NCBI RefSeq assembly: GCF_013046825.1
Contig: NZ_CP053187.1
Location: forward strand, 2,266,001-2,330,000
Source of the DNA: Turicibacter sanguinis
GTDB taxonomy: Bacteria > Bacillota_I > Bacilli_A > MOL361 > Turicibacteraceae
Direction: 5' to 3'
DNA length: 64,000 nt
The notes under the pieces are model-generated. The model saw only the letters and a program-made list of their open reading frames with translations, searched no databases and was not told the DNA's origin. Each line of letters begins with the position of its first letter. Position 1 is the first letter of the stretch. Positions 1 through 64,000 of this stretch are shown piece by piece. The position numbers were made by a program, and so were the translations under genes.

Positions 1-260
1 GTTGTCGTAGAAGGAAACACAGAGGTTAATTCTTTTATGATGTTTTGGTTTATAAAATCATCTGCTTTTAAATTTTGATTTAACATATCAATTCCCATTC
101 CATCAAAAACCATTAAGACAACGTTTTGATGAGGTTTGTTTAAGGAGTTAGATAAGTCTTCAATCGTTGAGTAGTTAGATTCAATACCATAATGAGTTAA
201 AATCGTAGAAATGGTATTCATAATACTATTGTTATAGTCTGGGTAGACAATATTTTTCAT
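1..260 (-). CDS. Alkaline-phosphatase-superfamily phosphodiesterase, N-terminal part
   Basis: Only the first 86 codons are inside the window; the gene runs off the left edge. The visible protein contains NVVLMVFDGMG (residues 46-56), the first metal-binding strand of type I phosphodiesterase / nucleotide pyrophosphatase enzymes, with Asp53 as the expected metal ligand. There is no signal peptide, so a cytoplasmic enzyme is likely. The start at 258-260 is preceded by AGAGGTG at a good distance. It lies just downstream of a decayed, T-box-controlled transporter on the same strand and may once have shared its transcript. The substrate cannot be judged from the N-terminus. Confidence 0.75.
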   Translation of the reverse strand, partial: MKNIVYPDYNNSIMNTISTILTHYGIESNYSTIEDLSNSLNKPHQNVVLMVFDGMGIDMLNQNLKADDFINQNIIKELTSVFPSTT

Positions 261-309
261 TTTTTTCACCTCTTTATTATCTTTTTTATTATAAATCATT
301 TCCTAATGC

Positions 310-610
310 TTAATCTACCTCAAAGCTTTTTATTTTGAAATTACTATCTTCTAATGTGAGAATTGAATCCGAAAATCTAGTTGCCAAAGTCATATCATGA
401 GAAACAATGAATTGGCATAATCCCTGTTGTTTTAGTGGGTGAATCAAGTGGATATCAAATCTAGTTATTTTTTGATTTATAAATTCAATGGGAACAAAGT
501 TATTATCATAACCAATCACAACCACGTCCTCTGAAGTTTGATTTTGGCAAACTGTGAGTATGATGACACATAGGATAAGAAATCGTATATAGTTTAGATT
601 TTAAATTCAT
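310..610 (-). pseudogene. Fused remnant of an amino-acid ABC transporter (binding protein + ATPase ends)
   Basis: Read on the minus strand this is a stitched relic. An ATG at 608-610 begins MNLKSKLYTI; after a frameshift near 583 the frame continues into FLILCVIILTVCQ, a lipoprotein signal with lipobox LTVC, and then VVVIGYDNNFVPIEF, which looks like the mature N-terminus of a polar amino-acid binding protein. Shortly afterwards the sequence becomes IVSHDMTLATRFSDSILTLE, the H-loop and tail of an ABC ATPase. The middle of the binding protein, any permease and most of the ATPase are therefore deleted. It lies directly downstream of a T-box leader, which fits an amino-acid uptake operon. Family assignments are by motif only. 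Confidence 0.65.
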
Positions 611-686
611 TGTTCTTCCTATTAGTTGCGGAAGCGCACGGTTTCATTTAGGCTCTTTTGGCGCGCATAACATATAAAAGAACAAT

Positions 687-733
687 AAAAAAACTCCCGT
701 CTCTAGCTCATTTACTAGAGGACGGGAGTTTTT
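687..733 (-). terminator. Intrinsic terminator of the T-box leader
   Basis: On the minus strand ACTCCCGTC-CTCTAG pairs with CTAGAG-ACGGGAGT (one bulged base) around a short loop and is followed by seven T. It sits at the 3' end of the T-box leader, where the regulatory terminator is expected. The stem could also stop plus-strand transcription, with a five-T tail. Confidence 0.85.
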
Positions 734-961
734 AGTATCTCACGAGGCCAACCTCATCAAGTACGACAAATAAAATTTGCTATAGCACGATAACGGGGGC
801 AAGGGATTCAAAATAGTCTACCTAAAATCGAACTGATTTTTTCGGTGTTTAGCTCAGAGAGGTGTTCCATATTGTTTTAATATTTACACTCACCCTACGG
901 AAACTCTCTATGATTAAAATGAAACCTTTACTATTTCTCTTCATTGTCATTTTTTATCTTA
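690..961 (-). promoter_or_regulatory. T-box leader upstream of the decayed transporter
   Basis: Minus-strand landmarks occur in the right order for a tRNA-sensing T-box. There is a loop-E AGTA at 929-932, an AGAGAG-containing Stem I, a distal-loop stretch GGGTGAGTGTAAA near 882-895, and a specifier region GGAACACC followed by TCTCTGAGC (852-868). The antiterminator bulge region AGGTTGGCCTCGTG (741-754) matches the AGGGTGGNACCGCG consensus at about 10 of 13 fixed positions. A terminator hairpin follows at 687-733. By position after GAA the specifier could be CAC (His), but this is uncertain. Three mismatches in the T-box core may mean it is decaying with its gene. Confidence 0.7.
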
Positions 962-967
962 AAACAT

Positions 968-996
968 CCTATAATGCCCAAATGATAAATTGTCAA
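968..996 (-). promoter_or_regulatory. Sigma-A type promoter of the T-box leader
   Basis: The minus strand carries TTGACA (991-996), a 17-base spacer and TATAGG (968-973), placing transcription start near 961, just ahead of Stem I of the T-box. Confidence 0.75.
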
Positions 997-1113
997 CCAA
1001 ATAGAAATGATTTTAAAAAAAATCAGAATGAAAAAGTATTAAAAGAACAAGGAAAGGCATCCTAAAAATAAGCCAAAACTCTAGTATTTTTGGAACTGGA
1101 TTTACAAATTTCG

Positions 1114-1142
1114 TTGACATTCGACATCTGGAATAGTAGAAT
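1114..1142 (+). promoter_or_regulatory. Promoter of the Fur-type regulator operon
   Basis: TTGACA (1114-1119), 17-base spacer, TAGAAT (1137-1142); divergent from the T-box promoter and about 40 bases ahead of the Fur-family start codon. Confidence 0.7.
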
Positions 1143-1182
1143 TTGAAACTGAGTCCCAATTTCTATTTTGGAGAGGTGTATA

Positions 1183-1608
1183 ATGAATTTTACAAAAGGA
1201 TATAAAACAAGGCAAAGAAGTCAAATATTAGGGTATCTCGCTAATAATTCTGATCGACATATAACGGCAGAGGATATCATGAACCACTTTAGTAAGAAGG
1301 GCGATAAAATTGGAAAATCAACGATTTATCGATATTTGAATGTATTAATAGAAAAAGGTGTTATACGAAAGTATGTCGAGGGAAAAAGTAAGATGGCCTG
1401 TTATCGCTATGTTAAGCAAGTTTGCTCTAAACAAAATATATATCATTTAAAATGTGGTGTGTGTGGTACTATTTTTGATACGGAGTGTGAAGCATTAGAT
1501 GTTGCCGTTGTTTCTTTAGCTAGGAAGAAACATTTTACTTTAAATTTAAAAGAGACATTATTTTACGGTGTCTGTGAACACTGTTTGAAGGAAAAGAAAG
1601 ACGAGTAG
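1183..1608 (+). CDS. Fur/Zur/PerR-family metal-responsive repressor
   Basis: 141-residue protein with an N-terminal winged helix (recognition-helix region STIYRYLNVLIEKG, about 46-59) and a C-terminal metal domain with two CxxC pairs, Cys91/Cys94 and Cys131/Cys134. These form the usual structural zinc site of Fur-family proteins. It should bind DNA as a dimer and respond to Fe, Zn, Mn or peroxide; the sequence alone does not say which. An upstream in-frame ATG at 1168 exists, but GAGAGG at 1171-1176 fits the ATG at 1183. The YhgE/Pip exporter gene starts 17 bases downstream, so the two are probably co-transcribed. Confidence 0.9.
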   Translation: MNFTKGYKTRQRSQILGYLANNSDRHITAEDIMNHFSKKGDKIGKSTIYRYLNVLIEKGVIRKYVEGKSKMACYRYVKQVCSKQNIYHLKCGVCGTIFDTECEALDVAVVSLARKKHFTLNLKETLFYGVCEHCLKEKKDE

Positions 1609-1624
1609 AAAGAAGAGAAAAGTT

Positions 1625-3781
1625 ATGTTAAAAAATATTTTTAAAATTTATATTGAGGATTTAAAGCGTATCTTCACAAATTATGCTGCTTTCGTTGTCA
1701 TTTTAGCACTGTGTATTTTACCATCACTTTATGCTTGGTTTAATATTAAAGCCTCTTGGGATCCATATTCTCAAGAAGCCACAAGCCAAATTAAAATTGG
1801 AGTGGTAAATAATGATGAGGGAACGATACTAAATGGAGAAGCAGTTAATATCGGAGACCAAGTTATTGAAGAATTGAAAAAAAATGATCTCATGGGATGG
1901 CAATTTGTAAGTGAAGAAGAAGCTGAAAAGGCACTGGATGAGGGAACATACTATGCAACGTTAACCATTCCAGGTAGTTTTTCAAATGATCTTACCTCTT
2001 TAGTTACAAATGATGTTCATAAAGGTCAGATTATCTACCGAGTAAATGAAAAAATTAATGCAATTGCACCTAAGTTAACAAGTAAAGGGGCAACAGGTGT
2101 TCAAGAAAGTGTAAATGAAACGGTCATCAAAACAGTAAGTAGTGTCTTATTAGAAACAGGGAAAAGTCTTGGTCTTGAAATTCAAGATACGCTACTTCCC
2201 AAATTAGCTTCTGTAGCAAACAGTTTAAATGAATTAACAACAAAATTTGGTTTGATTAATGAAACTGTCGCAAAAGCCAATGATGGGGGATTGAAATTGA
2301 AAGATTTAATATCTCAAATTCAAAGCGACTTACCAAAAATTCAAGAAACGTTAACCTCTGCACAGACGTTAACAAGTAGTATTGAAACGTTTATTTCAAC
2401 CTCACAAGGAAGTATTAATGATTTATTTCCAACAGTGAAAGCTGATGTTCAACTCGTGACTGATATCACAGCAGAAATGATGAAGTATGTCGATGGACTT
2501 AAACAAGCAATTGAATCAGGTTCTGCAGAAGCACCAACGATGATTCAAAATTTAATTACAAAAGTGAATAGTGGAGAAAACCTAGTCGAATCTTTAGTTA
2601 AATTACTAGAATCTTTTAATAAAATTTCATTTGGAAAGCCATTGACAGGAATTATTGAACAATTAAATGGAATAAAAACAGAGCTTGTAAATATCTCTAA
2701 TTTTTTACAGACATTATTTGATGAGGTTGTGAATAGTGGAGAACCTGATTTAACGCTTTTAAGTAAAGTTCAAACGGTTTTACAAGATGTTCAAACCATT
2801 TCAAGTGATTTAGTTAATCATTTTGATGATAAAGTTGCAGCTCCTTTGAATTCAATTTTAGATGAAGCTTATAAAACCTCTCAAAATGTTTTAACCGTTT
2901 TAAAAGATGCAGAAGCTAAATTACCTCAAGTTAGTGAATTATTAAATGTTGCTTATGAAGGAGCAGATACAGGAATTGAAGCGATTCAATATGTGAATGA
3001 AAAATTACCTCAAGCAGAAAATATTATTGCTGAGTTAGCAGGTAAGGTAACGGATATTAATAACAGTCAAGAGCTAAAAGATGTATTAGAACTGCTTCAA
3101 TCGGCCGTACAAGAACGTGAAGATTTCCTATCAAACCCAGTGGAACTTGTAGAGGAAACAGTGTTTCCAATGCATAATTACGGAACAGCTATGACGCCGT
3201 TTTATAGTGTTTTAGCCATTTGGGTAGGAATGACGTTACTCGTTTCAATGTTATCTGTCAAGGCAAAAGGAGATTATCATCCAATTGAGGAATATTTCGG
3301 TAAATTCTTATTGTTTGTTAGCATTTCTCTTGTTCAAGCGTTGATTATAGCATTAGGAGACTTATATATCTTAAAAATTTATTGTATGAATTCTGGTTTA
3401 TTTATTGTAAATTTACTCTTTACAGCCGTGACTTTCACCTTTATTGTTTACTCACTCGTTTCAGTCTTAGGTAATGTTGGGAAAGTTGCATCCATTATTT
3501 TATTAGTTCTACAAGTGGCGGGTTCTGGTGGAACCTTCCCAATTCAATTAACGCCGAAGTTCTTCCAAATGATTAATCCATTTTTACCATTTACGTATTC
3601 GATTTCAATGGCACGGGAAGCCATTGGAGGGGTTGTCCAAACCGTATTAACGAAAGATATCGTGATTTTATTGATTTTTATTAGTGCGGCCATTTTAGTG
3701 GCTATCTTCTTGAAAAAACCACTGAATAAATTATTGAGTGGTTTTGCAGAGAAATATGAAGAAAGTGGTCTTGGGGAATGA
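1625..3781 (+). CDS. YhgE/Pip-family membrane protein (ABC-2-type export domain)
   Basis: 718-residue membrane protein with the architecture of YhgE / phage-infection-protein homologues. One transmembrane segment lies near residues 20-42 (AFVVILALCILPSLYAWFNI), then a roughly 480-residue extracellular coiled region rich in heptad-like repeats, then five or six C-terminal membrane helices (about 525-700) of the ABC-2 permease type. Relatives are linked to type VII-like or lipid/peptide export and serve as phage receptors in Lactococcus; the role here is unknown. It follows the Fur-type regulator closely, suggesting metal- or stress-dependent expression. It ends in TGA, right at a terminator hairpin. 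Confidence 0.85.
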   Translation: MLKNIFKIYIEDLKRIFTNYAAFVVILALCILPSLYAWFNIKASWDPYSQEATSQIKIGVVNNDEGTILNGEAVNIGDQVIEELKKNDLMGWQFVSEEEAEKALDEGTYYATLTIPGSFSNDLTSLVTNDVHKGQIIYRVNEKINAIAPKLTSKGATGVQESVNETVIKTVSSVLLETGKSLGLEIQDTLLPKLASVANSLNELTTKFGLINETVAKANDGGLKLKDLISQIQSDLPKIQETLTSAQTLTSSIETFISTSQGSINDLFPTVKADVQLVTDITAEMMKYVDGLKQAIESGSAEAPTMIQNLITKVNSGENLVESLVKLLESFNKISFGKPLTGIIEQLNGIKTELVNISNFLQTLFDEVVNSGEPDLTLLSKVQTVLQDVQTISSDLVNHFDDKVAAPLNSILDEAYKTSQNVLTVLKDAEAKLPQVSELLNVAYEGADTGIEAIQYVNEKLPQAENIIAELAGKVTDINNSQELKDVLELLQSAVQEREDFLSNPVELVEETVFPMHNYGTAMTPFYSVLAIWVGMTLLVSMLSVKAKGDYHPIEEYFGKFLLFVSISLVQALIIALGDLYILKIYCMNSGLFIVNLLFTAVTFTFIVYSLVSVLGNVGKVASIILLVLQVAGSGGTFPIQLTPKFFQMINPFLPFTYSISMAREAIGGVVQTVLTKDIVILLIFISAAILVAIFLKKPLNKLLSGFAEKYEESGLGE

Positions 3782-3813
3782 AAAATAGCAGGGGCTTTAT
3801 CCCTGCTATTTTT
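3781..3813. terminator. Convergent intrinsic terminator
   Basis: AAAAATAGCAGGG and CCCTGCTATTTTT form a stem around a seven-base loop; it serves both the yhgE-like gene (plus) and the DUF2809 gene (minus). Confidence 0.9.
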
Positions 3814-4186
3814 AGTAATATAGATGATAATCTAAACAAAATCCAATTAAAATACCAATGGCATAGCTTACTAAATCTTGAATCAAAAAACCATAGCCTA
3901 AAACTAAACCACCAAGTGTGGATGCTCTTATTTGATTAATCCAATCGGCTTGGTACAATTGACTGAATTCAATCAAATAAGAAAAGATGAAGGCGAGAAG
4001 GAGACTTTTGATCAGTGTTCCATTAGGGTGTAAAAATTGAAAACCAAAATAGACCATCATTGCCCATAATGTATCTCCAATATATGGCGCAATTGAATCG
4101 GGAAAAACGAAAATGAATTTTCTAGAAGCTAGTCCGAGTCCAATGGTTAACACCACCATAAAAAAATAAATCCTTCTTTTTTTCAT
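3812..4186 (-). CDS. DUF2809 family membrane protein
   Basis: 124-residue protein with four or five membrane helices. Family-typical stretches include GLASRKFIFVFP near the start, an acidic-aromatic EFSQLYQADWI motif in the middle and LGYGFLIQDLVSYAIGI near the end. DUF2809 proteins are small integral membrane proteins of unknown function. It is transcribed alone, divergently from htpG, with AGGAGG-type spacing before the ATG at 4184-4186. The start fits the family length. Confidence 0.85.
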   Translation of the reverse strand: MKKRRIYFFMVVLTIGLGLASRKFIFVFPDSIAPYIGDTLWAMMVYFGFQFLHPNGTLIKSLLLAFIFSYLIEFSQLYQADWINQIRASTLGGLVLGYGFLIQDLVSYAIGILIGFCLDYHLYY

Positions 4187-4298
4187 TAATAAAGCCTCCT
4201 TTTATAGCGATAATCCTATCACAATAAGCGTGGGGAAACAATGGCAATGAGGGAGTTTTTTTGCTAAGAAATAACCCTCACAAACATCATAAAATGAT

Positions 4299-4338
4299 AG
4301 ATTCAATATCAAAAAAGCAAAAAGTTGATATTGAATCT
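4299..4338. repeat. 14-base perfect inverted repeat between divergent genes
   Basis: AGATTCAATATCAA (4299-4312) is exactly complementary to TTGATATTGAATCT (4325-4338), with a 12-base A-rich centre. It lies upstream of both the DUF2809 gene and the htpG promoter. It is too AT-rich for a typical terminator, so it may be a protein-binding site or a leftover hairpin. Confidence 0.5.
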
Positions 4339-4348
4339 TTGAAGATAG

Positions 4349-4377
4349 TTGACAGGCATTTTTAGATATGATATATA
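4349..4377 (+). promoter_or_regulatory. htpG promoter
   Basis: TTGACA (4349-4354), 17-base spacer, TATATA (4372-4377). Transcription would start near 4384, so the CIRCE element lies in the first bases of the transcript. Confidence 0.75.
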
Positions 4378-4390
4378 AGAATTATATAAA

Positions 4391-4417
4391 TTAGCACTCG
4401 TTTATTAAGAGTGCTAA
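4391..4417 (+). promoter_or_regulatory. CIRCE element (HrcA operator)
   Basis: Perfect consensus TTAGCACTC, nine-base spacer, GAGTGCTAA, located between the promoter and the htpG start. CIRCE is the binding site of the heat-shock repressor HrcA, normally found before groES and hrcA-dnaK operons. Confidence 0.95.
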
Positions 4418-4444
4418 TAAAGTAAAAACAGAGGAGCGATTGAA

Positions 4445-6310
4445 TTGAAACAGTTTAAAGCCGAATCAAAACGATTATTAGATTTAATGATTAATTCTAT
4501 TTATACCCATCGAGAAATTTTCTTACGTGAGTTGATTTCAAATGCAAGTGATGCCATTGACAAGCTATATTATAAAGCCTTGACAGATTCGAATTTAAGC
4601 TTTAATCAAGAGGACTATTATATTAAAGTAACGGCTGATGAGACAAACCGTACAATTACGATTTCCGATACGGGAATCGGGATGACAGAAGCACAATTAG
4701 ATGATCACTTAGGGGTCATTGCAAAAAGTGGATCATTACAATTTAAAAAAGAGACTGAATTAGAAGATGGACATGATATTATCGGACAATTCGGAGTTGG
4801 ATTCTATTCTGCCTTCTTAGTCGCTGATAAAGTAACTGTGATTTCAAAATCAATTGATTCTGATCAAGCTTACAAATGGGAATCTTGTGGAGCAGATGGA
4901 TATACCATTGAACCATGTGAAAAAGCGACAGTCGGAACAGATATTATCTTACATTTAAAAGAAAATAATGAAGATGAAAATTACGATGAATACTTACAAC
5001 AATATAAATTAAAATCAATTATCAAAAAATATTCAGATTTTATTCGTTATCCAATTAAAATGGATATTGTGTCTTCACAGTTAAAAGAAGGTAGTGAAGA
5101 TGAGTATGAACAAGTAACCGAAGAGCAAACAGTTAACAGTATGGTTCCAATTTGGAAGAAAAATAAACGTGAATTAAGTGATGAAGATTATGAGAATTTC
5201 TACACAGAAAAACATTTTGGATATGACAAACCATTAGCACATGTTCATTTAAGTGTAGATGGAAATGTAAGTTATAATGCAATCTTATATATTCCTGAAA
5301 AAATGCCATATGATTTCTATACAGCAGAATATGAAAAAGGATTAGAGTTGTATTCTAGCGGTGTACTAATTATGAATAAATGTGCTGACCTTTTACCAGA
5401 CTACTTTAGTTTTGTAAAAGGAATCGTCGATTCAGAGGATTTATCACTCAACATTTCACGTGAAATCTTGCAACATGACCGTCAATTGAAATTAATTGCG
5501 AAAAATATTAAAACAAAAATCAAAAACGAATTAGAAAAAATGATTAAAAATGACCGAGAAAAATATGAAACATTCTATGAGTCATTCGGTCGTCAATTAA
5601 AATTCGGTGTATACAGTGATTTTGGAGCAAATAAAGATGTCTTACAAGATTTATTAATGTTTAAATCATCACATGAAGATAAATTAGTCACATTAGAAGA
5701 ATATGTATCTCGCATGCCAGAAGATCAAAAACATATTTATTATGCCGTTGGAGAGTCAATTGAGCGTATTAAAAAATTACCTCAAACAGAAGCCGTGCTT
5801 GATAAAGGATATGAAATCTTATTCTTTACAGAGGACATTGATGAATTTGCTATCAAGATGCTAATGACTTATAGCGAAAAAGATTTCAAATCAGTGTCGA
5901 GTGCCGACTTAGACTTAGATACGGATCAAGCAGACGAAGAAGCAACAAAAGAATTTGCGTCAATCTTTGAAAACATGGCGACAAGTTTAAAAGGAAAAGT
6001 AAAATCAGTTCGTGCTTCTCGTCGTTTAAAAACTCATCCGGTTTGCTTAGCAAATGAAGGAGAGTTATCAATTGAAATGGAAAAAGTATTAAATGCCATG
6101 CCAAATGCTCAGCAAGTCAAAGCGGATAAAGTTTTAGAAGTTAACGTAAATCATGAAGTGTTTAAATCATTGCAAACGGCTTATGAACAAGATCGCAAAA
6201 AGTTTGATTTATATACAGATGTTTTATATAACCAAGCTTTATTAATTGAAGGATTATCGATTGAAGATCCAGTGGCATTTACAAATAATGTTTGTCAATT
6301 AATGAAATAA
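4445..6310 (+). CDS. htpG: Molecular chaperone HtpG (Hsp90 family)
   Basis: 621 residues, normal length for bacterial Hsp90. The N-terminal GHKL ATPase domain shows [13 protein letters not shown] (catalytic Glu and ATP-binding Asn), DTGIGM and [11 protein letters not shown]; middle and C-terminal dimerisation domains follow. It acts in the cytoplasm as an ATP-driven dimeric chaperone. The start is TTG at 4445, preceded by GAGGAG; no in-frame ATG fits. Expression should be heat-inducible and repressed by HrcA through the CIRCE element just upstream. A strong terminator follows. Confidence 0.97.
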
Positions 6311-6353
6311 TAGACTATATTTCTAAAATATTTTATGTCTTAGATGTATCGAG

Positions 6354-6388
6354 CACCTTGAAGGATTTAACCTTCAAGGTGTTTTTTT
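6354..6388 (+). terminator. Terminator after htpG
   Basis: CACCTTGAAGG / CCTTCAAGGTG stem with a six-base loop and seven T. Confidence 0.92.
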
Positions 6389-6525
6389 AGGAAGCGAGAC
6401 AGATTATGGAGATGAGTGTTATACAAGGAAGATTCTAATTTTAAATGAAATGACAAAAAAGTATGGGGAATTAGATTGAATATCTGTCTCATACTTAATT
6501 TATAGTTTGATAAATTGAGATTACA

Positions 6526-7448
6526 TTACATGAGAATTTGACCTATAATTTGAATTTGAGCGTAACATGGCACAATATCAGTTACAGAAATGAGCCCCAT
6601 TGGAAGTGTAATTCCAGAAAAAGAAAATAAATTGTTTTCAGATAAGTGGTCATTCATTGTCATCGAAGGAGGCGTAATTGAAATTCCTGTTGGACTCAGG
6701 ACATGAAACTCTCCAGGTAATAAGTCGGTACCAGGGACATTAATCGCAGTTAAATTTCCCAAGTGTCATAGATTGATGAGATAGGCGATTATATCTGAAT
6801 TTATAAGAGTTGTCATCTTCATACCAGACGGTTCATCATGAAATGTCACAGACTGAACTTCTTTTGTTATACACACTAATGATTGGCAATTGTGATAGAC
6901 TGGGTGTCCTGTTTCCCGTTTCTAGGATTTAATAAAATCTCATTTTGAGAATTTGGTTCTGTGTAGGTATATCCTATTTTGACAGTATTGGATACGATAT
7001 CATTTAAGGAAGCGACATGACTGACGTTGACAGCGATTGTTAAAATGAGTTCATTGAGCGGATGAACGGTGGCGATAGCTTTAATGTCATAATAATGATC
7101 AAATTAAGCGGTTTCGTAGGAAATCACTGTTTCTTCCGGTGGATAAATATGATTCTCTCGTAGAATAATATGAATGCTTTCCCAGATAGGGGTTAAGTCA
7201 GAATCAAATATTTCACGAAAGACGATATCATGTAAATCAGTATCTCCATTATTTAAAGAAAGTATTGAATACTTAATGATTTCATTTGGGGCCACAGAAG
7301 CAACACCTTTTATTTTTTAAACAAAAATACTTGGATGATAGGTTGTGAGTTGTGATAAGTTGTTTTCACTGAAATTTGATTTTAAGACTTCCTTTTCAGA
7401 TGTAAACGAATATTTAATTGTTGCTATATTATTTAAAATTCTCGTCAA
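6526..7448 (-). pseudogene. Decayed DUF11-type (conserved repeat domain) surface protein
   Basis: The minus strand has a good GGAGGTG and a TTG start at 7446-7448, followed by MTRILNNIATIKYSF. In-frame stops come after SIFV, after ISYETA and after ITIANH. Between them the reading frame stays recognisable as beta-strand repeat sequence (for example VAPNEIIKYSILSLNNGDTD and VNVSHVASLNDIVSNTV), the style of DUF11 / TIGR01451 repeats found in secreted or spore-surface proteins. The last piece (6526-6762) carries more of the same kind of sequence. At least three lesions make this a real pseudogene. The flanks 6389-6525 and 7449-7700 show nothing else. Confidence 0.7.
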
Positions 7449-7707
7449 TAAACACACCTCCATATTCTTTATTAATTGATCAGCTCTATATAGTTTATGT
7501 AAAAAAGATAAGGTAATTAGGCAATTAGAAGATTAATGCCATAATAGAATAGAGTAGTAAAAAAAAGCAATTAAATAGCTTAAGTTGTCAAAAATGGAAA
7601 GGTTGTTTATAATTTATAGGTGAGTAAAGCGTTATTAACGTTACTTCTAAATCTAATCGGTTAAATGAAGACAGGTTAAGACGTTAGTCAGAAAGTATGG
7701 TGAACCA

Positions 7708-8475
7708 ATGAAGAAACAAACAAAAGAAATGATTTGGATTGGAGTCGGATTGATTCTTCTCTCATTATTTTTACACTTTTTACATGTCGTCATATTTAAA
7801 GATTTGCATCACACGTTAATCTTTTTATTTGCTGATATTGCTTTTATTCCAATGGAAGTGTTCTTTACAACCCTCGTGATTGAACGATTACTTGAAAAAC
7901 GTGAGAGTCATCATGTTAAAGAGAAATTAAATATGTTGGTTGGCGTTTTCTATGCCGAAATCGGGACACAGCTTTTATCTTATTTTGTAGAGCAAGATGA
8001 TAACGTCTATGTTTGTAAAAAATTACGTGTTCAAGATCCTTCCGTTTGGGATGAAAATTACTTTAAACGATTACAAGAATTAAACTCGACTTATCACTAT
8101 GAAGTTTCTCTTGATAAAGTGGATTTAAAGCAGTTACATGATATTTTACATGAAGGGAAAAATCTATTGATCACGCTGGTCACAAATGAAAGTTTGCATG
8201 ATCATGAAACATTTACTGAAATGTTAATGTTAATCTTACACTTAAAAGAAGAACTAGATATGCGAGATTATGAGTCATTAACAGAAACGGAAAAACTCCA
8301 TCTGACACATGATATGGAAGCTTTATATCGTTACTTAACTTATGAATGGTGTCATTATTTAAATTACCTCAGCAAAAATTATCCCGGATTATTTAGTACA
8401 GCGATTATGTTGAGTCCGTTTAATAAAAAACATCAACGTCAGGCTCTAGAAGATCATAAAGGGGGAGCATGCTAA
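7708..8475 (+). CDS. Uncharacterised membrane protein with cytoplasmic helical domain
   Basis: 255-residue protein that I do not recognise. The N-terminus has two membrane helices (about 8-27 and 33-58), followed by a basic-acidic linker ERLLEKRESHHVKEK and a soluble, helix-rich domain of about 190 residues. The ribosome site before ATG 7708 is weak (AAAGTATGGTG). The gene directly precedes the S66 peptidase gene; its TAA overlaps that gene's ATG by one base, so the two are surely translated from one message. A role alongside a cell-wall peptidase is inference from context only. Confidence 0.75.
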   Translation: MKKQTKEMIWIGVGLILLSLFLHFLHVVIFKDLHHTLIFLFADIAFIPMEVFFTTLVIERLLEKRESHHVKEKLNMLVGVFYAEIGTQLLSYFVEQDDNVYVCKKLRVQDPSVWDENYFKRLQELNSTYHYEVSLDKVDLKQLHDILHEGKNLLITLVTNESLHDHETFTEMLMLILHLKEELDMRDYESLTETEKLHLTHDMEALYRYLTYEWCHYLNYLSKNYPGLFSTAIMLSPFNKKHQRQALEDHKGGAC

Positions 8476-9344
8476 TGGCTCTTCTTCATAAAAAGGACAG
8501 TGTCGGACTCATTGCTTTATCTAATGGTCCTGCTCTAATGATGAAAGACACGTTTGAACAATTAGAGCAGGTATTAAAGGAAATGGGACTTAATGTTATT
8601 TGGGCACCTAAATTGTACCGCCAAGAGAGTGTCTTTCAGGCATCTGATTCAGAAAAAGCAGAGATGTTAATGGATTTTTACCGAAATGATGAGCTTGTAG
8701 CTATTTTTGATGTCTCAGGTGGAGATTTAGCAAATGGCGTTTTATCTTATTTAGATTATGACCTCATGAAACGTTATCCAAAACCATTTTTCGGGTATAG
8801 TGATTTGTCGGTGGTTGTAAATGGATTATATACGAAAACCCACCATAAGACGTATTTATATCAAATTCGTAACTTAGTAAGTGAGGATGCCTCAAAGCAG
8901 CAACAGTGGTTTAAAGAAACGCTATTTCACCAAAAAGATACCTTGTTTCAGTTCGATGTTGAATGGATTCAAGGAGAAACGTTGGAAGGAGAGCTTATCG
9001 GTGGAAATATTCGTTGCTTTTTAAAGTTAGCGGGTACTCCTTATTTACCAAGTTTCGAGAAAAAAATTTTATTGCTAGAAAGTTATAGTGGTGATGTGGC
9101 AAAAATGGCGACGTATTTAAATCAGTATAAGCAGATGGGGGTATTTGAGCAGATTAATGGACTGATTTTGGGAAGTTTTACGGAGATGGAACAAAAGCAA
9201 TATGAACCAGATATCGTATCTCTTGTTAAAAGCATTGTTAATTTACCACAGCTACCAATCGTTAAAACATCTCAAATTGGACACAGACCTGATTCGAAGT
9301 GTGCGATCATTGGCGAAAGATTAATGATGAAGAAAGAAGGATAA
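8475..9344 (+). CDS. S66-family peptidase (LD-carboxypeptidase / MccF-like)
   Basis: 289 residues. The S66 signature GGD (82-84) and FFGYSD (105-110) are present, with Ser109 the probable nucleophile. ILLLESYSG and a late IGHRPDS supply the places of the catalytic Glu and His. The family cleaves L,D-peptide bonds in murein tripeptide/tetrapeptide recycling or detoxifies microcin-like peptides, in the cytoplasm. An ATG at 8469 also exists, but GGGGGAG (8460-8466) fits ATG 8475, which overlaps the previous stop as TAATG. A Cys-rich mini-gene follows three bases later. Confidence 0.8.
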   Translation: MALLHKKDSVGLIALSNGPALMMKDTFEQLEQVLKEMGLNVIWAPKLYRQESVFQASDSEKAEMLMDFYRNDELVAIFDVSGGDLANGVLSYLDYDLMKRYPKPFFGYSDLSVVVNGLYTKTHHKTYLYQIRNLVSEDASKQQQWFKETLFHQKDTLFQFDVEWIQGETLEGELIGGNIRCFLKLAGTPYLPSFEKKILLLESYSGDVAKMATYLNQYKQMGVFEQINGLILGSFTEMEQKQYEPDIVSLVKSIVNLPQLPIVKTSQIGHRPDSKCAIIGERLMMKKEG

Positions 9345-9347
9345 AAC

Positions 9348-9524
9348 ATGAAAGAAAAGCAACAGGTAAATTGTGCAACGTGTGAGCACAATGTCTTTAA
9401 TGTGTGCATGAGTTATCACGGGTATTATTTTCATGGTGAAGCCATCGGGGATGAAGAAGTCGAATGTGAGGATTGGGTACTAAATCCTTATTCTTATCCG
9501 ACACAATTAAAGTTAAAAAAATAA
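9348..9524 (+). CDS. Small Cys-rich protein, 58 residues
   Basis: A short open frame immediately after the S66 peptidase, starting MKEKQQVNCATCEHN and ending PTQLKLKK. It carries a CxxC pair (Cys9, Cys12), Cys20 and a late Cys in VECEDWVLNP, a pattern that could bind a metal ion. It is co-directional with the two genes before it (spacing three bases) and is followed at once by a terminator, so it is the last gene of that operon. I do not recognise the family. The ordered composition and context argue that it is a real gene despite its size. Confidence 0.65.
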   Translation: MKEKQQVNCATCEHNVFNVCMSYHGYYFHGEAIGDEEVECEDWVLNPYSYPTQLKLKK

Positions 9525-9552
9525 AACTCGCATTTGCGAGTTTTATTTTTTT
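9523..9552. terminator. Convergent terminator
   Basis: AAAACTCGC / GCGAGTTTT around ATTT, followed by a T-rich run on the plus strand. The stop codon of the minus-strand LRR gene lies inside it. Confidence 0.85.
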
Positions 9553-11075
9553 CGTCGTTTTAAACAAATCCCCGTTCCAATACTTAAGGCTCCTAGAGGG
9601 AGGAGAATACTTGAAAGTCCAGTTTCAGGAGCGATGCGAGGTCCCACTTGAACTGTAACGGTTTTAGACGTTGTCGAACCGTAAGAATCTGTGACTTCAA
9701 AGGTTAAGCGATACATTCCAATTTGAGTTAAATCAATGGTATTTTCTTTTAATTGAATCCATTCAGTAATATCACCATCTTCTTCATCGTAGGCCGTTAC
9801 GTAATCCATTGGATCAAATAGTTGGTTGAGCTCAAGTTGTAGTGGATCATCGATGATTAAAATTGGAGCAGCGTTTCCGTTGAATTGAAGTGGAATCATC
9901 ACTTGACCACTAAATAGGGTTGAAGCTGCACCAAGGCTGACTGCCTGTTCAAAAGTGAAAGATTCATACTGAGCTTGCCAAACATTAAGCCAGTTAATTG
10001 TATGTTCTGTTTCTTCATAGTACCCGTTATTTGAAATGGTTACCGGCGTGATGAAAGCAGAATCTAAATCATGAATTGGATTAAGTAAATGTGCATTTTC
10101 ACCAGAAAAGACATTTAATCCACTTAAAGTAATACGTTGTTGCATTAAGTTAAGTTCTGTTAATTTTGTTAGCGTCATGAGGGGGCTAATATCTTGAATG
10201 CTATTATTTGATAGACCTAATTTTGTTAAGTTAATAAGTGAAGAAAGCGCCGATAAATCATTAATTTGATTGTAATCAAGATAAAGAACACTTAATCGAG
10301 TGAGAGAGGCTAAGGCATTTATAATTTTAATATGATTGTAGGATAAGTCAAGAGCATTTAAATTGATTAAGGTCGCAAGGGCAGAGATATCTTCGATTTG
10401 GTTACGATCAAGTGTTAGGGTTATGAGGTTTGTTAAGTTGCTTAAGCCAGAAATATTATAAATTTGGTTATGATCAAGTGTTAATTCAGTTAAATTGCTT
10501 AAGGTGTTTAAACTAGAAATGTCAACAATCTCGTTGTCAGCTAAATGAAGCATCTGTAAGTGAACAAGTTGATGTAAAGGACTGACGTTACGAATAGTGT
10601 TATGAGATAAGTGCAGTTCTTGTAACTTATTTAAAGAAGCAAGAGGGGATAAATCTTGAATTTGATTGTTTTCAAGATAAAGGTTTGTCAGTTTTGACAA
10701 AGAAGCAAGAGGAGAAAGATCTTGTATATCGTTATAAGATAAATCTAGACCCACTAGATTTACACATTCTTCTAAACCAGTAATGTTTGTGATTCCTTTA
10801 TGGTCTAAATAAAGAATGCCGGTGAAACTTCTTAGTTGACCTTTTGTAATGTCAGCACCTGATGATTGTCCAAGCTCTGCGTTAATCGCAGCTTTTAAGG
10901 CGGGATCAGGGATGTTGACAATTTCATTACGATCAACAGATGTATCCTCAATTCTTGGGTATTGTTTAGGAGAGTAATCGGCTTCATCTGTATGAGCTAA
11001 AACTGAGGGAGCCGATATAGCTAAAAGACAACAAAAACAAAGGGTAAATAGACTTGAGTATTTAAAATTAACCAT
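9543..11075 (-). CDS. Secreted leucine-rich-repeat protein with sortase-like anchor (internalin-like)
   Basis: 510 residues from the ATG at 11075, chosen because GGATGG precedes it; the upstream ATG at 11087 has no ribosome site. A signal peptide ends near SVLAHTDEA. Residues about 75-300 are roughly ten 22-residue leucine-rich repeats of the SDS22/internalin type (L..L.L..N.I.DISPL). A DUF5011-like Ig fold near residues 400-470 has DEEDGDIT and VTDSYG. The C-terminus is APETG, a hydrophobic helix and KRRKK, which matches a sorting signal except for A in place of L. It is probably wall-anchored and involved in surface contact. The ligand is unknown. Confidence 0.85.
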   Translation of the reverse strand: MVNFKYSSLFTLCFCCLLAISAPSVLAHTDEADYSPKQYPRIEDTSVDRNEIVNIPDPALKAAINAELGQSSGADITKGQLRSFTGILYLDHKGITNITGLEECVNLVGLDLSYNDIQDLSPLASLSKLTNLYLENNQIQDLSPLASLNKLQELHLSHNTIRNVSPLHQLVHLQMLHLADNEIVDISSLNTLSNLTELTLDHNQIYNISGLSNLTNLITLTLDRNQIEDISALATLINLNALDLSYNHIKIINALASLTRLSVLYLDYNQINDLSALSSLINLTKLGLSNNSIQDISPLMTLTKLTELNLMQQRITLSGLNVFSGENAHLLNPIHDLDSAFITPVTISNNGYYEETEHTINWLNVWQAQYESFTFEQAVSLGAASTLFSGQVMIPLQFNGNAAPILIIDDPLQLELNQLFDPMDYVTAYDEEDGDITEWIQLKENTIDLTQIGMYRLTFEVTDSYGSTTSKTVTVQVGPRIAPETGLSSILLPLGALSIGTGICLKRRKK

Positions 11076-11194
11076 AATAATTCCCATCCTTTATTCAAAA
11101 TATCTATGTTATTACGTTTTGCAAAGAACGGTGATTTATTCGAGATTTTAAAAGAAAGTGTCGAAAAAAATCTGAGTCATTCAGTTGAAAAGAA

Positions 11195-11224
11195 TTGACT
11201 AAAAAATAATTGTTAGCATATACT
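11195..11224 (+). promoter_or_regulatory. Promoter of the ABC-F leader
   Basis: TTGACT (11195-11200), 18-base spacer, TATACT (11219-11224); predicted start near 11231, giving a leader of about 277 bases before the ABC-F gene. Confidence 0.7.
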
Positions 11225-11230
11225 GTTATT

Positions 11231-11507
11231 AATAATCGAACAATGAGGTGAAAACATGAATACAGTTCTTAACTAATTGAAAAATCGCAAAAGCATAATC
11301 GGTTTGTTCGTGAGAATGCCTCACATTTTTTGTTATGCGTTGCGACATTAGTTAAGAAATGAATGGACACACCTTAAGGTCAGAAAACTTTTTCGTTGTC
11401 GATGAATCATTTCATCGATTTTTTTTATTGTTTTTGAAAAGAGCTTAACTAATGGTTAGCAACTCAATGATGGAAACCGATTTCAAAATCATAATCGGGG
11501 CGATAAA
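11231..11507 (+). promoter_or_regulatory. Ribosome-mediated attenuator of the ABC-F gene
   Basis: The leader contains a six-codon mini-gene, then nested hairpins: TCGCA/TGCGA and GCATAA/TTATGC enclosing GTGAG/CTCAC with six T. A second hairpin TCGATGAA/TTCATCGA with eight T (11399-11426) follows. TTCTTAACTAAT inside the mini-gene (11266-11277) is complementary to ATTAGTTAAGAA (11347-11358), and the latter can instead pair with CTTAACTAATG (11444-11454). This is the layout of drug-sensing attenuators seen before antibiotic-resistance ABC-F genes: a ribosome stalled on the leader peptide changes which hairpin forms. Confidence 0.7.
11256..11276 (+). CDS. Leader peptide MNTVLN
   Basis: ATG at 11256 with GAGGTG eight bases upstream, six sense codons and TAA. 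Its 3' half overlaps the first arm of the attenuator pairing, so ribosome occupancy would control folding. It is far too short to have another function. Confidence 0.65.
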   Translation: MNTVLN

Positions 11508-13070
11508 ATGCCAAAGATACGTATTTTGAATGGTTCGTTTCATTATCCTAATACGAATCAGTTAGTATTTGAAGGATTAAATTTAGATATTGAGGCCACA
11601 TGGAAAAGTGGAATCGTTGCTAGAAATGGAATGGGCAAAACGACATTGTTAAAATTGATTCATGGAGATTTGAAGTTAACAACAGGAGACTGCCAAAAAG
11701 AAATTGAAACAGCCTTTTTTCCGATTACGTTTAAGCATTCTGATGGGGTTGTCCTTGAATTAATGAAAAAAGAAATTGGCCCTTATGTCGAATGTGAACA
11801 AGTCATGGCCGCTTTTTTACAAGGGGAGGCATCTGAAGAAGATTATTACGAGGCGCTTAACACCTACTTAGAATATGATGGGTATGAGATTGAAAGTAAA
11901 ATAAAAAAAGAAATTCATCGTTTAAATCTTTCAGATGATATCTTATCAAGAGAATATGAGACGCTAAGTGGTGGAGAGCAAACGAAAATTCAAATGGTTA
12001 TTCTATTTTTTAGGCCGCAGACTTTCGTGTTGCTAGATGAGCCAACGAATCACTTAGATAAAGAAGGGATTGAGCAACTGTCCAATTATCTAAAATGTAA
12101 ATCGGGATTTTTATTGGTTTCTCATCATCGTCATTTTTTAGATGCGTGTGTGGATCATATTATTGCTTTACAGGGCCATTCTGTCGTGGTTCAACAAGGA
12201 AATTACAGTTCATATGAATATGATTACGAGTTGAAGAGGGAGTTTGAGTTAAAGCAACGAGACAAAATTGAAAAAGATATTCGCCGTCTAGAGGAAGTCG
12301 CCAGAGATCGACGTAATTGGTCAAATGCGCGTGAGAAAGAAAAAATTGGAGCCGGTGATAAGGGATTCGTCAGTCATCGAGCAGCTAAAATGATGAAGCG
12401 TGCATTACATGTGGAAAGACGTATCGATCAACAATTACAGGAGAAAAAGGAACTCATCAAACACAAAGAACATATTCCGTATTTAAAAATTACTCAACAT
12501 CAGCAAGTATCCGTACTTTACCAAGTGTCACATTTAAATGTTTCATATGGGGATAAGATGATTTTACGAGATATAAGCTTTACGCTTGAAGCAGGAGAAC
12601 GCCTGGTTATTGAAGGCCCTAATGGAAGTGGGAAAACGACATTAATTAAGAGTTTATTAGAACAAATTCCATACGACGGGATGATTAAACGTGATAATCG
12701 AGTAAAGGTGGCTTATGTGTCTCAATTTCCGAAGTATCAGTCTGGATTTTTGCGTGATATTTTGCAAATTGAACAACTTGAAGAAGCACGATTTAGAAGT
12801 ATTTTAGGAGCACTTAGTTGTCATCGTGACATTTTTTTGCGTGATTTATCAAGCTTTAGCTTAGGAGAATTAAAAAAGGTTGAGATGGCTAGAAGTCTTT
12901 ATAATCCGAGTCAGGTTCTTATTTGGGACGAACCGCTGAATGGACTTGATATATTAAGCCGAAAAGCGATTGAAGAGGCGATTTTACAATCTGAACCAAC
13001 CATGATTTTTATTGAACATGATGAAACATTTATCGAAAAAATCGCCACCAAACGCTTAGTACTTTCCTAA
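11508..13070 (+). CDS. ABC-F ribosomal protection protein, Lsa/Vga-type
   Basis: 520 residues with two ABC ATPase domains and no membrane segments. Domain 1 has Walker A ARNGMGKTT, signature LSGGEQTK and Walker B LLDEPTNHLD. Domain 2 has GPNGSGKTT, FSLGELKKVEMARSL and WDEPLNGLD, a second-domain form typical of the Lsa group. The charged linker between domains (about 240-320) is the part that reaches the ribosome. Members protect ribosomes from lincosamides, streptogramin A and pleuromutilins. The attenuator leader supports a drug-induced resistance role; the actual spectrum cannot be read from the sequence. Confidence 0.88.
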   Translation: MPKIRILNGSFHYPNTNQLVFEGLNLDIEATWKSGIVARNGMGKTTLLKLIHGDLKLTTGDCQKEIETAFFPITFKHSDGVVLELMKKEIGPYVECEQVMAAFLQGEASEEDYYEALNTYLEYDGYEIESKIKKEIHRLNLSDDILSREYETLSGGEQTKIQMVILFFRPQTFVLLDEPTNHLDKEGIEQLSNYLKCKSGFLLVSHHRHFLDACVDHIIALQGHSVVVQQGNYSSYEYDYELKREFELKQRDKIEKDIRRLEEVARDRRNWSNAREKEKIGAGDKGFVSHRAAKMMKRALHVERRIDQQLQEKKELIKHKEHIPYLKITQHQQVSVLYQVSHLNVSYGDKMILRDISFTLEAGERLVIEGPNGSGKTTLIKSLLEQIPYDGMIKRDNRVKVAYVSQFPKYQSGFLRDILQIEQLEEARFRSILGALSCHRDIFLRDLSSFSLGELKKVEMARSLYNPSQVLIWDEPLNGLDILSRKAIEEAILQSEPTMIFIEHDETFIEKIATKRLVLS

Positions 13071-13104
13071 AAAAGTCATCCAGGGACACTGGATGACTTT
13101 TTTT
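13070..13104 (+). terminator. Terminator after the ABC-F gene
   Basis: AAAAGTCATCCAG / CTGGATGACTTTT stem, five-base loop, T tail. Confidence 0.92.
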
Positions 13105-13181
13105 GGGGTTCCGGTTACCTATTTGCAATCAAAAGAAAATTATGATACTTTTTAAAGGTATTTTAATAAGTTTTTTTATAG

Positions 13182-13206
13182 ACTTTATAAAATAGTTTTA
13201 TAAAGT
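13182..13206 (+). promoter_or_regulatory. Candidate ROK-repressor operator
   Basis: A perfect inverted repeat, ACTTTATAAAA - TAG - TTTTATAAAGT, just before the ribosome site of the ROK regulator gene. Its length, AT richness and position suit autoregulation by a NagC/XylR-type repressor. Confidence 0.55.
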
Positions 13207-13223
13207 GAAAGGAAGGAACTTTC

Positions 13224-14252
13224 TTGAATCAAGTCAATACAACGATGACAGTGAAACGAATCAATACAGAGCTTGTAAGAGCAACGCTTAAAAGACTGAA
13301 ATCGGCGACAAAACCTGAAGTTGCTAAAGCAACGGGGCTTAGTGTTATGACCTGTGGAACCATTTTAAATGAGTTACTTGCAACGGGTGAAGTGTTAGAG
13401 CAACAAGTGGATCCTTCGAGTGGAGGACGTCCAGCTATTCGTTATGAGTATCAGGCCAATTATGCTCAAATCGTCTGTTTATATGCGAGAACGGAAGGGA
13501 ATGAGCATTTTATCAGTTATCAAGTTTGTAATTTATTAGGTGAGTGTTTAGAAGAAAACACGATTTATTATGACGAGATTACGTATGACGTATATGAACA
13601 ACAATTAGAGCGCCTAAAAGATGTTTATCCAGCGATTAAAGTAGCAGGAATTGGGGTCCAGGGTGTCGTGCATGAAGGGGTGATTGGCGTTTGTGATATC
13701 AAGAGGCTTGAAAAGGTGGACATTGTTTCGAAGTTAGAAGACAAATTAAAGATTGACATTGTCGCTCAAAATGATATGAATTTAATCACGTATGGTTACT
13801 ATCAAAAACAAGAGGATGAATCCCCCAAAAACATAGCCTATGTTTATTTTCCTGATGGTAACTACATGGGAGCCGGTCTGATTGTGAATGGACAAGTGGT
13901 GAAAGGTGAAACTAACTTTTCAGGAGAGTTATCGTTCTTACCGTTGGGGATCCTAAGAAGTGAACAACTAGAGCAGTTCAAACAACCAGACACCATGGTT
14001 AAATTAGCCGCGAAAAGTATCGCGTCACTTATTGCGATTATTAATCCAGCAGTAATCGTTTTAGCAGGACGCTGTGTAAAAGAAGAAGATTTAAAACGGA
14101 TTGAATCAGAGGTTAAGACAATGATTCCAGGTGTTCATATGCCAACACTTAAGTATCGTCATGATATTCATGCCGATTATATGAATGGATTAAAAACGTT
14201 GACGCTAGAACAACTATCGTACCCATTTAAATTTGAGAAGAAGACATTTTAG
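13224..14252 (+). CDS. ROK-family (NagC/XylR-type) transcriptional regulator
   Basis: 342 residues. The N-terminal winged helix (about 10-70) contains TKPEVAKATGLSVMTCGTIL and the wing SSGGRPAIRY. The rest is a degenerate ROK sugar-kinase fold, with GVQGVVHEGVIGV, an Asn-Asp pair (QNDMN) and GAGLIVNGQVVKGETNFSGE. ROK repressors sense sugars or sugar phosphates. The start is TTG at 13224 behind GGAAGGAAC. The acetyltransferase gene follows nine bases after the stop and the nucleotidyltransferase after that, so the operon is probably autoregulated through the palindrome at 13182-13206. Confidence 0.85.
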   Translation: MNQVNTTMTVKRINTELVRATLKRLKSATKPEVAKATGLSVMTCGTILNELLATGEVLEQQVDPSSGGRPAIRYEYQANYAQIVCLYARTEGNEHFISYQVCNLLGECLEENTIYYDEITYDVYEQQLERLKDVYPAIKVAGIGVQGVVHEGVIGVCDIKRLEKVDIVSKLEDKLKIDIVAQNDMNLITYGYYQKQEDESPKNIAYVYFPDGNYMGAGLIVNGQVVKGETNFSGELSFLPLGILRSEQLEQFKQPDTMVKLAAKSIASLIAIINPAVIVLAGRCVKEEDLKRIESEVKTMIPGVHMPTLKYRHDIHADYMNGLKTLTLEQLSYPFKFEKKTF

Positions 14253-14260
14253 GAGGAAAA

Positions 14261-14863
14261 ATGATGACTGAAAAAGAAAGAATGTTAAGTGGAAAACCTT
14301 ATTTAGCGTTTGAAGACACGTTACTCGAAGAACGCCAACGCGCGAAAGGACTTGTTTATGAAATTAATACGTTGCATCCGTTTAAACTCGATGAACGACG
14401 TACGCTGTTAAAAGAATTGCTCGGAAAGACAGGTGAAAATTTCTTTGTTGAGCCACCATTTCGTTGTGATTATGGTTATAACATTGAAATTGGAGAAAAT
14501 TTTTACTCAAACTATAACTGTACGATACTAGATTGTGCCAAAGTGACAATAGGAAATAACGTATTATTTGCACCTAATGTGAGTTTATTTACAGCTGGAC
14601 ATCCGATCGATGCGACATTGCGTGCACAGGAGTATGAATATGCGTTTCCCATTACGATTGGAAATGATGTATGGATTGGAGGAAATACGGTCATTAACCC
14701 AGGAGTGACGATTGGAAGCAACGTGGTTATCGGATCAGGATCAGTCATCACGAAAGATATTCCATCCAATTGTATTGCTGCTGGAAATCCATGCCGTGTG
14801 ATTCGTGACATAACAGAGGAGGATAAGCAATATTATTATAAGAAACTAAAATTTGATCGCTAG
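14261..14863 (+). CDS. Maa/LacA-type sugar O-acetyltransferase (copy 1)
   Basis: 200 residues. An N-terminal Maltose-acetyltransferase segment (MLSGKPYLAFEDTLLEER) is followed by a left-handed beta-helix of hexapeptide repeats (about 70-185). The catalytic His lies in FTAGHPID. It should transfer acetyl groups from acetyl-CoA to sugars or galactosides in the cytoplasm. AGGAGG sits six bases before ATG 14261; a second ATG at 14264 is equally possible. It is the first of three related genes in this window (others near 46.7 and 52.1 kb). Confidence 0.92.
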   Translation: MMTEKERMLSGKPYLAFEDTLLEERQRAKGLVYEINTLHPFKLDERRTLLKELLGKTGENFFVEPPFRCDYGYNIEIGENFYSNYNCTILDCAKVTIGNNVLFAPNVSLFTAGHPIDATLRAQEYEYAFPITIGNDVWIGGNTVINPGVTIGSNVVIGSGSVITKDIPSNCIAAGNPCRVIRDITEEDKQYYYKKLKFDR

Positions 14864-14876
14864 GAGGAGAAAGATA

Positions 14877-15683
14877 ATGGAGGGGATTATCAAGCAATTG
14901 ATTGAGGAATATCGTAAACTTGAAGAAGTTGAGGCCATTACGATTGCAGGTTCACGTGCCGCTAATCGATCAGATGAGCAGTCTGATATCGATATCGATT
15001 TGTTTATTACTGCACCCATTTCAGTTGAAAAACGCCGAAACATTGCAACGAAGTTTTCATCTAACATGGAAATTGATAATCGATTTTTCGGAACGGGGGA
15101 CGAGTTCTTTTTGAAGGATTATCCTATTGAAATCGATGTTTGTTTATTTGATTGGCAAGATATCGTGTCAGGATTAAAACGCGTCATGGAAGATTATCAG
15201 GCAAGTACCGGTTATACGACCTGTTTTGTTCATAACGTGGTAAATGCCCAGATTGTCTTTGATCGTCATGGGGAGTTTTCTAAAACACAAGAAAAATATA
15301 AAACATCCTATCCTAAAACCTTAAAACAAAATATCATTAGGATGAATTATCCGATTTTAAGACAGTGTTTTTCCTCATATGAGGCGCAAATTAAAAAGGC
15401 CATAACGCGAGGGGATTTAAATAGTGTTAATCATCGAGTCACTGCTTTTTTAGCGAGCTATTATGATATTTTATTTGCAGTGAATGAGATGTTTCATCCG
15501 GGGGAGAAACGATTACTTCATATTTTAATGCACCAGTGTGATAAATGTCCGGAGCATTTACAACAAAACGTCGAAGCGTTAATACAATCAGTCGGAGTGG
15601 ATTCAAATAGTGTCTTAGCGTGTTTAACGTCATTAGTTGATGAACTTGATGTATTATTAAAACAAGAGAACTTACTTGATTAA
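14877..15683 (+). CDS. Nucleotidyltransferase-domain protein (DUF4037-like)
   Basis: 268 residues from ATG 14877, which has AGGAGG at 14863-14868; the frame is open further upstream but without a ribosome site. The pol-beta nucleotidyltransferase core is visible: AGSRAANRSDEQSDIDIDLF (GS followed by DxD) and a third acidic strand EIDVCLFD. The C-terminal half is helical and contains a CDKC pair. It resembles aminoglycoside- or antitoxin-like nucleotidyltransferases but the substrate is unknown. It is the last gene of the ROK-acetyltransferase operon and is followed by a terminator. Confidence 0.8.
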   Translation: MEGIIKQLIEEYRKLEEVEAITIAGSRAANRSDEQSDIDIDLFITAPISVEKRRNIATKFSSNMEIDNRFFGTGDEFFLKDYPIEIDVCLFDWQDIVSGLKRVMEDYQASTGYTTCFVHNVVNAQIVFDRHGEFSKTQEKYKTSYPKTLKQNIIRMNYPILRQCFSSYEAQIKKAITRGDLNSVNHRVTAFLASYYDILFAVNEMFHPGEKRLLHILMHQCDKCPEHLQQNVEALIQSVGVDSNSVLACLTSLVDELDVLLKQENLLD

Positions 15684-15708
15684 ACAAGAGAGTTACTCTT
15701 GTTTTTTT
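15683..15708 (+). terminator. Terminator
   Basis: AACAAGAG / CTCTTGTT stem, five-base loop, seven T. Confidence 0.88.
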
Positions 15709-15715
15709 ATTTCAT

Positions 15716-15767
15716 GTTAACTTTGAATTTCAAAATAGTTGACGTAATAATAGAGATATGCTAAACT
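15716..15767 (+). promoter_or_regulatory. birA promoter with candidate BirA operator
   Basis: GTTAAC (15716-15721), 16 bases, GTTGAC (15738-15743) resembles the split BirA box. Its right half overlaps the -35 TTGACG (15739-15744), which has a 17-base spacing to TAAACT (15762-15767). Biotinyl-AMP-loaded BirA bound here would block the promoter of its own gene and bioY. Confidence 0.55.
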
Positions 15768-15775
15768 CTTTTTAA

Positions 15776-15790
15776 TTCAAACTGTTTGAA
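15776..15790 (+). repeat. Palindrome in the birA 5' leader
   Basis: TTCAAAC-T-GTTTGAA, a perfect inverted repeat about eight bases after the predicted transcription start. It could be a second operator; no family is assigned. Confidence 0.45.
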
Positions 15791-15813
15791 ATTCAAAACA
15801 AAGGAGAAAAAAG

Positions 15814-16824
15814 ATGATTTTAAAGGAAGAGTTGTTAAGTATACTGGAGCAAAATCGTCATCAAGTTATGTCGGGGCAACTCTTAGCTAATCAATTAAAT
15901 GTCAGTCGCACAGCAATTTGGAAATGCATCACGGCATTAAAAGAGGATGGCTATGAGATTAATACGATTCAAAATAAAGGGTATCAACTTCATAAATCTT
16001 GTGATGTACTATCCGTTGCCGGTATTAAAAGTCATTTAAAGTCATGCTACCAATCTAACGATATATTCTTACACCAAATCATTCCGTCAACGAATGAAGA
16101 AGCGAAACGATTGCTCACACTGGGAGTTAAGCATCAGACGGTGGTCTTAGCTGAGGGGCAAAGTGCAGGAAAAGGTCGCTTTGGTCGTGCTTTTTATTCA
16201 CCAGCGCGAAGTGGAATTTACATGACGCTCATTTTACATCCTAATTTACAGCTTAAAAGTTCAGTCTTGCTCAGCACAGCCGTATCAGTTGCGATTTGTC
16301 GGGCGATTGAAGTGGTTTGTGGGATACAAACACAGATTAAATGGGTAAATGATATTTATTTGAATGAAAAGAAAGTAGGAGGAATTTTAACGGAGGCAGT
16401 CACCGATTTTGAAAGTGGAAGGGTTGAAAGTGTCATGATTGGCATTGGATTAAATGTCTCGACCGACATCTTTCCAAAAGAACTAGAAGAGATTGCAACA
16501 TCGATTAAGCCTAAATTGGGAACGCGCAATCAATTGGTGGCTGAAATTTTAAATCAAGTATTTAAGATTTGTGAAAATTTAGAGTCAGCTAACTTTTTAG
16601 AAGAATATAAGGAAAGATCCACCGTTTTAGGAGAAGACATTTACTTTATCCAAAATGGAGTTAAACAAGTTGGGAAAGCGATTGAAATAGACCATGAAGG
16701 AGCCTTAATGGTGAAATTGCCTGACTCAACTATCATTCGACTGAATTCTGGGGAAATCACCATTCGTAAGAGTGGAATCGGAATTGAATCTTTTGAAAAG
16801 GTAGGAATTCAAATCGACTCATGA
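15814..16824 (+). CDS. birA: Biotin protein ligase and biotin-operon repressor BirA
   Basis: 336 residues. The N-terminal helix-turn-helix (about 1-65, with LLANQLNVSRTAIWKCI) makes this the bifunctional repressor form. The ligase core has the biotinyl-AMP loop GKGRFGRAFYSP and the catalytic strand IKWVNDIYLNEKKVGGILTE; a small C-terminal SH3-like domain follows. It activates biotin and attaches it to carboxylase carrier proteins, and represses biotin genes when biotin is ample. The next gene is the biotin transporter bioY, so both probably form one autoregulated unit. AAAGGAG precedes the ATG; the stop is TGA. Confidence 0.95.
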   Translation: MILKEELLSILEQNRHQVMSGQLLANQLNVSRTAIWKCITALKEDGYEINTIQNKGYQLHKSCDVLSVAGIKSHLKSCYQSNDIFLHQIIPSTNEEAKRLLTLGVKHQTVVLAEGQSAGKGRFGRAFYSPARSGIYMTLILHPNLQLKSSVLLSTAVSVAICRAIEVVCGIQTQIKWVNDIYLNEKKVGGILTEAVTDFESGRVESVMIGIGLNVSTDIFPKELEEIATSIKPKLGTRNQLVAEILNQVFKICENLESANFLEEYKERSTVLGEDIYFIQNGVKQVGKAIEIDHEGALMVKLPDSTIIRLNSGEITIRKSGIGIESFEKVGIQIDS

Positions 16825-16877
16825 GACTTTTTAGAATTAAAAATTAAAGGATTAATCCAAAAAGAAGGAGCTTAAAA

Positions 16878-17432
16878 ATGAAAACACACGATTTAACTAA
16901 AATGGCCATTTGTATCACCTTATTATGTATTTCATCTTATGTCTCATTTCCATTACCATTGTCGCCTGTTATGATTACAACACAGACGATTATCATTAAT
17001 TTAATTGCGCTAATTTTAACGCCAAAGCAAGCCTTTGTCACTGTGTCGTTATATATCATAATGGGGTTGATTGGCTTGCCTGTTTTTTCAGGAGGAGCTT
17101 CAGGTCTTGCTAAAATTTTAAGTCCAACGGGAGGCTTTATTATGGGATTTTTAATCGCAGCTCCACTCATGAGTTATGTAAAAGGAGAATGCGTCCATTT
17201 AAAATCAGCGTTATGCATTACAATCTTAATTGGAATGCCGATTATTTATTTATTTGGAACGTATTGGATGAGTTTAAATCAAGGAATCGGTATTTATGAT
17301 GCGTTTAAAGTGTCTGTTATCCCATTTGTTTTAGGTGATGTAGTCAAATGTGTGATTGCCTCTTTAGTAGCGGTTAGACTCACTAAAAGGGTTAATCAAT
17401 CCGTTTTTAGAGGGCAGCTTGTGAATGAATAA
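16878..17432 (+). CDS. bioY: Biotin transporter BioY
   Basis: 184 residues, about six membrane helices, normal for the S-component of the ECF biotin transporter. BioY-typical features are PLPLSPVMITTQT near the start and GLPVFSGGASGLAKILSPTGGF in the middle, which form the biotin-binding face. It works with the energy-coupling module EcfAAT encoded elsewhere. The gene sits 53 bases after birA with AGAAGGAGC before the ATG and shares its BirA-controlled promoter. No biotin synthesis genes are nearby, which fits a strain that scavenges biotin. Confidence 0.95.
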   Translation: MKTHDLTKMAICITLLCISSYVSFPLPLSPVMITTQTIIINLIALILTPKQAFVTVSLYIIMGLIGLPVFSGGASGLAKILSPTGGFIMGFLIAAPLMSYVKGECVHLKSALCITILIGMPIIYLFGTYWMSLNQGIGIYDAFKVSVIPFVLGDVVKCVIASLVAVRLTKRVNQSVFRGQLVNE

Positions 17433-17508
17433 TGTGGTGGATTTAGAATCTTTATTTGGATTTAAACTTGATTTGATAGAAGAGGAAGAATGTCACTTTA
17501 TGACCTGA
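17425..17508 (+). other. Short open frame after bioY (27 codons), possible remnant
   Basis: ATG 17425 overlaps the end of bioY and reads MNNVVDLESLFGFKLDLIEE and seven more codons to TGA. It looks like the first strand of a longer protein cut short just before the terminator. I cannot name a family; it may not be expressed. Confidence 0.25.
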
Positions 17509-17513
17509 AAATT

Positions 17514-17550
17514 AAAAAGTGAAGTCACGAATTTCGAGACTTCACTTTTT
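17514..17550. terminator. Convergent terminator
   Basis: AAAAAGTGAAGTC / GACTTCACTTTTT around an 11-base loop; serves bioY (plus) and the ZIP gene (minus). Confidence 0.9.
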
Positions 17551-17563
17551 ATGATGAAGTTGT

Positions 17564-18367
17564 TTATCCTAAGGCAACATCCATGACCATCATCACCATA
17601 AATCCTAAGATGACACCGATAGCGGCTAAGTTTTTATTGTCTCTTGCACTTTCTGGAATCAATTCAGAAGACACGACTGAAATCATAGCACCAGCTGCGA
17701 AAGCTAATAAAAAAGGAAGTAAGCTACGAACACTAATAGCTGCCAAGGCTCCAATCACACCTGCCACAGGTTCAACTAATCCAGAAGCTTGTCCAGAAAG
17801 GAATGATTTCCATCGACTATACCCTTCTCGACGTAAAGGTAGTGAAACGGCAGCCCCTTCAGGAAAGTTTTGAAGTCCGATTCCAATAGCGAGTAAAATA
17901 GCAGAAATTAAAGTGGCTCCTTCAATTCCCGCGACAACACCACCAAATGCAACCCCGACAGCTAATCCTTCGGGAATATTATGTATCGTAACTGCTGACA
18001 CGAGCAGTAAACTGCGTTTTAAAGAATTTTTACCTTCGGCATCTCTCCACTGATTAAAGTAGAAGTGATCCATTAGTTTTTCAGATAAGACAACAAATAA
18101 ACCGCCAGCTAAAAATCCAAGTGCTGGAGTAAACCAGACGAAATGTGAACCTAAATCTTCCGCTAACTCGAGTGCTGGATTTAATAATGACCAGAAACTG
18201 GCGGCAATCATAACGCCTGCTCCAAATCCGAGCATCCCATCAAGTAATCTTTTATTAATGTTCTTAAAGAAAAGAACGACGGCAGCTCCTAGAGCAGTTA
18301 CTCCCCAAGTAAAAATTGTCGCAAGTAATGCTTGAATTACTGGAGAGAGGCTAGCAAACCATTCCAT
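17564..18367 (-). CDS. ZIP-family metal transporter (ZupT-like)
   Basis: 267 residues with eight predicted membrane helices. The two metal-binding helices are clear: HNIPEGLAVGVAFGG in helix IV and NFPEGAAVSLPLRREG in helix V. An additional polar stretch SSELIPES lies in helix VII. ZIP proteins import zinc, iron or manganese into the cytoplasm. The gene is single, with GGAGAGG before the ATG at 18367. The upstream stretch to 18510 shows no obvious metal-regulator site that I can name. Confidence 0.92.
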   Translation of the reverse strand: MEWFASLSPVIQALLATIFTWGVTALGAAVVLFFKNINKRLLDGMLGFGAGVMIAASFWSLLNPALELAEDLGSHFVWFTPALGFLAGGLFVVLSEKLMDHFYFNQWRDAEGKNSLKRSLLLVSAVTIHNIPEGLAVGVAFGGVVAGIEGATLISAILLAIGIGLQNFPEGAAVSLPLRREGYSRWKSFLSGQASGLVEPVAGVIGALAAISVRSLLPFLLAFAAGAMISVVSSELIPESARDNKNLAAIGVILGFMVMMVMDVALG

Positions 18368-18523
18368 TTTAAAAATCCTCTCCTTTTTGTCTGTTTATAC
18401 ATTGTCAGTATATTCTAACCTTAGAAATGTGTGCCTGCCTAAAGATGAAGATAAGGAGCTCATTCTCAAATTTGGAAAATATTTAAGCTAGATAACAGTG
18501 AATTTTTTTTATATAATAGGATT

Positions 18524-18606
18524 GTTAGAAATGGAATGTCAAATCAGACAAGTGCTGATTGGCAGACCATTTTAATGATCTCATGTTGGCGCATGAGATT
18601 TTTTTA
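18524..18606 (+). ncRNA. Candidate small structured RNA with its own promoter and terminator
   Basis: A consensus -10 TATAAT (18512-18517) without a good -35 would start a transcript near 18524. The RNA would contain an interrupted hairpin (AATGG...CAGA / CTGATT...CCATT, about 18531-18573) and end at a clean terminator, ATCTCATG / CATGAGAT with seven T (18578-18605). No open frame with a ribosome site lies inside. I do not recognise a known riboswitch class; it could be a small RNA or a leader whose gene is gone. The rest of 18368-18523 and 18607-18680 shows nothing I can name. Confidence 0.45.
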
Positions 18607-18680
18607 TGGGGTTTAATGAACTTTGTTTTTCGCATGAAGAAATCATTGGAGTGCAATTGAAATTCGAAACAATCTAAAAT

Positions 18681-18705
18681 GGAGCGCTGAGGGCGTTCCT
18701 TTTTT
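18681..18705 (+). terminator. Second plus-strand terminator
   Basis: GGAGCGC / GCGTTCC (one G-T pair) followed by six T on the plus strand. It also lies at the 3' end of the minus-strand L,D-transpeptidase gene, but its U tail favours the plus strand. Confidence 0.7.
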
Positions 18706-19546
18706 AATGGATAATTACTGTTGTGCCATCGGGAATCGTCTCATAAATCCATTTTGCATTCGATGGATTTAAACGGATACAACCATGACTTAAAGCTTGT
18801 CCGAGTCTTCCATCAATGATATAGCTGCCTGTTGGATCGTATAAAACGGAATGATAGTAATAACCTTCGGCAAAACGTGTGGCATCTTTAACCGTATAAC
18901 GGTTTGTTCCAAAAGAGGGTTTTCGTCCAATGATTGAAAACGTTCCGCTAATCGTAGGTGTACGAGGAGCGCCAATCGTTGATTTCCATTTGAAAAGTTG
19001 GGTCCAAATGTCGTTTTCTTTTTTAAACACATACGTCTCGCGATGCTTCAAATCAGTCGTTAACAAATAATCAGTGGGGCTTTGAATATCATTATCATTC
19101 ACAAATTTTAACATATCAGTTGAAAACTCAGCTTGTTTCGTTAAATCAGGTTTTTGACCATCATCAGATAGATAAGTATTAAACACATAACCAAATTCAT
19201 CGTTGTAAACGACATAACTCCAGTTTCCCTCTGTTGCTAAAACTTCAATACGTGATTGTTTGGGAATAAGGGTTAGTACATTAGAAGTGGTTGATGGCGC
19301 TTCTCGTAAATTTAAGTTGCTATAAGGGGACATTGTTTTTGACACATAATCACGACTGACATACCCTCTCGTCCCTTGATAATTCACTTCTAACCATTCA
19401 TCATCCGTATCCGTCACTTCGATTTTTGAATACTTCGGAATCATCAAAAGGATTGGGGCTGAGGTTGATTTACCCCTTCGAAGATTTAAGTTACTGGTTG
19501 TATATTTGATTTGAATCGTACGCACTTGGAAATTGATAATTTGCAA
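18704..19546 (-). CDS. L,D-transpeptidase (YkuD) with two SH3-like domains
   Basis: 280 residues. Two bacterial SH3 repeats come first (NLNLRRGKSTSAPILLMIP and NLNLREAPSTTSNVLTLIP), then a YkuD catalytic domain ending with the signature SHGCIRLNPSNAKW, whose Cys is the nucleophile. Such enzymes make 3-3 cross-links or attach proteins in peptidoglycan outside the cell. The start is unclear: the TTG at 19546 has AAAGGATGG upstream; an ATG at 19579 has none. Neither choice gives a signal peptide, which is odd for an extracellular enzyme and may mean a lost 5' end. Confidence 0.85.
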   Translation of the reverse strand: MQIINFQVRTIQIKYTTSNLNLRRGKSTSAPILLMIPKYSKIEVTDTDDEWLEVNYQGTRGYVSRDYVSKTMSPYSNLNLREAPSTTSNVLTLIPKQSRIEVLATEGNWSYVVYNDEFGYVFNTYLSDDGQKPDLTKQAEFSTDMLKFVNDNDIQSPTDYLLTTDLKHRETYVFKKENDIWTQLFKWKSTIGAPRTPTISGTFSIIGRKPSFGTNRYTVKDATRFAEGYYYHSVLYDPTGSYIIDGRLGQALSHGCIRLNPSNAKWIYETIPDGTTVIIH

Positions 19547-19634
19547 TTGTATCCATCCTTTCAAAGTTAGTCTACTCATAGCCTATGTGAAGATTAAATA
19601 ATCAGTTCATGATATAATGTGAAAAAATGGAGGG

Positions 19635-20069
19635 ATGGATTTGCAAACAGAAGGAGTATTTACAATCGTAGTAAACAAGAAGCAGGAGGTATTATTAGTC
19701 AAACGAAAAGATTTACCGATTTGGGATTTACCAGGAGGTAGAGTGGATGAAAGGGAATTATTAGAAGAGGCGGCCAAACGTGAGGTGCGTGAAGAAACTG
19801 GATACGAGGTGGAGATTGTTGACAAAGTGGGTGTTTATGATCGACCATCATTTCATGATGTGCAACATATCTACACAGGCATTGTAACGGGAGGCTGAGG
19901 AATTGAAAACGGTCCTGAAACGGCTAAACTCAAATTTTTTAATCCCAAATGTCTGCCGCTTTTGATGGTGCCACACCGTAAAAAACAAATTAGAGATTAT
20001 CAAAAAAATAAACGTCACCTTAAAGAAATATTAGAAGATTCTTGGTTATTTTTGAAGTTGTTTCACTAA
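19635..20069 (+). pseudogene. Nudix hydrolase interrupted by one in-frame TGA
   Basis: The frame from ATG 19635 encodes a complete Nudix box, G-x5-E-x7-REV-x-EE-TG (residues about 34-57), then meets TGA at codon 88. The same frame continues for 56 more codons with family-like sequence (GIENGPETAKLKFFNPKCLP) to TAA at 20069. The full length of about 144 residues is normal for a Nudix enzyme, so one nonsense change splits it. The first half has the catalytic box but lacks the last strands. Other genes here use TGA as a stop, so it is not simply Trp. Substrate unknown. Confidence 0.8.
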
Positions 20070-20129
20070 CAGTTAGTATAAGTTTGAGAGGGATGAAACA
20101 AGATAAGAAGAGTAATTTCATGAAAGTGA

Positions 20130-21188
20130 ATGAAGAGAATGGAACAAAAAAATTTTAAAAAATTAATCTTAAGTGGCGTCTTATTTGTTGGACTGATTGC
20201 GATTACGTTTTACCTTTTATTTCGTAAGCAAAATCTAGGTGACTTATTTCAAACACTCAAACTTGTCAATTTGATGTGGGTGTTCATTGGGGTAGGATGT
20301 ATGTTTATATATATGTGTCTAGATGCGTTAAATATCAAGCGAATCTTACATATTCTACATCAAGATATTTCCTATTTTAATTGCTTAAGGTATACTTTTT
20401 CAGGCTTTTTCTTTAGCTCAGTAACCCCTTCAGCATCTGGTGGTCAGCCGATGCAAATTTATTATATGTTTAAAGATCACATTGAAATCTCGCATTCTTC
20501 TTTAGCTTTATTGCTTAACTTTGCGAGCTTTCAACTCGTGACGATTACGGTGGCGATTATCTCCTTTTTAAGTGAGTATCGATTTTTAGGGGATATTGGA
20601 AGAACCCTAAAAATTTTATTAATGATTGGCGTTGGCGTAAATTCTTTTTTATTGGTTATCGTATTGATGGGGATTTTTTCAAAAACATGGTCTCTTAAAA
20701 TCGTTGATTTTGTTTTAAGTCTTTTACAAAAGCTAAAGGTTAAACAAATTGAGTATTTGAGACAATTAGCATATGATCAAATTAAAAAGTATCAAGAAGG
20801 AGCTGTCTACATAAAGACACATCAAACACGCATGGGATCAGTTTTATTAACCACCTTTTTTCAAGTCATGGCCATGCATTCTGTGACGTATTGTGTGTAT
20901 CGAGCGTTTGGCTTATCAGATTTTTCTTATCTCAAAGTGCTATCCCTTCAAGCCATTTTATATATAGCTGTGTCAGCCATTCCATTACCAGGTGCAGTTG
21001 GAGTGAGTGAAGGTGGGTTTGTCATGTTATTTGCGACCCTATTTCCGAAAATGTTAATTGATTCAGCCATGCTTTTAAGCCGAGGCATCAGTTTTTATTT
21101 ATTTGTGGCGATTAGTGGATTAGTGGTGCTATTGGGTCACCTTCTAATAGCCAAACAGAATAAGAAAAAAGAAGGTTTAACTAGTTAA
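20130..21188 (+). CDS. YbhN/AglD-family flippase-like membrane protein (UPF0104)
   Basis: 352 residues with about eight membrane helices, matching the lysylphosphatidylglycerol-synthase transmembrane region family without the synthetase half. Conserved features are FFFSSVTPSASGGQPMQIYY near residue 90-110 and SAIPLPGAVGVSEGGF near 285-300. Relatives include the N-terminal flippase of MprF and glycolipid-associated proteins, so a lipid-translocating role is plausible. The start is uncertain: ATG 20130 or ATG 20139, neither with a strong ribosome site. A terminator follows directly. Confidence 0.88.
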   Translation: MKRMEQKNFKKLILSGVLFVGLIAITFYLLFRKQNLGDLFQTLKLVNLMWVFIGVGCMFIYMCLDALNIKRILHILHQDISYFNCLRYTFSGFFFSSVTPSASGGQPMQIYYMFKDHIEISHSSLALLLNFASFQLVTITVAIISFLSEYRFLGDIGRTLKILLMIGVGVNSFLLVIVLMGIFSKTWSLKIVDFVLSLLQKLKVKQIEYLRQLAYDQIKKYQEGAVYIKTHQTRMGSVLLTTFFQVMAMHSVTYCVYRAFGLSDFSYLKVLSLQAILYIAVSAIPLPGAVGVSEGGFVMLFATLFPKMLIDSAMLLSRGISFYLFVAISGLVVLLGHLLIAKQNKKKEGLTS

Positions 21189-21198
21189 CCTTTTTTTC
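21171..21198 (+). terminator. Terminator overlapping the end of the YbhN-like gene
   Basis: AAGGTT / AACCTT with a self-complementary AACTAGTT centre and seven T. Confidence 0.8.
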
Positions 21199-21421
21199 TT
21201 TTATGAACGAGAAGAGGATAAATGGGGATAAAAGAAACTAGGTCTTTTCGTGAAGTAGTGTTACAATAGAGAAGTCTCATTGATTTTCGATAAGAAGAAA
21301 TCGTTATCAGGAACTCATTCATTTCGCTTAAGGGACCGAAATAACCAAGTTTGAATCGTTATAGTTCGGTTATGAATTGTTTGGGTTATAGAACAGATTA
21401 AGAAAGTATAGAGGGATTTAA

Positions 21422-22861
21422 ATGACAGCATTTAATGAGTTACAACTGAGTGAATCGATTTTGAAATCATTAACAGGACTTGGATATGAGCACGCGACAG
21501 AGGTACAGGCAAGTGTCATTCCAACTGTTTTAAATAAACAAGATTTGATTGTGCAATCTAAAACCGGAAGCGGGAAAACAGCAGCGTTTGGGATTCCGAT
21601 ATGTGAAATGTTAGATTGGGATGAGAATAAGCCTCAGGCGCTTATTTTAACGCCAACACGAGAATTAGCACTACAAATTAAAGAAGAGATTTCAAATATT
21701 GGCCGTTTCAAGCGAATCAAGGTAACGGCGGTTTATGGGAAGTCTCCATTTAAAGAGCAGGCTCGTGAATTAAAGCAAAAAACTCATATCGTCGTGGGAA
21801 CACCAGGTCGTGTTCAAGACCATTTAGAACGTGGGACGTTGTCTCTTGATAAATTATCTTTATTCGTATTAGATGAAGCTGATGAAATGTTAAAGATGGG
21901 GTTCATTGAGGTCGTTGAAAATATTATGAATGAAGCACCTAGAAAACGTCAAACGATGTTATTTTCAGCCACAATGCCAGATCGCATTAAAAAATTAAGC
22001 CAGCATTATTTAACTCATCCACAAGAAATAAAGATTGAATCACCGACTTTAACAACAGATCTTGTTGAACATGCACTATATGAAGTTCGTGAACAAGAGA
22101 AGGTAAAATTATTACAAGATTTATTAATGGTTGAAAATCCAGAGCGTTGTATGATTTTCTGTTCAACGAAAGAAGCGGTTGATGCCCTGTATCGTAATTT
22201 ATCTCAAAAAGGCTATCCAATTGAACGTTTGCACGGAGGACTGGATCAGAAAGAACGTTTTGAAACGATGAAAAACTTCAAAATTGGTCGTTTTGCCTAC
22301 TTAGTCTCAACCGATGTCGCAGCTCGTGGGATTGATGTATCAGGGGTTAGTCATGTGATTAACTATGATCTCCCACCGGAAAAAGATTCATTTGTTCACC
22401 GTATTGGTCGTGCCGGTCGTGCCGGTCAAAAAGGTAAGGCAATCACATTTGCGACTCGATTTGACCAAAGATGGTTAGAAGAGATTCAAGCTTATATTGG
22501 GTTTGAGTTACCGATTTGTGAACGTCCAAGTGAGGATGTGACGCAACAAGCGAAAGATGGGTTTATGAAAAAATTAAATTCACGTCCGACCTTACGTCAT
22601 GAAAAAACGGCAGATGTAAACCGTGAAATTATGAAGTTATATATCAATGGTGGTAAGAAAAAGAAATTACGTGCGATTGATTTTGTGGGCGCAATTACGT
22701 CAGTTGATGGAGTAAGTGGCGAGGATATTGGAATTATTGATATTCAGGATAATGTCACGTATGTTGATATTTTAAATGGCAAAGGATGGACTGTTATTCG
22801 CGGTCTAAAAGATAAAACCATTAAAGGGAAAAAATTACGCGTTCAAAAAGCATATGAATAA
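21422..22861 (+). CDS. dbpA: DEAD-box RNA helicase DbpA/YxiN
   Basis: 479 residues. The helicase core has [10 protein letters not shown] (motif I), TPTRELA, DEAD (motif II), SAT (III) and HRIGRAGR (VI). The C-terminal 75 residues form the DbpA RNA-binding domain ([20 protein letters not shown]), which targets hairpin 92 of 23S rRNA in known members. It acts in late 50S subunit assembly. The gene has an untranslated leader of roughly 150 bases after a TACAAT -10 (21262-21267); AACCGAAC/GTTCGG-like complementarity in it could be cold-responsive, but that is speculation. Confidence 0.93.
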
Positions 22862-22865
22862 TGAA

Positions 22866-22901
22866 AAGGAGTTTGTTCTTTAGGGAACAAGCTCTTTTTT
22901 T
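22866..22901 (+). terminator. Terminator after dbpA
   Basis: GAGTTTGTTC / GAACAAGCTC stem (one G-T pair), seven T. Confidence 0.88.
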
Positions 22902-23103
22902 GAAAGTAAATTCAGAAAAAAAAGTAATATTTTTATTATGAAAAGGCATTGTTTTCAACAAACAAAATGAATGGTAAAAATAAAGCGCAAAAACCGTTGC
23001 AACAAAAGATTTGGAAAAAAACTTGAGCTTAGAATCAAAAGGTAATTGAAATTTATGAGTGTATCAATTAATAAATTAAAAATATCACAAAAAAAAAGAA
23101 GAA

Positions 23104-23146
23104 TGTGATAAAAATCACAGTTTTTTTAAAAACTTGATGGTAGAAT
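23104..23146 (+). promoter_or_regulatory. Molybdenum-cofactor operon promoter with Crp/Fnr-type site
   Basis: TGTGA-N6-TCACA (23104-23119) is a perfect Crp/Fnr-family palindrome. Downstream is an extended -10, TGG-TAGAAT (23141-23146), with no good -35. With a start near 23153 the palindrome is centred at about -41.5, the class II activator position. The remaining stretch 22902-23253 is AT-rich and holds only a small leader hairpin (GAGCTA/TAGCTC). Confidence 0.7.
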
Positions 23147-23259
23147 GAAAAAAGTAATGAGCTAAAAGCTAGATAGCTCTCATCAAAATTAGTCATATAA
23201 ATGGTTGTAAATGGTTAAACTGTTAAAGAAGGATAATTTAAAACCTAAAGGAGATGTCG

Positions 23260-23763
23260 ATGACAAAAGTAATTAATGTGATGGGTCAAGGTTCGAATGT
23301 TGGAAAAACAGACTTGATGGAAGGACTCATTCAAGAGCTTAAAACGCGAGGATTAAGTGTTGCAACCGTGAAACACGATGTACATGGTTTTGATATCGAT
23401 CATAAAGGTAAAGATACTTACCGTCATCGTGAAGCGGGCGCAGAAACGGTTATTATCTCTTCAAAAAAGAGATTTGCAATGATTAAAGAAGTAGAAGAAG
23501 AAATAAAGTTAAACGATATTTTGAAGTTATTAAAAGATAAAGATATTATTTTGGTTGAAGGCTATAAAAAAAGTCCTTTAAGAAAAATTGAAGTCTATCG
23601 TGAAGGATTTAGTGAAGGGATTCTAACACCGGAACATTTATTGATTGCGATTGCTTCTAAAACAGAGGTTTTAAGTGAATCTCATTTAGTGATTGATAAA
23701 GAAGATTATAAGTCGTTAGCAGATTTAATACTGCAAGAAAAAGAATTTGAATTTGAAGAATAA
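23260..23763 (+). CDS. mobB: Molybdopterin-guanine dinucleotide biosynthesis protein MobB
   Basis: 167 residues. The P-loop GQGSNVGKTDL (residues about 8-18) and the sequence VKHDVHGFDIDHKGKDTYRHREAGA are typical of MobB, a GTP-binding partner that assists MobA in attaching GMP to molybdenum cofactor; ILVEGYKKSPLRKIEVYR is the second conserved patch. The ATG at 23260 fits AAAGGAG (23247-23253); the ATG at 23254 is too close to it. First gene of the cofactor cluster, behind the Crp/Fnr-type promoter. Confidence 0.93.
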   Translation: MTKVINVMGQGSNVGKTDLMEGLIQELKTRGLSVATVKHDVHGFDIDHKGKDTYRHREAGAETVIISSKKRFAMIKEVEEEIKLNDILKLLKDKDIILVEGYKKSPLRKIEVYREGFSEGILTPEHLLIAIASKTEVLSESHLVIDKEDYKSLADLILQEKEFEFEE

Positions 23764-23774
23764 TTGAATAATTT

Positions 23775-23967
23775 TCTTGAGTATAAAAGGTCCTAAGGAA
23801 GTAAAATCTAAGGCATTTATACCTGAATCTAACAAAAGATTCACAGGGTGATACTTGAAAAAGTATGATCTCCACGTTTTGGGAAGGAAAATCAGTAGAG
23901 TTTATATAGATTTATATAAGCTTATTGCTCATGCCCAAAAATGGGTGGATGTAATAAGCTTTTTTTG
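23775..23967 (+). promoter_or_regulatory. Structured leader with terminator between mobB and moeA (candidate riboswitch)
   Basis: The 228-base gap between mobB and moeA contains CCTAAG (23792-23797), a hairpin TGAATC/GATTCA (23824-23843) and a hairpin ATACTT-GAAA-AAGTAT (23851-23866) with a perfect GNRA loop flanked by AGGG and CTCC. It ends with a long terminator, AAGCTTATT / AATAAGCTT plus seven T (23918-23967), just before the moeA ribosome site. An ordered fold plus terminator ahead of cofactor genes is what a molybdenum-cofactor riboswitch would look like, but I cannot confirm the consensus by eye. Confidence 0.5.
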
Positions 23968-23991
23968 TTGTCAAAAGTAGAGGTGATGGAG

Positions 23992-25197
23992 ATGAAATCA
24001 TTTATAAGTTTAGAAGAGGCCTTAACCATTATGGATCAAAATATTCTGTCACTTCAAAGTGAAACTGTGGAGTTGCTTGAGAGTGTCGGTAGGATTTGTA
24101 GTCAATCGATTTTCTCAGGTATTAATAATCCACCGTTTGATAAGTCGGCCATGGATGGTTATGCAGTTCGAGTTGAAGACTTAAATGAAGTTCCTAAAAA
24201 ACTAGACATTATAACGACCGTCTTTGCAGGGACAAATAGTGAAGAAGAAGTTCGACCAGGGACCGCCATCAAAATCATGACGGGTGCAAAGATTCCTAAA
24301 GGTGCAAATGCCGTGGTGAAAGTTGAAGAGACAACGTGCGAGTCAAATCAGGTCACGATTTTGAAAAAAGCCACTCCTCAGCAATTTATCTGCCCAATAG
24401 GAGAAGATATTGAAATTGGGACGTTATTAGTCGAAGCAAAAAAAACATTAAATTATGCGGATATTGGGATTTTAGCGAGTGCAGGTATTCATGAGGTTCA
24501 AGTGTATAAAAAACCACGAGTGGCCTTTATTAGTACCGGAGATGAAGTCATGGATGTCAATCAACCGTTAAAAGAAGCTAAAATTTATAATAGTAATAAG
24601 TATGCACTCATCGCAAGATTAAAAGAAATGGGATATGACATCACCTATATCGACCATGAATTTGATTCAGAGATTGAAATTGCAAAGAAGTTAAAGCAAG
24701 CTGCAGAAGTTTCAGATTTAGTGATCACAACAGGTGGAGCGTCTGTTGGTGAGAAAGATTTAATTAAAGAAGCGATTGAGGCGCTAGGTGGAGAGAAGTT
24801 ATTTTGGAAAATTCTCATTAAACCTGGATCGGCCATGCTAGCGAGTCTTTATGAAGGAAAACCAATCATTAGTTTATCAGGAAATCCAACAGCAGCGCTC
24901 ACGACTTTTGAATTAATGGTCAAACCGACGCTTGAAAAATTGAGTGGACAGGTCAAAATAGAATTAAAAAGAGAACAAGCTATTTTACAATCTGATTTTA
25001 CGAAGTCTTCACCACAAAGACGTTTCGTTCGAGGATTTTTTGAAGCGACACAAGAAGGACAACGTGTGTTTGTGACACAAGTGAAAAGTGGGAATAGCAT
25101 TCTAAGTTCTGCCCTTCATTCTAATTGTTTAATAGAATTTGAAGCTAATCAAGAACCATTAAAAGCAGGATCGATTGTGACAATCATTAAATTATAA
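23992..25197 (+). CDS. moeA: Molybdopterin molybdenumtransferase MoeA
   Basis: 402 residues from ATG 23992, which has GAGGTG six bases upstream; the frame is open upstream but that part overlaps the leader terminator. MoeA domains I-IV are present: PPFDKSAMDGYAV (about 42-54), KIMTGAKIPKGANAVV, the MoCF-binding loop STGDEVMDVNQPL, TTGGASVGEKDLI and SGNPTAALTTFELMVKP. It inserts molybdate (or tungstate) into adenylylated molybdopterin. Followed after a few bases by mobA in the same transcript. Confidence 0.95.
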   Translation: MKSFISLEEALTIMDQNILSLQSETVELLESVGRICSQSIFSGINNPPFDKSAMDGYAVRVEDLNEVPKKLDIITTVFAGTNSEEEVRPGTAIKIMTGAKIPKGANAVVKVEETTCESNQVTILKKATPQQFICPIGEDIEIGTLLVEAKKTLNYADIGILASAGIHEVQVYKKPRVAFISTGDEVMDVNQPLKEAKIYNSNKYALIARLKEMGYDITYIDHEFDSEIEIAKKLKQAAEVSDLVITTGGASVGEKDLIKEAIEALGGEKLFWKILIKPGSAMLASLYEGKPIISLSGNPTAALTTFELMVKPTLEKLSGQVKIELKREQAILQSDFTKSSPQRRFVRGFFEATQEGQRVFVTQVKSGNSILSSALHSNCLIEFEANQEPLKAGSIVTIIKL

Positions 25198-25211
25198 AAG
25201 AGGTGGCAGCA

Positions 25212-25787
25212 TTGATTTCAAAAACACTAGCTATTTTAGCAGGTGGAAAAAGTAGCCGTATGAATTATCAGAATAAAGCGTTCATTGCATATAAAGAAAA
25301 GCAGTTTATCGAGCATATCATCGAGGCAGGGCGTGATTTTGAAGAGATGATCATTGTGACAAATCAACCAGAAGATTATCAAAAATATAACCTTAAGACA
25401 ATTTCCGACATTTTCCCGGGAAATGGTCCATTATCCGGCATTCATGTTGCCTTAAAGGCAGCAAAAAATGAAGAAGTGCTATGTATCGCATGTGATATGC
25501 CCCTGACAAGTCGAGAGGTGCTTTATTACTTAGGAGAATATGTAACGGATGCTGATGTTTTAGTACCGTTATGTGACGATAGACTTCAACCACTATGCGC
25601 CGTTTATCATAAGCGACTTCTTCCTAAGATGGAAAAATGTTTAAAGAATCAGGATTTTAAATTACAAAAATTTATTTTAAGTGCGAATTATGAAGTGCTT
25701 AAAGGATTAGAGAATCGTCAATTTGTCGGAAAAGATTTTTTTAATGTTAATACGCCAACGGATTTGTTAGAATTGGAGGAAATATAA
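25212..25787 (+). CDS. mobA: Molybdenum cofactor guanylyltransferase MobA
   Basis: About 191 residues. The nucleotide-binding start LAILAGGKSSRM is typical of MobA (normally followed by G; here N). IFPGNGPLSGIHVALKAAK and ACDMPLTS are the other conserved segments. It links GMP to molybdopterin to make the bis-MGD form used by DMSO-reductase-family enzymes. The TTG at 25212 is the likely start because AGAGGTGG lies at 25200-25206; GTG 25203 is inside that ribosome site. Its stop touches the ATG of mog. Confidence 0.92.
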   Translation: MISKTLAILAGGKSSRMNYQNKAFIAYKEKQFIEHIIEAGRDFEEMIIVTNQPEDYQKYNLKTISDIFPGNGPLSGIHVALKAAKNEEVLCIACDMPLTSREVLYYLGEYVTDADVLVPLCDDRLQPLCAVYHKRLLPKMEKCLKNQDFKLQKFILSANYEVLKGLENRQFVGKDFFNVNTPTDLLELEEI

Positions 25788-26279
25788 ATGTATACGGTTG
25801 GAATTATCACAAGTAGTGACAAAGGATATGCCGGAGAGCGTGAAGATAAAAGTGGAGCCGTCGTGAAAGAAATCGTTGAGGCAAATGGATTTGAAGTGGT
25901 GAAATATATTGTTTTACCAGATGATCAACAAATGCTAGAAGATGAATTTAAAAAGATGTGTGATGAATTAAAAGTTAACTTAGTGTTGAGTACAGGTGGG
26001 ACAGGATTTTCAAAGCGTGATATTACGCCAGAAGCAACGAAAGCAATCATTGAACGCGAGGCACCAGGAATTTGTGAAGCGATTCGTTACTTTAGCTTAC
26101 AAATTACTAAACGAGCGATGTTATCACGCGCTGTATCAGGAATTCGTAAGGATACATTAATTGTGAATCTACCAGGAAGTCCAAAAGCTTGTACGGAGGC
26201 GTTGGATTTTGTATTAGACGATATAAAGCATGGAATTGATATTTTACTTGGGGAGGCCAAAGAATGCGCAAGAAAATAA
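25788..26279 (+). CDS. mog: Molybdopterin adenylyltransferase Mog/MoaB
   Basis: 163 residues, a single MoCF domain with STGGTGFSKRDITPEAT (about 65-81) and the late VNLPGSPKAC motif. It adenylylates molybdopterin before MoeA inserts the metal. The ATG directly follows the mobA stop with TTGGAGGAAATATAA upstream as ribosome site. Its last 16 bases overlap the start of modA, so the genes are translationally linked. Confidence 0.93.
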   Translation: MYTVGIITSSDKGYAGEREDKSGAVVKEIVEANGFEVVKYIVLPDDQQMLEDEFKKMCDELKVNLVLSTGGTGFSKRDITPEATKAIIEREAPGICEAIRYFSLQITKRAMLSRAVSGIRKDTLIVNLPGSPKACTEALDFVLDDIKHGIDILLGEAKECARK

Positions 26280-27028
26280 TCTTATTAACCGTCTTATGTA
26301 TGGGAATGATTTTATCAGCGTGTGGGACGCAAAAAGAGGAAGTGACTGAACTTAATATCAGTGTAGCAGCGAGTTTAGTCAATCCGATTGATGAGATGAT
26401 TGAACTTTATACTAAAGATCACCCTGTTAAAATTAATGTAAATTCAGGGGGATCAGGAACACTTAAGAAACAAATTTCAGAAGGTGCAGATATCGGTTTA
26501 TTCTTCTCAGCGAATGAAAAATATGTGGTTGAGTTAATAGATGAAGGATTAGTAAAGCCTTCTAATAAATCAAACTTAATTTATAACACATTAGTCGTGA
26601 TTAAGAATAAAGAGGCACAGACACTTAATTCCTTATTAGACATTAAAGAAAATGGATCAATGCTAGCCATTGGTGAAGTAAGTACAGTTCCAGCAGGTGA
26701 ATACGCTAAAGAATCATTAACTAATCTTGGATTATGGGATGAGTTAGAATCTTCTTTAATTTATGGAAAAGATGTTACCGCTGTTAAAACCTATGTTGAA
26801 CGTGGAGAAGTTGATTATGGTATTGTTTATAAAACAGATGCAATGAATCTTGAAAATGGTGAAGTGATGATGACGCTGCCAACGGATTCTTATCAAGAAA
26901 TTGTCTATTCATTAGCATCGATTGAAGGTTATTCAAACGAAGCTGAATGTTTGAAGTTTATGGATTTTATTAAATCAGACACGGGAAAATCAATTTTGAA
27001 AAATTATGGTTTTGAAGTAAGTGAGTAA
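26264..27028 (+). CDS. modA: Molybdate ABC transporter substrate-binding lipoprotein ModA
   Basis: 254 residues with a lipoprotein signal ending in LSAC (Cys20), so it is tethered to the outer face of the membrane. The mature part begins with ELNISVAASLVNP and contains NSGGSGTLKKQISEGADIGLFFSA, the usual oxyanion-binding loops of ModA/WtpA-type proteins that bind molybdate or tungstate. GGGGAGG in the end of mog serves as its ribosome site. modB follows immediately. Confidence 0.93.
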   Translation: MRKKIILLTVLCMGMILSACGTQKEEVTELNISVAASLVNPIDEMIELYTKDHPVKINVNSGGSGTLKKQISEGADIGLFFSANEKYVVELIDEGLVKPSNKSNLIYNTLVVIKNKEAQTLNSLLDIKENGSMLAIGEVSTVPAGEYAKESLTNLGLWDELESSLIYGKDVTAVKTYVERGEVDYGIVYKTDAMNLENGEVMMTLPTDSYQEIVYSLASIEGYSNEAECLKFMDFIKSDTGKSILKNYGFEVSE

Positions 27029-27029
27029 A

Positions 27030-27692
27030 ATGATGGTTGTAGATGCTACCCTCATTTCAATAAAAGTTGTCTTAATTGCGGTTATCACCACGTTCATTCT
27101 TACCTTAATCGCGGTATGGGGAATTGGACTTAACAAACATAAGTCGATTCGTTCTCTTGATTTTATCTTTTTATTACCGCTATTTATTCCACCTTCGGCG
27201 ATTGGCTATTTAATTTTAATCATCCTCGGTAAGAATGGGTGGATTGGAAGGTTTTTAAATCAAAATTTCAATCTATCCATTATCTTTACACTCAGCGCTG
27301 CAGTGATTGCAGGAATAATGGTGTCGATTCCGATTATGTATCAGAGTATTAAATCGGCTATTACCTCAGTAGATGAAGATATTATCAATGCGGCAAGAGT
27401 TTTTGGGGCCAGTGAGTGGGTGATCTGGTTAAAAATTATTTTACCGCTTTCCATTAATGGGATTTTAAATGGTATTTTACTTTCCTTTGCGAGAGCTTTC
27501 GGTGAGTTTGGAGCCACCATTTTAGTGGCGGGGAATATTCCAGGAAAAACACAAACGTTACCGATGGCGATGTATTATGCCATTGAAAATAACAATACTG
27601 AAATGGCGACGCAAATATTATTGATTATTTTGATTGTTGCTATTTTCTTAATGAGTTTATATAAAACATTAATGATGCGTTTATCACATTAA
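27030..27692 (+). CDS. modB: Molybdate ABC transporter permease ModB
   Basis: 220 residues and five or six membrane helices. The EAA coupling loop INAARVFGASEWVIWLKIILP (about 120-140) is clear, and FGEFGATILVAGNIPGKTQTLP is a ModB-specific stretch. The start is ambiguous: ATG 27030 directly after the modA stop, or GTG 27021 overlapping it. No ATPase gene modC follows; the next gene is MoeA-like. The permease must therefore use an ATPase encoded elsewhere. Confidence 0.92.
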   Translation: MMVVDATLISIKVVLIAVITTFILTLIAVWGIGLNKHKSIRSLDFIFLLPLFIPPSAIGYLILIILGKNGWIGRFLNQNFNLSIIFTLSAAVIAGIMVSIPIMYQSIKSAITSVDEDIINAARVFGASEWVIWLKIILPLSINGILNGILLSFARAFGEFGATILVAGNIPGKTQTLPMAMYYAIENNNTEMATQILLIILIVAIFLMSLYKTLMMRLSH

Positions 27693-27716
27693 ACATCATA
27701 ATAAGGAGAATATCGT

Positions 27717-28733
27717 ATGAAAATGATTAAAGTTGAAGATGCGATTGGATCAATTCTAACACATGACGTCACACAAATCATCCCAGGTCAATTTAAAGGC
27801 CGTTTATTTAAAAAAGGGCATTTGATTCAAGAAGAGGATATTGAAAAATTACGTGCTATTGGGAAAGAACATATTTATGTTTGGGAAGTGAAAGAGGGCC
27901 AACTACATGAAAATGACGCGGCGATTCGGCTTTCTAATTTAGCTAAAGGCGATGGCATTAGGGCATCGGATGAAATCAAAGAAGGGAAAATCGACTTCTT
28001 TGCGGACTGCGACGGTGTTTTGAAAATTGATAAAGAAAAGTTAATGACCCTAAATTCCATTGGTGAAATGATGATGGCGACGATTCATACGAATACTCCA
28101 TTAAAAAAAGGAGAGAAGATTGGTGGAACACGTGTCATTCCATTGGTCATCGATGAAGAAAAAATTAAAGAAGCAGAAACCTTAATTACAGATAAGATTA
28201 TGTGGATGGAACCGTTTAAAGCAAAAAAATGTTTGTTGATTACAACAGGAAATGAAGTTTATAAAGGAACGATTAAAGATGCGTTTTTACCAGTTATCAA
28301 AAAGAAACTTGAATACTATGGAAGTACAGTGAGTCGTCAGGTCATTTTGCCCGATCAAAAAGAGTTAATTATTGAAGCCATCCAACAAGGACTTCAAGAG
28401 AACGTTGATTTAATTATTTGTACGGGGGGGATGTCAGTCGATCCTGATGATGTGACGCCGTCTGCTATTAAAGAAAGTGGAGGTCGACTTGTGACTTATG
28501 GATCACCTGTTTTACCAGGGGCGATGTTCTTACTCGCTTATCATGGAAAAACACCGGTACTTGGGGTGCCAAGTTGTGCGATGTATTCTAAGCGTACGGT
28601 TCTTGATTTGGTTTTACCTCGTATTTTAATTGATGAAGAATTAACAGCTGAGGATATTGCAGCCTATGGACATGGTGGATTATGTTTAGATTGTGGTGTT
28701 TGTACGTTCCCGCATTGTTCATTTGGAAAATAA
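27717..28733 (+). CDS. MoeA-like molybdopterin-binding protein with C-terminal Cys cluster
   Basis: 338 residues. The N-terminal 160 residues are a MoeA-N-like region, the middle (about 165-305) a MoCF domain with [12 protein letters not shown] and [18 protein letters not shown]. The C-terminus is [18 protein letters not shown], with four Cys that could hold an Fe-S cluster or metal. Such proteins occur in anaerobes near selenium- or molybdenum-dependent hydroxylases; a late metal-insertion or delivery role is inferred. AAGGAG precedes the ATG; it is 24 bases after modB. Confidence 0.85.
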
Positions 28734-28752
28734 TAAATTAGGAGACATTAAC

Positions 28753-29229
28753 ATGGAAAATAAATTAACGCATTTTGATCAAAATGGACGAGCTCAGATG
28801 GTGGATGTTTCAAATAAAGTTGAAACGGCACGTGTAGCCATTGCGGTTTCAAGTATTCGCATGAGTGAAGAAACGCTTCATTTAATTGAAGCAGGGAAAA
28901 TCGGAAAAGGTGATGTATTAGGTGTGGCACGTATTGCTGGAATCATGGCATGTAAGCAAACGTCTAACTTAATTCCCATGTGTCATCCGTTGATGATTTC
29001 AAGCTGTAATGTTGATTTTGAAGTCGATCGTGAAAACAGTAAGATTCATATAAAAGCAACGGTTAAAATCGTGGATAAAACAGGAGTTGAAATGGAAGCT
29101 TTAACCGCTGCTATGACTGCTGCTTTAACGATTTATGATATGTGTAAAGCCGTTGATAAACGAATGGTGATTGAAGAAACGCATTTGTTAAAGAAAACAG
29201 GAGGAAAAAGTGGCGAATTTAATTTTTAA
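28753..29229 (+). CDS. moaC: Cyclic pyranopterin monophosphate synthase MoaC
   Basis: 158 residues from ATG 28753, with TTAGGAGAC just before it; the frame is open upstream into the previous gene. MoaC landmarks are [25 protein letters not shown] (the active-site CHP), a [11 protein letters not shown] helix and [12 protein letters not shown] at the end. It converts the MoaA product to cyclic pyranopterin. moaA follows 20 bases later. Confidence 0.95.
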
Positions 29230-29249
29230 ATACCACTTTAGCAGACGAC

Positions 29250-30221
29250 ATGAAAGATAGATTTAACAGAGAAATAGATTATTTAAGGCTATCCGTTACC
29301 GACCAATGTAATTTACGATGTGTTTATTGCATGGAAGATACCACTCAAGAATTTTTACCGAAATGTAGTAAGTTAAGCGATGATGAAATGATTCGCATTG
29401 TGACTGCCTGTGCCCGTCTTGGCATAAAAAAAGTTCGATTAACAGGTGGAGAACCTCTAGTCCGTCCTGGCATTGTTGAATTAATAAAGCGAATTCACGA
29501 TATCGATGGGATTGAAGAAATTTATCTCACAACGAATGGAACCGTATTATCTGATCAAGTGAAGACATTAGCTCATCACGGTCTTAAAGGGGTAAACATT
29601 AGTTTAGATTCATTAAAAGCTGATCGATTTCACCAAATCACACGTCGTGGGATTTTAGCCAATGTTTTAAAGTTTATTGATGAGTGTTTAGCTTATGGGT
29701 TAAAGGTAAAGTTAAATACAGTCCTTGTCGATGAGGTGAATCAAGATGAAATTTTAGATTTTGTAAGATTAACGCTAGAAAAACCAATTGATGTTCGTTT
29801 CATTGAACTCATGCCCATCGGAGTTGGAAAAGTGCATAAAGGTGTGACAAATGAAGAGGTGCTTCAAACAATTTGCTCTAGTTACTCAGATGTTGTGGAA
29901 GTTGGAAAAGCGGATAAAGGTGGACCGGCAACATATGTCTGTGTGAATCAAGGACCTGGAAAAGTCGGGTTTATTTCTGCTGTGAGTAATTGTTTCTGTG
30001 AATCATGTAATCGGATTCGCGTGAGTGCAGATGGTTTTTTGAAGCAATGCTTACATTTTAAATTTGGTGTGAGTTTAAAAGATTTAATAAGAGCAGGTAT
30101 CACTGATGAGGCATTGCAACACGTCATCTATGAACAAATTTATCACAAACCTGAAAAACATTTATTTAATCAAGAGAATATAGACGAAGAAGTTAAGTTT
30201 ATGAATCAAATTGGAGGGTAA
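29250..30221 (+). CDS. moaA: GTP 3',8-cyclase MoaA (radical SAM)
   Basis: 323 residues. The radical-SAM cluster motif CNLRCVYC has Cys20, Cys24 and Cys27; RLTGGEPLVRPG follows, and the second 4Fe-4S site is given by CFCESCNRIRVSADGFLKQC. The protein ends in GG, the C-terminal tail that MoaA needs for catalysis. With MoaC it makes the pterin core from GTP. No clear ribosome site precedes ATG 29250, suggesting coupling to moaC translation. The MOSC gene overlaps nothing but begins five bases later. Confidence 0.95.
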   Translation: MKDRFNREIDYLRLSVTDQCNLRCVYCMEDTTQEFLPKCSKLSDDEMIRIVTACARLGIKKVRLTGGEPLVRPGIVELIKRIHDIDGIEEIYLTTNGTVLSDQVKTLAHHGLKGVNISLDSLKADRFHQITRRGILANVLKFIDECLAYGLKVKLNTVLVDEVNQDEILDFVRLTLEKPIDVRFIELMPIGVGKVHKGVTNEEVLQTICSSYSDVVEVGKADKGGPATYVCVNQGPGKVGFISAVSNCFCESCNRIRVSADGFLKQCLHFKFGVSLKDLIRAGITDEALQHVIYEQIYHKPEKHLFNQENIDEEVKFMNQIGG

Positions 30222-30225
30222 CAAC

Positions 30226-30660
30226 GTGAATCAAGTCATGGCAATTTGTATGAGTGAAAAAAAAGGAACGGCCAAACAAATGGTACAAGAGGCAACACTA
30301 ATTGAAAATTTCGGAATTAAAGGAGATGCTCATGCTGGAAAATGGCATCGTCAAGTCAGTTTATTAGCACTTGAAAAAATTGAAGATTTCAATTTAAAAG
30401 GAGCTAATGTTGATTTTGGAGCGTTTGGTGAAAATTTAGTCGTATCGGGGATCAAACTAAATGAACTACCGGTTGGACAAAAGATTCAAGTGGGGGAAAC
30501 CTTACTTGAAGTCACACAAATTGGAAAAGAGTGTCATACACGTTGTGCGATTTACTACCGCGTAGGTCAATGTATCATGCCGAAAAATGGAATTTTCACA
30601 CGAGTTTTAAAAGGTGGAAACATCAAAGTCGGGGATAGCGTCGTTTTAATTGAAGAATAA
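30226..30660 (+). CDS. MOSC-domain protein
   Basis: 144 residues from GTG 30226, which has TTGGAGGG upstream inside the end of moaA. The MOSC core shows GIKGDAHAGKWHRQVSLLA, FGENLVVSGI and GKECHTRCAIY with a Cys that would bind sulfur. MOSC proteins handle sulfur for molybdenum cofactor; short stand-alone members in anaerobes are usually attached to MoaB/Mog-type loci, as here. Last gene of the cofactor transcript, followed by a strong terminator. Confidence 0.9.
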   Translation: MNQVMAICMSEKKGTAKQMVQEATLIENFGIKGDAHAGKWHRQVSLLALEKIEDFNLKGANVDFGAFGENLVVSGIKLNELPVGQKIQVGETLLEVTQIGKECHTRCAIYYRVGQCIMPKNGIFTRVLKGGNIKVGDSVVLIEE

Positions 30661-30664
30661 GACC

Positions 30665-30700
30665 AAAAAAGATGAAAGGATATTCCTTTCATCTTTTTTT
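30665..30700 (+). terminator. Terminator of the molybdenum-cofactor operon
   Basis: AAAAAAGATGAAAGGA / TCCTTTCATCTTTTTT, four-base loop. Confidence 0.92.
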
Positions 30701-30799
30701 ACAAAAGGTTGATGCTGTATTGATTTAGAAATGGTTAAAGAGGGTTACATCGAAAGAAAATAGGTTAAGGGTGAATCGTTTATAAAAAAAATAAAACGC

Positions 30800-30828
30800 T
30801 TTACAAACATCGGGGGAAAACGTAAAAT
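30800..30828 (+). promoter_or_regulatory. Promoter of the phosphotransferase gene
   Basis: TTTACA (30800-30805), 17-base spacer, TAAAAT (30823-30828). Confidence 0.65.
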
Positions 30829-30881
30829 AGAAGTTTGTTTAGATTAGTTTTCAAGGAACTCCAGATGAGGAGGATATAAAA

Positions 30882-31787
30882 ATGGAATCTGTTTTGAAAT
30901 CAATTGCGGTTTGTCAATCTGCTAAAATCGTGAAGAAGGTTGAAGCAGGATGGTCAAGTGATGTAAAGTATTATGTACTAGACGCTCATAACCGTGAATA
31001 TATGTTAAGGTTATCAGATATTTCACAGGATCAATCAAAGCGGATAGAGTTTGAACGAATTCAAAACTTCAATACTTTAGACTTTGAGATGTCACGAGCT
31101 GTTGAATTTGGGACGTGTAATCCAGGAAGCATGGTTTATATGTTATTAACTTGGGTTGTCGGAGAGTCACTTGAGTCATCACTAAAAGTGTTGAGTGAGC
31201 AGAAGCAATATGAATTAGGAATAAAGGCCGGAAAAATTTTAAAGGCTATTCATGATTTGCCGACAATAGAAGTGGTGGATGTGTTAGCGAAAAAAGAAAA
31301 GATGCTTGAAAAATTGGCTCGTTATGAACGTTGTGGGTATCGTGTTGAGCAAGATGATAAAATTATCAACTATATTAAATCGCACTTAGATGACTTAAAT
31401 GATTTGAAGGTGGTCATGAATCATGGAGATTATCATGTTGGGAATTTGATTTTAACTTCAGATTTTGAAGTAGGAGTCATTGATTTCAATCGAATGCAAG
31501 TGAGTGATTACGTAGAGGATTTTTATAAAGTGCAATCATTTAATGTTGAGGTCAGTATCCCGTTTTCAATCGGTCAAATTCATGGCTATTTTCAAGGGAA
31601 TCCAAGTGAAGAATTTTGGAAAGTCTTAGCGTTATATAATGCGTATGCAGCGCTTAATTCTATTACTTGGGCTACTAAGTTTGGCCAAGAAGCAATTGAG
31701 GGCATGATTCGTCGCTGTAGACAAACAATGAAAGATTATGATTCTTTTACTCAAGTGGTACCACGTTGGTATGTCACGCTTGAGTAA
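30882..31787 (+). CDS. Aminoglycoside-phosphotransferase-family kinase
   Basis: 301 residues with the APH/choline-kinase fold. The catalytic loop is VMNHGDYHVGNLI (H-G-D-x-H-x-x-N, about 184-195), followed by VGVIDFNRMQVSDYVEDF, where the DF supplies the magnesium Asp. LLTWVVGESLE is the hinge. Members phosphorylate antibiotics, homoserine, fructosamine or other small molecules; the substrate cannot be inferred here. Single gene with its own promoter, AGGAGG before the ATG and a terminator after it. Confidence 0.85.
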   Translation: MESVLKSIAVCQSAKIVKKVEAGWSSDVKYYVLDAHNREYMLRLSDISQDQSKRIEFERIQNFNTLDFEMSRAVEFGTCNPGSMVYMLLTWVVGESLESSLKVLSEQKQYELGIKAGKILKAIHDLPTIEVVDVLAKKEKMLEKLARYERCGYRVEQDDKIINYIKSHLDDLNDLKVVMNHGDYHVGNLILTSDFEVGVIDFNRMQVSDYVEDFYKVQSFNVEVSIPFSIGQIHGYFQGNPSEEFWKVLALYNAYAALNSITWATKFGQEAIEGMIRRCRQTMKDYDSFTQVVPRWYVTLE

Positions 31788-31791
31788 CAAT

Positions 31792-31826
31792 AAAAACACC
31801 CCATCGGTAAGAGATGGGGTGTTTTT
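31792..31826 (+). terminator. Terminator
   Basis: AAAAACACCCCATC / GATGGGGTGTTTTT, seven-base loop. Confidence 0.93.
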
Positions 31827-31968
31827 GATGACGAAAGAAAATAAAAGAAAAAATTTAATAAGTGTTTATCACTAGCGGCGTCTAAACACCTATTGGAGAG
31901 AGTTTATCCACAAAGGATAAGCTTAATTTACCCGATTCCCCGTTAAAATATGCAACATCAGCTGATTT

Positions 31969-32886
31969 TTATGAAGCTTCATACATCACTTCATGATCAT
32001 AAAGTTGTAAATTATACTGCCGAATTAATTCGCCAAGTCGTTTCGCATAGACGCGATTTCCAAGTTCATCTTCTGCTGTACTATAGCCAGCATCTTGCAA
32101 AGCCTTGGCTTGAAGTCGATACGTTTTTGCCTCAAAAACGCCAGCTTGTTGATAACGAGCATTATTGACTAAAAAGGCAGCATGATCATCAATTGATTGT
32201 TGCCAGTTTTCATACTGGCGAAAGGTTCCAATTACCATTTGATCAGCATATTCAAGTGTTTCAAAGCTCATACTCGGACCATCCCAACGTGAGTCTGCCT
32301 TAATCCCAAATAAATTATGTGTCGCTACCGCCAAATCAGATGTTCCCCAGTTAGATTCTAAGATAGCTTGGGCAATCGTGATAGAAGGTAAAATGCCCGT
32401 TTCATAATAATTTGCCTCTGCTGGTTGGACGAGTTGGGCAATAAATTGTGCCTCTTTAGCGCTTGGTTCTAGCTTTGAGGAAACATAACCGACGTATTTT
32501 AAATCGTCTAAATATTGATAAGCACGCGTCTTTTCATCATCTGAAAAGTCAGAATCTGCTACCACTTCATCAAAACTTTTCACATGGGTATCCGTCATAA
32601 ATTCTTGGGCCGTGTAGGTTAAGACCTCATCACTAATTTGGTGCATCTCATTATTTTGTTCCACACCAATGAAAGCGATTATCTCTTTCCAATTTAATTG
32701 ATTAAAATCACCACCTAATTCATCGACTTTATTGACCAGATACGTTAAATCAAGGGCTGAAACATCCAAATGAGCCATCCGTTCCTGTTCTTTTTTAAGT
32801 TCATATTTTGTTTCGATATCTTTAAATCCTCTAATCAACACGACCATAAAGCCAATGAGGAAGAGGAAGATCCATCTTTTTTTCAT
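31969..32886 (-). CDS. Secreted GH73 glucosaminidase (peptidoglycan hydrolase)
   Basis: 305 residues. An N-terminal membrane segment (about 4-22, WIFLFLIGFMVVLI) is followed by a linker domain of about 120 residues, then the glucosaminidase domain from about 150: ILPSITIAQAILESNWGTSD (catalytic Glu in ILESNWG) and HNLFGIKADSRWDG. The enzyme cleaves GlcNAc-MurNAc bonds during growth or separation and is held at the membrane by the uncleaved helix. It is transcribed alone on the minus strand; 31827-31968 shows no other gene. Confidence 0.9.
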   Translation of the reverse strand: MKKRWIFLFLIGFMVVLIRGFKDIETKYELKKEQERMAHLDVSALDLTYLVNKVDELGGDFNQLNWKEIIAFIGVEQNNEMHQISDEVLTYTAQEFMTDTHVKSFDEVVADSDFSDDEKTRAYQYLDDLKYVGYVSSKLEPSAKEAQFIAQLVQPAEANYYETGILPSITIAQAILESNWGTSDLAVATHNLFGIKADSRWDGPSMSFETLEYADQMVIGTFRQYENWQQSIDDHAAFLVNNARYQQAGVFEAKTYRLQAKALQDAGYSTAEDELGNRVYAKRLGELIRQYNLQLYDHEVMYEAS

Positions 32887-32989
32887 GTGTCGTCACCTAC
32901 TCTCATCTAGATACGTTGAATTTTAGCAAGTTTAACAAACTTTCGCAATGTTATTTAAAGATTCACACAGAAATACCGCATTTATGAGG

Positions 32990-33688
32990 CTAAAAGGTTA
33001 AAATGAACGCGTCAGGGATGAATCGTTGAATAATATCTTCGCTTAAATTAAAATAACTGAGGCAAGAGTCTAAAACGATGGCATCACTACTTATGATATG
33101 GGAGTGATGTTGAAGAGCTAAATCGGCATTAGGAACCAATTCCACGCTTGTTTTAAAGTTCCAAAATTTTGAAAACTCTAAAATCTTGTATTTGAGATTT
33201 CGCGAGTTAGAAACCGGTTCATCTAAATAAAAAATAACCTGGTTCACGTGATGAGAGCTTAAGCATTGACCAATCAGTCGCAGTGCTTCTTCTGTTTGCT
33301 CAATGAGTTTGTATGTTCCTCGAAGTCCGGCTAAATCGCGAATGATTTCATCACGGCCACGAATTAAGGTGCCTCCTGATAGGGCGACTTCAAGGGTGAT
33401 GATCAGGTTGAATCCATCAATATAGATTGTTTGATGGTTTAAGGCTGAAAGTGATAATCGACGAGAGATTCGACTTTCTTTTTGTAACTGTGTGCAGACA
33501 CAACGCTTTAAGGCATCCCGTTGGCGATTGGAAAATTGATAGCGATCCGACACAAATTTAACGACGGGTAAGATGGGATAGTTTCGATCAAGAAGCCACT
33601 CGATTTCTTCTTTGGCCTGTTTTAATCGAAGTTGCTCTGTCTTTGAAAACCATTTTGTATCATGGATATCAAAGCCACGTTTTTTCAT
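32990..33688 (-). CDS. DUF434 / DUF5616 domain protein
   Basis: 232 residues from ATG 33688, chosen because GAAGGAG lies eight bases upstream; GTG 33697 overlaps that site. The N-terminus (about 15-70) is DUF434-like, with AKEEIEWLLDRNYP and KFVSDRYQFSNRQRDAL. The rest has a PIN-like feel: IYIDGFNLIITLEVALSGG contains DGFN with a first acidic residue, and later VIFYLDEPVSNS and AIVLDS supply more acidic positions. That would suit a nuclease, but this is inference; the family has no known function. Confidence 0.8.
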   Translation of the reverse strand: MKKRGFDIHDTKWFSKTEQLRLKQAKEEIEWLLDRNYPILPVVKFVSDRYQFSNRQRDALKRCVCTQLQKESRISRRLSLSALNHQTIYIDGFNLIITLEVALSGGTLIRGRDEIIRDLAGLRGTYKLIEQTEEALRLIGQCLSSHHVNQVIFYLDEPVSNSRNLKYKILEFSKFWNFKTSVELVPNADLALQHHSHIISSDAIVLDSCLSYFNLSEDIIQRFIPDAFILTF

Positions 33689-33776
33689 GAACACCACTCC
33701 TTCTCATTAGGGTGGATGAGTCGTGTTGATTTTAAACAAAAAATTAGTATACTTGAAGTTAAGGGAGGTAAGGGTT

Positions 33777-34465
33777 GTGATTGAAACAATCAGAAATGAA
33801 TTACTTGTGTTAGCAGAGCCAACCTATCAAAGGTTCGCAATGCGACTATTACCTGGAACCGACCATTTACTTGGAGTTCGTTTACCAAAGCTTCGGCAAA
33901 TGGCTAGAAAAATCTTCAAAAGGATTATGAGGCATATTTACAAAACAATGACGAACTTTACTTTGAAGAAATCATGTTAAAAGGCATGATCATTGGTTAT
34001 ATCAAGGTTCCTTTGGATGCAAAACTTGAGTTGATTCGTCAATTTGTGCCCAAAATTAATAATTGGTCAGTCTGTGATAGCTTTTGTTCAGGGTTAAAAT
34101 TTACGAAAGACCACCAAATGGAAGTTTGGACGTTTTTACAACCTTATTTTCAATCATCTCATGAATTTGAAGTTCGATTTGCTGTGGTGATGGCGTTAAT
34201 TTATTATATAGAAGATCTGTTTATTGAGTCTGTGCTAGAGACATTAGATCAGGTTAAGCATCAAGGATATTATGCTCAGATGGCAGTTGCATGGGCTATT
34301 TCAATTTGTTTTATTAAACAAGAAAAAAAGACTCAGACTTACTTAGAAAATCATTCATTAGATCCTTTTACTTATCAAAAAGCATTGCAAAAAATCATTG
34401 AATCAAATCAAGTCGATAAGAAGACGAAAGCACGGATAAAAAAGATGAAAAAAAGCGAGCGTTAG
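33777..34465 (+). pseudogene. DNA alkylation repair protein (AlkD-like), one-base frameshift
   Basis: GTG 33777 (behind GGGAGG) starts VIETIRNELLVLAEPTYQRF, and the frame is AlkD-like up to LPKLRQMARKIF near 33918. One missing A in the following A run shifts the frame. The other frame then reads KDYEAYLQNNDELYFEEIML and continues with LKGMIIGYIK to TAA at 34465, including NNWSVCDSF and VRFAVVMALIYYI. Adding one A restores about 230 residues of a HEAT-like DNA glycosylase for alkylated bases. It could be a true mutation or a sequencing slip. A terminator follows. Confidence 0.85.
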
Positions 34466-34488
34466 TTTATTTCTAACGTTCGCTTTTT
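34450..34488. terminator. Convergent terminator
   Basis: AAAAGCGAGCGTTAG / CTAACGTTCGCTTTTT (one G-T pair), seven-base loop, between alkD-like and rluF. Confidence 0.9.
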
Positions 34489-34491
34489 CAA

Positions 34492-35199
34492 TTACCATTC
34501 TTGAGGATGATAGTTTAATTCTTGGAATAAACGTGTTTTTTCTTTTTTGGTTAAGTCACGCCATTGTCCTACTGGCAGATTTCCAAGCGTAATGTTCATA
34601 ATACGGACACGTTGTAAACGATAAACTTCATATCCTAATACTTCACACATACGACGAATTTGGCGATTTAATCCTTGTGTTAAAATAATGTTAAATTCAT
34701 ATTTTGAAATTTGTGTCACTTTACAAGGTAATGTTTTTTGTCCTAAGATTCGAACCCCTTTAGACATTTTTTCAATAAATTCAGGTGTAATTGGTTTATC
34801 AACAGATACAATATATTCTTTTTCGTGATTATTTTCAGCACGTAAAATTTCGTTGACAATATCTCCATCATTTGTAAGTAAAATTAATCCATCAGAATCT
34901 TTATCTAAACGACCAATGTTAAACACACGAAGCGGGTGATTAACTAAATCGACGATATTTCCTTTGACTCCTTTTTCTGTTGTACACGTAATTCCGACCG
35001 GTTTATTTAAAGCAAGATAAACGTGATTACGAGCAAGACGGATAATGTTTCCATTTACCATTACCTCATCACCAGGTTTCACTTGATCACCAATTTTAGC
35101 AATACGACCGTTAACTTTAACTCGTCCTTCCGCAATTAATTTATCAGCCCCACGTCTTGAAGCTTTTCCAGAATCACTTATAAATTTATTTAAACGCAT
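34492..35199 (-). CDS. rluF: 23S rRNA pseudouridine synthase RluF-like (RsuA family)
   Basis: 235 residues. The N-terminal S4 RNA-binding domain (about 1-60, [20 protein letters not shown]) is followed by the synthase domain with [10 protein letters not shown] and the catalytic loop [17 protein letters not shown], whose first Asp forms the covalent intermediate. [20 protein letters not shown] is the second conserved block. RluF modifies U2604 of 23S rRNA; the [10 protein letters not shown] stretch supports RluF rather than RluB. Single gene with AAAGGAAG before the ATG. Confidence 0.9.
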
Positions 35200-35713
35200 G
35201 TTGTCACTTCCTTTGATGGAGTTTAAAAAATCAATCTGTCATAAGTATACCGTGATTTTAAATAATTTGTCGATAGGAACTTAGCTAAAATCCTTTTATT
35301 TCAAGATTAAATCTCACGTCAGTCACTTTAATCTCCATACAGCAAGAAATTTCTGAACCTATCTTAAAAGTAGAGACAAATCAGAATGATTATCCCAAAA
35401 TGATATCTTTTAATCGGGACGGGAGTTCAAGTGATCGTGTAAATAAAAGCAAACTATTCAAGATTTTCATATATGATTCTCAACTCGTATAATGACGATA
35501 GTTTGATGGAACGATTACTTTGGTTTAATGGGTTACCATTTAAATTAGAGGCTTGTTTTTAACGCTCAAGAATCGTAAAATAGGACTGAAAAGAGGAGGA
35601 ATATATGATGATGGAACCGACAATGAACGCGTAGCAGAGGTTATGCGATTAATTAGTTAAATAGCCTTTGCGAACTCTCATGTTAGATTGAATAAATCTT
35701 GAGGAGGCGCAAC
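35200..35713. other. Gene-poor stretch with decayed coding fragments
   Basis: No intact gene. At 35602-35660 a frame reads YDDGTDNERVAEVMRLIS to TAA, directly after a good GAGGAGG site, and looks like the tail of an otherwise lost protein. The rest shows no promoter or repeat that I can support. Confidence 0.4.
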
Positions 35714-35990
35714 ATGTGCTATATTAAAGCGAAAGATGTTTTACCACTTGAAGTTATTGAACTCATTCAACAATATGTCGATGGCGAATATTTGTATATT
35801 CCCAAAAAAAGAGGAGCGTAGACTCGGGTGGGGCACTAAGACGAAAATAAGAGAAGAAATGAATCAACGAAATACTAATATTTATACATAATTTTTAGCT
35901 GGGGAATCAAAGGAAACCTTAGCTCATAACTACTGTTTATCACAAAAAAGTATTGAACGTATTATTTTGCAACAAAAACGAAAAAGATGA
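35714..35990 (+). pseudogene. CD3324-family protein, frameshifted and with a stop
   Basis: GAGGAGG precedes ATG 35714, which reads MCYIKAKDVLPLEVIELIQQ and goes on to YIPKKRGA before a premature TAG. Dropping one T shifts into RLGWGTKTKIREEMNQRN, where TAA follows NIYT; the same frame then ends with ETLAHNYCLSQKSIERIILQ and a basic tail. Together they make the full length of about 91 residues of the CD3324 family, which has a Mor-like helix-turn-helix. One frameshift and one nonsense change mean it is inactive. Confidence 0.85.
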
Positions 35991-36017
35991 GGCAATCTGT
36001 TTGCCTCATCTTTTTTT
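35981..36017 (+). terminator. Terminator
   Basis: AAAAAGATGAGGCA / TGCCTCATCTTTTTTT; it overlaps the end of the CD3324 pseudogene. Confidence 0.9.
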
Positions 36018-36085
36018 CAGAATCATAAATGAGGTCGCCATAAGATGAAGTGTGGGATATCATAATACAGGTGGAGGGATTTTTG

Positions 36086-37042
36086 ATGAGTACTAGATTA
36101 AAAAATGTATTAGCCTGTTACGACTTAGTGGAGGCGAAGATTGAAACAGAAGCGATAAGTGATGAAACGAATCGTCAACCACACGTTTGGACCGTGAATG
36201 ATGATTACTTATTGAGAATGAGTGAGAATTTAGAGGAATTAAAACGACACATTCATTTATCTAAATTATTAAAGACGGTTAATGTTAAAACGCAAACCCC
36301 GATTCAAACTGTGAATCACGAAGATTATGTCGTTATGGATGGTTATTATTTTATTTTGTGTGAAAAAATAAAAGGATCCGTATTAACGGATTATTTTATA
36401 GCCGATGAGGCGAAGCTTGGTTATGAACTGGGGCAACATTTAGCAACGCTACACGAAGGGTTAAAAGAAATTACACCCAAACTTACTGATTTGTGGGATA
36501 ATGATATGTTACAAGAGTTATCGGGGTGGGTGAGTGAAGAACTTGAAACGTATGTATCAGCGTCAACCTTACCTAAAACGGAACTAACTGAACTAAAAAA
36601 CATAAAAAATACGTGTATAAATCATTTTAAGGAGCTTTATAACAATCTTCCAAGACAGGCGATTCATCGTGACTTTCATGGCGCCAATATCATTTTTAAT
36701 GATAATGAAATTGTCGGCTATATTGATTTTGATTTAACCCAACTCAATGCGCGATTATTTGACGTTTGTTATTTAGGAACGGGGGCATTGGCTAGTATTT
36801 TTCAAGAAGAGGCCAAACGTGACAGATGATCAATCTTTTTCAAGCAAGTGATTAAAGGATATGACGAAGTAACCATTTTAACGTTTGAAGAAAAGCAAAT
36901 GATTAAGCCCATGATGATTGCAATTGACTTGATCATGATTGCCTTTTTTGTTCAAGGAGGTTACAAAGAACTTGCTGACACGAATACGAGAATGATTAAC
37001 TGGATCGAAAACACATGGAGCGGGGATTTAGGAACAGTCTAA
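36086..37042 (+). pseudogene. Phosphotransferase (APH family) interrupted by one TGA
   Basis: ATG 36086 (behind GGAGGG) opens an APH-type kinase with hinge ILCEKIKGSVL, catalytic loop AIHRDFHGANII and GYIDFDLTQ. A TGA at 36827-36829 interrupts after EEAKRDR; the same frame resumes at SIFFKQVIKGYDEVT and runs to TAA at 37042. Homologous proteins usually have Trp at this point, so a TGG to TGA change is the simple explanation. The uninterrupted length would be 318 residues. The catalytic part is complete, so a shortened product might retain some fold, but loss of the last 70 residues argues against activity. Confidence 0.85.
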
Positions 37043-37137
37043 GTTACGCACCTCAGTGGAATATCAAAAGAATTTTAATTTCACCTCGATATTTGTGTTA
37101 TAATAAAGATTATTCGACATAGTATGGAGGCATTTTA

Positions 37138-37635
37138 ATGGATAATAATGATATTTTAATTCGAATCAGATATGCATTAAACTTAAAAGACGGTCAAATG
37201 CTTAAAATATTTAAATTAGGTGGCGTGACGTTAACAGAAGAAGAAGTTCGAAAAATGTTAATTAAGTCACCGGATAAAGGAATTTTCCAAGATCAAGAGG
37301 CAGAGGAAAATTTAAAATGTAATAATCGTACATTAGATGCGTTTTTAAATGGGTTAATTGTGTATAAACGAGGTCAAAAAGAAGGGCAAGAACCGATGCA
37401 ACCTGTTGCGATTAAACAAAACGCTGTTAATAATGTCGTGATGAAAAAGTTAAAAATTGCGCTTTCTTTAACAGGAGAAGACATGCTTGAAATTTTAGCT
37501 TTAGCAGGCGTTCAGATTTCAAAAAGTGAATTAAGTGCGGTGTTACGTAAAGAAGGGCAAAAAAATTATAAACAGTGTGGCGATCGTTATCTTCGTAACT
37601 TCTTAAAAGGATTAACATTAAAACCACGTTTGTAA
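37138..37635 (+). CDS. DUF1456 family protein (YehS-like)
   Basis: 165 residues made of two copies of the same roughly 70-residue unit: NDILIRIRYALNLKDGQML and VVMKKLKIALSLTGEDMLEI begin them, each with an LAGV/LGGV turn and a closing DRYLRNFLKGL / NRTLDAFLNGL helix. The DUF1456 family is widespread in bacteria and its function is unknown. A TATAAT at 37099-37104 and ATGGAGG precede the ATG; a terminator follows. Single gene. Confidence 0.93.
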   Translation: MDNNDILIRIRYALNLKDGQMLKIFKLGGVTLTEEEVRKMLIKSPDKGIFQDQEAEENLKCNNRTLDAFLNGLIVYKRGQKEGQEPMQPVAIKQNAVNNVVMKKLKIALSLTGEDMLEILALAGVQISKSELSAVLRKEGQKNYKQCGDRYLRNFLKGLTLKPRL

Positions 37636-37640
37636 TCAAT

Positions 37641-37668
37641 AAAAAGTCTATCATTGGATAGACTTTTT
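37641..37668 (+). terminator. Terminator
   Basis: AAAAAGTCTATC / GATAGACTTTTT, four-base loop. Confidence 0.92.
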
Positions 37669-37697
37669 ATGTTGTCGAAGCATGGAATAACTTGTCG

Positions 37698-37726
37698 TTG
37701 AAAAAAGTATTAATTATTGATATAAT
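37698..37726 (+). promoter_or_regulatory. Promoter of the P-loop protein gene
   Basis: TTGAAA (37698-37703), 17-base spacer, TATAAT (37721-37726). Confidence 0.65.
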
Positions 37727-37787
37727 TTAATTCTCACAGCATTTCGTATGAAAAGAAAAAATATTTTTTAAATTGGAGAAGTGATCT

Positions 37788-38384
37788 ATGACGGTAAGAA
37801 TTGCAATCCTAGGTGGACCACGTTGTGGAAAAACAACGTTAATTCAACAATTATATGTGGATTTAAAAATCAGAGATATTAATGTTGGAGTCGCAACAGA
37901 ATACAGTACTGATTATTTAAGAGATAAAGGCATGATCGAATCAATTTCTGAGCAATACGGAATTTATTTAGGCCAATTACATTTAGAGAAAGCATTAGAT
38001 GGACACGATTATGCTGTAACGGATTATGCGACATTCGTTCCTTATATTTATGGACGTTTAATGCTAGGTGATAAAACTCGCACCAAAAAAGAAATTGAAA
38101 TTTTAAATGACCTATATAGTTTAGCGATTCGTGATTTACCTCAATATGACTATATCTTCTTTGTACCACGTGAATTTGGTTATAAGAAAGATGGCGTAAG
38201 ATGGCAAGATGAAGAAGTTGCTCAAATGGTGGATGATGCGATCTTAAACTTCTTAAATGCTGAAAATGTGAAATATTCTGTGATTAGTGGTTCAACCAAA
38301 GAACGTTCAGAAAAAATCATGGATATTATCGGAATCGATGCTGAAATCGTTCAACCTATTAGTGTTGACGAAATGGCAGAATAA
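37788..38384 (+). CDS. P-loop ATPase (AAA_28 / NadR-kinase-like)
   Basis: 198 residues. Walker A is GGPRCGKTTL (residues 9-18). VATEYSTDYLRDKG and the acidic VTDYATFVPYIYGRL resemble AAA_28 and NadR kinase-domain proteins, where a Glu/Asp after the P-loop contacts the substrate; YDYIFFVPREFGYKKDGVRW is a lid-like region. It may be a small-molecule kinase. GGAGAAG precedes the ATG; the gene is single with a terminator behind it. Confidence 0.8.
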   Translation: MTVRIAILGGPRCGKTTLIQQLYVDLKIRDINVGVATEYSTDYLRDKGMIESISEQYGIYLGQLHLEKALDGHDYAVTDYATFVPYIYGRLMLGDKTRTKKEIEILNDLYSLAIRDLPQYDYIFFVPREFGYKKDGVRWQDEEVAQMVDDAILNFLNAENVKYSVISGSTKERSEKIMDIIGIDAEIVQPISVDEMAE

Positions 38385-38385
38385 T

Positions 38386-38420
38386 AAAAAAATGTCGACC
38401 AGGCGGTCGACATTTTTTTT
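38386..38420 (+). terminator. Terminator
   Basis: AAAATGTCGACC / GGTCGACATTTTTTTT, four-base loop. Confidence 0.93.
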
Positions 38421-38479
38421 GATTTATCAAATGCTTTATTGACTATTCATGTTAAATTAGCTTTGAAATTAACCTAAAT

Positions 38480-38508
38480 TTTACAATTTATTATAAATTC
38501 GATATAAT
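38480..38508 (+). promoter_or_regulatory. Promoter of the LTA-synthase-like gene
   Basis: TTTACA (38480-38485), 17-base spacer, TATAAT (38503-38508); start codon at 38526, so the untranslated leader is very short. Confidence 0.7.
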
Positions 38509-38525
38509 TGTAAGGAGTAAGGGGG

Positions 38526-40391
38526 ATGAAAATGAAGAAATGGAGAGAAATTAGCACCTTTGGGATGCCATTGGCATACATCATGGGTTTTGTTTGCGTC
38601 GATAGTTTAATTCGATTAATGGCAGGTTATGATTGGTTTTCATTAAAAGCCATTTTATTTTCGATTTCATTTAGTAGTTTATTAGCTGCCATTGGGCTAT
38701 TATTTAAAGGAATCGCAAGACCTATTTTCTATAGCATGACGTTTAGTCTCATTAGCATTATTGCAGTGGGACAATTGATTTATTATCGATTTTATCAAGC
38801 TTTTTTTTCTGTTAATCAAATGACGAATTTAATGGAATTATCAACGGTAAGTGGGGAGATATTTCGGGTATTAGAATTAAAATATAGTTTGTTTTTAATT
38901 CCCACGGGATTTGTTTTATTAGCGTGCTATTGGTTTAAATCACCGAAAAAACGAACACGACATGATCAACTGATTATCGTGACTTTAACTATTTTGTCTG
39001 TTATCTTAAGTACTGTCACAAAGCTAACTTTTACACAAGCAAGCAATGAAGGGAGTCGATATAAAGATGATGTTTATTTATACGAAACATTATTTGATAA
39101 AGGAAAAGCGATGAGTGAATTTGGATTGTATCAATATACACTACAAGATATTAAACTTGCTATCAGTCATCAGCAAGAAAAAACGCAAGTAGTGGGCCAA
39201 CAAACATCTGAAATTGACGACTACTTTCAAAAATTAAATCATACGCATATCGACAATGAGATGAGTGGGATTTTTGAAGGGAAAAACGTCGTTTACATTA
39301 TGGCAGAAAGTTTGTTCAGCCGTGCCATTCATGAACAGGCGACCCCAACATTATATAAACTAATGAATGAAGGAATTTATTTTGAGAACTATTATTCCCC
39401 ACATTATAAAGGGACCACGAGTGACTCGGAATTTATCTCTAATACCTCGTTGGTACCATCAGTGAATTATGGCACAACTTGTTATGAATTCACCGACAAC
39501 GCGTTTCCAAATTCAATTGCCTCTGTGTTTAAAAAGGCAGGATACAGCGCGACATCTTATCATTCGAACACCGGAGAATTTTATAATCGAGATGCCTATC
39601 ATGAATCACTAGGATATGATGCTTTTTATGACCAAGAAGCACTTGGTTTAGAATTTTTAGAAGAGTGGGAGTATATGGTGAACTGGCCAAGTGATGCGGA
39701 TTTAATGAATGCTGCGTCTGATATTTTTCTTGAAGATGATCGTTTCTTTAGTTACGTGATTACGACGAATGGTCATACGCCCTATACCACACAGCGGACT
39801 GAACTACAAGAAAATTACGATTATGTTAGCTCATTTATTCAGTCTGATGACGAAGAAATTGTTTATTATTATGCCGCTCAAAATGCCTTCGACCAATCAA
39901 TCGAAGTGCTTATGGGGCGTCTATTAGAAGCGGGAGTCTTAGATGAAACAGTTCTTGTCATTTATGGGGATCATTATCCTTATCCCATTCATCACGATAA
40001 GTTATGGGCATATGATTCAACAAATGAGTGGGATTGGCAAGAGCTTCGTAAAGTTCCACTCATGATTTGGACACCGGGGATTGAGGCTCAGACGGTATCA
40101 AAAGTTATGAATGTATTTGATTTAGTTCCGACGATGGCGAATTTATTTAATTTAGATTACGATTATGAGCATGCATTTGGGATTGATATTTTTAGTGAAT
40201 TAGAATCAACCGTTATTTTTGAAGATTATGGATGGATCACCGATCATGCAAGATATAATAAGTATTCAGAATATTATGAATCCTTTGATGAGATAGGAAC
40301 TGAAAGTTATATGGAAGAAATGGATGTTAAAGTGATTGAAATGTTTGAAATCGGACAAAAAGTGTTACGAGATGATTACTTTAAAAGATAA
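38526..40391 (+). CDS. LTA synthase family protein (membrane sulfatase-fold)
   Basis: 621 residues. Five membrane helices occupy about 1-165; the extracellular sulfatase-like domain follows. Catalytic features are MAESLFSR (Glu261 metal ligand), KGTTSDSEF (Thr297/298 nucleophile) and YGDHYPYP (Asp/His ligands). Such enzymes polymerise glycerol phosphate from phosphatidylglycerol into lipoteichoic acid or add phosphoglycerol to glycans. The periplasmic domain is about the normal length. AAGGAG at 38512-38517 fits ATG 38526; ATG 38532 is an alternative. Whether it is the main LTA polymerase cannot be decided here. Confidence 0.9.
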   Translation: MKMKKWREISTFGMPLAYIMGFVCVDSLIRLMAGYDWFSLKAILFSISFSSLLAAIGLLFKGIARPIFYSMTFSLISIIAVGQLIYYRFYQAFFSVNQMTNLMELSTVSGEIFRVLELKYSLFLIPTGFVLLACYWFKSPKKRTRHDQLIIVTLTILSVILSTVTKLTFTQASNEGSRYKDDVYLYETLFDKGKAMSEFGLYQYTLQDIKLAISHQQEKTQVVGQQTSEIDDYFQKLNHTHIDNEMSGIFEGKNVVYIMAESLFSRAIHEQATPTLYKLMNEGIYFENYYSPHYKGTTSDSEFISNTSLVPSVNYGTTCYEFTDNAFPNSIASVFKKAGYSATSYHSNTGEFYNRDAYHESLGYDAFYDQEALGLEFLEEWEYMVNWPSDADLMNAASDIFLEDDRFFSYVITTNGHTPYTTQRTELQENYDYVSSFIQSDDEEIVYYYAAQNAFDQSIEVLMGRLLEAGVLDETVLVIYGDHYPYPIHHDKLWAYDSTNEWDWQELRKVPLMIWTPGIEAQTVSKVMNVFDLVPTMANLFNLDYDYEHAFGIDIFSELESTVIFEDYGWITDHARYNKYSEYYESFDEIGTESYMEEMDVKVIEMFEIGQKVLRDDYFKR

Positions 40392-40435
40392 CCTCACTAG
40401 CTTCTAATTCTTAAAAGGAGTATCGCATAAATAAT

Positions 40436-40467
40436 AAAAAGAGTTCTATTAAATTAGAACTCTTTTT
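40436..40467. terminator. Convergent terminator
   Basis: AAAAAGAGTTCT / AGAACTCTTTTT, eight-base loop; between the LTA-synthase-like gene and a minus-strand mini-gene. Confidence 0.9.
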
Positions 40468-40468
40468 A

Positions 40469-40648
40469 TTATTTATTTACGCAATGATGACAACGATTGT
40501 AATCATCTTGTTCAGGGAATTTGGCATCGACACGACCACCTGGTCCAACTTCAAGATTACAGTTTGCACAATACGGTGTTTCATCATATTGTCCTTCCTC
40601 ATAAATTTGTGAGACAGGACCCATTGTAATATCACCAAACCAAATCAT
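40469..40648 (-). CDS. Small zinc-ribbon-like protein, 59 residues
   Basis: A compact minus-strand gene with AAAAGAGGAC before the ATG at 40648. It reads MIWFGDITMGPVSQIYEE at the start and has two CxxC pairs, YCANC and RCHHC, about 25 residues apart, a zinc-ribbon spacing. It ends just before a strong terminator. I do not know a function; the Cys spacing and good translation signals make it a convincing small gene. Confidence 0.75.
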   Translation of the reverse strand: MIWFGDITMGPVSQIYEEGQYDETPYCANCNLEVGPGGRVDAKFPEQDDYNRCHHCVNK

Positions 40649-40809
40649 AAATGTCCTCTTTTCTAAAAGATTTTATTTAATCATATCGTATTAATGAGGC
40701 AAGTTCAAGTGAAACTAATGGTGGAGTTCATCACTATATTTGGTTATTTAGTTAGAGGTGATTATAAATATTGTAAGATGATTTCAGATATGCTATGTTT
40801 AAATCAAAA

Positions 40810-40825
40810 GTTAGCATAAGCTAAC
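40810..40825. promoter_or_regulatory. Candidate metal-regulator operator, site 1
   Basis: GTTAGC-ATAA-GCTAAC inverted repeat, followed by TTGAGG. The TTAG-N6-CTAA pattern is like DtxR/IdeR/MntR-family boxes. Confidence 0.5.
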
Positions 40826-40867
40826 TTGAGGAAACAGTTAAAACCTGCTTTTATTTTTAACAATTAG

Positions 40868-40881
40868 TTAGCATATGCTAA
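40868..40881. promoter_or_regulatory. Candidate metal-regulator operator, site 2
   Basis: TTAGCATATGCTAA, a perfect palindrome, again followed by TTGAGG, 57 bases after site 1. The repeated 20-base unit suggests a duplicated operator. The rest of 40649-40970 is AT-rich with no other gene. Confidence 0.5.
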
Positions 40882-40970
40882 TTTGAGGTGGTATACCCAC
40901 CATTCATCCGTTCTGTTAAAGAGAGTAGATTTGAATATACTAATAAATGCATTAAAAATGAGGTGAAAAA

Positions 40971-41522
40971 ATGAAAAGGACATTAATTGAGCATGCAGCG
41001 CCTACATTAGCCGGGTTAAAAACGGCTAATATGTTTAATTATAAATTTAAAAGTAAGGAACAATTAACAGAAGAGCTAATCCTTCTCAATCGAGAATTAA
41101 ATGAAAAGGGCCTTTATCTTGATGTTCTTCGAGAAAGTTGTCAAACCGTTCTTCTTTATGTGTATCGAAAGAATCAATTATTAGAAGAGTTAAAAGAGGT
41201 GAGAACCCGACAATTATTAACGGAATTGGGGTATCATCATCAAGCGACGATTCCGGATCTTTTGAATAGGTTAAAGCAACGTTTATCATCATCTGATGAA
41301 TTTCCTCATGAAATTGGGGTGTTTTTAGGATATCCAATTGAAGATGTGTTAGGTTTTATTACGAACTGTGGCTCGAATTGTAAATGTTGTGGTTATTGGA
41401 AGGTCTATGGGGATGAACAAAAAGCGAAACGATTATTTGGTCAGTTTACAAAGTGCCGAGAAATCTATTTGAAATTATACTTAATGGGACGATCAATTAA
41501 TCAATTGATTGTATCCGTTTAA
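40971..41522 (+). CDS. DUF3793 family protein
   Basis: 183 residues. Family hallmarks are HAAPTLAGLKTANMFNY at the N-terminus, EIGVFLGYPIEDVLGFI in the middle and CKCCGYWKVYGD, a Cys cluster, near residue 140. DUF3793 is found in anaerobic Firmicutes and often sits beside ferrous-iron transport or heme/flavodoxin genes; its function is unknown. Two TTAG-N6-CTAA palindromes upstream suggest control by an iron- or manganese-responsive repressor. GAGGTG precedes the ATG. No neighbour on the same strand seems co-transcribed. Confidence 0.88.
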   Translation: MKRTLIEHAAPTLAGLKTANMFNYKFKSKEQLTEELILLNRELNEKGLYLDVLRESCQTVLLYVYRKNQLLEELKEVRTRQLLTELGYHHQATIPDLLNRLKQRLSSSDEFPHEIGVFLGYPIEDVLGFITNCGSNCKCCGYWKVYGDEQKAKRLFGQFTKCREIYLKLYLMGRSINQLIVSV

Positions 41523-41680
41523 TAGCTAAATGTGTTAACAATGAGGAGAGCGAAACAGAAAACGCACAGAGAACAATAAAATCCATTGATCATGTGGGAG
41601 GGATGTCAAACGCTTGAGAATTCATTCATATCATATCAAAAAAGGTGGCACGACAGAGGTGCGCCCCTTTTTGGTTCAAA

Positions 41681-43318
41681 TTAATCAATAGCACTTAAAC
41701 TTGAGAGAATTGAAATAAAGGCAATCATAATCAATAGCATATTAGCGACTAAGCCTCCAAGAGTTAAAGCGGCATTAAATAGATAAATGGTTGGAATAAA
41801 TAAGATAATAATAAATGGAATTGGAATAAATAGTAAATAAGAGCTATACCAGTTCCCATTTAATAACGTCTTAATAAAAGCACAGATAGCGAATAAAAAG
41901 GCTGGACAAACGGTTAAGTAACTCGCTCCTGGGAATGTAAAGGTGATAATCAAAGACAAGATAAGAAGCAAGACAAGTAATCCAAGTAAAAATTCTGAGG
42001 ATTCTTTGAATCGATGTGTCATTTTTTTAATGACTAAGAAGTGCGTGATAAAGGTCACGATAATCACGCTAACGAAGATAAAATCTTCATGTTTCATAAG
42101 TGGTAAGTACGTCAGTTTAAATGGACGCCCATTTAACACCGCAATAAAACGTGTTAATAAATAGGATAAACCCATCATTAAAATCGTGAAGCCAGCATTT
42201 AAAAACGTATATTTAAAGACTGTCATCTGCTTTTGTATCTGAAGTTTTTTAAATAAGAAGATAATTAAAGCGAAGATTACAATGATTAAAAGATAGTTGA
42301 GTGTTTTGGAGTAGTTAATAAATGCCGTTCCAAACGTGAAGAAAATAGAATCATGTGAGGCAGTTAGGGCGTTTGCGTCCGAATAAGTTTCGTCCTAAAC
42401 AAAAGCTTTTACAATCGGCAAGACGTGATCTCCATAATGCTGAAGGGAAGCATCACTTAAATGATCTGGATTATCATTGGGTGTATGATAATTTTCAAGA
42501 CTATCTCACACACTGATGTTAATGCCAGGCAAATCATGTTGTAAGAAAATAGTGAAGTCCGACCCATTTGGAAGTAAACGATAAATTTCTGGTGTGATTG
42601 AATACGAAAAAGGATGCTCACTTTTTTTAAATAGATCCATAATAGCAGCGTTGTTAGGACTTGTTTCAAACATGACGGCAGGACCTTTTGTACCACGTGC
42701 TTCAATATTGATCAGGTAGCGAACCCCTTCAAAAATTTCTGATTCATTGACCGCTTGCTTAGCTCCAAGTAATCCATATTCTTCGCCATCGGTGAAGAGG
42801 ATTTTAATTCCATTAATCATTGGAGTGTTCATTTCTTAGATCACACGTACTGTTTCAAGAATGGTTGAAAGGCCATATCTTACATCGGTAGCACCGCGTG
42901 AACCATCCATTTCAGCATATCGTTCTGGTTTAGCACGAGACCTATCGTAGTGTGTCACGAGCATAATATACGAATCAGATTGTCCTTCAAGTGTTGCATA
43001 AATATTTTGCAAGTCTTCGTAACTATCACTGCGCTCAACATAAACATCCTCATATTCGTAAAGTGTGGGTTGGAGTCCGAATGCTTCTAGTTGTGAGATC
43101 AGATAATTTCTCACGTTTTCTTTCGCTTCGATATCATAAATAGAATGTGGTTCTTTTGCGATTTCTTGAATATGATTCATCTGATTGGTTACATTGACCT
43201 TTGATAAATCATCGTAGTTTGGTGTGGCTGGATTCAGTGATTCAAACCCGATCCAAGCAGATATTGTGACAACTATAATAAGAATTAGAAAAGTAAGTCG
43301 TTTATTCGTTTTAAACAT
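41681..43318 (-). pseudogene. M28-family membrane aminopeptidase, several in-frame stops
   Basis: One minus-strand frame, 545 codons long, can be read from ATG 43318 to TAA at 41681 but holds stops at TAA 42836-42838, TGA about 42505 and TAG about 42394. The first part has a membrane anchor and M28 features: LVTHYD, EMDGSRGATD and, after the first stop, FTDGEEYGLLGA (metal-binding Glu-Glu). In active homologues the second metal ligand is in GAADDGYG; here it reads GATDVRYG. The last 200 codons encode five or six membrane helices. Point changes spread along the gene show long-term decay. Confidence 0.88.
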
Positions 43319-43579
43319 AAGTCCCCCTTAAAGATTCGACATTTAGATTTGCTTCCTTCTTAATTTAACAAAATTTAATTACCTTGTTAATCGAAATATT
43401 TCAAATACAAAGTATTTTGAGGTTTTATAATCTGAAAAGTAACTGACAGAATCATAAATTTGTTATCCTAATAATTACATATTTATTATTACTGTTTTTT
43501 TCTAATTTTTGTGTTTACTCGTGGTATAATCTTAACGTGTTTTTAAGAAGACTATGCGCTTTTAAAAAGGAAATATCGC

Positions 43580-44439
43580 ATGACAGAATTAAAAAAATAA
43601 AAGAGCGTTAATGATGTTATTTAATATCATTTTTATCATCACGTTTGGTTATATTACGTTAGATGCAATGATTCGTCCATCGACTTTATTTGCAAGTATG
43701 AATCCACTGCTCGTGACAAGAGGAGCAGGGAGGTCCTGTTTATCCTGATAAAATTAAATGCTTATCTTGAAAAATTTTCAAATCAAAAGTTACTATTTAT
43801 GATATTTGGAAGTTTTTTAGTGAATAATCGCCTTACAACTATTTTTTATGACATGTTTTAAAGTAACGCCCCTTTGGCATTTTGGGATAGTGCATGTTTC
43901 AGCACTTAATGCGCAAGAAGGCTTTACGAAGTTTGATAGTTATTTTTACGATTGTTACCCAAATAACATTCCGTTATTTCTATTTGAATTAGGCGTGTTA
44001 CATTTATTTAAATGACTAGGCATTAGCAATGATTACATAGCACGTATGCTTGTTAACATTGGTTTTGTGCAATTATCACTCATTTGTTGGTATGTCTTTA
44101 TTAAACGCTGCGATGGGATGGTGCGAGCGAAAGAATCAGCAATGACCTCTATTGCTCATCAAGGGATCATTTTAATTCCCATGGCCGTCTTCTTGCCTAA
44201 ATTCTTTGATACTTTTGGAGATAACTTTGGATTGATTAAGAATTTATTTGAAACAGAGATGCCGAATGGATTATAGGGTGTGATGTTTGCTCAACTGTTA
44301 TGAGATATAATCACAGCGATTGTGACGGTCATGATCGCCCTTCGTCCGCTCAACGAATTAAAACAATTAGAAAAAGAACAAGAACAGATTGCGGGAAAAA
44401 TTGAAAAAACAACATTAAAACCGACTATGGAAGGATAGT
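43580..44439 (+). pseudogene. Patchwork remnant: membrane glycosyltransferase followed by MATE-transporter tail
   Basis: Starting at ATG 43580 (extended -10 TGGTATAAT upstream) the sequence encodes, across several frames, pieces of a polytopic glycosyltransferase: TFGYITLDAMIRPSTLFASM, VTPLWHFGIVHVSALN, FDSYFYDCYPNNIPLFLFEL and ISNDYIARMLVNIG, broken by frameshifts and by a TGA in FK-stop-LGIS. From about 44120 the frame turns into AKESAMTSIAHQGIILIPMA, GVMFAQLL and DIITAIVTVMIALRPLNELK, the C-terminus of a MATE efflux pump, also with stops. Two different dead genes appear to have been joined by a deletion. Confidence 0.65.
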
Positions 44440-44532
44440 GCAAAGGCGCTAGGATTAATCATCTTAGCTCTTTTATTTTTGAAAAAAAGGGACAATCCAT
44501 TTCAAAAGTTAATTTTTTCAATCTGTAATAGG

Positions 44533-44560
44533 TTGACTTAAAATTTGGAGATGTTATAAT
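44533..44560 (+). promoter_or_regulatory. Promoter of aspD
   Basis: TTGACT (44533-44538), 16-base spacer, TATAAT (44555-44560); leader of about 215 bases without an obvious terminator. 44440-44532 shows nothing else. Confidence 0.65.
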
Positions 44561-44784
44561 TTATCTCGCCGATTATTAAAAAGTAAAAAAAATGTCGAAG
44601 GAATATCAAGAATCTATCAAGCTAAAGAGAGGTTAGATGAAATTCTTAACGTCGTATTTGATTCTTATTAGACATGAAAATATATTGATCAAGTGAAGAT
44701 TGATGTTGTATTAAGACTGAAAAAATTAAAGAAGTGAGAGATAAAGGATTGATTGATTTAATCAGTCATGAAAGGGCGTAGCGT

Positions 44785-46464
44785 ATGACAACTAATGTAC
44801 AATCGATTAAACAAATGATTGAAAAAGTAGGACATTTAAGTCCATTTGAGCTAAAAGATGAATTAATTCATCTAGCACAAAAAGCAGAAAATAAAGTGGG
44901 ACGTCCGATGTTAAATGCGGGCCGAGGAAATCCAAATTGGACAGCAGCCACACCTCGTCAAGCCTTTTTTACCTTTGGTCAATTTGCTGTTGAAGAAACA
45001 CAACGTGTTTGGTGTGAGAAAGATTTAGCGGGGATGCCGGAACAAGCCGGTATTTATGAACGTTTCAAAAGATATAGTGAAGTGTATGCGGAAGCACCAG
45101 GAATGACCTTGTTAAAAGAAATCATTGAATATGGAATCCAAAAACATGGATTTAACGAGGATGAGTGGGTTTATGAATTGACGGATGCTATTATTGGTGA
45201 TAATTATCCAGTGCCGGATCGTATGCTCGTTCAAACAGAACAAGTAGTCAAAGATTATATTGTCAAAGAAATGGGAGGCAATTTGTTGACTTCAACACAT
45301 GATTTATATGCCGTTGAAGGTGGGACTGCGGCCATGTGCTATATTTTTGACTCGTTAATGGCCAATCGTATTTTAAAACAAGGAGATAAAATTGCTTTAT
45401 TCGTCCCGATTTTCACTCCATATGTTGAAATCGCAGGATTACCGAATTATGATTTTGAAATTGTTAAAGTATATGCCTCAGAAGTCAATGAGGATGGTCG
45501 TCATACATGGCAGTATCCAAAAGAAGAGTTAGATAAATTAGCTGATCCAAGTATTAAATTAGCCTGTATCGTGAATCCAAGTAATCCTGCATCTGTTGCA
45601 ATTAATGATGAATCGATGGATTACTTAAAAGCAGTCGTTGAAGAAAAAAATCCTTATTTGATGATTGTAACAGATGATGTATATGGAACATTCTGCGATG
45701 ATTTTAAATCGTTAATGATGACGATGCCTTATCACACCTTAGGCGTTTATTCGTATTCAAAATACTTTGGGGTAACAGGATGGCGTTTAGGTGTGATTGC
45801 GCTAGCACAAGAAAATGTCTTTAATGATTTAGTCAAACAGTTACCAGAAGATGAAAAGAAAATCTTACGTAAACGATATAAAGCCTTAACGGTGACACCA
45901 GATCAGATTCCATTTATTGATCGTATTGTAGCAGATAGTCGTCAGGTCGCTTTAAATCATACAGCTGGCTTATCAACGCCACAGCAGGTTCAAATGGCGT
46001 TCTTCTCGATTTTTGCTTTACTTGATCAAGAAGAGACGTATAAAAATCAGACAAAAGAGATTTGTCGTCGACGTAAGGAATTAATTTATGCACAGCTTCC
46101 ATCTCTTGCTGAAAAACAGGATCGTTATACGACTTCTTACTATAATCAAATTGACTTATTAGTCTGGGCGCGTCTTCAATATGGAAATGAATTTGTGAGT
46201 TACCTTTTAGATCACTATCATCCACTCGAATTTTTATTTGAATTAGCAGCCCGTTATGGAATTGTGTTATTAAATGGAAGTGGATTTGAGGGACCGACTT
46301 GGTCGATTCGTGTATCGTTAGCCAATTTAAAGGATGAAGATTATACTGAAATTGGACAAGCCATTGGTGAGTTATTTGAAGATTATGCAACAAAATGGAA
46401 AGCACAGGGAACGACTCTTTCCACGATTGAAAGTGAAGGCAAAATTGAATCATTCATGTGGTAA
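44785..46464 (+). CDS. aspD: Aspartate 4-decarboxylase / aspartate aminotransferase (AspD)
   Basis: 559 residues, longer than ordinary aminotransferases and matching AspD. The PLP Lys is Lys326 in YSYSKYFGVTGWRLG; GRGNPNWTAATPRQAFFTFG near residue 50 and VNPSNPAS and VTDDVYGTF complete the fold-type I signature. It converts L-aspartate to L-alanine and CO2. In lactobacilli it works with the antiporter AspT to make proton-motive force and resist acid; no aspT is next to it here. Single gene with its own promoter and terminator. Confidence 0.95.
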   Translation: MTTNVQSIKQMIEKVGHLSPFELKDELIHLAQKAENKVGRPMLNAGRGNPNWTAATPRQAFFTFGQFAVEETQRVWCEKDLAGMPEQAGIYERFKRYSEVYAEAPGMTLLKEIIEYGIQKHGFNEDEWVYELTDAIIGDNYPVPDRMLVQTEQVVKDYIVKEMGGNLLTSTHDLYAVEGGTAAMCYIFDSLMANRILKQGDKIALFVPIFTPYVEIAGLPNYDFEIVKVYASEVNEDGRHTWQYPKEELDKLADPSIKLACIVNPSNPASVAINDESMDYLKAVVEEKNPYLMIVTDDVYGTFCDDFKSLMMTMPYHTLGVYSYSKYFGVTGWRLGVIALAQENVFNDLVKQLPEDEKKILRKRYKALTVTPDQIPFIDRIVADSRQVALNHTAGLSTPQQVQMAFFSIFALLDQEETYKNQTKEICRRRKELIYAQLPSLAEKQDRYTTSYYNQIDLLVWARLQYGNEFVSYLLDHYHPLEFLFELAARYGIVLLNGSGFEGPTWSIRVSLANLKDEDYTEIGQAIGELFEDYATKWKAQGTTLSTIESEGKIESFMW

Positions 46465-46466
46465 AG

Positions 46467-46504
46467 AAAAAATCTAGTCAAGATAAATTGACTAGATTTT
46501 TTTT
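46467..46504 (+). terminator. Terminator after aspD
   Basis: AAAATCTAGTCAA / TTGACTAGATTTTTTT, six-base loop. Confidence 0.92.
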
Positions 46505-46735
46505 ATGAATGGTTAGTATCGAGCAAGAAAGAGGGAATCGAGATAAAAAGGCCAAGTTGAAGGCCCTATCGCCGCCTTTCAGATGCAAAATTGATGAAAT
46601 CAGCTTCAAACATTAAATTTCTTTTGTCAATGAAAAGTTAGAGGAATTAAATTTAAAATAGTCCTCTTTTTTTAATTACTTTTCGTAATTTTTAGATATA
46701 ATGAAGTTATATCCATAAAGATAAGGGGAATTAAA

Positions 46736-47350
46736 ATGGAACTGAAAGAACTAAAGGAAAGAATGTCTCATCAAAAGTTATATTATTGTAATCACGATGA
46801 GTTAATCAAAGAACAAACCATTTGTCTTGAGCGGTTATATGATTTTAATCAAACACGTCCGTCTGAGCATGAAAAGCGACTGGCTTTATTAAAGAAAATG
46901 TTTGCAAGTATCGGCGAGAATTGTTATATCGAACCGCCACTTCGTGCAAACTGGGGAGGAAAACATGTTCATTTTGGAGACGGTGTGTATGCAAACTTTA
47001 ATTTAACACTTGTTGATGATTGTGAAATTATCGTCGGTAATCATGTGATGTTTGGGCCTAATGTCACCGTGAGTGCGGGAACTCATCCCATTCATCCTGA
47101 GTTAAGACGTAAGCAAGCTCAATATAATCTTCCGATTAAAATTGGAAACAATGTGTGGATTGGAGCAAATGCCGTTGTCTTACCAGGCGTGAGTATTGGT
47201 GATAACACGGTCATTGGAGCGGGAAGTGTCGTCACAAAAAATATTCCTGCCAATGTGGTAGCTGTTGGAAATCCTTGCCGTGTTTTACGAGAAATTAATG
47301 AACAAGATTTGACCTACTATCATCGAGATATGATCATTGATATTGATTAA
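46736..47350 (+). CDS. Maa/LacA-type sugar O-acetyltransferase (copy 2)
   Basis: 204 residues. Maltose-acetyltransferase N-terminus (KERMSHQKLYYCNHDELIKE), beta-helix from about 75, catalytic His in SAGTHPIHPE, acceptor loop YANFNLTLVDD. Its C-terminus shares VGNPCRVLREINEQDL exactly with copy 3 at 52.1 kb and less closely with copy 1, so 2 and 3 are the nearer pair. Preceded by TATAAT near 46698 and AAGGGG; it stands alone, one gene before the GH35 beta-galactosidase, with which it may share a role in galactoside handling. Confidence 0.92.
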   Translation: MELKELKERMSHQKLYYCNHDELIKEQTICLERLYDFNQTRPSEHEKRLALLKKMFASIGENCYIEPPLRANWGGKHVHFGDGVYANFNLTLVDDCEIIVGNHVMFGPNVTVSAGTHPIHPELRRKQAQYNLPIKIGNNVWIGANAVVLPGVSIGDNTVIGAGSVVTKNIPANVVAVGNPCRVLREINEQDLTYYHRDMIIDID

Positions 47351-47358
47351 CACCTAAT

Positions 47359-47390
47359 GAAACCTTATCCATTTTAGATAAGGTTTTTTT
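47359..47390 (+). terminator. Terminator
   Basis: AAACCTTATC / GATAAGGTTTTTTT, seven-base loop. Confidence 0.9.
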
Positions 47391-47523
47391 ACACTGAATA
47401 TTAGAAAATGACAGATGTGATAAGAGCGTTTTTATAGTAAAATATATCCAGGAAATGAGGTTCTTAAGAATCCAATCTCTAGATAGAAAGAAGACAGAGA
47501 AGTAAAAGATGAGGAGCAAAAAG

Positions 47524-49293
47524 ATGAAAACATTTGAAGTGAAAGAAGAATTCTTAGTGGATGGAAAGCCAACTAGAATAATGTCGGGAGCGATTCATTA
47601 TTTTAGAATAATGCCCGATCATTGGGAGCATAGCTTATATAATTTGAAGGCGTTAGGATTTAATACGGTGGAGACTTATGTTCCGTGGAATCTTCATGAA
47701 ATGCGTGAAGGGCAGTTTGATTTTACTGGAGGTAAAGATTTAGTGTCGTTTGTGAAAAAGGCCGAAGAAATCGGACTGATGGTTATTTTAAGACCCGGAC
47801 CTTATATTTGTGCGGAGTGGGAAAATGGGGGATTGCCTGCTTGGTTACTTAATTATCATGACATGAAAATTCGTTGTGATGATGAGTTGTTTTTAGAAAA
47901 GGTCGAAAATTATTTCAAGGTGCTATTACCGTTAATTGTGCCATTACAAGTGACAAAAGGCGGACCCGTTATCATGGTGCAAGTTGAGAATGAATACGGG
48001 TCATTTAGTAATGATAAATTGTATTTGCGTGCTTTGAAAAAGATGATTGAAGACGCAGGAATTGACGTGCCATTGTTTACATCTGACGGGGCATGGGAGC
48101 AGGCATTGATGTCAGGAACCTTAATTGAAGAGGAGGTATTGGTAACGGCAAACTTTGGGTCACGAGGGAATGAAAATTTTGATGTCTTGCAATCCTTTAT
48201 GGAAAAGCATGATAAAAAGTGGCCATTGATGTGTATGGAATTTTGGTGTGGGTGGTTTAATCGTTGGAATGAAGATATTATTTTGCGCGACGCTGATGAG
48301 GTGATGACGTGTATGAAAGAATTATTACAACGTGGGAGTTTGAACCTGTATATGTTTCATGGGGGAACAAACTTTGGATTTATGAATGGTTCTTGTGCTG
48401 GGAAAATTGGGAATTTACCACAAGTCACCTCGTATGATTATGATGCCTTCTTAACAGAATGGGGAGATCCAACGAAAAAATATGAAGCAGCACAAGAATT
48501 GTTAAAAGAATTATTTCCAGATATGATTCAGCAAACACCTAAATTAAGAACAAAAAAAGATTACGGGCTCATTCCACTAAAACGTAAAGTGTCATTATTT
48601 AAGACATTATCTTCGTTAGGGAAAAGTGAGCAAAGTATTTGGCCCAAAACATTTGAACAATTAGGGAGTGGTTATGGGTACGTCTTGTATCAAACAAAGG
48701 TGATCGGTTCTACCAATTCAGAGCGTATCAAATTAGTAGATACAAGTGATCGTGTTTCGGTGTATGTAGACGAAGTCTTTTATTTAACACAAACACAAGA
48801 AGAAATCGGAACCGAATTTAATCTTCCACTTCAAGGGGAACATGAATTGTCCTTGTTAGTCGAAAATATGGGACGTAATAATTATGGGGCAAGGCTGTTA
48901 GCTCCTACTCAACGAAAAGGAATTCGTGGAGGTGTGATGGTGGATCATCATTTTGAAACAGAGTGGGTGCAATATGCTTTGTCATTTGAAACGATTGGTG
49001 ACGTGGATTTCACAAAAGGATGGATTCCAAATACACCAGCATTTTATGAATATGAATTTGAAGCACACGAATGTGAAGATACATTTTTAGATTGTAGCAC
49101 GCTTGGAAAAGGGGTTGCCTTTATCAATGACTTCAATCTCGGTCGATACTGGTCAGTAGGACCGATTCAATATTTATATATTCCAGGGCCTCTTTTAAAA
49201 GTAGGGATTAACAAATTGGTTCTTTTTGAAACAGAAGGTGTTGTAGCTGAAAGGATTGCGCTAAAAGACCATCCGGTTTATGTCAAAGGTTAA
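47524..49293 (+). CDS. GH35 beta-galactosidase
   Basis: 589 residues from ATG 47524, behind GAGGAG; an in-frame ATG at 47509 overlaps that site. The TIM-barrel of family GH35 shows IMSGAIHYFRIMPDHW at the start, RPGPYICAEWENGGLP, acid/base Glu157 in QVENEYGS and nucleophile Glu239 in CMEFWCGWFNRW. Two C-terminal beta-sandwich domains (about 380-585) follow. No signal peptide, so it hydrolyses galactosides after uptake, probably beta-1,3-linked ones as in related BgaC enzymes. No transporter is adjacent. Confidence 0.94.
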   Translation: MKTFEVKEEFLVDGKPTRIMSGAIHYFRIMPDHWEHSLYNLKALGFNTVETYVPWNLHEMREGQFDFTGGKDLVSFVKKAEEIGLMVILRPGPYICAEWENGGLPAWLLNYHDMKIRCDDELFLEKVENYFKVLLPLIVPLQVTKGGPVIMVQVENEYGSFSNDKLYLRALKKMIEDAGIDVPLFTSDGAWEQALMSGTLIEEEVLVTANFGSRGNENFDVLQSFMEKHDKKWPLMCMEFWCGWFNRWNEDIILRDADEVMTCMKELLQRGSLNLYMFHGGTNFGFMNGSCAGKIGNLPQVTSYDYDAFLTEWGDPTKKYEAAQELLKELFPDMIQQTPKLRTKKDYGLIPLKRKVSLFKTLSSLGKSEQSIWPKTFEQLGSGYGYVLYQTKVIGSTNSERIKLVDTSDRVSVYVDEVFYLTQTQEEIGTEFNLPLQGEHELSLLVENMGRNNYGARLLAPTQRKGIRGGVMVDHHFETEWVQYALSFETIGDVDFTKGWIPNTPAFYEYEFEAHECEDTFLDCSTLGKGVAFINDFNLGRYWSVGPIQYLYIPGPLLKVGINKLVLFETEGVVAERIALKDHPVYVKG

Positions 49294-49313
49294 CGTCTAG
49301 TTAACCTTTTTTT
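49285..49313 (+). terminator. Terminator
   Basis: AAAGGTTAAC / GTTAACCTTTTTTT; overlaps the last codons of the beta-galactosidase gene. Confidence 0.88.
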
Positions 49314-49378
49314 AGTGAAAAATAGTGTATATTTTGTTATAATTTAGCGAGTTATAGTACTTGTAGGGGAGAGAACTA

Positions 49379-51112
49379 ATGAAGTTAACAAAGTATATAT
49401 TATTAATATTAGGTTTTATATTGATTAGCGAATGTGAGGTTTTAGCACATCATCTTTCATTTGATAGCCAGCGTTTGATTGTGAAAAGTAATGAGCCACT
49501 TGAGTATGATGAATTTCGAATATTAGAAGAGGACTTATTTGTCATTTCATTTGATTCTATTTCACAGACAGAAGAAGCGTATGAAAGGCTATTAACGACG
49601 CCTGGTGTAGAGTGGGTAGAACTTGATTTGGAGCTTAGTTTAAACGTTATGGATACACAGACTATCACTTCATGGAGTGATGAATTTTGGGGAATGGACT
49701 ATCTTGGAATTAATTCCTATCGAGACTATTTAATTCAAGAGGAAAAAGATGATGAGCTTGTCGTTGCGGTTATTGATACGGGAATTGATCCCACACATCC
49801 TCTATTTGAAAATAAACTATCAGATTTTGGATATAATTTTGTGAACCGAGATGAAGATCCATTTGATGATAGTTATAATAGTCATGGAACGCATGTAGCA
49901 GGAATCATTTCCAAGGCAACCGCAGGCTTAGACAATATTAAACTTTTACCATTAAAAGTGTTGGATTCGCGCGGGAAAGGAACTGTTTCAGCGTTGGTTG
50001 AAAGTGTGAAGTATGCCAAAGAAGCTGAGGTCGACATCATCAACCTAAGTCTTGGGTTGTATCCCTATTATCATTCAAAAGCGTTAGAAATGGCCATTTT
50101 AGAAGCAATCACCTCCGGCATTACAGTCGTCATTGCTTCGGGAAATGATAATATCGATACGATGAATAGTTGTCCCTCTCATTTAGAGGATGCGATTATT
50201 GTATCTGCTATGGATTCGTCGTTGCAAAAAGCAGTCTTTTCAAATTATGGAGCACATGTTGATGTGGTCGCACCAGGTGTTGATATTTATAGCACGGTTG
50301 CAGGTGGAGGATTTGGTTATTTAGATGGAACATCAATGGCTGCACCACATATTAGTGCGATGGCTGCTTTATTAAAATTAAATAATCCGACGTTAATGCC
50401 TCATGATATTGAAGAAATTTTGATTGAAATAGCTGATGATCTAGGAGAAGTGGGATGGGATCCTTACTTTGGATACGGGGTTCCGATTTTATCTAAGTTA
50501 TTACCGGGACGAGCTCTCACTGGAATCGTCTTAGAGGTAGATACGCTTGATTTAAAAGTCGGAGAACGTATGAATTTGAATGTATTATTTATCCCAACTC
50601 ATGCAACTATTACAGAAAATTTAAGTTGGAGCAGTTCTAATGAATCGGTCGTCATGGTTAATGATGGAGAACTGATTGCCAAACAAGTAGGTAAGGCAGT
50701 CATTGAAGTTAGAACCGGGACTCATGTTGCGAGTTGTGAGGTAACGGTTGAAGAAAGTCAGATAGAGCTTCAATCAAAGGAACTAAGTGAAAAAATCAGT
50801 GTCACCGAACAGTCAGCTATTAAAGAAGAGAGTCACAATGATTACTCAATTTTACCCGTTGAACCAATAGAAGAAGAGATTCAAAGAAATCAACAACCGA
50901 TTTCAAAAACAATCATTGTTGAAGAAGTAGAACAATTAGAAGATGAAGAACCACAACTTGTCACAGCGTTTGAGATGATCGAAGAAGTTGAAAGTGTGAG
51001 CCAAAGGACATTTGAGAAAGACACAACAAATAAAGTGAAGGTTGGACGAACTTTTTGGTTATTTGCTTTCCTTTGCACTGGAATGGTCGTGCTGTATAAG
51101 AGAAAGCAGTAA
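49379..51112 (+). CDS. Secreted subtilisin-like protease with Big_2 domain and C-terminal anchor
   Basis: 577 residues. Signal peptide about 1-23, a propeptide-like stretch to about 100, then S8 peptidase: Asp133 (VAVIDTGIDPTHP), His169 (NSHGTHVAGI), Asn256 (ASGND) and Ser319 (DGTSMAAPH). A Big_2 Ig fold follows (about 385-460, LSWSSSNESVVMV), then a 90-residue acidic Glu/Gln-rich spacer and a C-terminal membrane helix WLFAFLCTGMVVLYKRK without an LPXTG. The enzyme is probably displayed on the membrane, with the spacer lifting it through the wall. Single gene with terminator. Confidence 0.92.
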   Translation: MKLTKYILLILGFILISECEVLAHHLSFDSQRLIVKSNEPLEYDEFRILEEDLFVISFDSISQTEEAYERLLTTPGVEWVELDLELSLNVMDTQTITSWSDEFWGMDYLGINSYRDYLIQEEKDDELVVAVIDTGIDPTHPLFENKLSDFGYNFVNRDEDPFDDSYNSHGTHVAGIISKATAGLDNIKLLPLKVLDSRGKGTVSALVESVKYAKEAEVDIINLSLGLYPYYHSKALEMAILEAITSGITVVIASGNDNIDTMNSCPSHLEDAIIVSAMDSSLQKAVFSNYGAHVDVVAPGVDIYSTVAGGGFGYLDGTSMAAPHISAMAALLKLNNPTLMPHDIEEILIEIADDLGEVGWDPYFGYGVPILSKLLPGRALTGIVLEVDTLDLKVGERMNLNVLFIPTHATITENLSWSSSNESVVMVNDGELIAKQVGKAVIEVRTGTHVASCEVTVEESQIELQSKELSEKISVTEQSAIKEESHNDYSILPVEPIEEEIQRNQQPISKTIIVEEVEQLEDEEPQLVTAFEMIEEVESVSQRTFEKDTTNKVKVGRTFWLFAFLCTGMVVLYKRKQ

Positions 51113-51158
51113 GCGTGACATGAGATGAAAGTAGGTTTCTTTATTGAGAGTGAATTTT

Positions 51159-51206
51159 AAAAAAACTCCGAATCGTGGACTTTTTGAAGGACGATTCGGA
51201 GTTTTT
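51159..51206. terminator. Convergent terminator
   Basis: AAAAACTCCGAATCGT / ACGATTCGGAGTTTTT, 15-base loop; between the protease and the araC-like gene. Confidence 0.9.
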
Positions 51207-51977
51207 AGTGTTTATGTTTTTTTCGATAGTCTGAGGGCGTACAATTCAGTTCTTTACGGAACGTTTCAGTAAAATAACTTGAACTGTTAAAGCCACATTG
51301 AAGGGCGATTTCAGTAATGGTATAGTTCGTCGTTTTAAGCAGGAAAAGACTTTTTTCTAGACGGTACTCGGTTAGATAACCAATGGGCGATTGATTGAGA
51401 AATTTTTGAAATATTTTACAACAGTTGCTACGACAAACATTCCCAGCTATCGCAATATCGTTTAAGGTGACTTTGGCGGAATAATTTTGTTGAATGTAAC
51501 TAATCATTTGTCGCAAGGGCCCAATTCCTTTATCCAGAAATGACTCGTGTGCAGTTTGATCTTGTTTAACATGGTGATAAAGTTGGTAAGCAATCGTATA
51601 AAAAAGGGATGAGAGGAGTCTTGTTTAAGGGGATTGACGTAGTGATCGGTTATTCGAGGAATGGCAGAAATGAGAGAAGGTGGAAGTAGGATACAAATAA
51701 ATTCACACTCATCACCATTACTTGAAAAACCGTAATGCATGTGTCCAGAATTTACAAAAATAGCTTGTCCTTCCGTCAAAAGATAAGGTTTTCCATTGAT
51801 TGAATAGGCCATTTTTCCGTGTAAGATAATCGTAAATTCAAAATCATCATGCCAATGATTGGCAGCTGACATATTTGGATAATCACTAAGTCTTGCAAAG
51901 TTTGAGCGAATGCAAAAGTCAGTGAAGTTATAGGCTACATCCTCAGAATGGTCTTGAAATAATTTAAGTTCTAACAT
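51205..51977 (-). pseudogene. AraC-family regulator, frameshifted in a T run
   Basis: ATG 51977 (behind AAAGAGGG) starts an N-terminal cupin (NHWHDDFEFTIILHGKMAYS, then GQAIFVNSGHMHYG). After SSHPFF at about 51600 the frame is lost; one missing T in the run CCCTTTTTT restores YTIAYQLYHHVKQDQTAHES and RQMISYIQQNYSAK. The C-terminal double helix-turn-helix LNDIAIAGNVCRSNCCKIFQ / ITEIALQCGFNSSSYF ends at 51205. With the base restored the protein is about 257 residues, normal for sugar-responsive AraC regulators. It is divergent from acetyltransferase-HAD-VOC and probably controlled them. Mutation or sequencing slip cannot be separated here. Confidence 0.85.
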
Positions 51978-52014
51978 AGATAAACCCTCTTTGAAAAATA
52001 CAATTGTTATAAGT

Positions 52015-52058
52015 TAATAGTCTATTATGATAGTAATTCGAAAATTTATAGACTATTA
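52015..52058. promoter_or_regulatory. Inverted repeat in the araC/acetyltransferase divergent promoter
   Basis: TAATAGTCTAT (52015-52025) and ATAGACTATTA (52048-52058) are exact complements, centres 33 bases apart. A TATAAT (52060-52065) for the acetyltransferase gene follows at once, so the site covers its -35 region. It is a probable operator for the divergent AraC-type regulator. Confidence 0.6.
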
Positions 52059-52116
52059 TTATAATATAGCACATGTGAGCAAACAATTAAAAGTTTGAGA
52101 AGTAGGAGAGAGTAAC

Positions 52117-52746
52117 ATGACGATGCGAGAACGAATGGCAGCAGGTCAATTATTTACAGACAATTGCGATGGACTAGCAGAAGACCGTCAAAATGCTAAG
52201 AGAAGAATGAAAGCTTTTAATGAAACAGGCCCTGATGAGATTCAAACAAGAATTCAACTCATGAACGAGATTTTTGGCAAGGAAACGAAAGCTTGGATTG
52301 AACCTCCTTTTTATTTTTGTTACGGATATAATATAGAGATTGGCGAAAAATCCTATGTGAATTTTAATTGTCAATTTGTGGATGATGGGAAAATAACGAT
52401 TGGTAAAAAAGTAATGTTTGGACCTGGGGTCACAATTGCAACAGTTGGTCATCCCATTAATCCAAATTATAGAGAGTATATGTATACTGATGCCGTGATA
52501 ATTGAAGATAATTGTTGGATTGGAGCGGGTGTTGTGATTTGTCCGGGGGTTATCATTGGTGAAAATACAGTCATTGGAGCAGGGAGTGTGGTGACCAAGA
52601 GTATTCCAGCCAACTGTGTAGCTGTTGGAAATCCATGCCGTGTTCTTCGAGAGATTAATGAACAGGATTTAAAATATTATTATAAAAATCGTGAAATAAC
52701 AGTAAAAGATTTAGAAGAAGAGGCAGTATGTCGTTTGAAAGGATGA
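52117..52746 (+). CDS. Maa/LacA-type sugar O-acetyltransferase (copy 3)
   Basis: 209 residues: N-terminal MRERMAAGQLFTDNCDGLAE, beta-helix from about 75, catalytic His in ATVGHPINPN, acceptor loop YVNFNCQFVDD, tail CRVLREINEQDL. GTAGGAGAG lies before ATG 52117. It heads a three-gene unit with the HAD phosphatase (10 bases later) and the VOC protein, driven by a TATAAT promoter next to the inverted repeat at 52015-52058. The AraC-type regulator and this context suggest inducible sugar modification. Confidence 0.92.
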   Translation: MTMRERMAAGQLFTDNCDGLAEDRQNAKRRMKAFNETGPDEIQTRIQLMNEIFGKETKAWIEPPFYFCYGYNIEIGEKSYVNFNCQFVDDGKITIGKKVMFGPGVTIATVGHPINPNYREYMYTDAVIIEDNCWIGAGVVICPGVIIGENTVIGAGSVVTKSIPANCVAVGNPCRVLREINEQDLKYYYKNREITVKDLEEEAVCRLKG

Positions 52747-52755
52747 GTTAGAAGG

Positions 52756-53577
52756 ATGAACCCTTATAAAGTGATTGTGATGGATGTGGATGGAACATTA
52801 ACTAATAAAGAAAAGAAAATTACCCAAAAGACCAAAGCAGCGTTAAAGATGGCACAAGAACAGGGAATGATTTTAGTCTTGGCATCTGGACGGCCAACCA
52901 GTGGATTGTTAAATCTAGCGAAAGAACTTGAAATGGATCAGCATCAGGGATTATTAGTGAGTTACAATGGAAGTCAAGTGATTGATTTAAGCACGAAAGC
53001 GATTTTACTCAATAACCCCCTTTCCATATCAGAGGCGAAGTCAATCTTAAGACATCTTAAGCAGTTTAATCTAACGCCGATGATTGACGATGGAGTTCAT
53101 TTATATGTAGAAAATGTAGACGGGTATTTAGTCGAATACGAAACAAAAGGTAATGCATTTATTTTAAAAGAGGTAGACGATTTAGAAGCATTTGTTGAGT
53201 TTGAATGTCATAAAATACTAACGAGTGGTATGCCTGACTATATGGAAGAGATCTTTGAGGATATGAAGTATCCATTCAATGAGCAGTGCAATTGTATGTT
53301 TACAGCCCCTTTTTATGTTGAATATACAGCTAAAGGCATTGATAAGGCAAAAGCGTTAGAAACAGTCTTAAATCACCTAGGTTGCCAAAAAGAAGAAGTG
53401 GTAGCTTTTGGTGATGGACATAATGATGCTTCAATGCTCAAATACGTAGGCTTAGGCATTGCGATGGAGAATGCAGTTCAAGCGTTAAAAGACATAGCAC
53501 ATTTTGTCACGTTCTCTAATGAAGAGGATGGGATTGCGTATGCCTTAGAAAAATTTTGTTTAAATAAGAAGCTCTGA
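52756..53577 (+). CDS. HAD-superfamily IIB (Cof-type) phosphatase
   Basis: 273 residues. HAD motif I is MDVDGTL with Asp10 (nucleophile) and Asp12; motif II Ser in LASGRP; a large C2B cap (about 85-190); the motif III Lys lies in GIDKAKAL, and motif IV is FGDGHNDASMLKYVGLGIAM. Cof-type enzymes dephosphorylate sugar phosphates, FMN or similar compounds in the cytoplasm. It probably works with the acetyltransferase before it on the same message. Confidence 0.93.
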   Translation: MNPYKVIVMDVDGTLTNKEKKITQKTKAALKMAQEQGMILVLASGRPTSGLLNLAKELEMDQHQGLLVSYNGSQVIDLSTKAILLNNPLSISEAKSILRHLKQFNLTPMIDDGVHLYVENVDGYLVEYETKGNAFILKEVDDLEAFVEFECHKILTSGMPDYMEEIFEDMKYPFNEQCNCMFTAPFYVEYTAKGIDKAKALETVLNHLGCQKEEVVAFGDGHNDASMLKYVGLGIAMENAVQALKDIAHFVTFSNEEDGIAYALEKFCLNKKL

Positions 53578-53611
53578 GTGAATTTAAAGAAATAGATGGA
53601 GTAGAAGACAC

Positions 53612-53995
53612 ATGAAAATTAATCATATGGCGATGTATGTCAGACAGTTAGAAGAGATGAAACGATTTTATATGCAATTTTTTGAGGCAACCTGCGGGGA
53701 TAAATACCATAATCAAAAGACTGGTCTACAGACTTATTTTTTAACGTTTGAAAATCAGATGCGATTTGAATTAATGACACGACCTAATTTAGAGCGAGAC
53801 CAAAAGTCTTTATATCAAACGGGATACATACATCTTGCGTTTAGTGTTGGGAGTAAAGAAAAGGTAGACGAGTTGACAAACTGTCTAAAAGAGGCAGGAT
53901 ACGATATTTTAAGTAGTCCTCGTACAACAGGAGATGGTTATTATGAAAGTTGCATTTTAGATCCTGAGGGAAACCAAGTTGAAATAACAATATAA
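53612..53995 (+). CDS. VOC-family (glyoxalase-fold) protein
   Basis: 127 residues. Two beta-alpha-beta-beta-beta units: HMAMYVRQLEEMKRFY starts the first and GYIHLAFSVGSKEKVDEL the second, and DPEGNQVEI closes it. Metal ligands would be the His in each start and the late Glu. Members include glyoxalase I, dioxygenases and fosfomycin-type resistance proteins; the exact role is unknown. Ends the acetyltransferase-HAD-VOC unit; a terminator follows six bases later. Confidence 0.9.
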   Translation: MKINHMAMYVRQLEEMKRFYMQFFEATCGDKYHNQKTGLQTYFLTFENQMRFELMTRPNLERDQKSLYQTGYIHLAFSVGSKEKVDELTNCLKEAGYDILSSPRTTGDGYYESCILDPEGNQVEITI

Positions 53996-54000
53996 TAAAA

Positions 54001-54037
54001 GAAAGATTCTGATGGAATAGTCCATCAGAATCTTTTT
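54001..54037 (+). terminator. Terminator
   Basis: AAAGATTCTGATGGA / TCCATCAGAATCTTTTT, short loop. Confidence 0.92.
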
Positions 54038-54119
54038 GATATAAGATAAATTTAGCATATGATAGCGATATTTCTCATATACATGGTTAGCATGAGATAA
54101 AACGATGGGAGAGGTCGCT

Positions 54120-55178
54120 ATGTATAGTTTTAAAAATGATTATAGTGAGGGGGCACATCCTAATCTTTTAAAAGCACTTCAGCAAACGAATTTAGAACAA
54201 CATCAGGGTTATGGAGACGATGTTTTTTGTACCGAAGCCGCTCATTTGATAAAGGAAACGTTTATGTTAAATCACGATGAAATTCATTTTTTTGTGGGGG
54301 GGACACAGACGAATTTAACGGTGATTTCTGCTTTTTTAAAACCTTATGAAGCCGTGATTTCTGCGGATTCAGGTCATGTGGCAGTCCATGAAACTGGAGC
54401 AATCGAAGCAACGGGGCATAAAGTCATTCCAGTTTCTTCACATGATGGAAAATTGAGTGTTGCTCAAATAAAAGACGTATTAAAAACACACATTGATGAA
54501 CATATGGTGAAGCCTAAGCTTGTGTATCTTTCAAATCCTACTGAACTCGGAACAATTTATCAAAAATCTGAACTTGAAGCCATTTATGAGTACTGCCAAG
54601 AACAGAATTTAATTTGTTATTTAGATGGGGCTCGGTTAGGGTCAGCCTTATGCTGCGAGAAAAATGATCTTTTACCATCAAATTTGGCTCAGTTGACAGA
54701 TGTATTTTATATCGGTGGAACGAAGATGGGAGCATTATGTGGTGAGGCACTCGTGATCAATCAGCCAATGCTTAGAAAAGATTTCCGTTTTAATATGAAA
54801 CAAAAAGGTGCCTTATTAGCAAAGGGACGTATTTTAGGTCTTCAGTTTAGCGAGTTATTTAAAGACAATCTTTATTTTGAATTAGCCAATCATGCGAATG
54901 AGATGGCCAGATTATTGAAGGTCGGTATTAGCTCTTTAGGTTATCAGTTTATGGTCGACTCAGACACGAATCAGATTTTTCCGATTATTCCAAATAAAAT
55001 TGTCGCCTTACTTGAAACTAAGTATCTTTTTACGAGATGGGATTCAACTAATCGAACTGAAACCGTCATACGATTAGTGACTTCATGGTCCACATCTGAA
55101 AAAGCGGTGAAAGAATTCATTCAAGACCTCAAAAAATTTACGGTATTAGAGTTAAGGGGTAAATTGATGGACTCGTGA
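54120..55178 (+). CDS. Threonine-aldolase-like beta-eliminating lyase (PLP)
   Basis: 352 residues from ATG 54120 (GGGAGAGG upstream); the track of sense codons extends further but lacks a site. Fold-type I PLP enzyme of the low-specificity L-threonine aldolase family: FVGGTQTNLTVISAFL, SADSGHVAVHETGAIEATGH, LSNPTELGTIY, YLDGARLGSAL (PLP-binding Asp) and FYIGGTKMGAL (PLP Lys). It would split threonine/allo-threonine to glycine and acetaldehyde, or act on a related hydroxy amino acid. Single gene. Confidence 0.9.
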   Translation: MYSFKNDYSEGAHPNLLKALQQTNLEQHQGYGDDVFCTEAAHLIKETFMLNHDEIHFFVGGTQTNLTVISAFLKPYEAVISADSGHVAVHETGAIEATGHKVIPVSSHDGKLSVAQIKDVLKTHIDEHMVKPKLVYLSNPTELGTIYQKSELEAIYEYCQEQNLICYLDGARLGSALCCEKNDLLPSNLAQLTDVFYIGGTKMGALCGEALVINQPMLRKDFRFNMKQKGALLAKGRILGLQFSELFKDNLYFELANHANEMARLLKVGISSLGYQFMVDSDTNQIFPIIPNKIVALLETKYLFTRWDSTNRTETVIRLVTSWSTSEKAVKEFIQDLKKFTVLELRGKLMDS

Positions 55179-55236
55179 TAGGCGTTTGTCGTAGCATCAT
55201 AACAAGACAAGAAGATAAAAAAGGAGATTCATCTTA

Positions 55237-55533
55237 ATGAAATACTACGTGGTTGAAGGGACGATTAAAAATCAAGAGGCAATGAATGACGATCTTTTAA
55301 AAGAGCATATGGCATGCACAAAAAAAGTGATGGATTAAGGACTAAGTTTGATGTCATCTTTAAAGGCTGATTTGAGTGGTGGGTTATTCATCATGAAGTC
55401 AAACTCTTACGAAGCAATAGCTGCTTATTTAAATGCTGAACCATTATTTAGGGCAGGAGTTCAAACCTATTGCATAACTGAATTGATGCCACATTATTTA
55501 ATGCCTAATTCAAAAGAGTGGATTGAAGATTAA
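55237..55533 (+). pseudogene. YciI-family protein with an in-frame stop
   Basis: AAGGAG precedes ATG 55237, which reads MKYYVVEGTIKNQEAM to VMD and then TAA. The same frame resumes GLSLMSSLKADLSGGLFIMK and NAEPLFRAGVQTYCI, the YciI fold, ending at TAA 55533. Relatives have Glu at the stop position, a GAA to TAA change. Full length would be 98 residues. Related proteins are small dimeric enzymes or ligand binders of unclear role. Confidence 0.8.
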
Positions 55534-55535
55534 AT

Positions 55536-55567
55536 AAAAAGATGACTGCCTATCCAGTCATCTTTTT
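55536..55567 (+). terminator. Terminator
   Basis: AAAAAGATGACTG / CAGTCATCTTTTT, six-base loop. Confidence 0.92.
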
Positions 55568-55667
55568 GTTAGGAGATAGGATTGTGAATAAGTTTGCAAG
55601 CGTTTTTGATTAGGGTTTGAAATAATAATGATCTAATTTAACTAACTTAAAAGAGGGGGATATTAAA

Positions 55668-56012
55668 ATGAATGTAGAACAAATTAATCAAGAAGTTGAA
55701 AAAATTGAAGCAGAAATAGAAACACTGAAGGAACATCGTTGCGATTCATTAGTTTGTACAACAAATGAATATGAAACATCATCGAAGATTTAAGATTTGC
55801 TAGAAAAAAGAACAGAATTATATTATCAATTAAACCTAGTAGGACAAGCGTCAATTCCTACTGAAAATGAAGATGAGGACGAAATAGAAAAAGTACGTCA
55901 TCAAGAAAAAATAGAAATCGCCAGAAATTTATTAGATCTGTTAGATGACGAAGTGATTGCCACTAAAACAGGCTTATTAATCGATGAGGTTTATGCTTTA
56001 AGAAATAAATAG
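55668..56012 (+). pseudogene. Coiled-coil protein fragment with in-frame stop
   Basis: AGAGGGGG lies before ATG 55668. The frame MNVEQINQEVEKIEAEIETL runs to SSKI, then TAA, and continues DLLEKRTELYYQLN to a C-terminus IARNLLDLLDDEVIATKTGL that resembles the end of Rpn/PD-(D/E)XK-type transposase-family proteins. Without the stop it would be 114 residues, mostly helical. The two halves may be expressed separately, but a CAA to TAA change is simpler. Function unknown. Confidence 0.6.
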
Positions 56013-56017
56013 TATGT

Positions 56018-56058
56018 CAAAAAACATTATCCTGGGGGTGTTAGGATAATGTTTTTTG
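56018..56058. terminator. Convergent terminator
   Basis: AAAAAACATTATCCT / AGGATAATGTTTTTT, between the fragment and the asparaginase gene. Confidence 0.92.
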
Positions 56059-56059
56059 A

Positions 56060-57025
56060 TTAATAGGTTGAAAAATAGCGATTGATAATTTTCTGATCTT
56101 TTGTTTTAGTAAGGGCAAGTTGTAACAAAATACGTGATTTTTGGGGATTAAACGTATTGGCATTGTTTTGAGCCGAGATATTTCCAGTGAAAACACGTGT
56201 ACTTAAAATAAGAGGATATTCTTGCGCTAAAAGGACATTAATGGCATCAAGCCAACGTTTGCTTAATTGTCCATCACCTGCTGTAACGATTACCAATCCA
56301 TCATGCTGACTGGCTAGATAAGGTAAAATACTAGGGTCACTATCAATCGTGAAATAGGCCATTCCAACCGATGGAAGTCGATCCAAACCGGTAATATCAA
56401 AGTCTGAGTGAATGGTATGCGGTTTGGTGGTCATTAAATAGAAATCAACTTTATGATCACGGATAAATCCAATCGCTCCAAATTTCCCTGAACCAAAGGC
56501 GTCGGTTTGAAAGGTACTAATTTTTTTAACATCGCGTGCACAGTAAATGGCATTATCAAAGACAACTAACACGCCTTTATTGATGGCATCTTCATGGGTG
56601 GCAACGACTACAGAGTCGTAAAGATTTAAGGGACCATCTGCACTGATAGCTGTTGCAGGTTTCATAGAACCAGTCAAAATCACGGGTTTTGTCGTTTTAA
56701 GCGTTAAGTTTAAAAACATGGCAGTTTCTTCTAAGGTATCAGTCCCATGAGTAATCACAAATCCATCCATATCTGGGTCATCGTTGTGTTCATGAATGGC
56801 ATCCACAAGTTTTTTCCATTCATTGAATGTGATATCATCACTATTTAAATTGCTAATTTGAATGGCACTAATGCGAGCAGTTTCTTTTAAGTTTGGAATA
56901 TCAGCTAAGATTTCATCAATTGAGATGACACCTGCTTGATAGCCTGTTGTATTTCCTTCAGGACCACTTCCGGCAATTGTACCACCGGTTGCTAAGATGA
57001 GAATATGTTTTAATTTTTTTTTCAT
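56060..57025 (-). CDS. L-asparaginase
   Basis: 321 residues. The nucleophile Thr16 is in LATGGTIAGSG and the second catalytic triad segment is VITHGTDTLEET; LTGSMKPATAISADGP and a late VFTGNISAQNN follow. The type II-like length and sequence are normal, but there is no signal peptide, so it works in the cytoplasm, converting asparagine to aspartate and ammonia. The aspartate could feed aspD. GGAG-type spacing precedes the ATG at 57025. Transcribed alone, divergent from the two-component system. Confidence 0.95.
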   Translation of the reverse strand: MKKKLKHILILATGGTIAGSGPEGNTTGYQAGVISIDEILADIPNLKETARISAIQISNLNSDDITFNEWKKLVDAIHEHNDDPDMDGFVITHGTDTLEETAMFLNLTLKTTKPVILTGSMKPATAISADGPLNLYDSVVVATHEDAINKGVLVVFDNAIYCARDVKKISTFQTDAFGSGKFGAIGFIRDHKVDFYLMTTKPHTIHSDFDITGLDRLPSVGMAYFTIDSDPSILPYLASQHDGLVIVTAGDGQLSKRWLDAINVLLAQEYPLILSTRVFTGNISAQNNANTFNPQKSRILLQLALTKTKDQKIINRYFSTY

Positions 57026-57256
57026 AATTTAAGCACTCCTTAAATCTCAAAATTAAAGTTTGAAATGAGATAGATTATGTCACTATTTTGTAGAAATTAA
57101 TCTCTTTGTATACCTTAAATCTAGGATATCTATGACAGAAAAAGAAATGATTTTTTGTGTCGCAATAAGATCAGTTTATGTACAGTTTATTGTTCTTTGA
57201 TAAAATAGTAATGATAAGAATTTTAATGATTCAATCAATCAGGTTGGAGGCAAAAG

Positions 57257-57931
57257 ATGATTAATATATTAGTCGCAGAAGATGATAAGCATGCTAGAAA
57301 ATTATTAGAAACATTATTGAAGCGGGAAGGATATACTGTGTTTACTGCCGAAGATGGTGAAAAGGTATTGGAAATCTTAAGTATCCAACATATCGATTTA
57401 ATCATTTTAGATATTATGATGCCTAAAATGGATGGATTTGAAGTGGCTAGATTATTAAGGGAAGCGAATTTTACGATGCCGATTTTAATGGCTACAGCAA
57501 AACACTTACCAGAAGATAAGAAAAAAGGTTTTATTGTTGGAACTGACGATTATATGACCAAACCTATTGATACTGAAGAAATGCTTTTAAGAATTCGAGC
57601 ACTTCTTCGTCGATCTCAAATTGTAAATGAACGAAAATTAACGATTGGTAAAGTAAGGTTAGATTATGATGCGTTAACAGTGACAAGAGAAAATGAAATT
57701 CAGACCCTTCCGCAAAAAGAATTTTATTTATTATATAAATTACTGTCTTATCCTGGACGCATTTTCACACGAATTCAATTAATGGATGAAATTTGGGGAA
57801 TGGAAAGCGAGACAACCGATACAACGGTTAATGTTCATATCAATCGTTTAAGAAATAAGTTTTCGAACTATCCTGAATTTGAATTGATATGTGTTCGTGG
57901 ACTGGGGTATAAGGCGGTTAAAAAAGTATGA
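57257..57931 (+). CDS. OmpR-family response regulator
   Basis: 224 residues. Receiver domain with acidic pair Asp9/Asp10, phospho-acceptor Asp52 in LIILDIMMPKMDG and Lys near 102 in DYMTKPID; winged-helix output domain from about 125 (QKEFYLLYKLLSYPGRIFTR, INRLRNKF). GTTGGAGG precedes the ATG. It overlaps the kinase gene by four bases (ATGA) and lies upstream of an ABC exporter pair that it may control. Confidence 0.96.
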   Translation: MINILVAEDDKHARKLLETLLKREGYTVFTAEDGEKVLEILSIQHIDLIILDIMMPKMDGFEVARLLREANFTMPILMATAKHLPEDKKKGFIVGTDDYMTKPIDTEEMLLRIRALLRRSQIVNERKLTIGKVRLDYDALTVTRENEIQTLPQKEFYLLYKLLSYPGRIFTRIQLMDEIWGMESETTDTTVNVHINRLRNKFSNYPEFELICVRGLGYKAVKKV

Positions 57932-58971
57932 AGGCAATCAAAAAAAGAATTACCCTAACCCTTTATTTTTCTCTTTCTCTTTTTGTGATGTATTTAATTA
58001 CATTTGCAATTACGGGGGCTTTAATGTCTTTTAGTCTTTTGTTTGGATGGATTAATGAAAGTACTTGTGAGAAGCCAATTATTATTATGCTGATTACGTT
58101 AGTATCGTGTATTATTGTGGGGACTATTATTTCAACGGTTGCGAGTAAAAGAATGTTAAGTTCAGTTAGAATGTTTATGGACGCTATGAATCAATTAGCT
58201 AGTGGGGATTTTTCAGCTAGATTAAATATTACACATCCCCCTGAATATGAGTTATTGTCTGAAAATTTTAATCATATGGCAGAAGAATTAGCAGGAATTG
58301 AAGTTTTACGAACGGATTTTATTAATAATTTTTCTCACGAATTTAAAACCCCGATTGTTTCAATTAAAGGATTTGCTGAAATTTTAAAAGATGATTCATT
58401 AACGAAAGAGGAAAGAGAAGAATACCTTGATATTGTCATTGAAGAGTCAACCCGTCTTTCAAATTTAGCGACAAATGTTTTGACGCTTTCTAAGGTCGAA
58501 GCACAGTCTATTTTAAGCGACCAACAATTATTTAATATTGGGGAACAAATTCGCCAATGCGTGTTATTATTAGAAACAAAATTAGAAAAAAAACAGTTAA
58601 TTCTGAATGCAGATATTCAAGATTATCATTACTTTGGGAATAAGGAAATGTTAAATCAAGTGTGGTTAAATATACTTGATAATGCGATAAAGTTTATCTC
58701 ACAAAATGGAATCATTGATATCAGTATGAAGAAAGTTAGCAATTCAATTGTTATTACTATTAGTGATACAGGAGTTGGGATTGCGGCTGAGGCTATCCCT
58801 AAAATATTTGATAAGTTTTATCAAGAAGATACGTCTCATGCCACGATGGGAAATGGCTTAGGCTTATCTATTGTCTATAAAATCATTCATTTACATAAAG
58901 GAAGTATAGCCTGTGAAAGTACCTTATCAAGAGGAAGTTCATTTACAATTGAGTTACCCAATATAATCTAA
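57928..58971 (+). CDS. Sensor histidine kinase
   Basis: 347 residues. Two membrane helices (about 10-40 and 50-72) with a very short loop between them, HAMP (about 75-127), HisKA with phospho-acceptor His137 in SHEFKTPIVS, and a HATPase domain with N-box LNILDNAIKF, G1 DTGVGIA and G2 GNGLGLSIV. The small loop suggests it senses events in the membrane rather than an external ligand. Forms a pair with the regulator upstream; a terminator separates it from the ABC genes, so any control of them is through the regulator. Confidence 0.95.
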   Translation: MKAIKKRITLTLYFSLSLFVMYLITFAITGALMSFSLLFGWINESTCEKPIIIMLITLVSCIIVGTIISTVASKRMLSSVRMFMDAMNQLASGDFSARLNITHPPEYELLSENFNHMAEELAGIEVLRTDFINNFSHEFKTPIVSIKGFAEILKDDSLTKEEREEYLDIVIEESTRLSNLATNVLTLSKVEAQSILSDQQLFNIGEQIRQCVLLLETKLEKKQLILNADIQDYHYFGNKEMLNQVWLNILDNAIKFISQNGIIDISMKKVSNSIVITISDTGVGIAAEAIPKIFDKFYQEDTSHATMGNGLGLSIVYKIIHLHKGSIACESTLSRGSSFTIELPNII

Positions 58972-58972
58972 A

Positions 58973-59026
58973 AGAAAGAATTCTATTTTATTGATCATGT
59001 CATAGAATAGAATTCTTTTATTTTTA
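58973..59026 (+). terminator. Terminator after the two-component genes
   Basis: AAAGAATTCTATT / AATAGAATTCTTTT, 18-base loop, T-rich tail. Confidence 0.85.
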
Positions 59027-59110
59027 TACATTAAAAAAGTAAAAAGTTTTTTTTCAGTTAATCTTTTTCCTGTATCCTACATTTATCATTAGGAAAAGGA
59101 GTGAGTTAAT

Positions 59111-60868
59111 ATGATAAAGATTTTTAAACATTTAAAAGTAAAAGAATGGATTCTTTTTGCTATTAGCTTCATCTTTATTGTGGCTCAAGTCTGGTTAGAT
59201 TTAAAATTACCGGACTATATGAGTGAGATTACGCGATTAGTTCAAACACCAGGAAGTGAGATGAATGAGATTTGGGTGGCTGGGGGATACATGCTCTTGT
59301 GCGCGTTAGCTAGCTTAGGAACCTCATTTATTGCAGCGGCTATTTCAGCTAAAATTGCGGCGAACTTTTCAGCACGATTGCGTTCAGGATTATTTGATAA
59401 AGTCCAATCCTTCTCAATGGAGGAAATTAATAATTTTTCAACTGCGAGTTTAATTACACGCTCAACGAATGATATTAATCAAGTGCAAATGTTTATTGTC
59501 ATGGGGTTACAAATGTTAATTAAAGCTCCTATTATGGCATTTTGGGCGTTAATGAAAATCTATGATAAAAGTTGGCAGTGGACGTTGTCAACAGGAGTTG
59601 CTGTCATGGTTTTATTCATCATTGTTGGAATCTGTATGATCATTGCATTACCTAAATTTAGAAGAATTCAACAATTAACGGATAATTTAAATCGAAGTGC
59701 TCGAGAAAATATTAGTGGTTTACGTGTGATTCGTGCCTATAATGCAGAGAAATATCAAGAAGATAAATTTACGGTAGCGAATAATGACTTAACGTATAAC
59801 AATTTATATACAAACTCTGTTATGGCAAGTTTAATGCCAAGTATTAGCATGATTATGAGCGGTTTAAGTCTTGCTATTTATTGGGTTGGGGCTATCTTGA
59901 TTAATGATGCGACATTACCATCAAGAATGGAAATTTTTTCGGATATGATTGTTTTCTCATCTTATGCGGTACAAGTAGTCATGGGATTTATGATGTTAAT
60001 TATGGTATTTATTTTACTTCCACGTGCTACTGTTTCGGCTAAACGAATTAACGAGGTATTGGAAACAAAATCAGTGATTAAAAATGGTTCGTTGACTCAA
60101 TCGCCAACAGGAATGAGTGGTGAAATAGAATTTAAACGAGTGAGCTTTAAATATGCTGATAGTGATGATTATGTATTAGAAGATATATCATTTACAGCAA
60201 AACGTGGAGAAACCATTGCCTTTATCGGAGCGACAGGTTGTGGAAAAAGTACATTGGTTAATTTAATTCCACGCTTTTACGATGTCAGTGAAGGTGAAAT
60301 TTTAATCAATGGGATTAATGTAAAAGAATATGACCAAAAAGCACTTCGTAATAAATTTGGTTATGTGTCTCAAAAAGCGACTTTATTTGAAGGGACTGTT
60401 CAATCGAATGTTGCATTTGGAGAGAATGGAAAAGGAACACAAGGATTAGAGACAGTAATGGATGCAGTTCAAATTGCACAGGCTTCTGAATTTGTTGAGA
60501 AAATGGACAACAGTTATGAAGCTCATGTGGCTCAGGGTGGAACCAATTTATCTGGTGGACAAAAACAACGTTTATCTATCGCGAGGGCGATTGCTCGACG
60601 TCCTGAAGTTTTAATTTTTGACGATTCATTTTCAGCGCTTGATTACAAGACTGATCGACAATTAAGAAGTATTCTAAAAAAAGAGACCATTGGAACAACG
60701 TTATTAATTGTTGCTCAGCGTATCGGAACCATTAAAGATGCTGATAAAATTATTGTTTTAGAAGAGGGGCGAATCGTCGGAATGGGCTCACATAATGAGT
60801 TGATGGAAAATTGTGAAGCTTATCAAGAAATTGCTTATTCTCAACTTTCAAAGGAGGAGCTTGCGTAA
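59111..60868 (+). CDS. ABC exporter half-transporter with degenerate ATPase site
   Basis: 585 residues: six membrane helices (about 1-315) and one ABC ATPase. Walker A is GATGCGKST, signature LSGGQKQR, but Walker B is LIFDDSFSALD, with Asp in place of the catalytic Glu. This is the non-hydrolysing partner of heterodimeric exporters such as BmrC/LmrC types. AGGAGTGAG precedes ATG 59111. Its last base is shared with the first base of the partner gene. A drug, peptide or lipid substrate is likely; no precursor-peptide gene is adjacent. Confidence 0.93.
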   Translation: MIKIFKHLKVKEWILFAISFIFIVAQVWLDLKLPDYMSEITRLVQTPGSEMNEIWVAGGYMLLCALASLGTSFIAAAISAKIAANFSARLRSGLFDKVQSFSMEEINNFSTASLITRSTNDINQVQMFIVMGLQMLIKAPIMAFWALMKIYDKSWQWTLSTGVAVMVLFIIVGICMIIALPKFRRIQQLTDNLNRSARENISGLRVIRAYNAEKYQEDKFTVANNDLTYNNLYTNSVMASLMPSISMIMSGLSLAIYWVGAILINDATLPSRMEIFSDMIVFSSYAVQVVMGFMMLIMVFILLPRATVSAKRINEVLETKSVIKNGSLTQSPTGMSGEIEFKRVSFKYADSDDYVLEDISFTAKRGETIAFIGATGCGKSTLVNLIPRFYDVSEGEILINGINVKEYDQKALRNKFGYVSQKATLFEGTVQSNVAFGENGKGTQGLETVMDAVQIAQASEFVEKMDNSYEAHVAQGGTNLSGGQKQRLSIARAIARRPEVLIFDDSFSALDYKTDRQLRSILKKETIGTTLLIVAQRIGTIKDADKIIVLEEGRIVGMGSHNELMENCEAYQEIAYSQLSKEELA

Positions 60869-62625
60869 TGAGAAAAAAAGATAAAAATGAAAGTAGCCTG
60901 ATTAAATTAGTTCATTATTGTCGTCGCTATCTTCCTATGATGATTATTGCACTAATTGGTGCAGGGATTGGAACATCCCTAACCTTATTTGGGCCAGATA
61001 AGCTATCAGAAATGACAGATTTGATGACTGAGGGATTATTTGGTGAGATTGATATCGAAGCCATTAGTTCAATTGGGATGACATTAATCATCATTTATGG
61101 AATTAGTTTTGTGTTATCACTTTCTCAAGGCTTGATTATGGCAAATATAACGCAAAAGGTTTCGAAAAATTTAAGAACAGATTTATCTAAAAAGATAAAC
61201 AAACTACCCATGTCTTATTATAATAAGACAACAACAGGTGATATTCTTTCTCGAGTAACGAATGATGTGGACACAATTGGACAAACGTTAAATCAAAGTG
61301 TTGGAACTTTAGTGACGGCAATTTGTTTGTTCTTGGGATCTTTGATCATGATGCTTAAAACAAATGTGTTATTAACCATTACCGCTATTTTAGCTACTGT
61401 AATTGGTTTTGTTTTAGTAGGATTTATCATGAAAAAATCACAAAAATACTTCTTAAAACAACAAGAAGGCTTAGGAAAAATAAATGGTCATATTGAAGAA
61501 GTTTACACAGGGCATACGATTGTGAAAGCCTATAATGCTGAAAAGCAAATGGGAGATATCTTTGAATCGATGAATCAAGAATTAAAGCAAAATGGATTTA
61601 AGGCGCAGTTATTGGCAGGTCTTATGATGCCATTAATGACCTTTATTGGAAACCTTGGATATGTTGCAGTTTGTATCGTTGGAGCTGTCCTTGCAATGAA
61701 TGATGTCATTTCATTTGGAGTGATTGTGGCCTTTATTATGTATGTTCGCTACTTTACACAACCCCTAGCACAAATGGCACAAGCAGCGCAAAGCTTACAA
61801 TCAGCAACAGCGGCAAGTCATCGTGTCTTTGAATTTTTAGAAGCGAAGGAAATGGAGGATGAGAGCCATAAAATAAAACGACTTGAAACAGCTCAAGGAA
61901 ATGTAGAGTTTAAAAATGTGACATTCACCTATGAAGGGACAACTCATCCGGTTATTAAAAATTTCTCGACAAAAGTAAAACCAGGTCAAAAAATTGCGAT
62001 TGTTGGTCCAACAGGTGCTGGAAAAACAACACTTGTTAACTTACTCATGCGATTTAATGAAATAAATGGTGGAGCGATTTATATTGATGGTACGCCAATT
62101 AATCAATTAACCAGAGAGAACATTCATGATTTATTCTGTATGGTTTTACAAGACACTTGGTTATTTGAAGGATCAGTGAAAGAAAATTTAGTTTATAATC
62201 AAGCGCATATTACGGATGAACAAATTGAAGAGGCTTGTAAAGCGGTGGGATTACACCATTTTATTCAAACGTTACATCATGGTTATGATACGATTTTAGA
62301 TGATAAATTGAATCTATCAGCTGGACAAAAACAACAATTAACGATTGCACGAGCGATGCTGAAAAATTCACCGATGTTGATATTAGATGAAGCCACAAGT
62401 TCCGTTGATACGAGAACAGAGCTTATTATTCAACAAGCAATGGATCAATTAATGGAAGGTAGAACCTCTTTCGTGATTGCACATCGATTATCAACGATTA
62501 AAAATGCAGATGTGATTCTAGTTTTAAAAGATGGCGACATTTTAGAAAGTGGAAATCATGAATCGTTATTAGCTAAACAAGGATTCTACGCAGAATTATA
62601 TAACAGTCAATTTGAACAAGCATAA
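60868..62625 (+). CDS. ABC exporter half-transporter with consensus Walker B
   Basis: 585 residues, same architecture. Walker A is GPTGAGKTT and Walker B LILDEATSSVD with the catalytic Glu; the signature is LSAGQKQQ, deviating from LSGGQ. Together with the preceding protein this gives one consensus and one degenerate ATP site, the pattern of heterodimeric multidrug exporters. GGAGG inside the end of the first gene is its ribosome site. The stretch to 62797 contains no gene, only a weak CCTATCTAG/CTAGATAAGG hairpin. Confidence 0.94.
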   Translation: MRKKDKNESSLIKLVHYCRRYLPMMIIALIGAGIGTSLTLFGPDKLSEMTDLMTEGLFGEIDIEAISSIGMTLIIIYGISFVLSLSQGLIMANITQKVSKNLRTDLSKKINKLPMSYYNKTTTGDILSRVTNDVDTIGQTLNQSVGTLVTAICLFLGSLIMMLKTNVLLTITAILATVIGFVLVGFIMKKSQKYFLKQQEGLGKINGHIEEVYTGHTIVKAYNAEKQMGDIFESMNQELKQNGFKAQLLAGLMMPLMTFIGNLGYVAVCIVGAVLAMNDVISFGVIVAFIMYVRYFTQPLAQMAQAAQSLQSATAASHRVFEFLEAKEMEDESHKIKRLETAQGNVEFKNVTFTYEGTTHPVIKNFSTKVKPGQKIAIVGPTGAGKTTLVNLLMRFNEINGGAIYIDGTPINQLTRENIHDLFCMVLQDTWLFEGSVKENLVYNQAHITDEQIEEACKAVGLHHFIQTLHHGYDTILDDKLNLSAGQKQQLTIARAMLKNSPMLILDEATSSVDTRTELIIQQAMDQLMEGRTSFVIAHRLSTIKNADVILVLKDGDILESGNHESLLAKQGFYAELYNSQFEQA

Positions 62626-62797
62626 AAGATGAGCCATCTCTAGAGTGACTTAAAACAACATCCTATCTAGTCAATTTAGGCTAGATAAGGTGTAAAGGGA
62701 TATGCAAAGAAAGGGTTAAAAAATGTGATGGTTTGAGTTGTGAATTTTCGACATTTCATGGAAGAAATGTTAGAGAAAAAGCAGTCAATTTTTCATT

Positions 62798-62849
62798 AAA
62801 TAAAGCAAAAGCACCTCGTTAATCTCCATGAGGTGCTTTTGCTTTATTT
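62798..62849. terminator. Long convergent terminator
   Basis: A perfect 20-base-pair stem, AAATAAAGCAAAAGCACCTC with its complement, around a 12-base loop; its right arm contains the stop of the WYL regulator. Confidence 0.9.
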
Positions 62850-63507
62850 AGTTGTTAAATGAAATATCCGGTTTTTCTTGTTGAGCTTGATAGGGAATCA
62901 TAGATTGATTGAAAGGCTTATTTAAAACATCGACCTTGACAATTTGAGTGATTGGAATTAGCATATAGTCTTCATGATAACAATATAAGCAAATTCCAAC
63001 CGGCTTTAAGACATAAGAGATAGGGATGACGGTTAGGCGTTTTTGTCTTATTTCCAAATCTATATAAGAGTTGGTTTGGATGGCATGGTCAAGTTGTTGA
63101 TAAAGCTCACCTTTTCGATCAAAGGGATTATCATCTAAATCAATGACGAAATAATGATTTAAGTGATTTAAGATTTGTGAACATCGCTTAGGTTCCATCA
63201 ATTGATACTTATCAATTAAAAAGGAATGACTAATGTTTTGACTGAACTGCTGTCCGATGTATAACGACGTAATTAATGACTCGTAGTCACTTTGTTTTAA
63301 AACTTGCTTCGCAATGATATAATTCTGATCGATTTCAATGCCACCATTTTTTCCTCGGGTGGATATAATCGGAATACCAAGAACACATAATTTGTCAATA
63401 TCACGTTGAATCGTCTTCGTTGAAACATCGAAAGTCTCCGCTAATTCTTTAATGGTTACTTTTGAGTGGCATTTTAATAAATAAAAGACGAGTTCTAATA
63501 ATCTCAT
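62848..63507 (-). CDS. WYL-domain (YafY-type) transcriptional regulator
   Basis: 219 residues. The N-terminal helix-turn-helix (about 15-45, TIKELAETFDVSTKTIQRDI) with wing ISTRGKNGGIEI is HTH_11-like; the C-terminal part (about 135-205) is a short WYL-like domain with LRPVG-type KPVGICLYCYHEDY. WYL regulators bind ligands or nucleic acids and often control stress or metabolic genes. GTAACAAAATG lacks a strong ribosome site, but the gene follows the M20 gene by only 26 bases and is probably co-transcribed with it. Confidence 0.82.
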   Translation of the reverse strand: MRLLELVFYLLKCHSKVTIKELAETFDVSTKTIQRDIDKLCVLGIPIISTRGKNGGIEIDQNYIIAKQVLKQSDYESLITSLYIGQQFSQNISHSFLIDKYQLMEPKRCSQILNHLNHYFVIDLDDNPFDRKGELYQQLDHAIQTNSYIDLEIRQKRLTVIPISYVLKPVGICLYCYHEDYMLIPITQIVKVDVLNKPFNQSMIPYQAQQEKPDISFNN

Positions 63508-63533
63508 TTTGTTACCTTTCTGATTGATTTTGA

Positions 63534-64000
63534 TTATTTAGCGTGATTTTTTAGCCACATGATAGCACAATAGGTATGCATCGCGGCTCCAGTCGCTAAG
63601 ATGTCTTCATTAAACACGACTTTTTCATTATGCATCGGTTCTCCATATGAAGGATCTTCTTGTTTTGTTCCAGCACCAAGCATCATATAAACACTTGGAA
63701 CTTCGTATGAATAAGAGGCGAAATCCTCCGATCCCATACCGCCACCTTCAAATAAGACTACAGCTTGTTCACCAACTAAGTCTTTGACATAAGTCGTGAC
63801 TTCTTTTGCTAAGTCTGTATCATTGGCTAATGGTGGAACTGAAGATAATTCAATAAGTTCTGCTTCTCCTCTAAACATTTTAGCAGTTGAGGTCACAATT
63901 TCGTTCATACGGTTAAAAATGAATTCACCGAGTTCTTTATTCAAACTTCTAATCGTTCCTTCCATGATCACTTCTCCTGGAATGATATTAGGAGCGTCTC
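63534..64000 (-). CDS. M20-family amidohydrolase, C-terminal part
   Basis: The right window edge cuts this gene; 154 codons are visible, continuing beyond 64000 in the same frame (DAPNIIPGEVIMEGTIRSLN). GGMGSEDFASYSYEVPSVYM with the conserved Glu-Asp and HNEKVVFNEDILATGAAMH near the end are typical of hippurate hydrolase / N-acetyl amino-acid deacylases (peptidase M20D). A cytoplasmic zinc or manganese enzyme is expected. The WYL regulator lies directly downstream. Confidence 0.9.
   Translation of the reverse strand, partial: DAPNIIPGEVIMEGTIRSLNKELGEFIFNRMNEIVTSTAKMFRGEAELIELSSVPPLANDTDLAKEVTTYVKDLVGEQAVVLFEGGGMGSEDFASYSYEVPSVYMMLGAGTKQEDPSYGEPMHNEKVVFNEDILATGAAMHTYCAIMWLKNHAK

Follow-up and report, generated by a model that had tools for sequence, protein, structure and literature searches.

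A gene for an ABC-F protein in Turicibacter sanguinis is separated from its divergent neighbour by a leader with several features of a regulatory RNA, which raises the question of whether this leader controls the gene and by what signal. The initial annotation had read it as a leader-peptide attenuator ahead of an ABC-F gene of Lsa type. Our analysis covered the window, i.e. the 64-kb stretch of DNA to which all positions refer unless another record is named; it is one place in a 3.0-Mb single-contig genome, in which the leader is present once. The results support the attenuator, one arm of which overlaps the upstream open reading frame (uORF), and we consider it likely that the leader attenuates transcription under the control of a ribosome, as in the VmlR/CplR type.

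The ABC-F gene and the elements of its leader

The gene at 11508-13070 (plus strand) codes for a ribosomal-protection-like protein of 520 amino acids. Its product passes the ribosomal protection-like ABC-F model NF000355 (423.5 bits, cut-off 380) and fails the Lsa family model NF000167 (464.9 bits, curated cut-off 750), with which the protein of its nearest relative, L005, scores 441 bits and Lsa(B) 848 bits. The best match among solved structures is LsaA (7nhk, E 1e-94), and both ATP-binding domains appear intact from the sequence. In a quick version of a protein tree, the window protein and L005 (same family, 57% identity) form a branch beside all other Lsa-like proteins. Judged by these sequence comparisons, the gene codes for an intact ABC-F protein of the ribosomal-protection kind, and of the earlier assignment to the Lsa type a likeness to Lsa stands, while membership of the Lsa group does not. 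The relationship to Lsa suggests that the drugs concerned would be pleuromutilins, lincosamides and streptogramin A. The gene was absent from all four other genomes of the genus that were searched, two of which hold a more distant Lsa-like gene.

The leader sits between this gene and a divergent gene (9543-11087, minus strand) for a 514-aa leucine-rich-repeat protein, which has repeats of the internalin-like type, a signal-like N-terminus and a C-terminus (APETG, a hydrophobic stretch and RRKK) resembling a cell-wall sorting signal. Rfam gave no match over the leader; elsewhere in the window, a molybdenum cofactor riboswitch was found at 23762-23905 (RF01055, 56.9 bits).

At the start of the leader lies a sigma-70-type promoter, TTGACT-18-TATACT (11195-11224), with 10 of 12 consensus bases, the number of such promoter-like sites being, alone, no higher than in shuffles; the transcript start was estimated near 11232. 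The six-codon uORF with its own ribosome site that had been annotated ahead of the ABC-F gene is present: a Shine-Dalgarno (SD) sequence GAGGTG (11245-11250) leads the uORF MNTVLN (ATG AAT ACA GTT CTT AAC TAA, 11256-11276). In the terminated RNA this SD is predicted to be hidden in a helix of 11244-11250 with 11370-11376 (P 0.98-0.99 without a ribosome). The 3' end of the uORF is also arm 1 (11266-11277), the 5' strand of an anti-antiterminator whose 3' strand is arm 2 (11347-11358), and the two form a perfect 12-bp helix that lies above all 200 shuffles. This first stem continues through 11285-11290:11340-11345 and 11293-11298:11333-11338, and its tip is a weak 5-bp hairpin (11310-11324) with a U6 run (ATTTTTT, to 11330). 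Downstream follows an intrinsic terminator (11398-11427) with a 9-bp stem (11398-11419), a TCAT loop and a U-tract, which ends 80 nt before the ABC-F start codon. Beyond it lies arm 3 (11444-11454), a copy of arm 1 (the 10-mer CTTAACTAAT is found at both 11268 and 11444) that gives 11346-11356 an alternative partner. Finally, a predicted hairpin, CCGATT/AATCGG (11477-11498), overlaps the start of the SD of the ABC-F gene and points weakly to a possible second, translational layer.

The leader RNA (11233-11428) folds with -52.6 kcal/mol, compared to -36.2 +/- 3.9 for shuffles (z -4.27), and none of 200 shuffles was as good. Both U-tailed hairpins of the initial annotation (11310-11324 and 11398-11419) were recovered, where 0.1 were expected in shuffles, and only the second is read as a terminator. 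The first was rejected in this role, having just 5 bp and forming the tip of the first stem; by analogy with relatives, of which many have a U-tract shortly before arm 2, and with VmlR, 11310-11330 is probably an RNA polymerase pause element.

Modelled switch between terminator and antiterminator

In the switch model, a 32-base ribosome footprint was masked at each codon and the probability of the terminator was computed. Without a ribosome, the terminator at 11398-11419 formed with P 0.97-0.98, and with the ribosome masked on the start codon this value was reduced to 0.07-0.10. Under this mask, from -15 to +16 around the uORF AUG, an antiterminator of GAAATGA (11356-11362) with TCATTTC (11407-11413, located within the terminator loop and its 3' side) rose from 0 to 0.89. 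Ribosomes placed one and two codons past the start gave terminator probabilities of 0.59 and 0.71, and stalls further downstream gave 0.9 or more, except for 0.88 with the footprint over 11322-11353. When the start-codon mask was applied to the growing RNA, the antiterminator reached P 0.99-1.00 at lengths 11413-11416, ahead of terminator formation. When the stretch between uORF and terminator was shuffled and both elements were left as they are, an equal switch arose in only 1 of 400 cases, and among the 23 uORF-terminator pairs tested across the window only the leader pair switched. The leader has an anti-antiterminator overlapping the uORF and an intrinsic terminator downstream of it, and in the model, dependent on the assumed footprint, an antiterminator replaces the terminator under a uORF-bound ribosome.

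The switch did not hold under all assumptions. At equilibrium, a helper helix (11234-11239:11415-11420) contributes to the win of the antiterminator, and it is abolished by a footprint reaching -20 or by a transcript start at 11238. Without it, the two states are near even in minimum energy (-35.5 vs -34.9, 0.6 kcal/mol apart) and the terminator dominates at full length (P about 0.9), so that read-through would then rest on folding order. A wider footprint also tips the energies towards the antiterminator for stalls at later codons, and the model therefore does not fix the exact stall codon.

The three arms had been annotated with coordinates that proved exact to within a base, and their pairing requires a different reading. 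With a ribosome at the AUG, arms 2 and 3 pair with P 0.99 once the RNA extends to 11507 or beyond. Since arm 3 is 3' of the terminator, this pairing cannot decide termination and could act only in read-through RNA, and it was rejected as the antiterminator; according to the model, this is likely 11356-11362:11407-11413 instead. The pairing could serve control mainly at the level of translation, in which arms 2 and 3 and the hairpin at 11477-11498 would govern access to the ribosome site of the ABC-F gene and the terminator would be secondary. Such an arrangement gains some support from a competitor of the SD hairpin (11297-11304:11475-11482) that reaches P 0.6 and from the second layer of this kind in VmlR and CplR (PMC9226507, PMC10201436). 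However, the predicted accessibility of the SD shows no clear rise on stalling, and the terminator is strong and well formed, so that we regard mainly translational control as unlikely.

For transcription attenuation, the sequence, the pairings and the modelled switch form the basis from which we infer the inducing drugs, the stall site, pausing at 11310-11330 and actual read-through. In the absence of drug, the ribosome would clear the six-codon uORF, arm 1 would pair with arm 2 as the anti-antiterminator, the terminator at 11398-11419 would form, and transcription would halt ahead of the ABC-F gene. A pleuromutilin, lincosamide or streptogramin A would hold the ribosome on the start codon of the uORF or close to it, where it would cover arm 1 and leave arm 2 free. 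The 3' end of arm 2 (11356-11362) could then capture the terminator loop and its 3' side (11407-11413) before the terminator is complete and, with this antiterminator formed, RNA polymerase would read through into the ABC-F gene. That the stall occurs at or near the start codon and that the inducers belong to these three drug classes is probable by analogy with VmlR, CplR and the ARE5 genes. The initial annotation had considered that the inducing drug or the stall site may be new, of which we found no sign: the model switches best, in a mask-dependent manner, at the start codon, the site at which these three drug classes act on the known leaders of ABC-F genes (PMC9226507, PMC12421871).

Related leaders of Lsa-like genes

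L005 also has a leader, with the uORF MYKFS-stop and a 12-bp helix of arms 1 and 2. These two closest leaders were aligned by eye (GGGGTGGCAGGATGTATAAATTTTCTTAACAATTG in L005, GAGGTGAAAACATGAATACAGTTCTTAACTAATTG in the window), as MAFFT misplaces the uORF. The window has one T fewer than L005 in the run before CTTAAC, which shifts its frame to V-L-N, and from this alignment MNTVLN looks like a one-base frame change of a leader of the M-x-x-F-S type. Beside the shared CTTAAC, the stem shows a compensatory change, T:A in the window and A:T in L005. In the calculation with a masked start codon, L005 showed no switch. A leader pattern search in eight related genomes matched L005; the pattern as written missed the leader of the window itself.

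About 40 more distant Lsa-like ABC-F genes were found to have leaders of the M-x-x-[FIV]-S-C type (for example at L040, L049, L054, L070, L105 and L108), with peptides such as MYKFSC, MKNISC, MYSFSCR, MKTVSY and others. In the distant leaders, arm 1 is at the uORF end and arm 2 is its complement, and in most of them the terminator uses a copy of arm 1 for its 3' strand. Across 42 leaders, with the register of arms 1 and 2 chosen by complementarity, each of the eight core positions was paired in 38-42, with several pair types (e.g. TTTCCTGC/GCAGGAAA, CTCCCGCA/TGCGGGAG and TTTCTTAC/GTAAGAAG). Compared to shuffles, the helix had p <= 0.05 in 27 of the 42 leaders; the window and L005 were among the 10 with p <= 0.005. 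At most 22 bases before arm 2, 25 of the 42 have a U-run (T5 or TTNTTT), where shuffles gave 8 on average and 17 at most, in agreement with polymerase pausing of the kind demonstrated for vmlR. When the start codon was masked in the same calculation, about 40% of the relatives lost the terminator. On the Lactobacillus amylovorus plasmid p2 (L116), a uORF MRL with a TTG start lies ahead of an ABC-F gene, with a pairing of TAATCTTG and CAAGATTA downstream of it, and looks like another such leader.

Lineage specificity, which had been suggested for both peptide and fold, fits the peptide, as MNTVLN was found in this genome only; the three-arm plan recurs in L005 and in about 40 distant ABC-F genes. 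A peptide confined to one genome might also be expected if the leader were unregulated, with a short ORF that arose by chance between the divergent genes and a terminator of the ordinary kind. The shuffle and window-wide controls, the homologous leader in the nearest relative and the same plan in many relatives all argue against this, and make it very improbable.

The peptides themselves bear on a further explanation, that a specific combination of drug and peptide stalls elongation within the uORF, since M-x-x-[FIV]-S-C has been kept by relatives over a wide range of bacteria. However, codons 4-6 read V-L-N in the window and F-S-stop in L005, and the window peptide is without the motif. Moreover, the RNA arms alone can account for much of this, given that arm 3 has the same bases and is non-coding. 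In the model of the window leader, stalls beyond the third codon give a poor switch under the mask from -15 to +16 (though not under a wider one), and sequence context matters little to this class of drugs (PMC10201436). Peptide sensing in the window is therefore quite unlikely. As a tentative and rather doubtful proposal, the Lsa-like genes in Firmicutes of the gut may share with plasmid-borne lsa(E) an unreported ancestral M-x-x-F-S-C leader whose nascent peptide would contribute to drug sensing. The window lineage would have slipped out of frame and would depend on stalling at the start codon and on a third arm that has moved. A text search of the literature, which covered few subscription papers, gave no mention of MYKFSC-type peptides as ABC-F leaders, and the novelty of the family is unproven.

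The MYNFSC leader at L064 (G470:C14) precedes a gene whose protein is identical to Lsa(E) in 482 of 494 residues. In the Enterococcus faecium plasmid pTT39_p3 (L118, NZ_CP023426.1), where the uORF lies at 644-664 of that record and lsa(E) starts at 1007, uORF and terminator are intact, and masking the start codon lowered the terminator probability from 0.98 to 0.01. Among 111 plasmid records matching this leader, 102 cover at least 80% of it, mostly with 90-95% identity, which led us to reject the view that the lsa(E) leader is usually lost to IS1216. At least one record (L114, NZ_CP131803.1) lacks the leader attenuator, with the end of IS1216 lying about 190 bp upstream of lsa(E). No description of lsa(E) control was found in the literature searched. 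If lsa(E) does share the leader plan, its expression would be inducible, which bears on the reading of resistance in tests. The unreported FSC leader family is, as a by-product, more useful than the window leader itself.

Comparison with known ABC-F leaders

The leaders of VmlR, CplR and the ARE5 genes work by attenuation of this kind (PMC9226507, PMC10201436, PMC12421871), and toeprints on two Streptomyces ARE5 leaders were located at the start codon (PMC12421871). Published uORFs of ABC-F leaders are MIN (vmlR), MR[I/M] (cplR), MK[L/Q] (vmlR2) and, as a prediction, MAGN (lsaA) (PMC9226507, PMC10201436). Like the Bacillus subtilis vmlR leader, in which lincosamides and pleuromutilins cause stalling at the start codon (PMC9226507), the window leader has a short SD-led uORF within the anti-antiterminator, a pause-like hairpin, a terminator and a hairpin at the SD of the gene. 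It differs from it in the uORF, which is MNTVLN and not MIN, in the sequences of the arms, in the position of the pause-like hairpin at the tip of the first stem, and in preceding an Lsa-related gene instead of VmlR. With the Clostridioides difficile cplR leader, which is induced by retapamulin and lincomycin (PMC10201436), it has in common a uORF hidden in the first hairpin and a terminator, but the cplR terminator hairpin itself contains the SD of the gene, whereas the window terminator ends well before the start codon. The closest ABC-F family with a reported uORF is that of lsaA (PMC10201436), from whose predicted peptide the window peptide differs.

The M-x-x-[FIV]-S-C leaders, including that of lsa(E), share with the window leader the SD, a uORF end that serves as arm 1, a U-tract before arm 2 and a terminator; most of theirs use a copy of arm 1 as the terminator's 3' strand, and in the window this copy lies downstream of the terminator. 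One leader plan is, by this comparison, spread over Lsa-like resistance genes, among them the widespread plasmid gene lsa(E), and what is probably a diverged example of drug-sensing control is added to the genome of an intestinal commensal. In plan, the window leader conforms to the known kind; its peptide, the antiterminator that it would use and the site of its arm 1 copy set it apart.
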